Positions 1-39,508 of a DNA stretch of 39,508 nucleotides are shown here, one piece after another. Location of the stretch: positions 1 through 39,508 of the IMG/VR virus record IMGVR_UViG_3300020129_000448; one strand, 5' to 3'. Both the position numbers and the translations under genes were made by a program. Source of the DNA: a virus. The notes under the pieces were generated by a model. That model saw only the letters and a program-made list of their open reading frames with translations. It was not told the origin of the DNA and searched no databases. Numbering within the stretch: position 1 is the first letter of the stretch; each line of letters begins with the position of its first letter.

Positions 1-127
1 ACGGCCGTCTGCGTGTGCTCAATGCTGGCAAATGTCCAGTTCAGCGTTTGCGCGCCCGTTGGCCCAGGTGCCAGAGAGGATGCGCCCTGGCCGTTGCCGT
101 TGCCGCTGCTGCTCGTGCTGATCTGGA
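1..127. repeat. Direct terminal repeat, left copy (assembly overlap of a circular genome)
   Basis: Bases 1-127 are identical to 39382-39508. The length, 127, equals a k-mer size commonly used by de Bruijn assemblers, and a single gene reads in frame from 635 down to 1 and on into 39381-39285. Both facts favour an artificial overlap left when a circular graph was written out as linear, over a biological terminal repeat. The unit genome is then 39,381 bp. Confidence 0.93.
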
Positions 128-635
128 CGCGGTTCGTCTGCGCGCCCATCGCCGGATTGGCGTTGGCCGCGGTGACCACGCCGTCGATGATGGCGTCATT
201 GGTCGTGTTGTTCGGGACGCTCAGCGACGAGTTGGCGCTGACCACCGGCGCGAGCGTGGTGATGTCGGCCCACAGCGTGCCAAGCCCGCCAGAGGTCGGC
301 GTGTTGTTGAACGAAATCGCGTAGGCCGAGCCGTCGTTGGCGTTGCTCTGGAATGAGGCAACAATCGAGTGCGCACCTGAGCCTGGAGCCGCCAGTGCCC
401 ATATCTCGACGGTGCCCGCATTGGCGCCGCGGTTGCCGGTCGTGACGCTGGTGAGGGCCACGCCGTTCCACGTCACCCCGGTCACGTTCCCGACGGACGA
501 CGATGTGGACCAGTACGACATGATGACGAAGAGCGATGTCGCGCTCGCCCCAACCGTGTGTGACCACGTCAGCGTTGTCGCGATCGCGTTGAAGTTCAGC
601 GATGACGAGGTCGCATCAACGCTAGGCGCAGTCAC
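1..635 (-). CDS. Beta-sandwich (lectin/Ig-like) virion protein, N-terminal part; gene continues across the circular join
   Basis: Translation from GTG at 635 runs to base 1 and continues in frame from 39381 to a TGA at 39285, giving 243 residues. The N-terminal half reads as the Ser/Thr/Val-rich sandwich often found on phage tail or head surfaces, with the run LTWSHTVGASATSLFVI, then VTWNGVALTSV and VEIWALAAPGSGAHSIVASF; a Ser/Gly/Asn-rich stretch follows. No signal peptide or membrane segment is seen. It follows the 639-1034 gene in the same frame, separated only by TAG and one codon, with no clear Shine-Dalgarno sequence, so translation probably depends on reinitiation or rare readthrough. 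The family type is a surface or receptor-binding fold; the role as a tail-fibre or decoration protein is inferred from fold and position. Confidence 0.8.
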   Translation of the reverse strand, partial: MTAPSVDATSSSLNFNAIATTLTWSHTVGASATSLFVIMSYWSTSSSVGNVTGVTWNGVALTSVTTGNRGANAGTVEIWALAAPGSGAHSIVASFQSNANDGSAYAISFNNTPTSGGLGTLWADITTLAPVVSANSSLSVPNNTTNDAIIDGVVTAANANPAMGAQTNRVQISTSSSGNGNGQGASSLAPGPTGAQTLNWTFASIEHTQTA

Positions 636-638
636 GAG

Positions 639-1034
639 CTAAGAGAATTGCACACGGGCCGTAAATTGGATGCTGTCGCCGGAGTTGAGGGCCTGCGAGA
701 GGCCGTCGAAGATCGCGTACAGCACGCCACCGGAGGGGGGTGAACCCGAGCCGGCCGCGTCGAAGATGCCGACATTGGTGATGGTCTTCGAGCCCGCGGC
801 GGTGATCGTGCCGACGACCTGGTGGGTGTCGTTGGTGACCGACGTCGTGAACTGGGTGCTGGTGCCGCTCACGCGCGCCTCGGTGGCCGGCGTGGACAGG
901 TCGGTGCTGCCCGCGGCGCCCGCGCCGGCGCCAGTGCCCCAGCCCATGAAATGCGGCTCGGTCTGCGTCGGCGTGGCGCCGAACATCCTGCCGCTAATTA
1001 CTGCTTTGCCCACGCTCGGGACAAGCGACGCCAT
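639..1034 (-). CDS. Small phage tail/fibre-type structural protein
   Basis: This 131-residue protein starts at ATG 1034 behind a good ribosome site (AGAAGGAGGGG). A longer frame extends upstream to 1484, but that part lies antisense-like over two other genes and has an Arg-rich shadow composition, so the ATG is preferred. The protein has the pattern of a widespread small phage structural family: a polar Ser/Thr-rich body (TQFTTSVTNDTHQVVGTITA), then ITNVGIFDAAG, and an ending of the type SGDSIQFTARVQFS. Such proteins usually sit among tail or baseplate genes, which fits the neighbours. Exact function is unknown. Confidence 0.8.
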   Translation of the reverse strand: MASLVPSVGKAVISGRMFGATPTQTEPHFMGWGTGAGAGAAGSTDLSTPATEARVSGTSTQFTTSVTNDTHQVVGTITAAGSKTITNVGIFDAAGSGSPPSGGVLYAIFDGLSQALNSGDSIQFTARVQFS

Positions 1035-1192
1035 AGCCCCTCCTTCTGGTGTTGGTTGTCGAAGCTGGCGATTTCGCCCAGGTCCTCGACCGTGCGGCGC
1101 GGGCAGTCGAGCGCGCACGCGGCGTGCTCCGGACACGCGCGGATAACTCTCGCGCTCAGGCTGCCGGCAACCGGCACGAGGCTGGCGTCCAC
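998..1192 (-). CDS. Small cysteine-containing protein, unknown function
   Basis: Sixty-four residues from GTG 1192. This GTG is the codon immediately after the TGA of the upstream gene and is in the same frame, so expression is likely coupled to it. The middle carries CPEHAACALDCP, three cysteines and a histidine that could bind a metal, followed by an acidic stretch and a basic C-terminus (WRRLSRAWAKQ). The last 37 bases overlap the start of the next gene. The AGGAGG of that next gene lies inside this frame. It probably encodes a real small virion-cluster protein, but no function can be assigned. Confidence 0.55.
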   Translation of the reverse strand: MDASLVPVAGSLSARVIRACPEHAACALDCPRRTVEDLGEIASFDNQHQKEGLWRRLSRAWAKQ

Positions 1193-1582
1193 TCAGGCGT
1201 TGCCCTCGATGGCAACCGTAGACGTCAGCCGCGCGTGCCCGGTGCTCGAGATCGACGCGACCTGGATCGCGACGCGATCGCCCGGCCGCAGGCCGACTTT
1301 GCCAGGGTCGCCGATGGCGTTGGCGAACTCGCCCGTCGAGGTGGCCAGTAGCGTCGGCTTGTTGCCGGCGCTCGCCCAGATGCTGGTGCCATTGACCAGC
1401 ACGTCGACGACGGTGTTGCCGCCGCCCGTACCGGCCGTGGTGGCGTACACCTTGATGCCCGTGATGCGGCCGAAGGACACGCACACGAACTCGGTAAGAA
1501 ACTGGCTGGCGGTCACTGCGGCATTGGAATAGCCAAAGATGGCATTGACCGTATTTTTGGCTTGCGCTCGAGTGCCTGGCAT
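1193..1582 (-). CDS. Beta-rich virion protein (jelly-roll-like), probable decoration or tail component
   Basis: A 129-residue protein with ATG at 1582 and an AGGAGG about 11 bases upstream. The sequence alternates hydrophobic and polar residues (GRITGIKVYATTAGTGG, VVDVLVNGTSIW) and ends with LRPGDRVAIQVASISSTGHA. This pattern is common in small phage surface proteins with a beta-sandwich fold. There is no transmembrane segment. It sits between the zinc-finger gene (1605-2450) and the small Cys protein in the post-capsid cluster. A structural role is inferred from fold and position; it is not an enzyme by any visible motif. Confidence 0.75.
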   Translation of the reverse strand: MPGTRAQAKNTVNAIFGYSNAAVTASQFLTEFVCVSFGRITGIKVYATTAGTGGGNTVVDVLVNGTSIWASAGNKPTLLATSTGEFANAIGDPGKVGLRPGDRVAIQVASISSTGHARLTSTVAIEGNA

Positions 1583-1604
1583 GGCGGGGAAAGCCTCCTA
1601 TGCG

Positions 1605-2450
1605 TTAGTCGTCGGACGATCGAGCAGCCTGCGCGGCGCGCGCCGCGGCGTAGTGCTGGCGACGCCACTCGTTGCGGTGTTCCTTGCGGCGGTCCGTTGA
1701 CGCCGGCTCGGGCTGAGGTTCGGGATCGGGCGTGGGTTCGGGCTGATCGTCGTCATCGTCATCGTCCGGAACGGGATCCGGCACGCGGCCGCCGTACCCG
1801 AGCGCCTGCAGGGTGGCCGCCACGGCCGCGGCGATGGCCTGGGCGTCCACGCCACCACTGGCCACCACGCCCGTCTGGTGCAGCCCAGAGACGATCGCTT
1901 CGCCGAGGGCCTGCTGCTGACGGCGGTCGTTGTGCATGACGTCCTGGTGCTGCTTCAGCGCGCGCTGCGTGGGAAAGTCGTCGCGACCGCAGAACTCGCA
2001 CTCGTCTGGTGCAGCTGGCACCTGGATGTGCTCGAGCTGCGGAAAGCGCACCGGGCGCGCGCCGCGCCAGCAACCCTGTGCTTTCGCCGAGCCGCCGCCC
2101 GGCTGACCGCGGTGCGTCACGTGGTCCCGGCCCTGCCCGACGTGCTGCTCGCAAGTCGGCACCAGGGGTGGGCGCAGGTGATAGCCCAGGTTGATCACCT
2201 GCTCGACGCTCAACTCGTGCGCGCCGCCGGCCTGGAACAGTGGCTCGAACGGGTTGGCCATGTAGTACACGTTCGAGCCGAACTGGCCGTAGTCGCCCAG
2301 CACCTGCACGCCACGGTTGATTTTCTTCATGAGCTCCATGGCCGAGCTGTCACACGCGGCCACCTCGCCATTCGGAAAGCGGCAGTAGACCAGTCCTTCA
2401 TCGGCAATGACCGCGTTGGGTGCATCCGGTGTCAGCGTTTCGGTAGCCAT
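1605..2450 (-). CDS. C2H2 zinc-finger protein with acidic tail, unknown function
   Basis: A 281-residue protein starting at ATG 2450, which overlaps the end of the preceding gene by 19 bases. Residues 151-173 form a C2H2-type finger (C151, C154, H168, H173) inside CEFCGRDDFPTQRALKQHQ. Residues around 228-235 are a run of seven aspartates followed by Pro/Glu repeats, and the C-terminus is Arg/Ala-rich. Further Cys and His residues occur at about 100-127. A zinc finger between capsid and tail genes is unusual: it may bind packaged DNA, or it may be a purely structural zinc site. The homology of the N-terminal 90 residues is not recognised. Confidence 0.75.
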   Translation of the reverse strand: MATETLTPDAPNAVIADEGLVYCRFPNGEVAACDSSAMELMKKINRGVQVLGDYGQFGSNVYYMANPFEPLFQAGGAHELSVEQVINLGYHLRPPLVPTCEQHVGQGRDHVTHRGQPGGGSAKAQGCWRGARPVRFPQLEHIQVPAAPDECEFCGRDDFPTQRALKQHQDVMHNDRRQQQALGEAIVSGLHQTGVVASGGVDAQAIAAAVAATLQALGYGGRVPDPVPDDDDDDDQPEPTPDPEPQPEPASTDRRKEHRNEWRRQHYAAARAAQAARSSDD

Positions 2451-2887
2451 ACGGGCTCAGGGTCCCCTTTCTCGTGCAGGTACGCGGTCGGGATCGCGGG
2501 TCGATGAAAGATCGCGGCGTACTCCCAGTCGACCTCGTCGGTCAGCAGGTGCGCCGCTTTTGGGCCAAAGGTTGGGAGCGTGCTGACCCGCCACAAGCTG
2601 TCGTCGGGGGGTGGCGGCGCCGAGGCCTGACCGGGCACGCGCCGCCGTGTGGGCGGCTTTTTGCCGAAGCCTTTGATCGGTACCACCGGCAGCGGTCCAC
2701 GCGGCGGACGGTCCGACAGACGCACGAACGTCCAGCCCTGCTCGCCCAGGCGACGGATCATGCGCTCGAGCGACCACTGCAGGCGCTGCTGGATCAGGTC
2801 GGGCTGCGCGCGCGCGGGCAGTCGCACGTGAAACCTGACCGTGTGGGCCTGCTGCTCCGTATCAGGCTTGACGATGATGTTGGTCAC
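2432..2887 (-). CDS. Hypothetical protein in the head-tail gene cluster
   Basis: The chosen start is GTG 2887, one base after the stop of the upstream gene, giving 151 residues. An ATG at 2932 is also in frame, but the extra 15 codons only overlap coding sequence of the upstream gene. Residues up to about 60 look like a mixed alpha/beta domain (HTVRFHVRLPARAQPDLIQQ, then an amphipathic helix LERMIRRLGEQGW). The middle is basic and proline-rich (KGFGKKPPTRRRVPG, then APPPPDD), followed by a second folded stretch ending in PVWLPKR. Its position just after the capsid genes would suit a connector or completion protein, but no family is recognised. Confidence 0.65.
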   Translation of the reverse strand: MTNIIVKPDTEQQAHTVRFHVRLPARAQPDLIQQRLQWSLERMIRRLGEQGWTFVRLSDRPPRGPLPVVPIKGFGKKPPTRRRVPGQASAPPPPDDSLWRVSTLPTFGPKAAHLLTDEVDWEYAAIFHRPAIPTAYLHEKGDPEPVWLPKR

Positions 2888-2888
2888 T

Positions 2889-3167
2889 TCACGAAAACAC
2901 GACGTTGAACCCGCCGGCGGAGCCGGGCACACACCACATCCCGGTCTTGGCCGGCAAGTCGACGACCAGGATGGTGCCGACGACAGGTGCCGCCGGCGAC
3001 ACGTAGATGATGTTTCCGGACGCCGCGGCGGGATTGTCGTAGACGGTGATGCTGCCCGTCACGGTGGCCGTGACCACGATTTTGGCCAGTCGCCCGGCGC
3101 GCGCCTTGATCACGCCGGCCACGGTGGTGAACACGGCGTAATTGGCGCCCTGGAACGTCTCGTTCAC
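2889..3167 (-). CDS. Small beta-sandwich head protein, probable capsid decoration protein
   Basis: A 92-residue protein that begins at GTG 3167, seven bases after the major capsid stop. It reads IKARAGRLAKIVVTATVTGS, then ITVYDNPAAASGNIIYVSP, then TILVVDLPAKTGMWCVPGSA. This compact all-beta pattern is typical of small proteins encoded directly downstream of phage coat genes. The position and composition suggest a capsid-surface decoration or stabilising protein. No enzymatic motif or membrane segment is visible. Confidence 0.75.
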   Translation of the reverse strand: MNETFQGANYAVFTTVAGVIKARAGRLAKIVVTATVTGSITVYDNPAAASGNIIYVSPAAPVVGTILVVDLPAKTGMWCVPGSAGGFNVVFS

Positions 3168-3174
3168 GGGACGT

Positions 3175-4056
3175 TCACTTCACGCAGGACAGTTTCACGC
3201 CCCACAAGCTCGAGTTCGTCGTGGCAGCCGCAGCCTCGTCTGCTTCCAATCGCTCGAACATGCCGTAGATGCAATCCATCGTCACCACCCAGCTCAAGTC
3301 GAGCGGGCTGTACCAGGTATGCGTCGTCGGCTGGCGCTGGATGGCCTTGAAGAAGTGAGTTTTGCTCCAGTACGCGCCTGAGGCGGCCGGGGCCGAACCA
3401 GCCAGCAACTGCGACTCGTAGACGTCGGCGCCGTACATGCGGCCGACCTTCGCCTCCTCGACCGCGGTGCCATCCTGGGCGTCGCCGATGTACAGCTGGT
3501 TGGTGAACTTCTCCAGTTTCAGGAAGCCCGAGTACGTGGCTGGCGGGACGCAGATGTACCACGGGCGCGGGGCGGCGCTGTTGCGCAGCGTGGTGCGCGC
3601 GGCGATCAGGTTGTCGTCGGTCAGCTCCGCGCTCGAGGTGCCGACGCTGTTGGCCAGCGCGGCGAACAGGCCGGCCGCGTCGACGTCCATCTGACGGGCC
3701 AGGGCGTACGCGCCGGCGACGGTCGTCTCGGAGCGGATGTCGTAGCGCGACTGGATCTCGGCGATGTCCTCGATCATCTGGGCGATCGCGCGGTGACCGT
3801 TGGTCATCGGCAGCACGAACTGCTGCTGCGTCTCGGTGATGGCCTGCGGCACGAGGGGCGAGCCGGCCGCCTTGGCGTTGGCGGTCAGGTTGTGCCTGCT
3901 CGGCAGGTTGATGGTGTTGGCGTGGTTATCGACCAGCGCCGACTTATCGTCGAAGAGTGCCGCGACTACGACGTCGTACTGGATGGCCCGATTCAGCTCG
4001 GGCGACCAGACCTGGTCGATGAACGTCGCGGCTGTCGTAATCGTGACGTCAGCCAA
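3175..4056 (-). CDS. Major capsid protein
   Basis: The 293-residue coat protein starts at TTG 4056, supported by GGAGGG nine bases upstream and by the absence of a usable ATG. It lies directly after the scaffold gene. It has the layout of HK97-fold coat proteins of podoviruses: a short N-terminal arm (TFIDQVWSPELNRAIQYDVV), a polar loop around the ITETQQQFVLPM segment, a long spine-like helix region with QMIEDIAEIQSRYDIRSE, and a domain ending VVTMDCIYGMFERLE. It should polymerise into the procapsid around the scaffold. The assignment rests on pattern, length and gene order (scaffold, coat, decoration) and is not a residue-level match. Confidence 0.85.
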   Translation of the reverse strand: MADVTITTAATFIDQVWSPELNRAIQYDVVVAALFDDKSALVDNHANTINLPSRHNLTANAKAAGSPLVPQAITETQQQFVLPMTNGHRAIAQMIEDIAEIQSRYDIRSETTVAGAYALARQMDVDAAGLFAALANSVGTSSAELTDDNLIAARTTLRNSAAPRPWYICVPPATYSGFLKLEKFTNQLYIGDAQDGTAVEEAKVGRMYGADVYESQLLAGSAPAASGAYWSKTHFFKAIQRQPTTHTWYSPLDLSWVVTMDCIYGMFERLEADEAAAATTNSSLWGVKLSCVK

Positions 4057-4087
4057 GGTATGAGGCCCTCCGGGGCCATGTGCCTAT

Positions 4088-4954
4088 CTAGCTGCGACTG
4101 CGCGCGGCGTCGGCGGCGAGCTGAGCGGTGATCGCGTCGATCTGCGACGGGCTCAGTTTGCGCGCGTCCTTCGGCGACAAGGTCGCGTATTCCTCGATCG
4201 AGATGTTGCCCTCTGAGTGGGTTGCACCATTGGCCCGTTCGGGTGTCGCGCGTGAACCGACCAGCCGACCCCGCAGACCCTGCAATTCGGCCTCGAGCCG
4301 AGCCACCTGGTCGTCGCGGGCCTTCTTGCCCAGCTCATACGCGCGTTTGGCGAGCTCGGCCGCGGACGGCGCGGTGTGCAACGTCTGGTAGCCGGCATCG
4401 TCGACGCCGTCCAGGTCGCGCAGCGTGCCGAACTCGGTCGCCATTTCGGCCAGGACCTGCTGCCGCGTGGTCTGCTGCAGCGCCTGGGCCTGACGGTTGC
4501 CGTGGTACATCTGCAGGATGCCCTGGCGAGCACGATCCTGCGTGGCATAGTCGGCGCTGTTGAGGTCGTTGAAAAGCGCCTCAACTCGTGCATTGGCCTC
4601 GCGTTGGGTTTGCTCGGCCTGGTCGTGCTGCGCGCGTTGCTGCTGCTCCCGTTCAATGGTTGCCCGACCCTCTGCCAGACCCCGCTGGTAGGCATCCTCG
4701 GCTGCTCGTCGGCGGGCCCCCCGTGTCTCACCCGCTTCGGGTGAGGTTTCGGGTCCGGCGCTCTCGGGCGGTGGCTCGGGGATGGTGGCTTCGTCGTCAG
4801 GTTCCGGTGCGTCCTCGGCGGGCGGTGCGGGCGAGGTTTCAGGTGGCCTCAGGCTCTCGGGGTAGATCGACTGATCGGGGCCGAGGGCAATCTGGACCTG
4901 AGTGTCGCCGTCCGGGCTCGTCGGTGCAGGTGCGCCTGATGAAGCCTCTGGCAT
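4088..4954 (-). CDS. Capsid scaffolding protein
   Basis: A 288-residue, highly charged protein directly upstream of the coat gene. Residues 1-85 are acidic and proline-rich with no predicted fold. About 85-245 are a long Gln/Glu/Arg helical region likely to form coiled coils (TIEREQQQRAQHDQAEQTQR). The C-terminus (ISIEEYATLSPKDARKLSPS to the end) is a short charged helical tail that in such proteins often contacts the coat. Composition, position and size all match phage scaffolds, which guide procapsid assembly and then leave. No protease domain is visible in it. Confidence 0.88.
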   Translation of the reverse strand: MPEASSGAPAPTSPDGDTQVQIALGPDQSIYPESLRPPETSPAPPAEDAPEPDDEATIPEPPPESAGPETSPEAGETRGARRRAAEDAYQRGLAEGRATIEREQQQRAQHDQAEQTQREANARVEALFNDLNSADYATQDRARQGILQMYHGNRQAQALQQTTRQQVLAEMATEFGTLRDLDGVDDAGYQTLHTAPSAAELAKRAYELGKKARDDQVARLEAELQGLRGRLVGSRATPERANGATHSEGNISIEEYATLSPKDARKLSPSQIDAITAQLAADAARSRS

Positions 4955-5108
4955 GTATCAACTCAGACAGTCGCTACTGTACTCCAGCCTCGGATTTAGC
5001 AGAAGCACAACCCCGGCCGTCTATAGTGCGGGCCATCATAGAAAAGCCCCCGCGTCGCGGTATGCAAACAGCGCGACCGGGAGCTCGGCACCACGGAGGT
5101 TACCCGCG
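4955..5108. promoter_or_regulatory. Divergent intergenic region between scaffold gene and plus-strand membrane genes
   Basis: This 154-bp gap lies between a leftward gene (scaffold, ATG 4954) and a rightward gene (ATG 5109). It holds a perfect inverted repeat, ACAGT-CGCT-ACTGT (4967-4980), only 13 bases upstream of the scaffold start, and a good -10-like hexamer TATAGT on the plus strand at 5022-5027, though no convincing -35 stands at the right distance. A GC hairpin CCGCG-T-CGCGG lies at about 5049-5059. A rightward promoter for the two membrane genes is expected here; the -10 is a candidate only. Confidence 0.4.
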
Positions 5109-5366
5109 ATGCAATCTCAGTCTAAGTCCTGGATGCCCCTGGCAATCGCTATCGTCATCGCCGCGGCGATCATCGTAGCGGGCGCGCTGATCTCGGACAG
5201 TATCAATCAGGCCAGCGTGCGAAATGCGCAGAACCTGGCGGCGACGTCGTCAGCGATTACGAGCAGCAATGCGCTGGCCGCCCAGGACGTTCAGTCAGCG
5301 ATTCAGCAATCGGACCGGAACGCGCAGCACCGCGCACTCGTGCAGTCGATCCTGAATGGCAAGTAG
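5109..5366 (+). CDS. Small single-span membrane protein (possible lysis or membrane-anchored helper)
   Basis: Eighty-five residues from ATG 5109, behind GGAGG at nine bases; an upstream extension to 4902 covers the antisense of the scaffold gene and is rejected. Residues 9-31 are a single hydrophobic helix (WMPLAIAIVIAAAIIVAGAL), followed by a Ser/Ala/Gln-rich, probably helical extracytoplasmic or cytoplasmic tail. It lies 11 bases before a two-helix membrane protein on the same strand, an arrangement seen in holin/antiholin or holin/spanin-like pairs. The tail lacks the proline-rich lipobox form of an outer-membrane spanin. The lysis role is inferred from topology only. Confidence 0.75.
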   Translation: MQSQSKSWMPLAIAIVIAAAIIVAGALISDSINQASVRNAQNLAATSSAITSSNALAAQDVQSAIQQSDRNAQHRALVQSILNGK

Positions 5367-5377
5367 GACGAGTTCCG

Positions 5378-5593
5378 ATGCAATCTCCAGGCCTCCTCGA
5401 GCGCGCCCTTGGATTTGTGGGAGCCATCGCCGGCGTGTTGGCATTTGTCGCCTTGACGGCCAACATCACCAGCACCAACAACCTGGCGCTTGGTGCCATC
5501 AGCGCACTCATCGCGTTCCTCGCTTATCTGCTCATGCGGCGATTGACGAAGGAGCGCGAAGCGAAAGTTGACCCTACCCCGCCGCCGCGGTGA
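5378..5593 (+). CDS. Two-helix membrane protein, holin-like
   Basis: Seventy-one residues from ATG 5378, with AGGACGAG upstream. Two hydrophobic helices are visible, about residues 11-30 (LGFVGAIAGVLAFVALTANI) and 36-53 (LALGAISALIAFLAYLLM). They are joined by a short polar turn (TSTNN) and followed by a charged tail (RRLTKEREAK). Size, topology and charge are those of class II holins. The last 20 bases overlap, antisense, the 3' end of the giant virion gene on the minus strand. Its only close partner is the preceding single-span gene. Other membrane proteins in the genome (31859-32020, 24487-24664) could equally be the true holin. Confidence 0.7.
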   Translation: MQSPGLLERALGFVGAIAGVLAFVALTANITSTNNLALGAISALIAFLAYLLMRRLTKEREAKVDPTPPPR

Positions 5594-8500
5594 GGGCCTG
5601 GAGCCGCTGAAGTCCCGTCGGCTGTTGGGTACCCAGTAGCGACTGCATAAGCGCCTGGTGGTGCAATTGCTGCTGCAACAGGAGCTGGTTGTTCATCACG
5701 TCTGGGCCGTAACCCACCACCGGCGCGAGCACCCCGGTCGCTTGCATCCGTGACTGGCCTGCACCAGGTCCCGAGGCAATATCGCGCAGCAGCATTCTGT
5801 CCGCAGCCGCAGAGGCCGCCGTGTTGATGTTCTCGAGCGCTGTGCGCTGTGCGTACGCAGGCATCTGCTGAAAACCTGGGGAGCTCACCAGGGCGCCGGC
5901 GGTTTGCTGGAGCACCTGGCCGCGGTATTGCTCGTAGGTGCGCTGCTCTTGCGGAGTCAGACGCACCTCATTTGTTGGGCCATACGGGATCGTTTGCGGC
6001 GTCGGAGATGGGGCGACACCGGCGGCCTGCATCGCCTGCAGCAGTTCGGTCGGCTGCCCAGCCGCCGTGCGGACCGGGAGTAACTCTCCGAGTCCTTGCA
6101 ACGGGTTGCCGATGGGTCGCCCGAGCACATCCAGGCGCGCGGGCAAGCCTTGACGTAGGCCTGGGATGTTCTGCGCCACATTCTCGAGCACGCTCTGCGG
6201 CAACTCCTGCGGCGTTCGTGGAGTGAGCACCTGACGTTGGGTCGGGTCACTCATCTGCGCCACCGAACGCACCAACCCTGACGCTGGGACGGTGGCGCCG
6301 AGCACGCTCGAGGCGACGTCACCCGCGGCGGTCAGGCCGACACCCGTCACGCTATTGGACTGCAGGGCGTCATACAGGTTGGCGAAGGTGCGCATGGGTG
6401 TCGCCGAGGCGAGCTGTTGACCGACTTCGGAGACGAGCTGCGCGGCGGCCGCGACGCGTGGGTCCTGGACGCCATACGCGTCGGGACCGGCGGCTTGCTG
6501 GCGGGCCGTGGCGACGTTGTAGGCCTGCACCGCATCCGCGTAGGCACCAGCGGTCATCATCGGCCCGCGCAGTGCTGGCGGCAGCTTCTCCCAACTGTGG
6601 TACGCCCCGTCGGGTCCGAGGAAACTGTTCGGCTGGTTGCCGTTGGCAATCCATACCTTCCGCTCGCCAGGATCGCTCGGACCATTGCCGGTGATGGCGC
6701 CGCCGACGGCCTTGTTGGCCAGCCACATGCTCAGCGCGGTGCCGATCAAGTTGTTGGCCAGCCGCTCGCCGATCGGCCCAACCGCACTCCCGGCTGGCGT
6801 GACGTCGAGCGCACCGCGCAACCCGGTTTGCTGCAGCGCGGCGTACGGGCCGCGACCCGTGAGTCCGCGCGCGACATCGGCGGCCGTGCCGGCCAGGCCG
6901 AGCGGGGTGGATTCCACCATGCGGCTGGCCAGAGCCATGCCCATGCGATACACCGGGAACAGCGCGTCGCCGATCGGTCCGGCCGCGTTGACGAAACGAC
7001 CGAACGCACCCGTTAGCTGTCCCAAATCGCCACGCGCCGCGGTGCGGTCGCCCATTGCCTGCGCACGCGCGGCAACCACGGGGTCCGGATTCTGAACGTT
7101 GTTGTGGAACTCCTGGAACCACGACGGACCGTGCAGTCCCTGCGCTGAGGCAGTCTCGCCGGCCGCTGCGCCGACCTCCATGCTGCGGATCAACTCTGAG
7201 GTCGCGTTCTGGAAGGCGCCATGCAGCGCGCCCATGCCCTCGATCAGGTTGGCGACGACCCGAGGAGCCCCGGGACCAGCTCGAGCCGATAGTGACGTCG
7301 GGCGACTCAGCGAGTCGGTCAGGCCCTGGAGAAAGTTGCCGGTCCAGTTGACGATGCCGGACTGCGCCCCGAGTACGCGGCCCTGGATACGTCCTGGCTG
7401 GAAGCTCCCCAGATCGCGGGCGATACCAGTAATCCCCGACAACGCGGGCGTGAGCGTCGAATTGAAGGCGACATCAGCCATCGTGTTGAGTCCGCCGATG
7501 ACCCCGCCGCGATAGGCGCCACGGAGCCAGTCGCCGATGCTGGGCGCGCCCGCGCCCGCGGTTGCACCACGTGGTGGGCCAGCGCCGACTGCACCCAGGT
7601 TGACTTGGCCCGACTCGCCGCGCAGGAGTTCACCGAGCTGGCCGGGCTCGGCGAGGCGACCTGCGCCGTAGCCGGCACCCAGGCCGATCGCACCAAACAA
7701 CGCCGCGCGCTGGAGCCGCTCCTGGGGTGTCGCGTTCTCGTCGGCCGTCTGATAGCCGGTGACGGCGCCCCCAGCCCCGCCAGCGAGGGACGTCGCGAAC
7801 TGCGGGCTGACCTGGCCACCCTGGCGTCCGCTGATCGCGTTGCGGATCTTGTCCAGCGACTCGGGGAAGATGACGGTGGCCTGGTGCTCAATCGGCTTGC
7901 CGGTCAGATCCGGCATCGGTACGCGCCCACCACCCGCATAGTTGAGGCCGTCATACCCAGCATCAGACAGCGCGCGGTTGACTTGGCCCCTGCTCATCCC
8001 GCCCTCGGCTGGCGAGCTCAGGTACTGATACAGGTCATCGCCCGTTGGCGGCTTCGCCCAGTTGTCTGATGCGGCCACAAACCGATCCATGGCTTGCTGC
8101 CCCTCCACGGGCAGCGCCTGGCGGATAGCATCCGTATCCGCAGCGCTCAAGGGCGCGTCTACATCGAACATCTGCAGGCCCTGCGGCACGTCGACCGCGC
8201 GCATGTTCGGACCGGCACGACCGGGTAAGGCCTCGTCGATGAGCGCGTTCATGTTCTCCTTGGGCACTTGCAACGTGCTCAGCAATTCACCCAGCCGCCC
8301 GGTCGCTGCATCCGGAGTCATCCCTCGCAAATCCGCCGTCACGACGCGTGAAATTTGTGGATCCAATCCAAGATTCGATTCCAGCGTGCGACGGACGCGG
8401 TCGACATCTGCCAACGTCAACGACGCTTGGCGTGCTTGCGCATAACCTGGCCGTAGGACTGCGCCGCGCTCCACACCGCCACCGGGCATGCCTGGGGCCA

Positions 8501-10892
8501 CAGCCTGATTTGCCACTACGCCACCGGCAACGCGCGGATCACTGGTCAGGTAATAGCCGGGTCCATACAGATTGGCCTCACTTCCCACTCGCTCAGGACT
8601 GGCGGTCGGGAAGTCCGCACCCGTGCCGTGGAACATACGTGTCGCGCCCGTGAGCGCCCCCACAGCCTCGGCTGACGGCATCTCCGGCATCTCCAGGCCG
8701 AACACCTGTTGCATCTGAGCCTGCCACGCAGCGCGCTCCTCGGGCGTGAGCGCAGTCTCATCGAAGCCGTTATTGGTCAGCTTGGTGATGGCACTATTCG
8801 CCAACTGCTGCTTGGCCATAAAGCCGGGGTCGAAAATGGTCGGAAAGAGCTCCTTGCGAATGTCGGATCCGATGATCGGGTTCGCCTGAAGCTCAGCGCT
8901 CACCTTGTTGCCGAGCGCCTGCTCCGCGCCGCTCAGGATGTTGCTGGGCATGAGCGGATTCGCGTTCATCGCGTTCGGGTCGAGGTTGCGACCGAGCGCC
9001 TGGGCGCCCTCGAGCAGGGTGCCGCCGATGTTGGGGATGCCCTGGCTCGTCAGCGCGTTCTGGGTCAGGATGTCGCTGACGGTCTGGGGTGCCTGTTGGA
9101 GCGCCTCCTGCCCCTGTTTGAGCAGATCCGCGCCGGCCTGCGTCGCTTTGGAGCCAACGTCCTGGACCGCCTGCAGGATGTTGTCAGCCTTGGCCCGCAG
9201 CGGCGCGGGTGCGCTCTGGTCAGGCTGAAGCACGCTGCCGATGATGTCGCGCCCTTGCTGCAGGCTGGCGGCGCTGGCGCCGATATCGTTGGCGGTCAGC
9301 CCGATCATGGGCAATGGGACGTTGCCCAACACCTGGCCGACTTGCTGACCGAGGTCAGGCGGTGCCGGCTGCATGGTGCCCATCGTCAGGTTCTGGCCGC
9401 GTCCAACCGACTGGGCCAGCCCGTCCTGCTGCGCCAGCGGATGATCGGCGAAGATCGCCGCGCGCGCGCCACCGTGCGACTGCGGCATGCTGTTGATCTG
9501 GTCCGGCGTCATCCACTCGGAGCCGCCCTTCAGGTCGGTGCCGCTCGTGCCGACGTGGAGCTGGCCGGTCTGCTGGTTGTAGCCGTCCACGTAGTAGTAG
9601 TGGCCGGGCGTGTCAATGATGACCGGGTTGCCGCCCGAGGCGTCGCGGCCGACCTGGGCCCAGTCGACGCCACTGGTCATGTGCGCATCGACGCCCATGG
9701 TTTTCAGCAGGGACACCTCCGACTGCGGGCCGGCCATGCCCTGGTCCGGGTTCCAGCCGACCTGCTGGGCGAGCTGCTTGGCTTCGACGACGGTCGGGTT
9801 GCGGCCGTAGGTCTGGGCGAAGGCAATCGCCGCGGTGGGGCCGCAGAATGCCATCGCATCACCCGAGCTCAGTCCGAGGCCGAACTGCGAGGCACGCGCG
9901 GCGACGGCCGACTGCACGCCCTGGACTGCCGTATTGACCGACGAGAGGCCCTGCTGGACGACGTCTTTGGCGTCACCCAGGATGTTCTTGATGTAGGTCT
10001 GCGTCTCCTCGAAGGGTGGCACGCCGCCGTACTTGTCGACATTGCCAGGACCCGCGTTGTACGCCGCGAGGGCCTTGCTCCAATCGCCCGCGTACTTGGC
10101 CAGGTACGACTTCATGAGGTTCGCCGCCGCGGGCAGGGCCTGCGCGGGATCGCTCGGGTCGATGCCCAGGCCTCGAGCGGTGTCGGGCATGAACTGGGCG
10201 ATGCCCTGCGCGCCGGCGGGCGAGCCGGCGCTGGGGTTGAAGCCTGACTCCTGGTTGATCTGGCGCGCGAACAGGTCGGGGTCGATGCCGGCGCCAGTCG
10301 CTGCCTGACGCGTCTGGTCAATCAGGTCGCCCGGCGCGTTCGGCTGCGGACCACTGGATGTGCCCTGCGCCTGGAGCGGTGACGGGAGGGTTGGCGCGGG
10401 CGGGGTCAGATCGGGCGTCGGCGTCGTCGGTGTGGTCGAGGAAGGCGCTGGCTGCGACGGATTGAGGAGATTCTGAATCTGCTGCTGGGCCCAGTTCTGG
10501 CCGGCTTCGGCGAGCGACGGCGTGGGCGGTGGTGGCGGCACGACCGGCGCTTGAGGTGTCGGCGCGGGCGCTGGGGGCGCGATGCCGGCATCCGGCATCG
10601 GCGTGGCCACCGGCGTGCCGCCGATCGGCAAGGGCGGTGGTGGCGCGGGTGTCGGGAGCGACGGGGGCGCTTGCTGCGGTAGCGTGACCGGCGGTGGCGC
10701 GGGGGTCGGCGTGGGCGCGAGCCCCGTTGGCACCTGCGGCACCATCGCCTGGAGTTTGCTCAGCGTGTCGGCGATCTGCTGCTGCGCCCAGTCGTGGCCG
10801 GCCTGGACGGTCTGCTGCTGCTGCTGCGCCCAGATCTGTCCCGCGGTTTGCAGGTAGGTCGCGTCGTCGAGCCAGATGCCCGAGCCGGCCAC
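5574..10892 (-). CDS. Giant polyvalent internal virion protein: transglycosylase + C39-type peptidase + ADP-ribosyltransferase-like domain
   Basis: The protein has 1,772 residues and starts at GTG 10892. Residues 1-190 are Gln/Pro-rich linkers. Residues 196-305 form an SLT lytic transglycosylase domain with catalytic E215 in ARQINQESGFNP, then GAQGIAQFMPDTARGLG and ALAAYNAGPGNV. Residues 345-450 resemble a C39-type cysteine peptidase, with C350 in AFCGPTAAIAFAQTYG and H431 in TPGHYYYVDGY. Residues 750-1020 look like the ADP-ribosyltransferase domain found in phage polyvalent proteins: H755 in MFHGTG, Y780/781 in YGPGYYLTSDP, SDAGYDGLNYAGGG, and a final strand ATVIFPESLDKI with E1002 nearby. 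The C-terminal 700 residues are helical, Ala/Gly-rich polyvalent-type sequence. The first gene downstream of two other Gln-rich virion proteins, it resembles the ejected core proteins of podoviruses. The catalytic Glu of the third domain is not securely aligned. Confidence 0.85.
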   Translation of the reverse strand: MAGSGIWLDDATYLQTAGQIWAQQQQQTVQAGHDWAQQQIADTLSKLQAMVPQVPTGLAPTPTPAPPPVTLPQQAPPSLPTPAPPPPLPIGGTPVATPMPDAGIAPPAPAPTPQAPVVPPPPPTPSLAEAGQNWAQQQIQNLLNPSQPAPSSTTPTTPTPDLTPPAPTLPSPLQAQGTSSGPQPNAPGDLIDQTRQAATGAGIDPDLFARQINQESGFNPSAGSPAGAQGIAQFMPDTARGLGIDPSDPAQALPAAANLMKSYLAKYAGDWSKALAAYNAGPGNVDKYGGVPPFEETQTYIKNILGDAKDVVQQGLSSVNTAVQGVQSAVAARASQFGLGLSSGDAMAFCGPTAAIAFAQTYGRNPTVVEAKQLAQQVGWNPDQGMAGPQSEVSLLKTMGVDAHMTSGVDWAQVGRDASGGNPVIIDTPGHYYYVDGYNQQTGQLHVGTSGTDLKGGSEWMTPDQINSMPQSHGGARAAIFADHPLAQQDGLAQSVGRGQNLTMGTMQPAPPDLGQQVGQVLGNVPLPMIGLTANDIGASAASLQQGRDIIGSVLQPDQSAPAPLRAKADNILQAVQDVGSKATQAGADLLKQGQEALQQAPQTVSDILTQNALTSQGIPNIGGTLLEGAQALGRNLDPNAMNANPLMPSNILSGAEQALGNKVSAELQANPIIGSDIRKELFPTIFDPGFMAKQQLANSAITKLTNNGFDETALTPEERAAWQAQMQQVFGLEMPEMPSAEAVGALTGATRMFHGTGADFPTASPERVGSEANLYGPGYYLTSDPRVAGGVVANQAVAPGMPGGGVERGAVLRPGYAQARQASLTLADVDRVRRTLESNLGLDPQISRVVTADLRGMTPDAATGRLGELLSTLQVPKENMNALIDEALPGRAGPNMRAVDVPQGLQMFDVDAPLSAADTDAIRQALPVEGQQAMDRFVAASDNWAKPPTGDDLYQYLSSPAEGGMSRGQVNRALSDAGYDGLNYAGGGRVPMPDLTGKPIEHQATVIFPESLDKIRNAISGRQGGQVSPQFATSLAGGAGGAVTGYQTADENATPQERLQRAALFGAIGLGAGYGAGRLAEPGQLGELLRGESGQVNLGAVGAGPPRGATAGAGAPSIGDWLRGAYRGGVIGGLNTMADVAFNSTLTPALSGITGIARDLGSFQPGRIQGRVLGAQSGIVNWTGNFLQGLTDSLSRPTSLSARAGPGAPRVVANLIEGMGALHGAFQNATSELIRSMEVGAAAGETASAQGLHGPSWFQEFHNNVQNPDPVVAARAQAMGDRTAARGDLGQLTGAFGRFVNAAGPIGDALFPVYRMGMALASRMVESTPLGLAGTAADVARGLTGRGPYAALQQTGLRGALDVTPAGSAVGPIGERLANNLIGTALSMWLANKAVGGAITGNGPSDPGERKVWIANGNQPNSFLGPDGAYHSWEKLPPALRGPMMTAGAYADAVQAYNVATARQQAAGPDAYGVQDPRVAAAAQLVSEVGQQLASATPMRTFANLYDALQSNSVTGVGLTAAGDVASSVLGATVPASGLVRSVAQMSDPTQRQVLTPRTPQELPQSVLENVAQNIPGLRQGLPARLDVLGRPIGNPLQGLGELLPVRTAAGQPTELLQAMQAAGVAPSPTPQTIPYGPTNEVRLTPQEQRTYEQYRGQVLQQTAGALVSSPGFQQMPAYAQRTALENINTAASAAADRMLLRDIASGPGAGQSRMQATGVLAPVVGYGPDVMNNQLLLQQQLHHQALMQSLLGTQQPTGLQRLQALTAAAG

Positions 10893-10895
10893 GCC

Positions 10896-12122
10896 TTACG
10901 CCAGGGCCGGAGTGCCGGCCGCGGCCTGGCCGATGCGGCTCTGCTGATACTGCTGCAGGAAGCTCGGCAGCGAGCCGCCAACCGCGCCGAGGCCTGAGCC
11001 GAAGGCCTGCAGCTCCTCGGGCGTGAGCCGCTCGAGCGCGCCCGGCGCGAGCGCCTGTGCGCCACGATTGGCGATGCCCTGCATCGTGCCGAGTGTCTGC
11101 GCGTAGTCCCAGCCAGGCGTGCCGCTGGCCTGACCCGCCAACTGCCGCGCGAGCCCGCCCACGGTGTTGGCTGTCGGCGGCGTCGTGCCGGGTCCCTGGA
11201 ACGCGGCCATGCCGGTGTTGTTGGCCAGGCTCTGCAGATAAGTCGGGACGTTCGGGTTGCCCTGCGCGCCACGCAGGTAGTTGGACAACTGAAACGTGTT
11301 CTGCGGACCCTGCAATTGGGCCGCGGTGGCGAGGTACTGCTGGCCCAGTTGTCCCTGCTGGAGGGCCAGGTTCTGCTGGAACTCTTTTGCGGCTTCGGTC
11401 GGTGCGCCCTGGTACACGCCGCTGAGTTGGCCCTGCTGCAGACCGAACGTTTTCTCGAACTGGCTCATCTGCTGGGCGAGCGTGGCCTGAAACTCTTTGG
11501 CGGCTTCGGTCGGCTGCCCCTGATAGGTGCCCATCGCCTGGCCGACTTGCAGGTCGAAGGCCTTCTGCTGGAGCGCGGCGAGGGCCTGATTGATCTGGAG
11601 TTGCGGGATGCCAAGCTGCGCCATCTGGTCGCGCGCGAACTGGAGTTGCGCATCGAACTCGGCTTTCTGCTGCGCGAGCTGGGCCTGGGTGACGCCCGAG
11701 GTCTGGGCGGCGAACTGGGCCAGCGCCCCCGAGTAGTCGGGTGCCGTGGTCGTCGCGCCTGGCAGGGCCGCAGTGGCCGTGCCGGGCGTGCCACTCATGA
11801 TCGGCTGGACGGCCTGGCCGCTCGTGCGCCCGTAAGTCGACAGGATGCTGGCGCTGTCGGTCGGCCCGCCGTAGCCAACGTTGGCAAGCTCCTGTTGCAT
11901 CTGCTGCAGGGTGCGCGGGCCATTGATGGTCTGATACGCGCCCGCGGCGACGCTGGTGGGGGCGCTGGGTGCCGGCGTACCGCCCCCGCCACCACCTCCG
12001 CCGCTGGGCGTTGAACTCGGGGCCGATGCGCCGGCGCCCGCGTTGTTGATGGCCGCCGACAGCGTGGTGCCCTGGACGCTCTTGACTGTGCCGTCCGGCA
12101 TCTGGACGTTGAACTGCGCCAT
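10896..12122 (-). CDS. Internal virion protein with Gln-rich helical repeats
   Basis: A 408-residue protein from ATG 12122, immediately after the TAA of the upstream gene. The N-terminal part has FNVQMPDGTVKSVQG, then a run of glycines at about 40-48. Residues 130-275 are Gln/Ala-rich helices containing two clear copies of a unit that begins G(T/V)YQG(Q/A)PTEAAKEFQ, spaced roughly 35 residues apart and preceded by related degenerate helices. The C-terminus is Gly/Ala/Gln-rich. Composition and location between two other Gln-rich proteins suggest a core or ejection protein resembling the middle internal protein of T7-like particles. There is no enzyme motif. Confidence 0.78.
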   Translation of the reverse strand: MAQFNVQMPDGTVKSVQGTTLSAAINNAGAGASAPSSTPSGGGGGGGGTPAPSAPTSVAAGAYQTINGPRTLQQMQQELANVGYGGPTDSASILSTYGRTSGQAVQPIMSGTPGTATAALPGATTTAPDYSGALAQFAAQTSGVTQAQLAQQKAEFDAQLQFARDQMAQLGIPQLQINQALAALQQKAFDLQVGQAMGTYQGQPTEAAKEFQATLAQQMSQFEKTFGLQQGQLSGVYQGAPTEAAKEFQQNLALQQGQLGQQYLATAAQLQGPQNTFQLSNYLRGAQGNPNVPTYLQSLANNTGMAAFQGPGTTPPTANTVGGLARQLAGQASGTPGWDYAQTLGTMQGIANRGAQALAPGALERLTPEELQAFGSGLGAVGGSLPSFLQQYQQSRIGQAAAGTPALA

Positions 12123-13883
12123 TTACCCGGCCTGTCCCATCGCGGCGTACGGCGAGCGCACGATGCCTGATTGGAGTTCGTTGCTCCACAGTTGCGCGAC
12201 GCTGTCGGCTGACGCGGGCGCGTGCTGCTGGAGAACGCCTGGCAGACCCGTCTGGGGGAGCGCCGTGCTCTGCTGTCCCTGCGGCCCGGCACCGGGGAAA
12301 GCGCTCATGTCGAATCCGGCGATGTGCCCGCCTGGAGCCGGGTTGCCGCCACCGATGTTGATCGTCACGGGCGCGCTGGTCGTCGGCGCGGCATTCGTTG
12401 GCGCGACAACTGGCGCCGCCGCGGGGCCTGGCAGTGGCGGGCCCGCGGGCATGTTGACGCCTGGTGGCGCGAGCCTCTGCAGCAGCGCGGGCAACTGCGG
12501 CGCGGTCGGCGTCGCGGGCCCTGCGAACTGAGGCGCCTGCAACCGTTGCTGCATCTGGTTCATCACGTCGCCAAACGCGCCCGCCATGGCGGTCGAGCCA
12601 GCCGGCGCGTTGGCGTTCATGCTGGCCAACGTGCCCAGGACGTTGCCGCCAAACCCGGTGTAGGCATTCGCTCGCGAGGCGGCCGCGGCCTGCGCGGCGT
12701 TGGCCAGCGATGCCTGGGTGCCGAATGCGGTCAGCCCGGCATTCGCCGCAGCGACGTTGGCCTCGTACGGACTAGTACCGGCGATCGACGCGGTGGCGTA
12801 TTGCTGGAGCAGGTCGTTGGCTTCGGCGGGATCACCCGAGCCGCCAGGACCGAAGACTTGCTGCTGGATCGCGCGGATGGCGTTCAGTCTGTCCTGGAGC
12901 CCGTACAGGCCCGGCCCGAGCAGGTCTTTCTGGACGCCCGCCTGCGTCGCGGCCGTCGTCGCCTGAGTCGCCGCGATGTTGACCGGCGTCGTCTGCTTGA
13001 GCGTGTCCGCCTGAGCCTGAGCGAGGGTGGCGTTGGCACCCGCCTGTCCGGCCTGGGCCTTGGCTAACTCGGACTGCGAGCCAGTCAGGTCCGTCTGCGC
13101 GACGGTGAGCCCGGTCTCGGCCTTCTGCTTCTCGAGAAGCCCGGGCAGCAGCGTGTTGGTCTGATTGGCCTGCGCCTGCAGCGCGTTGGCCTGAGCCTCG
13201 AGTTGTGCCTTTTCGGCGGGTGTCTTGGCGTTGATCGCATCGGCCTGCGCCTTTTGCAGCAGGCCCTGCTGCGAGGCGAGGCCCGCCTGAGCCGCGACCA
13301 GGTCGCGCTGCCCCTGCGAGCCCTGTTGCAGGACGTCGCCCTGCGTCCTGGCCAGGTCGGCATCCGCGCCGGCTTTCGCGGTTTGGGCTTTGGCGAGATC
13401 GACCTGCGAGGGCGTCAGCTGGTTGCTGTCGATCGCTTTCTGCAGGGTCTGCTGGCGCGAGGCGTTGGCCGTCTCGACGCGCTGCATGGCCTGACTCAGG
13501 CTCGAGTACAGCGAGTTCAGGCTGCTGGTCGCCGCGGTCAGTTTTGCCGGATTCGCGATGGTGGCCGGGTCATTTTGAAGTTGCTGGATCTGCTGCTGCA
13601 GCGGTCGGATCTGGTCCCACAGCTTGGCGACGTCCTGATTCGCCTGGTTGAGCTCCTGGTCCGAGCCGGCCAGGATCTGGTCGACCGTGTACTGTCCACC
13701 AGTGCTCGGCTGGCCCAGCGGTGGCGCGGTCGCCGCCGGGGTGGCGGGGTTGCTTACCGCCGCTGGAGCCGGAACCGGAGACGGGGTGTTGACCGACGGC
13801 TCGCCGACCGTGCCGTACGGGTTCATCGGTCGGCCCGCGTTGGGGTCGATGTTGACGTTGGCCGGCTGCTCGGGCTGCGTCAT
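12123..13883 (-). CDS. Long coiled-coil internal virion protein
   Basis: A 586-residue protein with a Pro/Ala-rich N-terminus (1-65). About 70-330 is continuous Gln/Ala/Leu helical sequence of coiled-coil type, with repeating units such as QVDLAKAQTAKAGADADLAR and SQSELAKAQAGQAGANATLA. A Gly/Pro-rich C-terminal third includes TINIGGGNPAPGGH. It stops exactly where the next gene's ATG begins. Such alpha-helical, Ala/Gln-rich proteins upstream of a transglycosylase giant are typical ejection proteins of short-tailed phages. A tape-measure function is possible in principle, but no long-tail genes accompany it. Confidence 0.78.
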   Translation of the reverse strand: MTQPEQPANVNIDPNAGRPMNPYGTVGEPSVNTPSPVPAPAAVSNPATPAATAPPLGQPSTGGQYTVDQILAGSDQELNQANQDVAKLWDQIRPLQQQIQQLQNDPATIANPAKLTAATSSLNSLYSSLSQAMQRVETANASRQQTLQKAIDSNQLTPSQVDLAKAQTAKAGADADLARTQGDVLQQGSQGQRDLVAAQAGLASQQGLLQKAQADAINAKTPAEKAQLEAQANALQAQANQTNTLLPGLLEKQKAETGLTVAQTDLTGSQSELAKAQAGQAGANATLAQAQADTLKQTTPVNIAATQATTAATQAGVQKDLLGPGLYGLQDRLNAIRAIQQQVFGPGGSGDPAEANDLLQQYATASIAGTSPYEANVAAANAGLTAFGTQASLANAAQAAAASRANAYTGFGGNVLGTLASMNANAPAGSTAMAGAFGDVMNQMQQRLQAPQFAGPATPTAPQLPALLQRLAPPGVNMPAGPPLPGPAAAPVVAPTNAAPTTSAPVTINIGGGNPAPGGHIAGFDMSAFPGAGPQGQQSTALPQTGLPGVLQQHAPASADSVAQLWSNELQSGIVRSPYAAMGQAG

Positions 13884-13884
13884 A

Positions 13885-14385
13885 TCAGGTCATCACGCCA
13901 GGCATCGGCGGTGCGGGTGGCAAAGCAGCCATCGGTGGGGGCGGCGGCGGCGGCGGGGGCGGTAGGCCCTGTGCGGCTTGCTGCTGATTGAGCAGGTGCG
14001 TCACCAGCGTGTTCTGCTGCGGCGGCTCGGGCACCGCCTGCCCGCTCGCGTCGGCTGCCCAGCCCTGGATCTGCTTGGCCGTCTGGATCGCCGACTGCAG
14101 ATCGGGGCCGCGGAAGAGCATGCTGCGCATCGGATACACCTGGTCGAGCGCTTTGCCCGGCGGCACGCCCTGCGCCACCAGCTGGTGGTACGTCTGGTCA
14201 GCCGCTTGCGGCGAGCCGAGCGGCGAGAAGTTCCAGCGCGCGACCGCGTCGTCCTTGCTCAACTGGGTGCCGCTGAGGGGTTGGCCGAGGCGTCCAGCGA
14301 TGCCGTCGGCATACTCGCTGACGCGCTGCGCGAAGCCATTGACGGTTTGCTGCAGAACGTCCTGGCTCGAGGCAGTGCCCGGCAC
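13885..14385 (-). CDS. Hypothetical virion-cluster protein with polyproline tail
   Basis: The 166-residue protein starts at GTG 14385, one base after the TAA of the upstream gene. The N-terminal 115 residues look folded and helical, containing VLQQTVNGFAQRVSEYADGI and WNFSPLGSPQAADQTYHQLV. The rest is low-complexity, with ten successive prolines, then MAALPPAPPMPGVM. It sits at the head of the internal virion protein group and probably belongs to the same assembly. No family is recognised. Confidence 0.7.
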   Translation of the reverse strand: MPGTASSQDVLQQTVNGFAQRVSEYADGIAGRLGQPLSGTQLSKDDAVARWNFSPLGSPQAADQTYHQLVAQGVPPGKALDQVYPMRSMLFRGPDLQSAIQTAKQIQGWAADASGQAVPEPPQQNTLVTHLLNQQQAAQGLPPPPPPPPPPMAALPPAPPMPGVMT

Positions 14386-14386
14386 G

Positions 14387-14521
14387 TTACTTTCGCTTTC
14401 TGGCCTGCCGCTGCGTGTTGAGCGCTATCGCGATAGCCTGACGTCTCGGCTTTCCGGCGGCCAGCTCGGCCTTGATGTTGGATGACACGGCGGCCTTCGA
14501 GGCGCTCTTCTTGAGCGGCAT
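14387..14521 (-). CDS. Tiny basic conserved phage protein
   Basis: A 44-residue protein from ATG 14521, four bases downstream of the previous stop, ending in TAA one base before the next GTG. It begins MPLKKSASKAAVSSNIKAEL and continues AAGKPRRQAIAIALNTQRQA, ending RKRK. Very short basic proteins of this pattern (Lys-rich N-terminus, a GKP turn, an alanine-rich helix) recur in podovirus structural clusters. The function is unknown. The tight spacing on both sides and the regular codon use make it a convincing gene. Confidence 0.75.
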   Translation of the reverse strand: MPLKKSASKAAVSSNIKAELAAGKPRRQAIAIALNTQRQARKRK

Positions 14522-14524
14522 CGT

Positions 14525-14743
14525 CTAGTAGCTGTGCAGGTGGCCGCCGCCGTTGCCGCCGGTCGGCGTGCTGCCCTTATGCAGCCGTTGCGGCGGGCAC
14601 GGGTAGCTATGTCGGTCGCACTCGAGCGTGCCAGGCTGTGGCGGCAGCAGTTGCGCGTTCAGCCGCGCCATGCGGTCAAGCTCGGGATACGCGGACGGGC
14701 CCTGTCCGTTGCTGTTATCGCTCTCGGCTTTGGCTCTGGTCAT
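14525..14743 (-). CDS. Small hypothetical protein with Cys/His-rich end
   Basis: Seventy-two residues from ATG 14743, overlapping the preceding gene's TGA as ATGA. An in-frame extension to 14911 merely overlies that preceding gene. The protein has a helical middle (AYPELDRMARLNAQLLPPQP) and a C-terminal part with two cysteines and several histidines (LECDRHSYPCPPQRL, then GGHLHSY). This might bind a metal, but the spacing is not a known finger. Unassigned member of the portal-to-core cluster. Confidence 0.6.
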   Translation of the reverse strand: MTRAKAESDNSNGQGPSAYPELDRMARLNAQLLPPQPGTLECDRHSYPCPPQRLHKGSTPTGGNGGGHLHSY

Positions 14744-14901
14744 GGCTTGATGTTCCCCCGCGAAAAGCCTTTGGGGGTGCGCATCGCTCGAGCGCCCAGG
14801 CTGGGCGTCGCGCCCATACCCATCGCCGGCGCGCGCGGGCCCTTCGGCATCGGCGGCACCTTCGGCACCTTCGGCGTCCTGGGCATCTTCGCGTTGGCCA
14901 T
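14740..14901 (-). CDS. Small basic Met/Pro/Lys-rich protein
   Basis: Fifty-three residues from ATG 14901, overlapping the upstream TGA as TGATG, and ending in ATGA with the next gene. The composition is extremely basic and low-complexity: PKVPKVPPMPKGPRAPAM, then GMGATPSLGARAMRTPKGFS. No acidic residues are present, so it could bind DNA or RNA or fill gaps in the particle. Overlapping start and stop on both ends supports real translation. No known family or domain is visible. Confidence 0.65.
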   Translation of the reverse strand: MANAKMPRTPKVPKVPPMPKGPRAPAMGMGATPSLGARAMRTPKGFSRGNIKP

Positions 14902-15116
14902 CAGGTGGCATTCCCCGTCTCGCCCTTGTTCCAGCTATACGACTTCTTTGTCGCCGGGCTGGCGTTGAAGACCTCGGGCGACTCCACGAAGTTGGCCAGG
15001 TTGGCGTTGTCCTGGACGGCCAGCGAGGCCTGGCCGCGGCTCGCCGTGCGACCTTCGGGATTCGGCGCGCTCGTGCTGTGGCTCTTGCTCCCGATGTTGG
15101 GCATCTTGCCTGACAT
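14901..15116 (-). CDS. Small hypothetical protein downstream of the portal
   Basis: Seventy-one residues from ATG 15116, with a GGGAG ribosome site about nine bases upstream. It is polar with no predicted fold, rich in Ser/Asn (IGSKSHSTSAPNPEGR), with one likely helix (LAVQDNANLANFVESPEVF). It is the first minus-strand gene after the portal once the inserted HNH gene is skipped, and probably cotranscribed with it. The function is unknown. Confidence 0.6.
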   Translation of the reverse strand: MSGKMPNIGSKSHSTSAPNPEGRTASRGQASLAVQDNANLANFVESPEVFNASPATKKSYSWNKGETGNAT

Positions 15117-15164
15117 GGTTCTAAACTCCCGTCACCAATTGCGCTCTACACCACCGCGACCAGA

Positions 15165-15779
15165 ATGTCGGATGGTGTCCTTATGGCACTGGAGCATACG
15201 TGCACGGAATGCGGCGCACTCATTCCGTGCCGGCGCACGCTCAAATCGCTCGACGAGCGGTTCTGGACAAAGGTTCGTAAGACGCGCGGTTGCTGGTTGT
15301 GGTTCGGCTCGTGTGACCCCCGCGGTTACGGACGCCTTGGCAAGCCGTATGGTGCCGATGGCATCGCCTACATCCCCGCGCACCGCTTGTCGTGGATCCT
15401 GCACTACGGGCCAATCCCCGAGGGACTGGGCGTGTTGCACGTGTGCGACGTACGCGAGTGTGTTCGACCAGATCATCTCTTCATCGGTACACCCGCCGAC
15501 AACATGGCCGACAAGGTACGCAAGGGTCGGCAGCACCGCGGTGACGCGACCACGTGGCGACGTTTCCCCGAACACGCTGAGGCCGCGCGCAAAGCGTCGC
15601 TTGCAGCTCGAAGGGCACGCATGGTGCCGAATGCAACCTGCAAAGTGTGCGGTACTCGCTTCTACGTCAAGCCGTACCGTGTCGCCACTGTAGTCGCGTG
15701 CAGTAGAGAACATCACAATCAGTGGCAGCGCCTAACCCGGAGTCGGCGTGTTGATAGCGCCGACTTGTTGGGTAGCTAG
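15165..15779 (+). CDS. HNH homing-type endonuclease
   Basis: The 204-residue protein has an HNH core of the type common in phage homing enzymes: GCWLWFGSCDPRGYGRLG at about 42-59, AHRLSWILHYG from 72, then H92-V-C94 and C99 in VLHVCDVRECVRPDHLFIGT with H104, and NMADKVRKGRQ after it. Extra cysteine pairs stand at residues 13/16 and 159/162. It is on the plus strand amid minus-strand virion genes, with no promoter visible, and its last 48 bases overlap the portal 3' end antisense. ATG 15183 is an alternative start. It is most likely a mobile intron-less homing gene; a role in packaging is less likely because that HNH type normally neighbours the terminase. Confidence 0.85.
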   Translation: MSDGVLMALEHTCTECGALIPCRRTLKSLDERFWTKVRKTRGCWLWFGSCDPRGYGRLGKPYGADGIAYIPAHRLSWILHYGPIPEGLGVLHVCDVRECVRPDHLFIGTPADNMADKVRKGRQHRGDATTWRRFPEHAEAARKASLAARRARMVPNATCKVCGTRFYVKPYRVATVVACSREHHNQWQRLTRSRRVDSADLLGS

Positions 15780-17762
15780 AGCGTCCTGTCGCATCGGTCC
15801 GGCTTGCGAGGCTCCCGCCATAATTCCGCCAATCGCCGAGTTCACTGGCTGCGGTGCGTTGGTGCCCTGGAGCTGGCCGCTCGGCCCACCACCACCGCCC
15901 GGCAATGCCGCGGTCGGCGTGCCGTCCGGCATGGCCTGGCCGCTCTGCACCGCGGCAAACAACTGCGCCATCTTCTCGTCGTCCAGTTTCTTGGCCACCA
16001 GCTGGAACAGGTACTGCTGGCCCTGGGGCGTGTTGAACAGCAGTTTTTCCGTCTGGATCTCGATCATCGTTTCGTCCGGGCTCTCGTCACCGAGGCCCTT
16101 CTCGAGTGCCTGCCGCAGCGGGATGCGACCCTCCAGAGACCACTGCATGAGCATCTGCGCGTAAGGCAGGTTCTCGCCCTCTTCCGGCGGATACTCGGCC
16201 CAGAAGTCGTAGACGCCCTGGGTCATGTCGCGGGTGAGCTCCTGGGCTTTGCGGACGGACTGGCGCATGCCTTTGGGCTGCACGCTGCAGTACACCGGTA
16301 CGGTCACGTCGTAGTTTTCGACGATGCGGTCGGCAATTTCGGTGGCCATGCTGCCGACGAACGTCATCGCCTGCAACCCGCCATTCAGCACGTCGTCATA
16401 CGCGTCCTGGAGCATGCTCCTGATCAGCGCGCGGTCGTGGCCTGAGGTCGCGCCCGGTCCACCACCTGCCGCCGCCGAGGGCGCCTCCTCGTGCACGCTG
16501 CCGAGCATCAGGCCCATCAGCTCGTCGACGTCCTTGTTCGTGCCGGGGTGTGTCGCGGGAATGGGTGTGCCCGCCACGTACTGGGCTTTCATGGGCTGGA
16601 TGTCGATCTCGCGCGGCCGCCCGTTCTCGAGCACCAGGTCGGGCGACACGTCCGCGTTGGCCGGGATGAACCAGCCGCCGAACGCGTGCTGCCAGGTGTG
16701 CGCCAGTTTGGCGGTGGCCAGGTTGTTCATGCCCTGGAAGACCGACAGGAACGGCCACAGGAACGGCACGCCGCGTCGATCGGGGTCCGTCTCGGACGCG
16801 AAGTTGCAGCCCCACACCCACGTGCCGCACAACCGCGAGATGCCGAAGTCCGACGCCAGGTCGACCGCCGCCAGGCTGGTCTCGCCGCCGGCGTTGACGC
16901 GGTGGGCCAGGGTGATGTTGCTGCCGTCGGTGGCCGGCGCGGTGACGCCCTGGCCGATGTAGTACACGACGCTGCCCGGCCGCCACAGCTCGTATAGCGT
17001 GAACTTGGGATACGTGCCCCGCGACTGGCTCATGTAGTCCGGGTCGTAGCCCGCTCCGATGTGGCCCTCGTCGCCGAAGCGCCAGCGGTAGCCGCGCGCC
17101 TCGAGGTCCTCCTGGGCGTACTGCGAGCGCACCAGCAGCCCGTCGAGACGGTGGCCAGGGCCCAGGATGGGCAGGCACTGGTCGATGCCGATGACGCGGA
17201 TGCAGATCGGCACCTGGCGTGCCTTCCAGTCGAGCAGATAGTCGTCGTATTCGGACGCGGACTGCTTGACGCTCTGGCGTTTGAACTGGGGATACACCGA
17301 GCCGGCGTCGTCGACGAAGCTCGGCATGTTCTCCCAGCCGCCGGACGCCGGAAAACACAGCACCGCCGCGCTGCCCTGGTTGAACAGCATGTCCATCAGC
17401 GGTCGCCAGAACTGCCCGTGCTGCTCTTCGATCGCGGTGACGGCCGCATTGGCCCACACCTCGAGGTCGGATGCGCCGGTCCGCGCGGTGACCGACTTGC
17501 CCATCGGGTCGCGCCTGAGCCGTGGGCGTTTGCCCGAGAGCATCTGCACCGCGTGCAGCGGCACGGTGACCGCGTACGGCAATTTGATGGCGAGGTTGCC
17601 GGCGACCTGGGCGAAGTCCTTCGGCACGACCGGGTCCCAGCGATTGTTGAGCCAGTCGCGACAGTCGCGCACGCGCAGACGGCTGGTCTGGAACTCGTTG
17701 TACTTCGACCACCACATGGTGGCGAGTTGGCCGGGCGTCGGGACGTCGCGCTCGCGGGGCAA
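15732..17762 (-). CDS. Portal protein
   Basis: A 676-residue protein encoded downstream of the terminase genes and upstream of the internal virion genes. The N-terminus has WWSKYNEFQTSRLRVRDCRD and a helical stem region (AVTAIEEQHGQFWRPLMDM). It has the mixed alpha/beta pattern of podovirus portals, and it ends with a long Gln-rich helical and Gly/Pro-rich tail (from about 590). The dodecameric ring it forms would be the vertex for packaging and ejection. The start is TTG 17762; ATG 17717, 15 codons in, is an alternative. Assignment rests on size, order and overall pattern. Confidence 0.82.
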   Translation of the reverse strand: MPRERDVPTPGQLATMWWSKYNEFQTSRLRVRDCRDWLNNRWDPVVPKDFAQVAGNLAIKLPYAVTVPLHAVQMLSGKRPRLRRDPMGKSVTARTGASDLEVWANAAVTAIEEQHGQFWRPLMDMLFNQGSAAVLCFPASGGWENMPSFVDDAGSVYPQFKRQSVKQSASEYDDYLLDWKARQVPICIRVIGIDQCLPILGPGHRLDGLLVRSQYAQEDLEARGYRWRFGDEGHIGAGYDPDYMSQSRGTYPKFTLYELWRPGSVVYYIGQGVTAPATDGSNITLAHRVNAGGETSLAAVDLASDFGISRLCGTWVWGCNFASETDPDRRGVPFLWPFLSVFQGMNNLATAKLAHTWQHAFGGWFIPANADVSPDLVLENGRPREIDIQPMKAQYVAGTPIPATHPGTNKDVDELMGLMLGSVHEEAPSAAAGGGPGATSGHDRALIRSMLQDAYDDVLNGGLQAMTFVGSMATEIADRIVENYDVTVPVYCSVQPKGMRQSVRKAQELTRDMTQGVYDFWAEYPPEEGENLPYAQMLMQWSLEGRIPLRQALEKGLGDESPDETMIEIQTEKLLFNTPQGQQYLFQLVAKKLDDEKMAQLFAAVQSGQAMPDGTPTAALPGGGGGPSGQLQGTNAPQPVNSAIGGIMAGASQAGPMRQDALATQQVGAINTPTPG

Positions 17763-17780
17763 TGCTTACTCGGCCATCTC

Positions 17781-18215
17781 TCAGGCCGTCGCGCCCTGTT
17801 CGAGCAGTACCTGGCGCCGCGCGGATATCGCGTTCTCGACTGTGGCGCGGCCATTCGCCGCGGCGTCGAGCGCGTCCAACTCGGCGAGCGTTTGCGCTTG
17901 TTTGGCGAGATCGATGAGCTGCGCGGCGGTCAGCGTCGAGAGGTCCTCGACTGGGTCGGCGGCGGTCTTGGGCGGTGGCTCACCGCCTGTAGCCTGAGCT
18001 TCGGCGACCTCGTCGAGTGTCGCGTAGCGGACCGCCCACAGCTGGCGGACCTGGTCGAATTCGACGTGCAGGGCTGGCTCGGCCAGCAGCAGATCCTGGG
18101 CACTCGCGTCGGTCAGGCCCTCGATATCGACATACACTGTCGCGCTGTCTGAGTTCTCGAGTCGGGCCGCGAGCGCAACGGTTTGGTTCGTGTGTTGAGT
18201 GGATGCGGTCGGCAC
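17781..18215 (-). CDS. Hypothetical protein between terminase and portal
   Basis: A 144-residue acidic protein from GTG 18215. The first 65 residues look beta-rich (SATVYVDIEGLTDASAQDLL, then VEFDQVRQLWAVRYATLDEV). The last 55 form two or three helices (LTAAQLIDLAKQAQTLAELD, then AAANGRATVENAISARRQVL), resembling the small helical nucleic-acid or protein docking motifs found at the ends of phage head proteins. It is placed where neck or head-completion genes sometimes occur, but no clear family is recognised. Confidence 0.65.
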   Translation of the reverse strand: MPTASTQHTNQTVALAARLENSDSATVYVDIEGLTDASAQDLLLAEPALHVEFDQVRQLWAVRYATLDEVAEAQATGGEPPPKTAADPVEDLSTLTAAQLIDLAKQAQTLAELDALDAAANGRATVENAISARRQVLLEQGATA

Positions 18216-18244
18216 GTGACCAGTCTACGCCTCGTGTCTAGTCA

Positions 18245-19618
18245 TCACGGCTCGAGTGGATTGCGCCAATCCTCGCGCCCGTGCTTGCCGCCGACGAGTG
18301 CGCCGTGGTGCTTGATGCGGGTCGGCGTGCTGAGCAGGATGTCCAGCGCGCGCAGGCTCTCCAGTTTGCCGAACTTGTGCCAGGCCAGCGCCAACGCGCA
18401 TACACCATCGTCGTGCATGCCCTCCGGTGCACCGTAGTGCACCCCAGTTCGCGAATACTGGTACTCGAATGACTCCAGCTCGACCTGGAGTGGGCCCGAT
18501 GGGAATGCCACCAGATGCTGCTGGATGGCAACGGCCAGCCCTTCCATCAACTGCTGCTTGGAACGCTGCGAGAACACGAAGCCCTCGACGTTGCGGTGCT
18601 CGGCGTTGAGCGCCTGGTCGATGGGCCCGCCTGGTCCGGTGGAGTCGACCGCCGCGGGCAGTCTGCCAACCAGGTCCTTGACGCGGCGCAGGGTGACCTC
18701 CCAGTACTCCGGATGCGATGATGAATCCGATTCACGTTTCATCAAGCTCGCTGGATAGTGCGACTGGTTCCACCGCTCGGAGCGGCACACCGCGCCGTGA
18801 TCGCACAACGCGATGCCCCACGTCCAGTCGTTCGCGCGGGCCAGGTCCCAGCCCCAGCAGGCAGGATCGCACTCCAGGTGCAGCGGCTCCAGGCACGCGC
18901 GGATGGCAACGATGCCGAATGGGTTCCCTTCGTCATCCGACGGCTCAGCTTCGTACAGCTCGCGGAACACGTTTTCGGGCAGTTGCGAACGGGCATCGGC
19001 GACCTCGTCGGCATCCAGCACGCCGGCCTGGATGGCGTCGTACGCGGTGATTCGCGCGTAGTGCATGTCGTCGGCACCGGACTCTGCCCGCCGCGCCAGC
19101 AAGTACGCCCAGTTGCGCCTGCCCTTCACGTTGCCGATGATCCTGACCGGGCCACGCGTGGCCGTGAGCGTCGTCCTGAGCGCGTGCCAGGCCTCCTCGG
19201 AGCAGCGCGTGGCCTCGTCGATGACCGCGGCGTGGACGTCCTCGCCGTACAGACTGTCGGCGTTGTCGGCACTCTTGAAGCGCATCACGGCGCCATTGGC
19301 CAGCGTGATGCTGCACTCGGACTCGTTCGTCGTAAATGTACCGCTGGATAACCCGCGTTTGAGGCGGCGGAAGACGATGCGCGCCTGCTCGAGGATGGGC
19401 GCCACCCACCAGAACTCAAAGCCGCGACGTCCGAGCCAGGCCTGCTCGGTAAGCCAGACCATGCAGCCGACGGTCTTACCGGATTTGGTGGACGCTTCGA
19501 TGACGCTATAGCGGCAGGGCGAGTAGATGGCCTCGAGCTGCTTGGGGTACAGCGTCGGGCGGACGAACTCGACGTTACGAGGCGTCTGGGAGGCTGAGCG
19601 TGCTCGTGCCGTTGGCAT
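18245..19618 (-). CDS. terL: Terminase large subunit (packaging ATPase and nuclease)
   Basis: This 457-residue motor protein drives DNA into the procapsid through the portal and cuts the concatemer. Start ATG 19618 is chosen because everything upstream in frame is antisense-like Arg/Pro sequence over the small subunit. Walker A is ASTKSGKT at residues 42-49. Walker B is HAAVIDEA with D134 and E135. The coupling motif is RIIGNVKG. The nuclease part carries acidic residues in WGWDLARANDW, in AAVDSTGPGG, and in GMHDDGVCAL near the C-terminus, as expected of an RNase H-like fold. It overlaps the small subunit by 44 bases. Packaging mode (cos or headful) cannot be read from the sequence. Confidence 0.93.
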   Translation of the reverse strand: MPTARARSASQTPRNVEFVRPTLYPKQLEAIYSPCRYSVIEASTKSGKTVGCMVWLTEQAWLGRRGFEFWWVAPILEQARIVFRRLKRGLSSGTFTTNESECSITLANGAVMRFKSADNADSLYGEDVHAAVIDEATRCSEEAWHALRTTLTATRGPVRIIGNVKGRRNWAYLLARRAESGADDMHYARITAYDAIQAGVLDADEVADARSQLPENVFRELYEAEPSDDEGNPFGIVAIRACLEPLHLECDPACWGWDLARANDWTWGIALCDHGAVCRSERWNQSHYPASLMKRESDSSSHPEYWEVTLRRVKDLVGRLPAAVDSTGPGGPIDQALNAEHRNVEGFVFSQRSKQQLMEGLAVAIQQHLVAFPSGPLQVELESFEYQYSRTGVHYGAPEGMHDDGVCALALAWHKFGKLESLRALDILLSTPTRIKHHGALVGGKHGREDWRNPLEP

Positions 19619-19952
19619 GTTCGGCGTGGTCGAAGGCGATAGTGACACGCATGGATTGCGCGGACGGATCGGCCTGGGCGTCGGTAACGCGGTAGCCGGT
19701 GCGATCCAGCAGGTCGCGGATGGCGGACAGTCGGACCGAGTCGGAATCGGCTTTGTTGATGAGCTCCGCGAGCCCGGAGATGGCCGGATGGACCAGCGCG
19801 CGCAGGCGGTCCTCAGCTTTGGCAAGCGCTTGCGGCGACTTGCCGCCGTGCATGTGGCACACGCGCTGACCGGCCATCGGATGGTGCGCGCACTGCAGGC
19901 CGGAGCGTGCCTTGGCCTGGCAACGCGAGACCATGGGGTCACCTTTCAGCAT
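19575..19952 (-). CDS. Probable terminase small subunit / HGG-motif protein
   Basis: A 125-residue protein from ATG 19952, with AGGA upstream and overlapping the preceding stop; ATG 19934 is a second possible start. Residues 9-38 carry the pattern CQAKARSGLQCAHHPM, then VCHMHGGKSPQALAKAED, a zinc-like Cys/His region common in phage small terminase-type proteins. It is followed by helices (LISGLAELINKADSDSVRLS is not exact; the visible run is LAELINKADSDSVRLSAIRD) and LLDRTGYRVTDA. It directly precedes and overlaps the large subunit. DNA recognition for packaging is inferred from family and position. Confidence 0.7.
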   Translation of the reverse strand: MLKGDPMVSRCQAKARSGLQCAHHPMAGQRVCHMHGGKSPQALAKAEDRLRALVHPAISGLAELINKADSDSVRLSAIRDLLDRTGYRVTDAQADPSAQSMRVTIAFDHAEHANGTSTLSLPDAS

Positions 19953-20146
19953 GGGGTTTCCTGGGCCTGCTGGCGTTGGGCGTCCCACATCTCGCGCATG
20001 AGACCGGAGCGTTTTTCGGCGATCCACGCTCGGCGTGCCCACATGTACTGGGCGCGAGTCGTGTCTTTGACCCGCTCGGCGGAGCGAGCGCAGTTCTCCA
20101 TGTAGATCATCTGGCGAGCCATGCTGCGCAGGCGCTCCTGAGACAT
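19946..20146 (-). CDS. Small Arg/Met-rich protein upstream of terminase
   Basis: Sixty-six residues from ATG 20146, two bases after the upstream TGA. It is almost entirely helical and basic (LRSMARQMIYMENCARSAER, then WARRAWIAEKRSGLMREMWD). The stop overlaps the small-terminase start. It may be a cofactor of the packaging genes or simply a small early-late boundary gene. No recognisable domain. Confidence 0.6.
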   Translation of the reverse strand: MSQERLRSMARQMIYMENCARSAERVKDTTRAQYMWARRAWIAEKRSGLMREMWDAQRQQAQETPC

Positions 20147-20147
20147 G

Positions 20148-20375
20148 TCACGTGGCCCAATCCGACGGCTTGCGGGCTTTTGCACGGCGCGGAGCTGGCA
20201 GCGTTGGCGGTGGCCCGTCCCGGAGAAAACCCTCGAGGGTCTGCATGGTGATAGCGCTCAGGTCGACCACCTGGCGCACGCCGTTGACGTGCTGGACGCT
20301 CAGAAATGCGGCGTTGTGCGTGGTGCCGAATGACGCCAGGTTTGGCTCGAGCTCGACCAACAAAAAACGTCCCAT
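20148..20375 (-). CDS. Small hypothetical protein
   Basis: Seventy-five residues from ATG 20375, overlapping the previous stop as TGATG. A beta-like N-terminal half (GRFLLVELEPNLASFGTTHN, then AAFLSVQHVNGVRQVVDLSA) is followed by a helix and a basic proline-rich tail (PAPRRAKARKPSDWAT). A frame extension to 20501 lies over the upstream gene and is rejected. Function is unknown. Confidence 0.65.
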   Translation of the reverse strand: MGRFLLVELEPNLASFGTTHNAAFLSVQHVNGVRQVVDLSAITMQTLEGFLRDGPPPTLPAPRRAKARKPSDWAT

Positions 20376-20869
20376 CAGGCTCGCGCCTTGTCGTGCATGG
20401 CGACACGCTCGAGCACCCGGCCGAAGCTGGGAAATGGCTGTTTCCCGAGGGTCTGGGCACGCTCGTCGGCACGCAGCCTGGATTGGATTCCGAGCTGACA
20501 CCGCGGACAGATAACTTCGTGCTGATCCACAGGTAAATCCTGACGAAAGTCGTGGACATCGCCGCTGGCAATGGCGGCATCGAGAGTGGCCGCTGAGGCT
20601 TCAAACGAACTCGGATGCGCTTCGGCGAGCGGGTCCGCATCGGCGCCAGCGTAGCGGAACGAGAGTACCCGGTCCCGTTCCAGGTCGCGGTCGAACCAGC
20701 GGCGTGCACCCGCTTCGGTGATCGGCAGCCGTTTTTCCAGGCACCACGCCTTCAGGGAATCCCACGATTGGCGGAGGCGCAAGGGCTCGCTGAATTGCGG
20801 CTCGAACTCGGTGAAGAGCGCCTCGAGCTGATCGACGGAAATGGGCGGGTCGCGGTACGTCTCGGTCAT
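20375..20869 (-). CDS. Hypothetical protein with CxxC pair, next to the replication-organizer-like gene
   Basis: A 164-residue protein from ATG 20869, overlapping the upstream stop as ATGA. The first 75 residues are helical (LEALFTEFEPQFSEPLRLRQ, SLKAWCLEKRLPITEAGARR). A single CPRC stands near residue 125, so a zinc site would need a partner elsewhere. The tight coupling to the replication-organizer-like gene suggests a replication accessory role, but nothing in the sequence proves it. Confidence 0.65.
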   Translation of the reverse strand: MTETYRDPPISVDQLEALFTEFEPQFSEPLRLRQSWDSLKAWCLEKRLPITEAGARRWFDRDLERDRVLSFRYAGADADPLAEAHPSSFEASAATLDAAIASGDVHDFRQDLPVDQHEVICPRCQLGIQSRLRADERAQTLGKQPFPSFGRVLERVAMHDKARA

Positions 20870-21402
20870 CCAGAAATTCGTTCGTTCGTCCGTTTGTTCG
20901 TCGTGTCGATTGGCGGCCGCGAGAGCCGATCGAGGACCTCAGGCGGCAACTCGGCGTCCCCCCCAGACCCCCCGGGACTTAACGAACCGAAGGAAGAAAT
21001 TAACCCGGGACCGGGACCGGGACCGGGGGTCGCAAATTGCTGGCTCGTTGCTGCGCCATTTGCTCCCGTTTTGCGAGCATTTTGCTGTGGTTTTGCTCGT
21101 CCCGCGGCGGCCCGCACGGCGCCCAGCTCGGCGATCTTCGCGCGCGACCGGTTGTAGTCCAGGTAATCGTGCAGACGGAACCCGTCGTCGCACCGCTCCC
21201 ACAATCCGGAGTCCAGCAACCGCTTGACCGACGCTCCGACACCGGGCAATGCCGGCCACGCGCCATGTGGAATAAACCCGTCGGACCGCGTCGCGTCGCA
21301 ATAACTGATCGACCAGGCGTGTAACCCCATCGCCTGGAGACCCAGGCTCAGAATTTTCGGGTGGGCGTGCCAGCCCATATCAAGGCGGGCCACGATACTC
21401 AT
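20866..21402 (-). CDS. Phage replication organizer-like protein (winged-helix N-terminal type)
   Basis: A 178-residue protein from ATG 21402; an in-frame TAG directly upstream fixes the start. The N-terminal 95 residues match in pattern the DNA-binding domain of phage replication organizers: WHAHPKILSLGLQAMGLHAW, SVKRLLDSGLWERCDDG, then FRLHDYLDYNRSRAKIAE. A basic helix and a low-complexity hinge follow (four Pro-Gly pairs), and the tail is acidic and charged. Such proteins bind the phage origin and recruit helicase. The origin is therefore expected nearby, possibly inside this gene, but no iterons are obvious. Confidence 0.6.
   Translation of the reverse strand: MSIVARLDMGWHAHPKILSLGLQAMGLHAWSISYCDATRSDGFIPHGAWPALPGVGASVKRLLDSGLWERCDDGFRLHDYLDYNRSRAKIAELGAVRAAAGRAKPQQNARKTGANGAATSQQFATPGPGPGPGLISSFGSLSPGGSGGDAELPPEVLDRLSRPPIDTTNKRTNERISG
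21003..21030. repeat. Short hexanucleotide tandem repeat encoding Pro-Gly pairs
   Basis: The unit GGGACC occurs about four times in succession on the plus strand here and, read on the minus strand, encodes PGPGPGPG in the replication-organizer-like protein. It marks the flexible hinge between its DNA-binding and C-terminal parts and may vary in copy number. Confidence 0.7.
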
Positions 21403-21449
21403 TCCGATCTACTCGTCGCTGCAGGGTGCCCGTCACACTCATTCGCCAC
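21399..21449 (-). CDS. Possible leader peptide ahead of the replication-organizer-like gene
   Basis: A strong AAAGGAGG at about 21452-21459 (minus strand) has no long gene at the usual distance. A GTG at 21449 opens 16 codons (VANECDGHPAATSRSE) whose TGA overlaps the ATG of the next gene, so it could couple its translation. Spacing from the ribosome site is short (3-5 bases); ATG 21443 in another frame, better spaced, opens a 20-codon alternative. Either way a translated leader is plausible, but neither product has known similarity. Confidence 0.3.
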   Translation of the reverse strand: MANECDGHPAATSRSE

Positions 21450-21479
21450 GGCCCTCCTTTCGTCCATCAGATTCGCCTG

Positions 21480-22298
21480 TTACAGGAGCCCTTCGCGCGC
21501 CTTCTGACGTGCTATTTCCTGCTGCTCCCACTCCGCGCGGGCCAGCCGATCCTCCTCGTCAATGTCGCGACCCGGTGACGGAGCTGGTGAGGCGTCCGCC
21601 ACCGGCGCGGGCGACGACGCGCGCGCCGGCTGGGGGGAAGGTGCGCGCGTCTTTGGTGTGTCCTCCTCGTCGCGATCTGAGAAAATCTCGGTGTAGCGCT
21701 GGGCCTGGTGCGCCACGCGTTCGGGATCGTTGCGCTCTTCGATGACGGTGCGCGCGGTCTCCTCGAGCTCGTCGTCGTCGACCAGGGACTCGGTCCCGAA
21801 CGCGAACCGCTCCGCGCGTGCCAACGAGCGTTTCATCGCCATTTCGACTGGCTGGTGCCGCGCGACCGGGTTGTGGCGGATGCCCTGCACCTGCGCGCCC
21901 TGCGCCTCGGCCAGACTCACCCGACCGTACGCTTTGATCTCGCCATAGGTGACAGTGCGAATGGTCGTCTCGATGACGATGTCTTTCGGCGACCAGCCCC
22001 ACTCGACTTTCTCGTCGTTCGACAGTGGCCGCTGCACGAAGCCGCGGTACTCGTCGCGGTGATTGCGCCGCAGCAACTTGACGCGACCGTCGACGGTGAT
22101 CCACGGCTTGCCCTCGTACAGCGTGACGTCGTCCCCGGGCAGCAGGTGGTGCTTCTGACAGAACAACGCCAGCAGGTTGAGCTGCGCCGGCGTGCCCTTC
22201 TCGAGGCCCCAGCCGGACTCACGATTCAATCGGATTCTGCGCTCGAGTGACGACAGCGAATAGTCGCTGCCGTTCGTTCGTTCGATTGATTGGGTCAT
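21480..22298 (-). CDS. Probable single-strand annealing recombination protein (RecT/Red-beta-type)
   Basis: A 272-residue protein from ATG 22298, with GGAAGG upstream and overlapping the previous stop as ATGA. The N-terminal two thirds resemble phage annealing proteins: AQLNLLALFCQKHHLLPGDD, then VTLYEGKPWITVDGRVKLLR and HRDEYRGF, a long beta region, and NPVARHQPVEMAMKRSLARA followed by ERFAFG. The C-terminal 90 residues are Pro/Ala/Glu-rich and probably flexible. It follows a gene with a PD-(D/E)XK-like motif, the usual exonuclease partner, which supports a role in homologous recombination or replication restart. Pattern-level assignment; residue-level homology was not confirmed. Confidence 0.5.
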   Translation of the reverse strand: MTQSIERTNGSDYSLSSLERRIRLNRESGWGLEKGTPAQLNLLALFCQKHHLLPGDDVTLYEGKPWITVDGRVKLLRRNHRDEYRGFVQRPLSNDEKVEWGWSPKDIVIETTIRTVTYGEIKAYGRVSLAEAQGAQVQGIRHNPVARHQPVEMAMKRSLARAERFAFGTESLVDDDELEETARTVIEERNDPERVAHQAQRYTEIFSDRDEEDTPKTRAPSPQPARASSPAPVADASPAPSPGRDIDEEDRLARAEWEQQEIARQKAREGLL

Positions 22299-23035
22299 GT
22301 TGCCTTCCGTGCTGATGGATGAAGTTCGCTTTCGTCGCTGACTAGGAGTTGCGACGTGTACGGCCTTGGGTCGTGGTGTGGGTTGCGACACCTGTCGCCC
22401 TTCAGGCACATCAACCCAAAACCGAACTCGCATGACTCATGGTCATGCACACACTCGTCACGCTCATACGGTGCTGGTACTCCTAATGGATTCGGGTTGC
22501 CCCAACCTGCATCGTTGAATGGCACAACGAAATACGGCGTACCACTCGCGTCGCCTTTCCGCTGCTCCGAGCAATACTTCGGAAGCTGCTGGTTGACTTC
22601 CTGCACATCTCGACCCGTCAGGTAGAACATCTGACAGCGACCGCAGCACGGCCACGCTCGCGGTACATCCCCGCTCCAGATCGCGCGGAATCCATAGAAA
22701 TCGCCGTTGATGCCCATCCGCGAACACACGTAGAAAACACGTCGCGTCTGAAGTCGCGCGGCCAATACCGAGCGCATTTCAATCGAGTAATTCGCGCGGC
22801 GATGCAATGCGAATTTGGCGTCCACGTACACCAGCTCGCCCGCCACACTTTTGACCAGGTTGTCGGCCAACCAGCGCATCAAGTCTGGCGTGGGATCATC
22901 GTCCAAACGCTGTAATTGCCGAGCTCGAGCCGAGAGCTGCGCGGCGCCGAAGTCGAGCGGCTCGTTGCCGAGTTCGCGAAGATAGTCGGCCGTCGCTTTC
23001 TCCGCAGCGGCAAAGTTCTCCCATCGCGTGCTCAT
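22295..23035 (-). CDS. Cys-rich protein with PD-(D/E)XK-like motif, possible nuclease
   Basis: A 246-residue protein from ATG 23035 (ATGA overlap with the methyltransferase stop). Residues 48-74 read DPTPDLMRWLADNLVK, then AGELVYVDAKFALHRR: P50-D51 and D72-A-K74 have the spacing of a PD-(D/E)XK nuclease core, with an upstream helix and following strands (RRVFYVCSRMGINGDFYGFR). The C-terminal 100 residues contain nine or so cysteines (WPCCGRCQMFYL, KYCSEQRKG, RDECVHDHESCEFGFG, LMCLKGDRC), suggesting two zinc sites. Placed between a methyltransferase and an annealing-type protein, it may be a recombination or restriction-like nuclease. The active-site match is by eye. Confidence 0.5.
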   Translation of the reverse strand: MSTRWENFAAAEKATADYLRELGNEPLDFGAAQLSARARQLQRLDDDPTPDLMRWLADNLVKSVAGELVYVDAKFALHRRANYSIEMRSVLAARLQTRRVFYVCSRMGINGDFYGFRAIWSGDVPRAWPCCGRCQMFYLTGRDVQEVNQQLPKYCSEQRKGDASGTPYFVVPFNDAGWGNPNPLGVPAPYERDECVHDHESCEFGFGLMCLKGDRCRNPHHDPRPYTSQLLVSDESELHPSARKAT

Positions 23036-24270
23036 GGGCTTACCACCACCAAGTCGCGATATAGCTTCAACAACTGACGCTGCTCGCGTGCCCACGTAAC
23101 TTGCTGACCGTTGACCTGCTGGGTGGTGTAGGGCACGATGATGCGCCGCACGTGGCGCAGACCGCCGAGCACGGCTGCGGCGTACATCTCAAATCCGTGG
23201 TCGATGACGCTGCCATCGTCAACGGCGCTCGGTGAAACGATGAACGCAATGAAGCCACCCTGGCGGACGTGCGGCTTGCAAATGCTCAGCACTCGGTTCC
23301 ATGCGGAACGGAAGCCGTCAATATCCAGGTTGCCCATGTCGTGTGCATCTGAGCTATAGCGACCCTTTGCTTGCTGCCAATAAGGCGGGTCCAACAGGAT
23401 CAGGTCTGCCCTAGTTGGTGCTTCCGACGGCCAGCCACTGGTGATGTCATGGGCGTGAATCGGCAGCGTCGGCGTCGATGGATGCAGATCGCTCGCCCAC
23501 ACCCGACGCCCCATGCGTTTGGCGACATCGATCGTGGTGCCGCCGCCGGCGAACGGGTCCACCACGATGTGGCCTGGCTCGGTGTACAGCCAGAGCAGGT
23601 TTTCCACGACCTGCGGCGGCATTCGTCCGAACACGCCGCCGACGCTATCGCTGGTAGGGAAGTTCCAGATATCGAAGTGCTGGCGAGAGTCAGGCGGGTC
23701 TAGAAATTCGCGCAGGTTTGCGCGTTCTTCTAACCATGCGGAGATTGTCCGCTGGGTTACCCCGATCTGCTGGGCGATGTAGTCCTGACTTTGGCAATCC
23801 AACCACAAATCCCAGGCTCTGGCTTGTTGTTCCGCTTTCTCCGTCGCGCGCGCGTCCTGCGTCCAATTCTCGACCGACCGAGTCGACACACTCAGCAACT
23901 GCGCGATCTCGCCGATGCGCTCTCCATTGCGCAGAGCAGCAAAATCACGGAACAGCATTCCTGCCAGTCGCCGCTTGTCAGCCTGCGAGAGTTGGTGGCC
24001 GTGCGTCGCGTTGCGAGTAATCGACTCCCGCCGAATCTCGGCGTCGGTCAGATTGCCCAGGTCTTCGACAACAATCGTCTCGCGCTGCTCGCGGCGATGC
24101 GCCTGCAGACGGTGAAACCCATCGACCAGAACACGGCCGCGCGCCACTACGATTGGCGGCAACAGATCGACGGCATGCCGATACCGCTCAATCGCCGACT
24201 CATCCTCGCGTAAACGCGGATAGAGCTCCTTGACGAATTGGACGCTGTCGACCGCCACTGACTCTGCCAT
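23032..24270 (-). CDS. ParB-like / DNA methyltransferase fusion
   Basis: A 412-residue protein. Start ATG 24270 is chosen because the frame upstream is Arg-rich shadow over the next gene. Residues 36-60 hold the ParB-type nuclease-fold motif LVDGFHRLQAHR (D50, H53, R54). Two helix-turn-helix segments follow: IGEIAQLLSVSTRSVENW at 119-136 and DYIAQQIGVTQRTISAWL at 163-180. The C-terminal half is a methyltransferase: DPFAGGGTTIDVAKRMGRRV (motif I, from 238), ASDLHP, then LILLDPPYW (motif IV, DPPY 294-297). DPPY with motif I first implies an N6-adenine or N4-cytosine enzyme of the gamma-type order. No cognate restriction gene is seen, so it probably protects or marks DNA. Confidence 0.9.
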   Translation of the reverse strand: MAESVAVDSVQFVKELYPRLREDESAIERYRHAVDLLPPIVVARGRVLVDGFHRLQAHRREQRETIVVEDLGNLTDAEIRRESITRNATHGHQLSQADKRRLAGMLFRDFAALRNGERIGEIAQLLSVSTRSVENWTQDARATEKAEQQARAWDLWLDCQSQDYIAQQIGVTQRTISAWLEERANLREFLDPPDSRQHFDIWNFPTSDSVGGVFGRMPPQVVENLLWLYTEPGHIVVDPFAGGGTTIDVAKRMGRRVWASDLHPSTPTLPIHAHDITSGWPSEAPTRADLILLDPPYWQQAKGRYSSDAHDMGNLDIDGFRSAWNRVLSICKPHVRQGGFIAFIVSPSAVDDGSVIDHGFEMYAAAVLGGLRHVRRIIVPYTTQQVNGQQVTWAREQRQLLKLYRDLVVVSP

Positions 24271-24286
24271 CACGGATACAGCACGC

Positions 24287-24487
24287 TCACGCGACCTCCG
24301 CCTTGCCCCTGAGACAGTCGTGCCGCCGCACCGGGTAGAGCGCGTCGTGCTGATGACAGAAAAACGCGCGACACAGCGGACACCAGGTCTCGACTGCCGC
24401 GCGGCAGCCAAACTGCTGGCAGCGATCAGGCACCGGGTCCTCGCACCAGTTGGCAATCACCTCGTCGACCCAGCCCCGCGGCCCCAT
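24287..24487 (-). CDS. Small zinc-binding protein
   Basis: Sixty-six residues from ATG 24487, overlapping the preceding stop as TGATG. Cysteines and histidines are dense and ordered: WCEDPVPDRCQQFGC, then WCPLCRAFFCHQHD, then RRHDCLRG, resembling a double zinc-binding B-box-like or treble-clef module. It ends 17 bases before the methyltransferase. No catalytic motif is visible; a protein- or nucleic-acid-binding role is likely. Confidence 0.7.
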   Translation of the reverse strand: MGPRGWVDEVIANWCEDPVPDRCQQFGCRAAVETWCPLCRAFFCHQHDALYPVRRHDCLRGKAEVA

Positions 24488-24579
24488 CAGAACAACCTCA
24501 TCCAGCGCGCCGCGACCAGGCACACGCCCACCGTGGCCGCCAGCCACACCACCACCAGCAGCATGTCAGTGTCCGTCAT
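24487..24579 (-). CDS. Tiny single-span membrane protein
   Basis: Thirty residues, MTDTDMLLVVVWLAATVGVC then LVAARWMRLF, from ATG 24579. Residues 7-24 form one hydrophobic helix, with an acidic N-terminus and basic end. It is nested between overlapping genes: it starts 14 bases inside the previous gene and its stop overlaps the next start. Downstream of a secreted muralytic enzyme, it could be part of a lysis or membrane complex. Confidence 0.6.
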   Translation of the reverse strand: MTDTDMLLVVVWLAATVGVCLVAARWMRLF

Positions 24580-24664
24580 GGTCCCCACCCGCGCCGATGG
24601 CCGCGCCAAACAGCAACGCCACCAGCAATCCCAGCAGGACCCAGATCGCCAGAATCTGGAGCAC
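24566..24664 (-). CDS. Tiny single-span membrane protein with polar tail
   Basis: Thirty-two residues read from GTG 24664, which overlaps the TAG of the upstream muralytic gene as TAGTG. One hydrophobic helix (LQILAIWVLLGLLVALLFGA) is followed by a Gly/Asp/His tail (IGAGGDHDGH). A GTG five bases further upstream is an alternative start. The helix plus short hydrophilic end resembles small holin-like or antiholin proteins, but function is inferred only from topology and neighbours. Confidence 0.6.
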   Translation of the reverse strand: MLQILAIWVLLGLLVALLFGAAIGAGGDHDGH

Positions 24665-25158
24665 TAACACAAGCCCCTCGACACCGGCACCCACTCGCGC
24701 GCGCGCCCCTGGTTCAGCATCCACCGCGCCGCGTTGCGCGCCGCCACCGGGTCGAAGACGGAGAGACCGGCGCGTCCCTGCGGTGTCGTGCGCCACGTCG
24801 ACGGCAGGAACTGAAAGAGACCGCTGGCGCCGCTCAAGCGGTTGACTGCGCCGGCGTAGCCGTGCGACTCGTAGGACTGGATGCAGTCGAGTCTCGCTTC
24901 GATCGCCACATTCAGCGGCGACACCGGCGGCGGCAGGACAACCGGACGTGGCCGCTCCAGCTCGCCGACGGCGTACAGATACGTCCGCGGCGACAGGCCT
25001 GTCGTATTCGCCGCGCCGAGCAGGTCGACCTGGTCCACGCCGGCTTCGTCGGCCAGCGCCACGACGTCGTCCGGGTCCGGGTCGGCCGCGGCGACCGGCT
25101 TGGCCAGACCGAGCAGCGAGCTGAGCACCATGACGCTGGCCACCACATGCCGCGCCAT
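24664..25158 (-). CDS. Secreted lytic transglycosylase / Rpf-like muralytic enzyme
   Basis: A 164-residue protein from ATG 25158 (TGATG overlap with the previous stop). Residues 1-25 are a signal peptide (MARHVVASVMVLSSLLGLAK, then PVAAA). The C-terminal 80 residues form a small lysozyme-like domain: DCIQSYESHGYAG with likely catalytic E97 and C92, VNRLSGASGLFQFLPSTW, then QGRAGLSVFDPVAARNAARW, ending REWVPVSRGLC. C92 and C164 could form the disulfide typical of resuscitation-promoting-factor enzymes. It cleaves peptidoglycan outside the membrane by family inference. Location inside the early set, not beside the tail-end peptidase, is unusual. It may be the endolysin, or alter host cell walls early. 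Confidence 0.8.
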   Translation of the reverse strand: MARHVVASVMVLSSLLGLAKPVAAADPDPDDVVALADEAGVDQVDLLGAANTTGLSPRTYLYAVGELERPRPVVLPPPVSPLNVAIEARLDCIQSYESHGYAGAVNRLSGASGLFQFLPSTWRTTPQGRAGLSVFDPVAARNAARWMLNQGRAREWVPVSRGLC

Positions 25159-25478
25159 CAGTACGGGAGGTCCTCTGAATCAGCTTCGTCGTCCAGGCGC
25201 GCGATATCCCGCTGCCCCGCGGCGAGCTCCAGTTCGGCGCTCTCTTCGGCCTGACGCCAGCGCTGCTCGCGTTCCGACGGCGGGTACATCAGCGCACTCC
25301 GTACGTTCTTCGACGGCGACTTCGCCAACTCGGCATGCACCATCTCGCGCGCGGTGCTCAGCGCCAGCGCGGCATACTCGGCCTGGCCAATTCCTTCTGG
25401 CAAGTCGAGCGTCACCTCGATCGTTTCCGAGCCATATTGCTCGGCCGGGACCTGCTTGCGGAACGTGACCGTACCCAC
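25158..25478 (-). CDS. Hypothetical phage protein (106 residues)
   Basis: Start GTG 25478 is supported by GGGAGG eleven bases upstream; a longer frame to 25685 is shadow over the nuclease gene. The first 50 residues look beta-rich (VTFRKQVPAEQYGSETIEVT, LDLPEG). A long helix follows (YAALALSTAREMVHAELAKS), and the tail is strongly acidic (IARLDDEADSEDLPY). The pattern recurs in phage early genes of unknown role. It may be a small binding partner of the adjacent nuclease. Confidence 0.65.
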   Translation of the reverse strand: MGTVTFRKQVPAEQYGSETIEVTLDLPEGIGQAEYAALALSTAREMVHAELAKSPSKNVRSALMYPPSEREQRWRQAEESAELELAAGQRDIARLDDEADSEDLPY

Positions 25479-25483
25479 TCTGT

Positions 25484-25873
25484 TTAAAACCTCCCGGCAA
25501 ATTCGGCGACGATGCGCGGCCAATCCCGCGGTCGCCACACGCCCACGTCGAAACCGCAGGCGCGGAATTTGGCCTGATACCACTGCTGCCGCGGACCCAG
25601 ACGTCCGAGGTCGCTTTTCAGTTCGCGAAACTTGGGTGGATAGCCTTCTTTGAAAAACACCCAGTCGGGCCAGCCGAGGCCACACACGTGGCCGCCGTGG
25701 CGCAAGGTGTGGATTCCGCGCGCATCCTCCGAGTTCCGCTCATGGCGCCCGCACCAGCCGTACAGATCGGCCATCTTGACCACCCGCTGCTCGAAGTGCG
25801 CCTCGCTTTCGATGCCCGCCAGCCCGCGCGTCGTGCGCGGATAACTGATGCCCCGCCGCAGAGCAACGCTCAT
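25484..25873 (-). CDS. VRR-NUC domain nuclease
   Basis: A 129-residue protein from ATG 25873 (TGATG overlap). The PD-(D/E)XK core of VRR-NUC nucleases is visible: ESEAHFEQRVVKMADLYGW as the N-terminal helix, GLGWPDWVFFKEG with P69-D70, FRELKSDLGRLGPRQQWYQA with E84 and K86, and a last strand FDVGVWRPRDW. Single-domain versions act as structure-specific nucleases, often on branched DNA, and fit a role in recombination or resolving replication products before packaging. It is near the front of the leftward operon. Confidence 0.85.
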   Translation of the reverse strand: MSVALRRGISYPRTTRGLAGIESEAHFEQRVVKMADLYGWCGRHERNSEDARGIHTLRHGGHVCGLGWPDWVFFKEGYPPKFRELKSDLGRLGPRQQWYQAKFRACGFDVGVWRPRDWPRIVAEFAGRF

Positions 25874-26151
25874 CACGAGTCCGCCCGCCAGTACTTGCTG
25901 GCCTGCGCCAGCTCGCGGTCGAGGTCCTCGTCGACGTCGACGTCGGCGTACAGTCGCGCCAGCTCCTCGAGCCGCTGGATGACCTGAGAGAGGTTCAGCC
26001 CGAGCGTGGCGTTACGCTGGATGGCGTCCCAGGCGCCTGCGCGCCAGGCCGCGGCCCAGACCTGGCTCGGATCGTCAGCCAGTCGGGGATGCTTGGCCTG
26101 CCAGGCGAAATAGCGGCCGCGCGCGTACTCGTCGGCGCTCTCCTGACTCAC
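25873..26151 (-). CDS. Early protein, paralog of the plus-strand protein at 29715-29990
   Basis: A 92-residue protein from GTG 26151, overlapping the preceding TGA. Residues 14-45 read RYFAWQAKHPRLADDPSQVW, then AAAWRAGAWDAIQ. The same pattern, FFAWKFHHPRESEDMAAVW then GAAWRAGGRAALQ, occurs in the protein at 29715-29990, so the two are paralogs. The rest is helical and acidic (VIQRLEELARLYADVDVDED). Its role is unknown; it is encoded immediately before the VRR-NUC nuclease. Confidence 0.75.
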   Translation of the reverse strand: MSQESADEYARGRYFAWQAKHPRLADDPSQVWAAAWRAGAWDAIQRNATLGLNLSQVIQRLEELARLYADVDVDEDLDRELAQASKYWRADS

Positions 26152-26339
26152 GCGACCTCGGCGAGCGGCTCCGCGGACTGGCGGCGTGCCCGACGTTCGG
26201 CCTCGGCCGCGTCGAGGCCCTTCAGGAAGAGAATGTACGCCTGGTCGTTCTTGTTACGTCGCCGCTCGAGTTGGCATTCCCTTGCGAGCCGCTGGGCTGC
26301 CTCCTCATCGTCCTGCAGTTCAAAAGAGATGCGAATCAT
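26148..26339 (-). CDS. Small helical early protein
   Basis: Sixty-three residues, starting at ATG 26339 after MARWPSAPRRLVG in the longer frame is excluded. It begins with a beta-like MIRISFELQ, then two charged helices (DEEAAQRLARECQLERRRNK and DQAYILFLKGLDAAEAERRA). The strand-helix-helix layout is compatible with a ribbon-helix-helix-like dimer, but this is weaker than for the next gene. It overlaps the following gene by four bases. Confidence 0.6.
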   Translation of the reverse strand: MIRISFELQDDEEAAQRLARECQLERRRNKNDQAYILFLKGLDAAEAERRARRQSAEPLAEVA

Positions 26340-26381
26340 GCCGACCAGTCTGCGCGGTGCAGACGGCCAGCGAGCCACGCT

Positions 26382-26567
26382 TTATGACGATTTATTCGGA
26401 CCAGAATGCGCCTGCCGGCGCCGATACTCGGCGAGGTGCTCGCGCAGGAAGCGCACCATCAGATTGGTTAGCGTCCGACCTTCTGCGTCGGCCACCTCGC
26501 GCAACTCGTTTTTCAAATCTTCGGGTAACCGAAACGTGAACTTCGGAGTCTCCGGCAACGGGCCCAT
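26382..26567 (-). CDS. Ribbon-helix-helix transcriptional regulator
   Basis: Sixty-one residues from ATG 26567. The core is a clear ribbon-helix-helix of the Arc/CopG type: beta strand KFTFRLPEDL, helix KNELREVADAEG, turn RTLTNL, helix MVRFLREHLAEYRR. Such proteins bind DNA as dimers through the strand. As the first gene of the leftward set, bordering a 248-bp control region, it is likely to autoregulate and may be the lysogeny or early repressor. A pair of ACAGTG boxes 11 bp apart lies 61-77 bp from its start and is a candidate operator. Confidence 0.85.
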   Translation of the reverse strand: MGPLPETPKFTFRLPEDLKNELREVADAEGRTLTNLMVRFLREHLAEYRRRQAHSGPNKSS

Positions 26568-26627
26568 CGTATGTCTACCTGACCTCCACTCGCCGTACCT
26601 AGCCTATATCGGCGGTACATCGTCAGT

Positions 26628-26644
26628 ACAGTGACAGGACAGTG
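26628..26644. promoter_or_regulatory. Candidate RHH operator: direct repeats ACAGTG, 11-bp period
   Basis: ACAGTG occurs at 26628-26633 and again at 26639-26644, one helical turn apart, with ACAGG between. RHH proteins usually bind such phased short repeats. The site lies upstream of the RHH gene's own start, on the control region shared with the rightward gene at 26816. Binding is inferred only. Confidence 0.45.
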
Positions 26645-26722
26645 GGTTGCCGGCAGATATCTGGACGACCGACACCCGCAGACGTAAGGTTTCCGTCTAA
26701 ACCACCCTTTTTGGGGGAAACG

Positions 26723-26750
26723 TTAACCGGCCGGAATAAATCGTTATAAA
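26723..26750 (+). promoter_or_regulatory. Candidate rightward promoter for the 26816 gene
   Basis: A -35-like TTAACC (26723-26728), a 16-base spacer and a -10 TATAAA (26745-26750, five of six to consensus) stand 65 bases before the ATG at 26816. An inverted repeat GTTTCC (26689-26694) / GGAAAC (26716-26721) lies immediately upstream and could be a binding site. The leader carries AAAGGGG before the start. Confidence 0.5.
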
Positions 26751-26788
26751 GCGTGAGCCTGCTGGGGAGTGGGTGCCGCACGCTAGAG

Positions 26789-26803
26789 CTTTAGGGTCTA
26801 AAG
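26789..26803. promoter_or_regulatory. Palindrome overlapping the leader of the 26816 gene
   Basis: CTTTAG-GGT-CTAAAG is a perfect six-base inverted repeat that runs into the ribosome site AAAGGGG of the rightward gene. It could be an operator or an RNA hairpin that hides the site. Confidence 0.45.
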
Positions 26804-26815
26804 GGGACTTGGCAC

Positions 26816-27331
26816 ATGCAGGAGCAGCCCGGTGTACAGCGGCTGACTACCGGGGGCGTGGAAATCACGCTCCGCTACCACGAGGGTTCTAACGTGGCAT
26901 CGCTGGTCGGTAGCGAACACGCCCTGATCAAATTGCTCGCCATCGACAAGCCAGAGCTGATCGACGCCCTAGTCGACGCGGCGCTCGAGCGCAAACTCGC
27001 CGCGCTCGCCCGCGAGGCCCAGGACGACCCTGATCGCTTCTGGCGGGAACACATACCGCCGTATACGTTCGCGCTACCGCTCGAGGAGATTCAGAACGGC
27101 CATACACAGAGGAAGCGCCGTGGTCGAAAAAAGGGCGGCAGCAACGCGAGTCGCGAATACTTCTGGGAACAGTATCGGAATGCCGTCGACGGCCTCAACG
27201 GGCAGCCGCGCATGCAGCGGCCGTACACGTTCGTCGGCCTCGCCTGCCGCACGTCATTCACCACGGGCACGTTCACGACCTACGTCAAGCGCTGGGGGCC
27301 GCCCCCAGGCTATGCAGGCCCGCACGAATAA
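26816..27331 (+). CDS. Putative DNA-binding regulator, rightward control gene
   Basis: A 171-residue protein from ATG 26816, divergent from the RHH gene. The N-terminal part is mixed, with LTTGGVEITLRYHEGSNVAS and a helical hinge (PELIDALVDAALERKLAALA). A strongly basic stretch, QRKRRGRKKGG, at about 98-108, resembles DNA-contacting tails. The last 50 residues may be a helix-turn-helix (YTFVGLACRTSFTTGTFTTY, then VKRWGPPP). Position next to the integrase and opposite a repressor-like gene suggests a lysis/lysogeny regulator. No firm family assignment. Confidence 0.6.
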   Translation: MQEQPGVQRLTTGGVEITLRYHEGSNVASLVGSEHALIKLLAIDKPELIDALVDAALERKLAALAREAQDDPDRFWREHIPPYTFALPLEEIQNGHTQRKRRGRKKGGSNASREYFWEQYRNAVDGLNGQPRMQRPYTFVGLACRTSFTTGTFTTYVKRWGPPPGYAGPHE

Positions 27332-27433
27332 ATAGCCATAAATCGCGACTCACCCGAGTGGAGAAGGCGCAGACTGGCCGGTGTGTCCGCACACGATCTG
27401 ACCGACCTTGAGCACGAGGAGATCGCCGCAGCT
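27332..27433. other. Intergenic space between regulator and integrase 3' ends, with a dyad
   Basis: This 102-bp stretch between convergent genes holds GTGTG-TCCG-CACAC (27381-27394), a perfect five-base dyad, and a weaker one in GACTCACCCGAGTG around 27344-27359. It could be a terminator, although no T-run follows, or part of the phage attachment site, which for serine integrases normally borders the integrase gene. A plus-strand frame of 82 codons begins at 27383 but runs antisense into the integrase and is doubtful. Confidence 0.35.
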
Positions 27434-28975
27434 CTAGCTCACCTGCTCGCCAGCGGCTGGCGACGGCATCATCAGCCGATTCCCCAGCGGCGTCCAGACG
27501 ATGTCGACGGCGACCTTGCCCCAGGCGACGCGCCGCGGAACAACCCTGGCGACGAACAGGCCCAGGACGCGCCGCTGGGACTCGACATCGCCGCGCTCGA
27601 GAGCGACGCGCCACGACGGCGCCGTGCCTAGCATGTCCTCCAGCGGCGGCAGCTCGGGCACCTTCTCCGCGGCGACCACCGGCTCCAGCGCGGTCAGCTT
27701 CTTCCGCGCGGCATCACGCTTCGCGGAGGCATCACGGTAGAGCGCATCGTAGGCGTCCTGGGCGATCTGCTCGCTGCCCAGCAGGCGCACAGCCTGCGCG
27801 ATCTCCTGCTCTGCACGCTCTATGTCTTTTTCTAACTGACGTCGCGTTCGCTCAGCGTTGGACACCACGCGCGGTGACTGCTCGCGCATCCACGCCGCGT
27901 CAATCCGCTTACGCTGGTCTGGGTCTGTGTAGGCGTCCAGTACGGCGGCCAGCGCCTCACGCGTGGCAGTCTCCACGGCCTCGGCCTTGACCCCAAACCG
28001 GCAGGAGCCACCGTACACGTCAGACTTGCAGCGGTAACGCGTCTGGGTGTACGGACGCGACTTGGAAGCCGGAGACCGCATGCCCGCCATCGGCCGACCG
28101 CATTCTGGGCAGACCAGAAAACCAGTGAGCAGATAGCGAATGCTGTTCTCACGGCCCGTCGCACCGCGCGGACGGAATGCCTGCTGCGCCTTCGTCCATG
28201 TATCGCTATCCACGATCGCCGGCCATTGCCCCCGCACGCCCGCTGCGGACCAACCCATATACATGGGCGACTTGAACATCAGCCGCACGGAGCGTATGTG
28301 CATGACGCGGCCGCCGCGCTCGTCCTCGGGTAGGTTGGCCAGCCAGCGATGGACGCTATTGACGCTGGCGCCCGCGGCGAGCTGCTGGTAGCCCTCCTTG
28401 ATGTGGTCAGCCTGGACAGGCTCACGATCAAGCACCCGCTTCGGCGCGCCGCGCTGCTTCTCGTCCTCAGTCCGCGGGCGCCAGCGGTAGCCGTAGGGCA
28501 GCGTGCCGCCCGGCCACCAACCCAGCGCCTTGGCGCCCTGCAGGGTGCTGGCGATGTTTTCTCCAGACACGCGCACCTCCTCCTGGGCCACCGCAGCCAG
28601 AATGTTCTGTACGAATTCTGGCAGTACACCACCTTCACTCACGCTGTGGATCGGTACGCCCAGTTTGGTGAGCTCCTCGAGCACCCGCACCCGCTCGATC
28701 AGCCGGCGCCCAAAACGATTGAGCCGCCAGACCACGACGACAACCGGCTGGCCGGCGGCTCGCAAGCGACGCACCTCGACGAGGAGCTGCTGATAGCCCG
28801 TACGGTCATCCCGCTTGCCGGTCAGGACGTCGCGGAAGAGCGGGCCTGGCAGGAATTGCAGGTCGAACGAATAGGCCAGGGTCTTGCGGTCCTGGTTGTC
28901 CAGGGACAAGCCTTCGTTGCCCTGCTCATCGCCCGAGACACGCAGGTAGCGCAGGGCGACGGGACGTTCATTCAC
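27434..28975 (-). CDS. int: Large serine recombinase (phage integrase)
   Basis: A 513-residue protein from GTG 28975, with GAGGAG eight bases upstream. The N-terminal resolvase domain has the catalytic S14 in ALRYLRVSGDEQ and the arginine motif VVWRLNRFGRR at 81-91 (the usual Asp before the Arg is Trp here). A recombinase domain spans about 140-280 (STLQGAKALGWWPGGTLPYG, and later MYMGWSAAG). A zinc ribbon uses C289, C292, C316 and C325. A coiled coil (RRQLEKDIERAEQEIAQAVR) and a short C-terminus follow. It would insert the genome at a host att site without host factors. No separate directionality factor is recognised, though the paired small early genes are candidates. Confidence 0.95.
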   Translation of the reverse strand: MNERPVALRYLRVSGDEQGNEGLSLDNQDRKTLAYSFDLQFLPGPLFRDVLTGKRDDRTGYQQLLVEVRRLRAAGQPVVVVVWRLNRFGRRLIERVRVLEELTKLGVPIHSVSEGGVLPEFVQNILAAVAQEEVRVSGENIASTLQGAKALGWWPGGTLPYGYRWRPRTEDEKQRGAPKRVLDREPVQADHIKEGYQQLAAGASVNSVHRWLANLPEDERGGRVMHIRSVRLMFKSPMYMGWSAAGVRGQWPAIVDSDTWTKAQQAFRPRGATGRENSIRYLLTGFLVCPECGRPMAGMRSPASKSRPYTQTRYRCKSDVYGGSCRFGVKAEAVETATREALAAVLDAYTDPDQRKRIDAAWMREQSPRVVSNAERTRRQLEKDIERAEQEIAQAVRLLGSEQIAQDAYDALYRDASAKRDAARKKLTALEPVVAAEKVPELPPLEDMLGTAPSWRVALERGDVESQRRVLGLFVARVVPRRVAWGKVAVDIVWTPLGNRLMMPSPAAGEQVS

Positions 28976-28994
28976 GGCATGGCTCCTCAGCCGT

Positions 28995-29068
28995 GAGTAT
29001 AGCCGAGTGAGTGTGCTATCGGCTTCTAACTGTAGTTCTTGACGTTAGGACACTCAACCCCTATACTC
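28995..29068. promoter_or_regulatory. Mirrored promoter/operator pair between integrase and rightward operon
   Basis: The left arm (28995-29014, read on the minus strand) is ACACTCA-CTCGG-CTATACTC and the right arm (29050-29068, plus strand) is ACACTCA-ACCC-CTATACTC. They are inverted with about 35 bp between. Each contains a -10 TATACT: 28996-29001 leftward to the integrase, 29062-29067 rightward. ACACTCA lies in the spacer of each promoter, where a regulator could block both. Confidence 0.6.
29039..29067 (+). promoter_or_regulatory. Strong sigma70-type promoter for the rightward operon
   Basis: TTGACG (29039-29044), a 17-base spacer and TATACT (29062-29067) match the housekeeping consensus closely. 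The predicted start, near 29074, falls on an in-frame GTG, so a leaderless form of the first gene is possible beside the SD-led ATG at 29152. Confidence 0.82.
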
Positions 29069-29151
29069 TGAGCGTGACCAAAAGAGAGCAGGCCAGCGCT
29101 AGGCACGCCGACCTGCTCGAGGCCAAACCCCTGAGCGACCAGGAGTCGACC

Positions 29152-29541
29152 ATGAACACCGTACTGCTTCCCGTAACCGACCCGCGCGGCCCCAAGGCTG
29201 TCGCTATCGCCACTGAGAGCGGCCAGTGGCTCAAGTGCCGCACCGCCGATGGCCGCAAGGCCTACGGCATCCGCTCGAGCCGCGACTCGGACGAGGTCTA
29301 CTTCGTCACCCGCACCTCGTGCACGTGCTACGACGGCCAGCGCCGCACCTGCAAGCACATGCTGGCGGTCCAATTGCACTGCCAGCTCATCGCCGAGCAG
29401 GAAGCCGCCGCGAAGTACGACGAAATCTTCAGTCGCTTCGAGCAGGACGACCGCCCGCTGCCCACCCCAGACCTCAGCCGGGTCCTTGGCCGCCCGCGGC
29501 GCGGCGTCATCCCCGCCGCCCTCATCGAGCGCGAGGACTGA
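29152..29541 (+). CDS. SWIM-type zinc-finger protein
   Basis: A 129-residue protein from ATG 29152, behind AGGAG. The SWIM pattern CxC...CxH is clear in TSCTCYDGQRRTCKHMLAVQ, within residues 62-81. The N-terminus (VTDPRGPKAVAIATESGQWL) is beta-like, and the tail ends in a basic Pro-rich segment (GRPRRGVIPAALIERED). SWIM modules bind DNA or protein and often sit near replication and transposition proteins. An in-frame GTG at 29074 would add 26 residues if the transcript is leaderless. First gene of the rightward operon. Confidence 0.8.
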   Translation: MNTVLLPVTDPRGPKAVAIATESGQWLKCRTADGRKAYGIRSSRDSDEVYFVTRTSCTCYDGQRRTCKHMLAVQLHCQLIAEQEAAAKYDEIFSRFEQDDRPLPTPDLSRVLGRPRRGVIPAALIERED

Positions 29542-29544
29542 GCG

Positions 29545-29718
29545 GTGACCGAAGCACAGATCCGAGAAACCATCGCTCGCATGGAGGCCGAGTCAGCCGC
29601 AGCGCCACAAGCGCGCCGTGGCAAGAGAACCACCTTGCTAAAGCTCGCACTCAAGGGTGACTCCGGAGCCCTGTTCGTCATCCGTCACAACGCTGTCCGC
29701 CTCGGAGTCATCCGATGA
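29545..29718 (+). CDS. Small basic early protein
   Basis: Fifty-seven residues from GTG 29545, three bases after the SWIM gene. A helical N-terminus (TEAQIRETIARMEAESAAAP) is followed by a basic stretch (QARRGKRTTLLKLALKGD) and a strand (GALFVIRHNAVRLGVIR). It overlaps the next gene as ATGA, typical of an operon. It is short but convincing by codon use and spacing. Function unknown. Confidence 0.65.
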   Translation: MTEAQIRETIARMEAESAAAPQARRGKRTTLLKLALKGDSGALFVIRHNAVRLGVIR

Positions 29719-29990
29719 CCGCTCCCCTCCAGCTCACCGGCGCCGCCGGCCAGTTCTTTGCCTGGAAGTTCCACCACCCGCGCGAGTCCGAAGACATGGC
29801 CGCCGTCTGGGGCGCCGCATGGCGTGCCGGCGGCCGCGCGGCGCTGCAGGACAGCGGGCGCCTGGTCGACCTGGCGCCGCTGCTGCGCGAGCTGCTGTGT
29901 CTGATCGAGGACGGCCGCGTCGAGGACCTGCTGCGACGCACCGACTACCGCCCGCGCCCGCAAGTCGACGACATGGAGGTTGCCTTCTGA
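29715..29990 (+). CDS. Early protein, paralog of the minus-strand protein at 25873-26151
   Basis: A 91-residue protein from ATG 29715. FFAWKFHHPRESEDMAAVW then GAAWRAGGRAALQ (residues 14-46) parallels the protein encoded at 25873-26151 on the opposite strand, without a gap. The remainder, VDLAPLLRELLCLIEDGRVE, is a leucine-rich helix. The two copies sit in different operons on either side of the integrase, so they may form homo- or hetero-oligomers. Function unknown. Confidence 0.75.
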   Translation: MTAPLQLTGAAGQFFAWKFHHPRESEDMAAVWGAAWRAGGRAALQDSGRLVDLAPLLRELLCLIEDGRVEDLLRRTDYRPRPQVDDMEVAF

Positions 29991-30331
29991 TGATGAACGG
30001 GCGCGTGCAGACCGAAGAGGTCGAAGGCACTGTCGAGAGCGTCAACGCCACCGGCCTCAAGATCGGCGGAGCCTGGGTGAACGTCTCACGCTTTCATCCG
30101 GTCGAGCTGCCCGAAGCCGGCGCCCACGTCCGACTGAAGGTCGACTCGAAGGGCTACATTGTCGACATGGAGCAGCTGTCGAGTCCCGCAGTTTTGAGTG
30201 ACAGGGACGACCGCATCACCCGGCTGGCGGTGCTCAAAGCTGCGGCCAGTTTCGCCGCCGATCGCACCGATATCAAGTCCGCCGACGTGCTCAGGATCGC
30301 CGACGCCTGGCTAAAGTGGATCCTCGAATAA
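29990..30331 (+). CDS. OB-fold single-strand DNA-binding-like protein
   Basis: A 113-residue protein; ATG 29990 overlaps the previous TGA, with a second in-frame ATG at 29993. The first 60 residues fit a compact OB-like barrel: EEVEGTVESVNATGLKIGGA, then WVNVSRFHPVELPEAGAHVR and LKVDSKGYIVDMEQL. The C-terminal 45 residues form a helical extension (ITRLAVLKAAASFAADRTDI, then KSADVLRIADAWLKWILE) that this type of phage protein often carries. It probably coats single-stranded DNA in replication or recombination, alongside the annealing-type protein of the leftward operon. Confidence 0.65.
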   Translation: MMNGRVQTEEVEGTVESVNATGLKIGGAWVNVSRFHPVELPEAGAHVRLKVDSKGYIVDMEQLSSPAVLSDRDDRITRLAVLKAAASFAADRTDIKSADVLRIADAWLKWILE

Positions 30332-30349
30332 CTGCGCTTGGGGGAACTA

Positions 30350-30574
30350 ATGGTGCTTAGATCGACCAAAGATGTACCGCGTTGCTGGTGCGGTTCACGG
30401 ATGAGGCCTGGGTTGTCCGCGCTGCAACCCTGGTATTGCACGCATCAGCAACGTGAAGACCCTGACGTGCTTCCACCAGTCGGTAGATGGGATGACCGAA
30501 TCCGCCGCGCCGCCGAAGCGCAGCAGAAGTGGATCGCAGAAGGTCACGAAGTGGCCGTCGAGGGCGACTGGTGA
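30350..30574 (+). CDS. Small Cys-containing early protein
   Basis: Seventy-four residues from ATG 30350, after GGGGGA. The first half contains CWCGSRMRPGLSALQPWYCT, three cysteines plus a His nearby, possibly a zinc site; the second half is helical and charged (WDDRIRRAAEAQQKWIAEGH). The stop overlaps the next ATG. Not recognised. Confidence 0.65.
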   Translation: MVLRSTKDVPRCWCGSRMRPGLSALQPWYCTHQQREDPDVLPPVGRWDDRIRRAAEAQQKWIAEGHEVAVEGDW

Positions 30575-30780
30575 TGCTTGGCAGCCATAAAGATGGTTGG
30601 TTGAAGATGGTTAGGTCTGCCAAACCCGCCACGGATTGGGCCGGACGCGAGGTCAAATGCGACCACTGCGGCAGCATCCTGACCGAGTACATCAAGGACG
30701 TTGAGCATGACGGAGGCGACTGCGAAGTGTTCGAGTGCCTCGCCTGCAACCACCGCATCCACGTCGAGTTGCCTGACTGA
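30574..30780 (+). CDS. Zinc-ribbon protein
   Basis: Sixty-eight residues from ATG 30574. Two CxxC knuckles, KCDHCGS and ECLACNHR, about 25 residues apart, make a standard zinc ribbon, with beta-like sequence between and after them (GGDCEVFECLACNHRIHVEL). Its stop overlaps the following ATG. A small nucleic-acid-binding or adaptor role is likely; specificity cannot be read. Confidence 0.72.
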   Translation: MLGSHKDGWLKMVRSAKPATDWAGREVKCDHCGSILTEYIKDVEHDGGDCEVFECLACNHRIHVELPD

Positions 30781-31211
30781 TGGCGATTCTCCTGCCACCT
30801 GGCGTCAAGCGCGCCCACGGCCGCGACAAGTGGCCGCCGCCCGACATTCTGAAACTCAAGAGCGGTGCGCTGCTCAAGTTCGATGAATGGGTTGCGATCG
30901 CCATCACAACCGGGAAGCGCTATCGCGGTCCGAATGGCCTGGCAGTAATCGTCTCGCTAGATGATCGGGGTGAGCCATGGGGCGAGATGCTGCACATGAG
31001 CCTCAGCCTGCCGAGAGGCTATCCAGATTGGGATCTGATCTACGCCGTGACCCGTGCAGTGTTCGGAGAAGACATCGACACAATGATGCCGATTCCACGC
31101 GAGGAGGCGTTCATCCACAGTGCCGTCGAAGAGCAGCGGCGCGGTCGATCCCGACAGGTCTTCCACGTCGTCGAGATGCCCCAGGCGTGGCAGTCCGAAG
31201 ACCCTTGGTAG
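30780..31211 (+). CDS. DUF7694-like early protein
   Basis: A 143-residue protein from ATG 30780 (TGATG overlap). The C-terminal half follows a pattern seen in many phage early genes: MLHMSLSLPRGYPDWDLIYA, then TRAVFGEDIDTMMPIPREEA, and a strand with VFHVVEMPQAW. The N-terminal half is basic (PPGVKRAHGRDKWPPP). No active site is recognised. The DUF name is a pattern-based suggestion. Confidence 0.6.
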   Translation: MAILLPPGVKRAHGRDKWPPPDILKLKSGALLKFDEWVAIAITTGKRYRGPNGLAVIVSLDDRGEPWGEMLHMSLSLPRGYPDWDLIYAVTRAVFGEDIDTMMPIPREEAFIHSAVEEQRRGRSRQVFHVVEMPQAWQSEDPW

Positions 31212-31225
31212 ACATATGTGCCGAT

Positions 31226-31540
31226 ATGACTGACAAGACCGGGGCGGAAATCGACCAGGCGCAAATGGTGCAGGTTCGCAACGTCCTGCACGCGGCTGGG
31301 GAATGTCATAGCCACGAAACCGAGAGAGACGTTGCTCGTATCCTGCGCGAGCGCGACGAACTCCGCGCCGTGAACAAGGTGCTGCGACTGCGAGGCGACA
31401 TCTACCTTGAGCAGTTGCAGCAGAAACACGCCGAGATCGAGCGGCTGCGAGCGGCACTGGAGTGGGTACGCGATGACACCGAACTCTGGGACGCCCCTAT
31501 AGTGCTCGAAGCACTTGGGGATGCGGGTGCCCAGGGCTGA
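31226..31540 (+). CDS. Small coiled-coil protein at the end of the rightward operon
   Basis: A 104-residue protein from ATG 31226; no strong ribosome site is visible. The middle is a long charged helix that probably forms a coiled coil (RDVARILRERDELRAVNKVL, then YLEQLQQKHAEIERLRAALE). It is the last gene before the convergent terminator region. Function unknown. Confidence 0.65.
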   Translation: MTDKTGAEIDQAQMVQVRNVLHAAGECHSHETERDVARILRERDELRAVNKVLRLRGDIYLEQLQQKHAEIERLRAALEWVRDDTELWDAPIVLEALGDAGAQG

Positions 31541-31580
31541 GGCTCTGGTAGGCATACTCCCTTTCTTTCCCCAGCCCTGG
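31531..31580. terminator. Inverted repeat between convergent gene ends, probable bidirectional terminator
   Basis: CCAGGGCTG at 31531-31539 and CAGCCCTGG at 31572-31580 are perfect nine-base complements separated by 32 bases, at the meeting point of the rightward operon (ends 31540) and the leftward set (ends 31586). A pyrimidine-rich stretch, CTCCCTTTCTTTCCCC, fills part of the loop. The loop is long, so strength is uncertain. Confidence 0.5.
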
Positions 31581-31585
31581 ACAGG

Positions 31586-31810
31586 TCAGCCAGCGAACTC
31601 CTCCACGAGCAGCCGCTGCGCCTGCCAGCGCTCGAACGCTAGCCCATCCAATGCACGCTGGTCGCTGACCAGCATCAGGTGGCCTGGGCAGCTCGCGCGC
31701 GTGCCACCGGTCTCAGGGTCGATATCGCAGGTGCAGTGATTGGCGAGCGCCGCCAGCAGGGCGCCCTGGTCGCTGAGGGTGCCGTGAAAGGTGATGGTGG
31801 GCGTGCCCAC
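31586..31810 (-). CDS. Last leftward small protein, Cys-containing
   Basis: A 74-residue protein from GTG 31810. It has HCTCDIDPETGGTRASCPGH (three Cys and His in a possible metal site), then LMLVSDQRALDGLAFERWQA and a helix to the end. Comparable short proteins stand downstream of lysis genes in other phages. It is the final gene of the whole minus-strand set. No function assigned. Confidence 0.6.
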   Translation of the reverse strand: MGTPTITFHGTLSDQGALLAALANHCTCDIDPETGGTRASCPGHLMLVSDQRALDGLAFERWQAQRLLVEEFAG

Positions 31811-31858
31811 CCGCCCAGCCTAGCCCTGGATGCCCTCCAGTTCATGAACAAACATCAT

Positions 31859-32020
31859 CTAGGTCAGGCGCGCGATGGCCAGCCCGGCGAAGAGTCCAAA
31901 CACGACCGTCCCGCTCATCGGCAGCACGCCGACGAGTCCGAGAATGGCCAGCAGCAACACCACGAGCGCGATGATCGCGCCGATCGTCCACGGATACGTC
32001 CCAACAGCAAAAGCAGGCAT
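31859..32020 (-). CDS. Two-helix membrane protein, holin candidate
   Basis: Fifty-three residues from ATG 32020, behind a strong GAGGGG. Two hydrophobic segments are visible: GAIIALVVLLLAILGLVGVL (about 14-33) and VVFGLFAGLAIARL at the end, with a short polar turn (PMSG). A tiny conserved protein of this shape lies directly downstream of the C39-like peptidase gene, which is the classic holin position next to an endolysin. It is missing from simple length-filtered gene calls. Lysis function is inferred from topology and neighbours. Confidence 0.75.
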   Translation of the reverse strand: MPAFAVGTYPWTIGAIIALVVLLLAILGLVGVLPMSGTVVFGLFAGLAIARLT

Positions 32021-32033
32021 TACCCCTCCCTCA

Positions 32034-32597
32034 TCACGTCAGCCGGTCAACAATGGCCATGCCGTTCCATGTGCCCCATGCCGCGGCCTCGTCCGCGGTC
32101 ATCTCTTGCCCGACCCCCTTCCAGTTCGGCGCCGGGTTAGCCAGATAGAGCACGCCAGGCCCGATTGTGCGCGCGCCGCTGTGGTGATACCAGCGCGCGC
32201 CGTTGATCTGGAGCGGATAGGCGCCCGACCACGCCAGGATGTCCTCGCGCGTCAGGTACTGGCGCCGCACGGCGACGTAGCCGAGTGCCCGAAACATCGT
32301 CTCGAGGTCGTACATGTCCGCGCGGGCGAGCCCGTACTCAGGACTGACCGCACCGGGATACGTCGCCGCACGAAGGGCATCGACCACGTCCCACTCGTTC
32401 CACGCGCGGCCGAGGCGATCGTCGCCGAGGGCATTCAGCAACCACGCCGAGCTGGCGCACGAGCACGTCCAGTCCGCCGTCTGAATGACCGCCGGCGCCC
32501 ACGGATCATAGGCAATGCCCTGCTCCGGCGGCTCAGGGTCGGGCGGGTATGGCTCTGCGGCTCGCGGCACCCAAACCGGCGTCCACCAGCTCGTCAC
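32034..32597 (-). CDS. C39-like cysteine peptidase, endolysin candidate
   Basis: A 187-residue protein from GTG 32597, overlapping the previous TGA. The likely nucleophile is C45 in ADWTCSCASSAWLLNALG, a variant of the C39 family's Cys-helix motif (C47 is an alternative). Residues 128-155 (YPLQINGARWYHHSGARTIG, then PGVLYLANPAPNWKG) hold the probable catalytic histidine (H138 or H139) and Asn154. No signal peptide is seen; export would rely on the holin-like protein encoded just downstream. It may cleave peptide crosslinks in the wall. Enzyme class is inferred. Confidence 0.65.
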   Translation of the reverse strand: MTSWWTPVWVPRAAEPYPPDPEPPEQGIAYDPWAPAVIQTADWTCSCASSAWLLNALGDDRLGRAWNEWDVVDALRAATYPGAVSPEYGLARADMYDLETMFRALGYVAVRRQYLTREDILAWSGAYPLQINGARWYHHSGARTIGPGVLYLANPAPNWKGVGQEMTADEAAAWGTWNGMAIVDRLT

Positions 32598-32830
32598 AGC
32601 GGGTCGTTGGCCAGCTCGCCGCCACCCGCGGCGCTCCACTGAATCACCGCGCCGGAGGCGAAGGCGCGCTGCACGATATCGTCGGAGACCTCGATTTCGT
32701 CGCTAATCGGCGGGCCCAGGTACTGCGGCGGATCGGCGCTCTTGAGTGCGCGCCAGTACTGGTAAATTCCGTTATTAACGCCAGGCCACCAGTTGCCCCA
32801 AACGACGTGGTCAATCATCGAGCCGCTCAC
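32594..32830 (-). CDS. Small protein, LGFP-like pattern
   Basis: A 78-residue protein from GTG 32830, which overlaps the previous TGA. QYLGPPISDEIEVSDDIVQR then AFASGAVIQWSAAGG resembles the LGFP-type unit found in cell-wall-acting proteins, where a turn with LG-x-P precedes a glycine-tryptophan strand. Immediately upstream of the peptidase, it could help wall binding. Similarity is weak. Confidence 0.6.
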   Translation of the reverse strand: MSGSMIDHVVWGNWWPGVNNGIYQYWRALKSADPPQYLGPPISDEIEVSDDIVQRAFASGAVIQWSAAGGGELANDPL

Positions 32831-33030
32831 GACGGCGGTGCTCCGACGATATGGTTGCCGTCGGCGGACAGGTAGGCCGGATCATACTTCTGCAAGTTGT
32901 CGTATTCGGCCATGTCATGGATGACGGCGACTTTGTGGTCGGGCCCGACACCACCTTTCGGCTCGAGCCCGTCGATCCTGCGGGTCGTCTCGTGATAGAC
33001 GACCTGGAACATGTCGGGTGCTTCAGCCAA
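32827..33030 (-). CDS. Small hypothetical protein
   Basis: Sixty-seven residues from TTG 33030, supported by GGGGAGG seven bases upstream. Polar and mixed: MFQVVYHETTRRIDGLEP, then KVAVIHDMAEYDNLQKYDPA. No motif or membrane segment. It overlaps the following gene by four bases, so it belongs to the late tail-to-lysis group. Confidence 0.65.
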   Translation of the reverse strand: MAEAPDMFQVVYHETTRRIDGLEPKGGVGPDHKVAVIHDMAEYDNLQKYDPAYLSADGNHIVGAPPS

Positions 33031-33054
33031 GAGTCCACCTCCCCGCTTGCTTGC

Positions 33055-33414
33055 TTAGCCCAATTGCCAACGAAATGGTCCATCCATGCGGTTGACGTTG
33101 AGTCGGACGTGCGACTCGGGCAATGCGGAAGTGTCGTTGGGTGCCACGTTGCCGCACGCGCAGCCCTCGCGTTCGGTCTTGTGGACGAACATCTGCTGGA
33201 CCTCAGCCGGAGCCGCGCCGCCGCCGACCGGGTGGGTGGACGTCGCGCCGCAGCCGTCGGGGCACTCCAGCACGATGAAGTTGTGGTTGTGGCTACCGTC
33301 CGTGTTCGTGACCCAGGCGACCTCGGCAGCGAGAATGGTGCCGCTGTGGCCAAGCTCATCGAAGACCACGTCAATTGACCCGTCGGCGTTAAAGGTGATC
33401 GGTCGAACGCTCAC
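33055..33414 (-). CDS. Cys/His-containing late protein
   Basis: A 119-residue protein from GTG 33414, with AAGGAG eight bases upstream. Beta-like N-terminus (SVRPITFNADGSIDVVFDEL, ILAAEVAWVTNTDGSHNHN), then CPDGCGATSTHP (C51, C55) and EREGCACGN (C85, C87), which could bind zinc. Follows the tail-fibre gene. Function unknown. Confidence 0.65.
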   Translation of the reverse strand: MSVRPITFNADGSIDVVFDELGHSGTILAAEVAWVTNTDGSHNHNFIVLECPDGCGATSTHPVGGGAAPAEVQQMFVHKTEREGCACGNVAPNDTSALPESHVRLNVNRMDGPFRWQLG

Positions 33415-33426
33415 GGCATGCGCTCC

Positions 33427-34614
33427 TTATGGGTTCGCCTCAACAGACATGGTTGCACCGGCTCCACTATTGAAGACATAGAAGTCACCTGCTGCGACCG
33501 ATGTGCAAAACACGCGGACGCCATAACTATCCTGCTGACCCACAGACAGCGCTGATGAATTGGACGTAGTCCACGTCGGCACGATGGTTATCGTGGGATT
33601 TACGGCCTTACGCGTCTTGTATGCCCACCATGCACGAGCGGTCACACCGCCTGCCGACACCGTACCCGAGGCACCAACTTGCAGTGCTCCAGATGCTGGA
33701 TCAGCAAGCAACTCGTAGTATCGCTGGCACCGCGCCAGGTCATCGGCCGGGTGGAGCGGCACGTAGTCACACGGCTGCGAGCCGACCACCAGCATGGCGT
33801 TGTCGAGGTAGGCAGTGCAGGAAGCCGCGCATGCCACGCCGACACGTATGTCTGTTGCCGCCCCAAGCGCAAGGCTCACGGTGAGTGTTTCGTACGTCCC
33901 GCCGCCGCTGTGATAGTTGGAGAAGGTCTTCGTTACTCCAGCGTCCGGGCTGACATACGCCCGAATGCTGGTTGCCGTACTCGTCCTGACGCGGATCGAG
34001 AACGAGACGGTCTTGTTCTTGAGTTGCTCCAGCGCATCACCCGGGCGGCCGAACGCTTGCTGGAATACCGTTGCGCCGGCACCTGTGCCAAGCACGAACA
34101 CGAGCGCGGCGGCAGCAAGCGAGTTGTCGACATTCGTGGTGTCGCGACTCACCGATAGCGTATCGGAACCACTCAGGGATATCTGCCAGCGATCAGCCGC
34201 ATACGCAGCGGTTGCCGTGAACGGCCCGTTGCCGCGCTGCCAGATCTCGAACCCGCCGTTGACGAGCAGGGAGGCGCGAGCCACGTCCGGGCCGAGCTTG
34301 GCGTTGGACACCGATGCATTGGCGAGCTGCGTTCCGTTCAACGCGCCAGCCGGCACATTGAGCGGCGCGCCCAGCGTCACCCCGGTCGCGTCGGCTGAGA
34401 TCAGCGTCGTTCCGTCGGCCTTGAGCACGCTGAGCGCGCGCGAGTTGACAGGATCGTCGTTCTGTACCGTCAGCGCGTAGTTCGACGGGTCATTCAAACT
34501 GACCAGCGCGACCGGCACGCCTTTGTTGGGCGTGCCCTTGAGCGCGTCGATGATCTGCTGCACCTGGACGGCCTGCGCCTGCGAGCCGGCCAGTACGTCG
34601 TTCAGCGTTGGCAT
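33427..34614 (-). CDS. Tail fibre / receptor-binding-type protein with carbohydrate-binding-like domain
   Basis: A 395-residue protein from ATG 34614, with AGGAGG ten bases upstream. The N-terminal 110 residues include a helix (QVQQIIDALKGTPNKG) and a repeat-like beta region (VLKADGTTLISADATGVTLG). Residues 115-285 match carbohydrate-binding modules common in phage fibres: SLLVNGGFEIWQRGNGPF, then AADRWQISLSGSDTLSVSRD, and a strand GGTYETLTVSLALGAATDIR. The final part is a second beta domain. It probably contacts host surface sugars. The specific receptor cannot be inferred. Confidence 0.75.
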   Translation of the reverse strand: MPTLNDVLAGSQAQAVQVQQIIDALKGTPNKGVPVALVSLNDPSNYALTVQNDDPVNSRALSVLKADGTTLISADATGVTLGAPLNVPAGALNGTQLANASVSNAKLGPDVARASLLVNGGFEIWQRGNGPFTATAAYAADRWQISLSGSDTLSVSRDTTNVDNSLAAAALVFVLGTGAGATVFQQAFGRPGDALEQLKNKTVSFSIRVRTSTATSIRAYVSPDAGVTKTFSNYHSGGGTYETLTVSLALGAATDIRVGVACAASCTAYLDNAMLVVGSQPCDYVPLHPADDLARCQRYYELLADPASGALQVGASGTVSAGGVTARAWWAYKTRKAVNPTITIVPTWTTSNSSALSVGQQDSYGVRVFCTSVAAGDFYVFNSGAGATMSVEANP

Positions 34615-34632
34615 CTTGTCCGTTCCTCCTGT

Positions 34633-36675
34633 TCAGGCAGTCGACCAGATACGGCCACTATCGAAGCGAGTACCGTCGTCCCAGAACCAGGGCGCCGTCG
34701 ACAACGACCCTGGCGCAGTCAAGAGTTTGACGCGCAGCGTGACCACCATCACCGGCTCGGCGGTCCCCTTGCCCGACTCGCCGCGCAGATACAGCAACTG
34801 GCGGTCGACTGGCGGCAGTATGAGCGCGTCGTACGTCTCGCCAAATTCGTCCCGCAGGCTGCACACGTCGCCTGTTTGCAGCGTCTGCAGAAAGCGAAAA
34901 TCGTCGATCGCGCGGGTGATGTCGCGGCCGCCGAAGCGGTCCACGTTGCCCTCGCCGAGCAGCACCTGATACGTACGCACCGCGCGCACCGCGACGCGGA
35001 TCTGGGCCCGCGGCATGAGCACGCGCAGGATGGCCGCGCTCGTCGAGGGGTTTGTGCCGTCCAGGCGGAAGCCGATGCGTCGGCCGTCCCATGGCTGCTG
35101 CACGGCGAGCTGCGCCTGGGGCGAGTAGTTGGCCGTGCCGATGCGACTGTACATGCCACCCTCGGCGTTGGCGTTGACGACGATCTGCGCGCCGGCGCCC
35201 AGGTTGTCGCCTTCGACGTCGACCTGCAGCAGGGTCTTGGGCGTCGCGGGGTGGCCCCAATCCTGGCCGGGCACGTAGAAGCTCCACGCGTTGGCGAAGC
35301 GATACTCGACGTCCTGCAGCGGGTTCTCGGTGCGCGCCATGACACACCACTGCAACTGGTAGCTTCCGCCGGCGTGCGCGCCGGTGCCCAGCCACAGGCG
35401 CGGTGGCGAGGTCAGCCCGGAGACGGTCAGCAGGTAGCACTTCTGGCCCGGCAGCACGATCATGCCGCCGTGCCACAGCATCGGCGAGGGTCCGATCGCC
35501 GAGGGCGAGGGCCCATAGCCGTAGCCGTAGCCAAACGGCGAGACGCCCGCGTCGCCCTGCATGATGTCGCGGCCCCAGCAAATGTAGGTGTCGACGCCAT
35601 TGTCGACGGCGATGATCTGCCACGGGCCGTACGTCGTCGAGGCAGTTACCTTGCCACGCACCGGCGTCTCGTTGGGCAACCCGTGGCCAGGCGTGACGGT
35701 CACCAGGCGCGAGCTCGCGGCACCCGACACGTCGAGCCTGAAAAACCCGCTCAGGTGACCCGAGTAAATCTGGCCGCCACTCGAGTGACCGGCGATGCCG
35801 TTCTCGTCGTCGAGCGCCGCGGCGAAAAAGGGCATCAGGTTCGGTCCGTAGCCCGTCACGCCGTCCAGGTCGTGCAGCCCGTTGGTTTTGGCGATGTAGA
35901 CGTGCGTCTGGTCGCCGATCAGGCGGTTGATGCCGTAGGTCGTGTCGCCGACCGGGATGCTGGCGCCCCAGTTGGCGGGCGTGAGCGGCGCGGTGGCCAC
36001 GTTGCGGACGCTCGAGATGGTGTCCTGGGCGATCATCTGGAAGGAGCCGACGGTGCCCAGCGCGCCGGTGGTCTGGAACCAGGCCTGTGCGAGCGACTTC
36101 CTCAGCACACCCGCGTTGTTGGTCCAGCTGCCCGCGCTTTTTTGCCACAGTTTGTCGGGCACACTGGTGCTCGTCGCCCCGGCGCTGGTGCCCACGTACA
36201 GGCTGCCGCCGAAGGTGCACATGCTCCACGCGTTGATGCCGACGCCCAGGTCCTGATCGACGGCCGGCGTGCCGCTGCCGCTCGGCACGCGATAGACGCT
36301 GCGGCCCACGCCCACGTACAGGTCGCCAGCGAAGTCCATGGCGCACCTGGGAAAGTCGGTCGCGCCGGCCAGGGCGAGGCTATTGACGAACGGGCCCGGC
36401 AGCACCAGTCGTGGGAACCGCGCGTCGGCGTTTACCGCCCAGGCATACGTGCCGCCGAGCAGGCGCCACGAGTAGAACGCGCCCAGATGGAAGGTATCCA
36501 GCACCATCGGTTCCTCGGACACGTCGATGGGCTCGCCGGTGATCTGGGGTATGGCCGTTTCCTGGTCGCCGCCCTGCCCCTGACCGGGTGCCCCGCGGCG
36601 GGCCGCGCTGTACTGATACAGCGTGTAGTCGTTGCCGTTGATGTTGATCGAGTCGCGCAGTGGGAAGGTGGCCAC
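34633..36675 (-). CDS. Large beta-propeller-like tail protein
   Basis: A 680-residue protein from GTG 36675, five bases after the previous stop. Several blade-like repeats are visible, each with a strand pair around a Tyr/Val-Gly core: GDLYVGVGRSVYRVPSG, GGSLYVGTSAGATSTSVPDK, THVYIAKTNGLHDLDG and GQIYSGHLSGFFRLDVSG, roughly 50-60 residues apart. The C-terminal third is another beta domain (LLQVDVEGDNLGAGAQIVVN and similar). Propeller proteins form tail nozzles or hubs in short-tailed phages, so a nozzle or distal-tail role is inferred. Confidence 0.7.
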   Translation of the reverse strand: MATFPLRDSININGNDYTLYQYSAARRGAPGQGQGGDQETAIPQITGEPIDVSEEPMVLDTFHLGAFYSWRLLGGTYAWAVNADARFPRLVLPGPFVNSLALAGATDFPRCAMDFAGDLYVGVGRSVYRVPSGSGTPAVDQDLGVGINAWSMCTFGGSLYVGTSAGATSTSVPDKLWQKSAGSWTNNAGVLRKSLAQAWFQTTGALGTVGSFQMIAQDTISSVRNVATAPLTPANWGASIPVGDTTYGINRLIGDQTHVYIAKTNGLHDLDGVTGYGPNLMPFFAAALDDENGIAGHSSGGQIYSGHLSGFFRLDVSGAASSRLVTVTPGHGLPNETPVRGKVTASTTYGPWQIIAVDNGVDTYICWGRDIMQGDAGVSPFGYGYGYGPSPSAIGPSPMLWHGGMIVLPGQKCYLLTVSGLTSPPRLWLGTGAHAGGSYQLQWCVMARTENPLQDVEYRFANAWSFYVPGQDWGHPATPKTLLQVDVEGDNLGAGAQIVVNANAEGGMYSRIGTANYSPQAQLAVQQPWDGRRIGFRLDGTNPSTSAAILRVLMPRAQIRVAVRAVRTYQVLLGEGNVDRFGGRDITRAIDDFRFLQTLQTGDVCSLRDEFGETYDALILPPVDRQLLYLRGESGKGTAEPVMVVTLRVKLLTAPGSLSTAPWFWDDGTRFDSGRIWSTA

Positions 36676-36677
36676 GC

Positions 36678-37889
36678 TTATCCAGGCGTAGAAAACGTCG
36701 GTTGGCCGTAGCCGAAGTTGTCGCGACTGCGCACGGTGAGCACCGCGGGCCAGTGCTGCTTACGCACCTTGGGATGCTGCAGTGTGAGGCGCTTCCACTG
36801 ATTCGCCGCGGCACGCGCCTGGGCCCGCTGCTGGCGGAACGTGTTCTGGTCGTCGGGCAGACCCCACTTGCTAAGCTCGCTGAAGACGTACGCCGAGCCA
36901 ATGATCTCCATGCCCATGATCGGCAGGACGGCACGGTCAGTTTCGTTAGACAGGCCCTCGGCTGGGGCCAGGCCAAAGCCCGCGCCGGTGTTGATCCACC
37001 ACGACATCGGCACGTAGCACTGCACCAGCAGCGTGTCGCCGGCGTTCAATGTCTGGGCGATCTCGATGCCCGGATTTTCACCCCCTGAGACCCAGCGCCA
37101 GTTGATCATCAACTGGTCGTCGGCGTTCGGGTCGGAGTTGGCCGGACGGTAGTACACCTCGACGACCTGGTCCTCGGCGGCGAGCCAGGGAAACAGCGCC
37201 CCGAGCGGATACACGCGCTGGTTGAGCACGCCCGCAATCGGCAGCTTCTGAATCGTCCAGCATTCGGCGAGGACCTTGTTGACCAGGTCGTTCAGCCCCA
37301 GGCGCCCCTCGTAGTGGACGGGCGGCAACTTGCCGTAGAACTCGACCTGCGTCCCCAAAAGAGTCAGGTTGGTGTGCGCGCGCTCGAGCGTGATGGTGCC
37401 GCTGCCGTTCTGCAAGCCCCCGTACACCACGCGGCGTACCTGGCCCGCGTTGGCGCCGATCGGCTGATACTCCCAGGTATTGCCCAGAAAGGACGGCTCG
37501 AGCTCGGTGCTCTGGAAGTCGGCGATGACGAGCTGGTTGGTGGCCGTCGCGTCGGCCGTCGTCTGGGTAATGACATTGAAGCCGGCCGCGTCGGCCAGCC
37601 GGTGCCGATACTGGCTCAGGCTGAAGCCCGCGCCCTGTTGCGACTGGACCGGCCACGCCGCGGAGTACGGGCCCAGGCTCACGCCGGTATACCGCGCGGT
37701 GCGATACCAGTCGGTGATGACACCGCTCGCGTCGACGTAGGTGTAGACGGTCTGGTTGAGGACGTACGGCAGTTGCACCACCAGCGAGAACGGCCCGCCT
37801 TGAACGTGCGCCCGCTCGAGCTGGATGCCCTGGTACGTGCCCATCAGCGTGTTGACCGTGGGCTCGGTCAGCGTGACCGTGTTGCTCAC
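36678..37889 (-). CDS. Tail/neck structural protein
   Basis: A 403-residue protein from GTG 37889, overlapping the previous TGA. The body is beta-rich (FSLVVQLPYVLNQTVYTYVD, SGTITLERAHTNLTLLGTQV), then YYRPANSDPNADDQLMINW. The last 100 residues are helical and basic (SELSKWGLPDDQNTFRQQRA, then QARAAANQWKRLTLQHPKVR). The arrangement suits a tubular or adaptor protein adjoining the nozzle-like gene, but no exact family is recognised. Confidence 0.65.
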   Translation of the reverse strand: MSNTVTLTEPTVNTLMGTYQGIQLERAHVQGGPFSLVVQLPYVLNQTVYTYVDASGVITDWYRTARYTGVSLGPYSAAWPVQSQQGAGFSLSQYRHRLADAAGFNVITQTTADATATNQLVIADFQSTELEPSFLGNTWEYQPIGANAGQVRRVVYGGLQNGSGTITLERAHTNLTLLGTQVEFYGKLPPVHYEGRLGLNDLVNKVLAECWTIQKLPIAGVLNQRVYPLGALFPWLAAEDQVVEVYYRPANSDPNADDQLMINWRWVSGGENPGIEIAQTLNAGDTLLVQCYVPMSWWINTGAGFGLAPAEGLSNETDRAVLPIMGMEIIGSAYVFSELSKWGLPDDQNTFRQQRAQARAAANQWKRLTLQHPKVRKQHWPAVLTVRSRDNFGYGQPTFSTPG

Positions 37890-38590
37890 GACGCGCCTCC
37901 TGTTGCGCTGCCGGCTGGCGGCGGCGTGTCGTTCGAGGTGACGACCATGCCCGGACCAGCCGCGGGGTTATAGACCGTCATGCCTGCCACGGGCGCGCCG
38001 CCGCTCGGCGTCACCACCAGCGTGGGCCAGTCCAGATAGTTGCCGATCGCCACGCCGGAGGATGGGACGCTGCTTGGAACCGCGACCGGCACCGGCGGCG
38101 GGACGCCGCTGACCACCGCGATCAGCGACAGCACCTGTGCCTGGATCGCGCTGACGGTGAGCGTGTAGGTGCGTCGGACCGCCGTGCTGAGCGCGACCGA
38201 CTGCGCCTGCGTCGCCGTAACGGTGCGCAGGAACACGCGCTGAGCGACGATCGACAGCGACTGCGCCTGGGTAGTCGCGAGCGTGCGCTGCACGGCCTGA
38301 CGCACGCTCAGGGCCTGCGCCTGCGCGATCGAGCGGGTCAGGTTGACCGCGCGCCGCACACTCAGGGCCTGTGCCTGGCTGATGCTGCGCACGAGGGCTA
38401 CCCCACGGACCAGGCTCAACGTCTGCCCCTGGGTCGTGCTGCGCACGAGCGCGACCTGCTTGACGAGCGTCAGCGATTGCGGCTGCGTCGTCGAGCCGCT
38501 CAGATTGAACTGCGTGCCGCCAGCCAGGGCCGCGGTGATCCAGCCGAGGTTCGGGTTGATCGGCGTATACGTCGTCTGGACGGTCGGCAC
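37886..38590 (-). CDS. Tail protein with 18-residue tandem repeats
   Basis: A 234-residue protein from GTG 38590. Residues 34-152 are seven repeats with a Q-x-Q signature, at Q36, Q54, Q72, Q90, Q108, Q128 and Q150; the first five are exactly 18 apart. A typical unit is TTQGQTLSLVRGVALVRS. The unit length (three six-residue rungs) would suit a beta-solenoid. The C-terminal 80 residues are a beta-like, Pro/Gly-rich domain. It probably forms a rod-like tail or surface element; the role is inferred from repeat form and position. Confidence 0.7.
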   Translation of the reverse strand: MPTVQTTYTPINPNLGWITAALAGGTQFNLSGSTTQPQSLTLVKQVALVRSTTQGQTLSLVRGVALVRSISQAQALSVRRAVNLTRSIAQAQALSVRQAVQRTLATTQAQSLSIVAQRVFLRTVTATQAQSVALSTAVRRTYTLTVSAIQAQVLSLIAVVSGVPPPVPVAVPSSVPSSGVAIGNYLDWPTLVVTPSGGAPVAGMTVYNPAAGPGMVVTSNDTPPPAGSATGGAS

Positions 38591-38593
38591 GAA

Positions 38594-38800
38594 TCAACTC
38601 ACTCGACACGCGGCGCATTCGGGCTTCCCGCAGGTCACGCGCATACACCTGTAGCAGAAGCCCCGCACGCGCCCCGAGCCCGGCTGCAGGCGCCAGGTAT
38701 AGCGGCAGTGGCAGCACTGCAGGAGGTCAGCCACCTCGCGCCCATCCTCGAGCAGCGCGCCGGCGGGTCTGCGGATCGTGTGGCGTGGCAGGATCAGCAT
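38594..38800 (-). CDS. Small Cys-rich (zinc-ribbon-like) late protein
   Basis: Sixty-eight residues from ATG 38800. Two metal-knuckle-like clusters: LLQCCHCRYTWRLQPG, then FCYRCMRVTCGKPECAACRV. The CYRC-x4-CGKPECAAC ending recurs in short phage proteins encoded among structural genes. It may bind zinc and stabilise a virion subunit or interact with DNA during packaging. Function unknown. Confidence 0.7.
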   Translation of the reverse strand: MLILPRHTIRRPAGALLEDGREVADLLQCCHCRYTWRLQPGSGRVRGFCYRCMRVTCGKPECAACRVS

Positions 38801-38804
38801 TCAC

Positions 38805-39263
38805 TCACTCACGCCAGTAGCCCGTGGCGATGACCGTCGGCGTGACTGACGGGTGCTTGGCACCAATGCTGATGCCGCGGCTGGCGGTATTGGCGATTGG
38901 CCACTCGTACCCCTGGCCCAGCACGATCGTGTAGGGCGAGCGCTGGTTCAGGCCGATATCGAGCAGGATCGTGTTGCTGACCACCGTCGGCTCGGCGGTG
39001 AAGGTCTGGCCGGCGACGGCCACTGGCGTGTTCGACGCATCGTCGACGTCGGTCGCGGTCACCGCCGTGCTGGTGCCGGCCGTGCTGGTCCTCTGCACGA
39101 GCCATTCGAGAGCGCTGTCGGCGGGCGTCGCGGCCGAGCTCAACACCAGCATGTACACCTCGAGACGACCCTTCAGCAGCGAGGCCGGCTGCTGGATACC
39201 CAATGCAGTTTTCACCGTCGTGGTGAGCGCGCCACTGAGACCGGCCGCTGCGAATTTAGCCAC
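38805..39263 (-). CDS. Virion structural protein (152 residues)
   Basis: Start GTG 39263 has an ideal AGGAGG nine bases upstream. The N-terminus (MAKFAAAGLSGALTTTVKTA) is alanine-rich, followed by a beta domain: LEVYMLVLSSAATPADSALE, WLVQRTSTAGTSTAVT, then TFTAEPTVVSNTILLDIGLN and YTIVLGQGYEWPIANTASRG. The pattern is of a small tail or capsid surface protein. It lies 22 bases after the end of the join-spanning gene. Confidence 0.75.
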   Translation of the reverse strand: MAKFAAAGLSGALTTTVKTALGIQQPASLLKGRLEVYMLVLSSAATPADSALEWLVQRTSTAGTSTAVTATDVDDASNTPVAVAGQTFTAEPTVVSNTILLDIGLNQRSPYTIVLGQGYEWPIANTASRGISIGAKHPSVTPTVIATGYWRE

Positions 39264-39284
39264 TCTTCGCCACCTCCTGCGTGC

Positions 39285-39508
39285 TCAAAATTCGACGATC
39301 GCCGTCTGGATTGTCTCGGTGAGCGGGACCGCCCACGGCACCACCGATGGGTCGAAGGCCGCGGCCGTGCCGAGCACGCGGACGGCCGTCTGCGTGTGCT
39401 CAATGCTGGCAAATGTCCAGTTCAGCGTTTGCGCGCCCGTTGGCCCAGGTGCCAGAGAGGATGCGCCCTGGCCGTTGCCGTTGCCGCTGCTGCTCGTGCT
39501 GATCTGGA
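39285..39508 (-). CDS. C-terminal part of the join-spanning beta-sandwich protein
   Basis: The frame entering at 39508 repeats bases 1-127 and then continues from 39381 to TGA 39285-39287, ending RVLGTAAAFDPSVVPWAV then PLTETIQTAIVEF. Together with 1-635 it forms one 243-residue protein in the 39,381-bp circle. It is not a separate gene. Confidence 0.85.
   Translation of the reverse strand, partial: QISTSSSGNGNGQGASSLAPGPTGAQTLNWTFASIEHTQTAVRVLGTAAAFDPSVVPWAVPLTETIQTAIVEF
39382..39508. repeat. Direct terminal repeat, right copy
   Basis: Identical to 1-127 and redundant with it; see the left copy. It should be trimmed when the genome is handled as a circle. Confidence 0.93.

Follow-up and report, generated by a model that had tools for sequence, protein, structure and literature searches.

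Why would a phage keep two copies of one small protein in operons that point away from each other on either side of its integrase? The question is raised by a 39,508-nucleotide stretch of DNA, hereafter the window, which is a virus record of 39.5 kb (IMG/VR IMGVR_UViG_3300020129_000448) with a large terminase, a major head protein and a serine integrase. Protein A (25873-26151, minus strand) is 92 amino acids long, begins at a GTG and overlaps both the stop of the preceding gene and the start of the following nuclease gene; protein B (29715-29990, plus strand) is 91 amino acids long and begins at an ATG, its start overlapping the stop of a preceding 57-aa gene. An earlier note on this DNA took the pair to be paralogs and suggested that they serve different partners or timing, for example as antagonistic regulators or as subunits of a hetero-oligomer.

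An old pair of paralogs at fixed positions

Both ORFs are present and share an ungapped core as the note had it, RYFAWQAKHPRLADDPSQVWAAAWRAG in A against QFFAWKFHHPRESEDMAAVWGAAWRAG in B, within a common region of about 50 residues. The two proteins are 41% identical over 70 aa (BLASTP, E 2e-5). By Smith-Waterman alignment they score 119, whereas 10,000 shuffles average 27 +/- 5 and never exceed 72 (z = 18), and the next-best protein of the window reaches only 42 against A and 37 against B. Aligned with hhalign, the B-family profile matches the A-family profile with a probability of 99 (E 5e-18). Judged by these alignments, A and B are true paralogs of common ancestry. A common but unrelated motif does not account for the shared residues: the family has no match in Pfam, PHROGs, NCBIfam, PADLOC or PDB. 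The PDB sequence matches that did appear were designed coiled coils or chance and were rejected.

The family occurs in 32 further IMG/VR contigs; it was found in none of the 50,697 phage records scanned, which cover cultured phages, and in no genome among the GTDB species genomes scanned. The carriers are a group of uncultured soil phages. Both copies are recognisable in 21 records including the window, a count that takes in one weak, diverged A (G004) and four records in which the A-slot copy has a B-like core (G005-G007, G015). In every one of the 21 the copies lie on opposite strands and face outward, with their starts 2.4-4.8 kb apart; two of the records have the pair split across the contig ends, as permuted circles would. 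Some records have B and no recognisable A, and in these the A slot can be occupied by a diverged protein that bears the A tail. Outliers to the two-copy layout are mostly fragments or records with such a diverged A slot, and absences are weak evidence because some records are fragments. The paralogous pair is thus retained at fixed positions in the relatives, not as single copies at random places.

A large serine integrase (27434-28975, minus; PF00239 E 3e-17, phrog_95 E 1.5e-67) lies between the two arms, so that A and B flank it on opposite strands in the divergent layout previously described. Of the 28 records tested, 27 have a serine recombinase; none was detected in G010. The two operons had also been called early: their strands and divergent arrangement stand, and the word early itself is a reading of gene content alone.

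On a tree of 97 columns with long branches, from which the L017 A-slot copy was left out, A and B fall into separate clades with 99/95 support on each side. The duplication is therefore old, and from the tree it predates the diversification of the phage group. Branches are short among the B copies and long among the A copies, A evolving much faster than B. The A-slot copies of L007-L009 sit on a long branch at the base of the B side and would be a third lineage of old origin or else a replacement.

Gene content and control of the two arms

The A operon is headed by a ribbon-helix-helix (RHH) regulator of the Arc/CopG-like type (26382-26567, minus; PF07878 E 4e-7, PF03869 E 1e-6), and a 76-aa ORF (26148-26378, minus) precedes A. 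Directly downstream of A is a VRR-NUC-like endonuclease (25484-25876, minus), assigned from phrog_93 endonuclease (E 4e-7) together with synteny and found near the A slot in nearly all relatives. It is followed by a small protein beginning V-T-F-R-K-Q (25158-25469, minus) whose C-terminus reads SEDLPY. Members of this family end in EDLPY, EDLPF or DDDEDIPL almost throughout, close to the C-terminal tip of single-stranded DNA-binding protein (SSB-Ct), the textbook form of which carries a DIPF segment (PMC10143822). Its model has a predicted beta hairpin of two strands plus helices, with no Foldseek match below E 1 and no known fold found. The arm as a whole runs from A through the nuclease and this SSB-tip protein to a Bet-like protein, a replication initiation protein and the terminase. 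The operon content comprises the Bet-like annealing protein (a weak assignment, E 0.003), the replication initiation protein, the nuclease and a methylase. Inside the recombination operon there is also a transglycosylase-like protein with a signal-peptide-like start (24664-25158), which recurs in many relatives.

The B operon opens with a SWIM zinc-finger-like protein (29152-29541, plus; PF04434 E 0.002, below cut-off), which has a conserved C-x-C...C-x-H pattern and a possible leaderless start at 29074. A 57-aa ORF (29545-29718, plus) separates it from B, and in nearly all relatives the gene right after B encodes a small protein (29990-30331, plus) that is putatively OB-fold-like, a fold assigned by eye with no library match confirming it. 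The order SWIM, 57-aa ORF, B and OB-like protein is kept by synteny. In terms of synteny, A is locked to the VRR-NUC-like nuclease gene, while B is locked to the putative OB-fold gene and the SWIM gene. Scanning with the OB-like protein recovered a 3.7 kb contig from a Chloroflexota bin (L047) in which homologous SWIM and OB-like genes are adjacent and B is missing, which shows that the pair does not depend on B. The same contig hints at a Chloroflexota host; it is short and possibly misbinned. Two relatives encode an OB-like protein of 133-136 aa ending in SDELPF or SEELPF (L037:1761-2159 and L039:1355-1762, both minus), possibly a phage SSB there.

Most of the relatives G001-G032 have a mirror-symmetric control region: beside each operon sits an XRE regulator that points inward, so that the integrase has one on either side. 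On a tree these regulators cluster by side (4 changes, versus 13.3 in shuffles). No XRE regulator above cut-off was found in the window (G000), G010, G029 or G031, where A and B are still kept; in the window the slot of the A-side XRE regulator is occupied by a 171-aa protein (26816-27331, plus). Three copies of a 27-nt A+T-rich element (26376-26402, 26729-26755 and 27325-27351), two of them inverted relative to the first, surround the RHH gene and the 171-aa gene and may be operators. The mirror layout could have originated by inverted duplication of a regulator-effector cassette, an origin that we considered; the clustering of the XREs by side is no proof of it, because XRE domains are too common.

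Before the B operon there is a promoter-like TTGACG-17-TATACT (29039-29067, plus), conserved in relatives, and a conserved leader hairpin (29086-29118, plus) of 33 nt with 11 pairs, 4 of which show compensatory changes. Across the leader (29058-29120; 19 aligned sequences) the -10 element TATACT is followed in most relatives by six bases and then ATG or GTG, which looks leaderless; the leader of some relatives codes for a 19-aa peptide closed by a stop. The hairpin has no Rfam match at the gathering threshold, occurs once per genome where present, and its pattern appears nowhere else in these loci. In most relatives the two arms carry XRE regulators of different lineages, one per arm, and the conserved promoter and hairpin are seen in the B arm only; these observations support separate control of the arms.

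Two conserved tails on one core

B ends in DDMEVAF-COOH (29967-29987, plus), an acidic stretch with a C-terminal aromatic residue that resembles the SSB C-terminal tip. The C-terminal residue is F or W in every B copy uncut by a contig end, and acidic residues usually precede it (DDDEVAF, DDDECEVQW, AEPAF); F and W interchange, and the linker before the tip varies in both length and sequence. The likeness is not to the canonical IPF: Ile-Pro is missing, many copies end in Trp, and a few are acid-poor, as in AEPAF (the DDMEVAF of the window has three acidic residues). With an acidic tip defined as at least three acidic residues in the nine preceding a terminal F/W, 26 of the 860 genes of these phages qualify, as called by a simple codon-position GC caller instead of a trained gene finder: 16 B, 3 A (L013, L014, L017), 2 of the 25158-25469 family, 2 of the 133-136 aa OB-like protein of L037 and L039, ending in ELPF, and 3 of a 67-aa protein. 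The signature therefore clusters in the A/B module, in a count where the C-terminal residues of homologs are not independent observations.

A instead carries S-K-Y-W near its C-terminus (25888-25899, minus), with S-x-Y-[WY] as the family consensus. Within the last 25 aa, 19 of the 860 genes have this motif, and the A slot accounts for 17 of these. The carriers include the A-slot protein of L007 with its B-like core and those of L006, L036, L039 and L046 with diverged cores; A slots of L035 and L037 have the tail as well. The motif is kept in the A slot even on a B-like or barely similar core, and the tail thus tracks position more faithfully than the core does. From these comparisons, the two copies differ by conserved, position-bound tails, and the conserved difference argues for different partners.

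The B model is all-helical, with predicted amphipathic helices at residues 7-20, 28-46, 48-65 and 68-76 (pLDDT 76, pTM 0.40) and a tail of low confidence; Foldseek against PDB and BFVD returned no usable structural relative. B gave no sign of the OB-fold domain of an SSB, an ssDNA-binding protein: its model (of low to medium confidence) is all-helical, and no SSB family matched. Its ending resembles SSB-Ct (DDDIPF in the textbook form, NDYPPF in the SSB of phage HK620) in that acidic residues lead through an aliphatic one to an aromatic C-terminus, but B differs from SSB in its predicted fold, in usually having no Pro before the last residue and in often ending in Trp.

Adaptors, regulators or subunits

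We infer the function of A and B from sequence and gene context, and our tentative best explanation, which we hold with less than even confidence, is that they are tail-swapped adaptor subunits of a recombination/replication machinery expressed from two separately controlled arms. One core has been duplicated and fixed in two outward-facing operons beside the integrase, with two conserved tails. The core would form a dimer or small oligomer and the tails would be docking peptides. Since the B tail resembles the SSB tip, the most likely sites for B would be the SSB-Ct pockets of recombination/replication proteins, either the phage's own (such as its Bet-like annealing protein) or those of the host (such as proteins that interact with SSB), with the SWIM and OB-like products of the B operon acting alongside. 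The A tail would dock a different product of the recombination/replication operon; the simplest candidate is the VRR-NUC-like nuclease, whose translation is coupled to that of A. With the arms separately controlled, the phage could switch the partner plugged into the shared core. The fuller version, a two-armed adaptor in which an oligomerising core was duplicated, one tail became an SSB-tip mimic and the arms of the control region decide which partner is plugged in, is more doubtful.

There is precedent for such a tip mattering to a phage annealase: the C-terminal NDYPPF of HK620 SSB is needed to stimulate the phage's Sak4 annealase, and its removal lowers Sak4 recombineering tenfold and abolishes Sak4 loading on SSB-coated DNA (PMC5928155). 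Phage SSB-annealase modules such as HK620 Sak4-SSB and lambda Red/Orf resemble the present locus in combining Bet-like, nuclease, replication initiation and SSB-like-tailed proteins in an operon. The difference is that here two paralogous small helical proteins carry different tails in opposite operons, an arrangement for which no description was found among those modules; nothing on an A/B-type module was found in the literature searched.

The context supports the suggestion of different partners or timing, as the copies have different gene partners, separate control, differing conserved tails and a long history of retention. Antagonistic regulation is not supported. The locus does recall lambda-type CI/Cro, with two outward operons beside an integrase and, in relatives, two opposed regulators, but A and B are not the DNA-binding regulators and the window has no XRE. 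Searches with A and B turned up no HTH or RHH domain for DNA binding; the RHH and XRE regulators are separate neighbouring genes. A and B might instead be co-regulators, anti-repressors or co-repressors acting on the adjacent XRE or RHH repressor so that the arms antagonise each other. The mirror-symmetric control region with its two inward-facing XREs would fit, as would the sorting of the XREs by side, which parallels the A/B split. However, neither protein has a detected DNA-binding domain, the four XRE-less genomes (the window, G010, G029 and G031) keep both, and the SSB-like tips common to other genes of the recombination operon would be left unexplained. The regulator reading is less likely, and we regard the co-regulator form as improbable.

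An obligate hetero-oligomer with A and B as its subunits is also unlikely. Nearly all relatives retain both copies, or an A-slot protein with the A tail, and the helices are amphipathic; yet the operons and their control are separate, A evolves much faster than B, and in some records a B-like core (L007-L009) or a protein with hardly any similarity stands in A's place, substitutions of a kind that an obligate interface would oppose. The tail evidence for an adaptor could also mean that B mimics the SSB tip to displace host SSB from its partners, in host takeover or defence evasion, with A acting likewise at another host hub. We hold this for similarly improbable: the tip is also found on proteins of the phage's recombination operon, a better fit to recruitment by the phage's own machinery, and neither protein has a defence-related match. 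Least of all do we expect the shared core to be a generic small helical phage domain with incidental tails. Ribosome modulation factor (RMF, PF04957) is a small helix-loop-helix protein with conserved Trp and Gly, and the helix-loop-helix core of A and B, with its W..AW.AG pattern, is superficially like it; some A-slot relatives, moreover, drift from the consensus. Yet membership in RMF was rejected, as the PF04957 profile has no match to A or B, and both proteins are longer and have tails that are conserved and position-specific.

A and B define a protein family that none of the searched libraries contains, and no cultured member was found of the phage group that carries it. They raise the question whether phages use small non-SSB proteins as carriers of SSB-tip-like docking peptides. 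If the adaptor explanation is true, selection at each position would act on the identity of the tail and not of the core, which would offer a simple evolutionary route to rewire recombination complexes.
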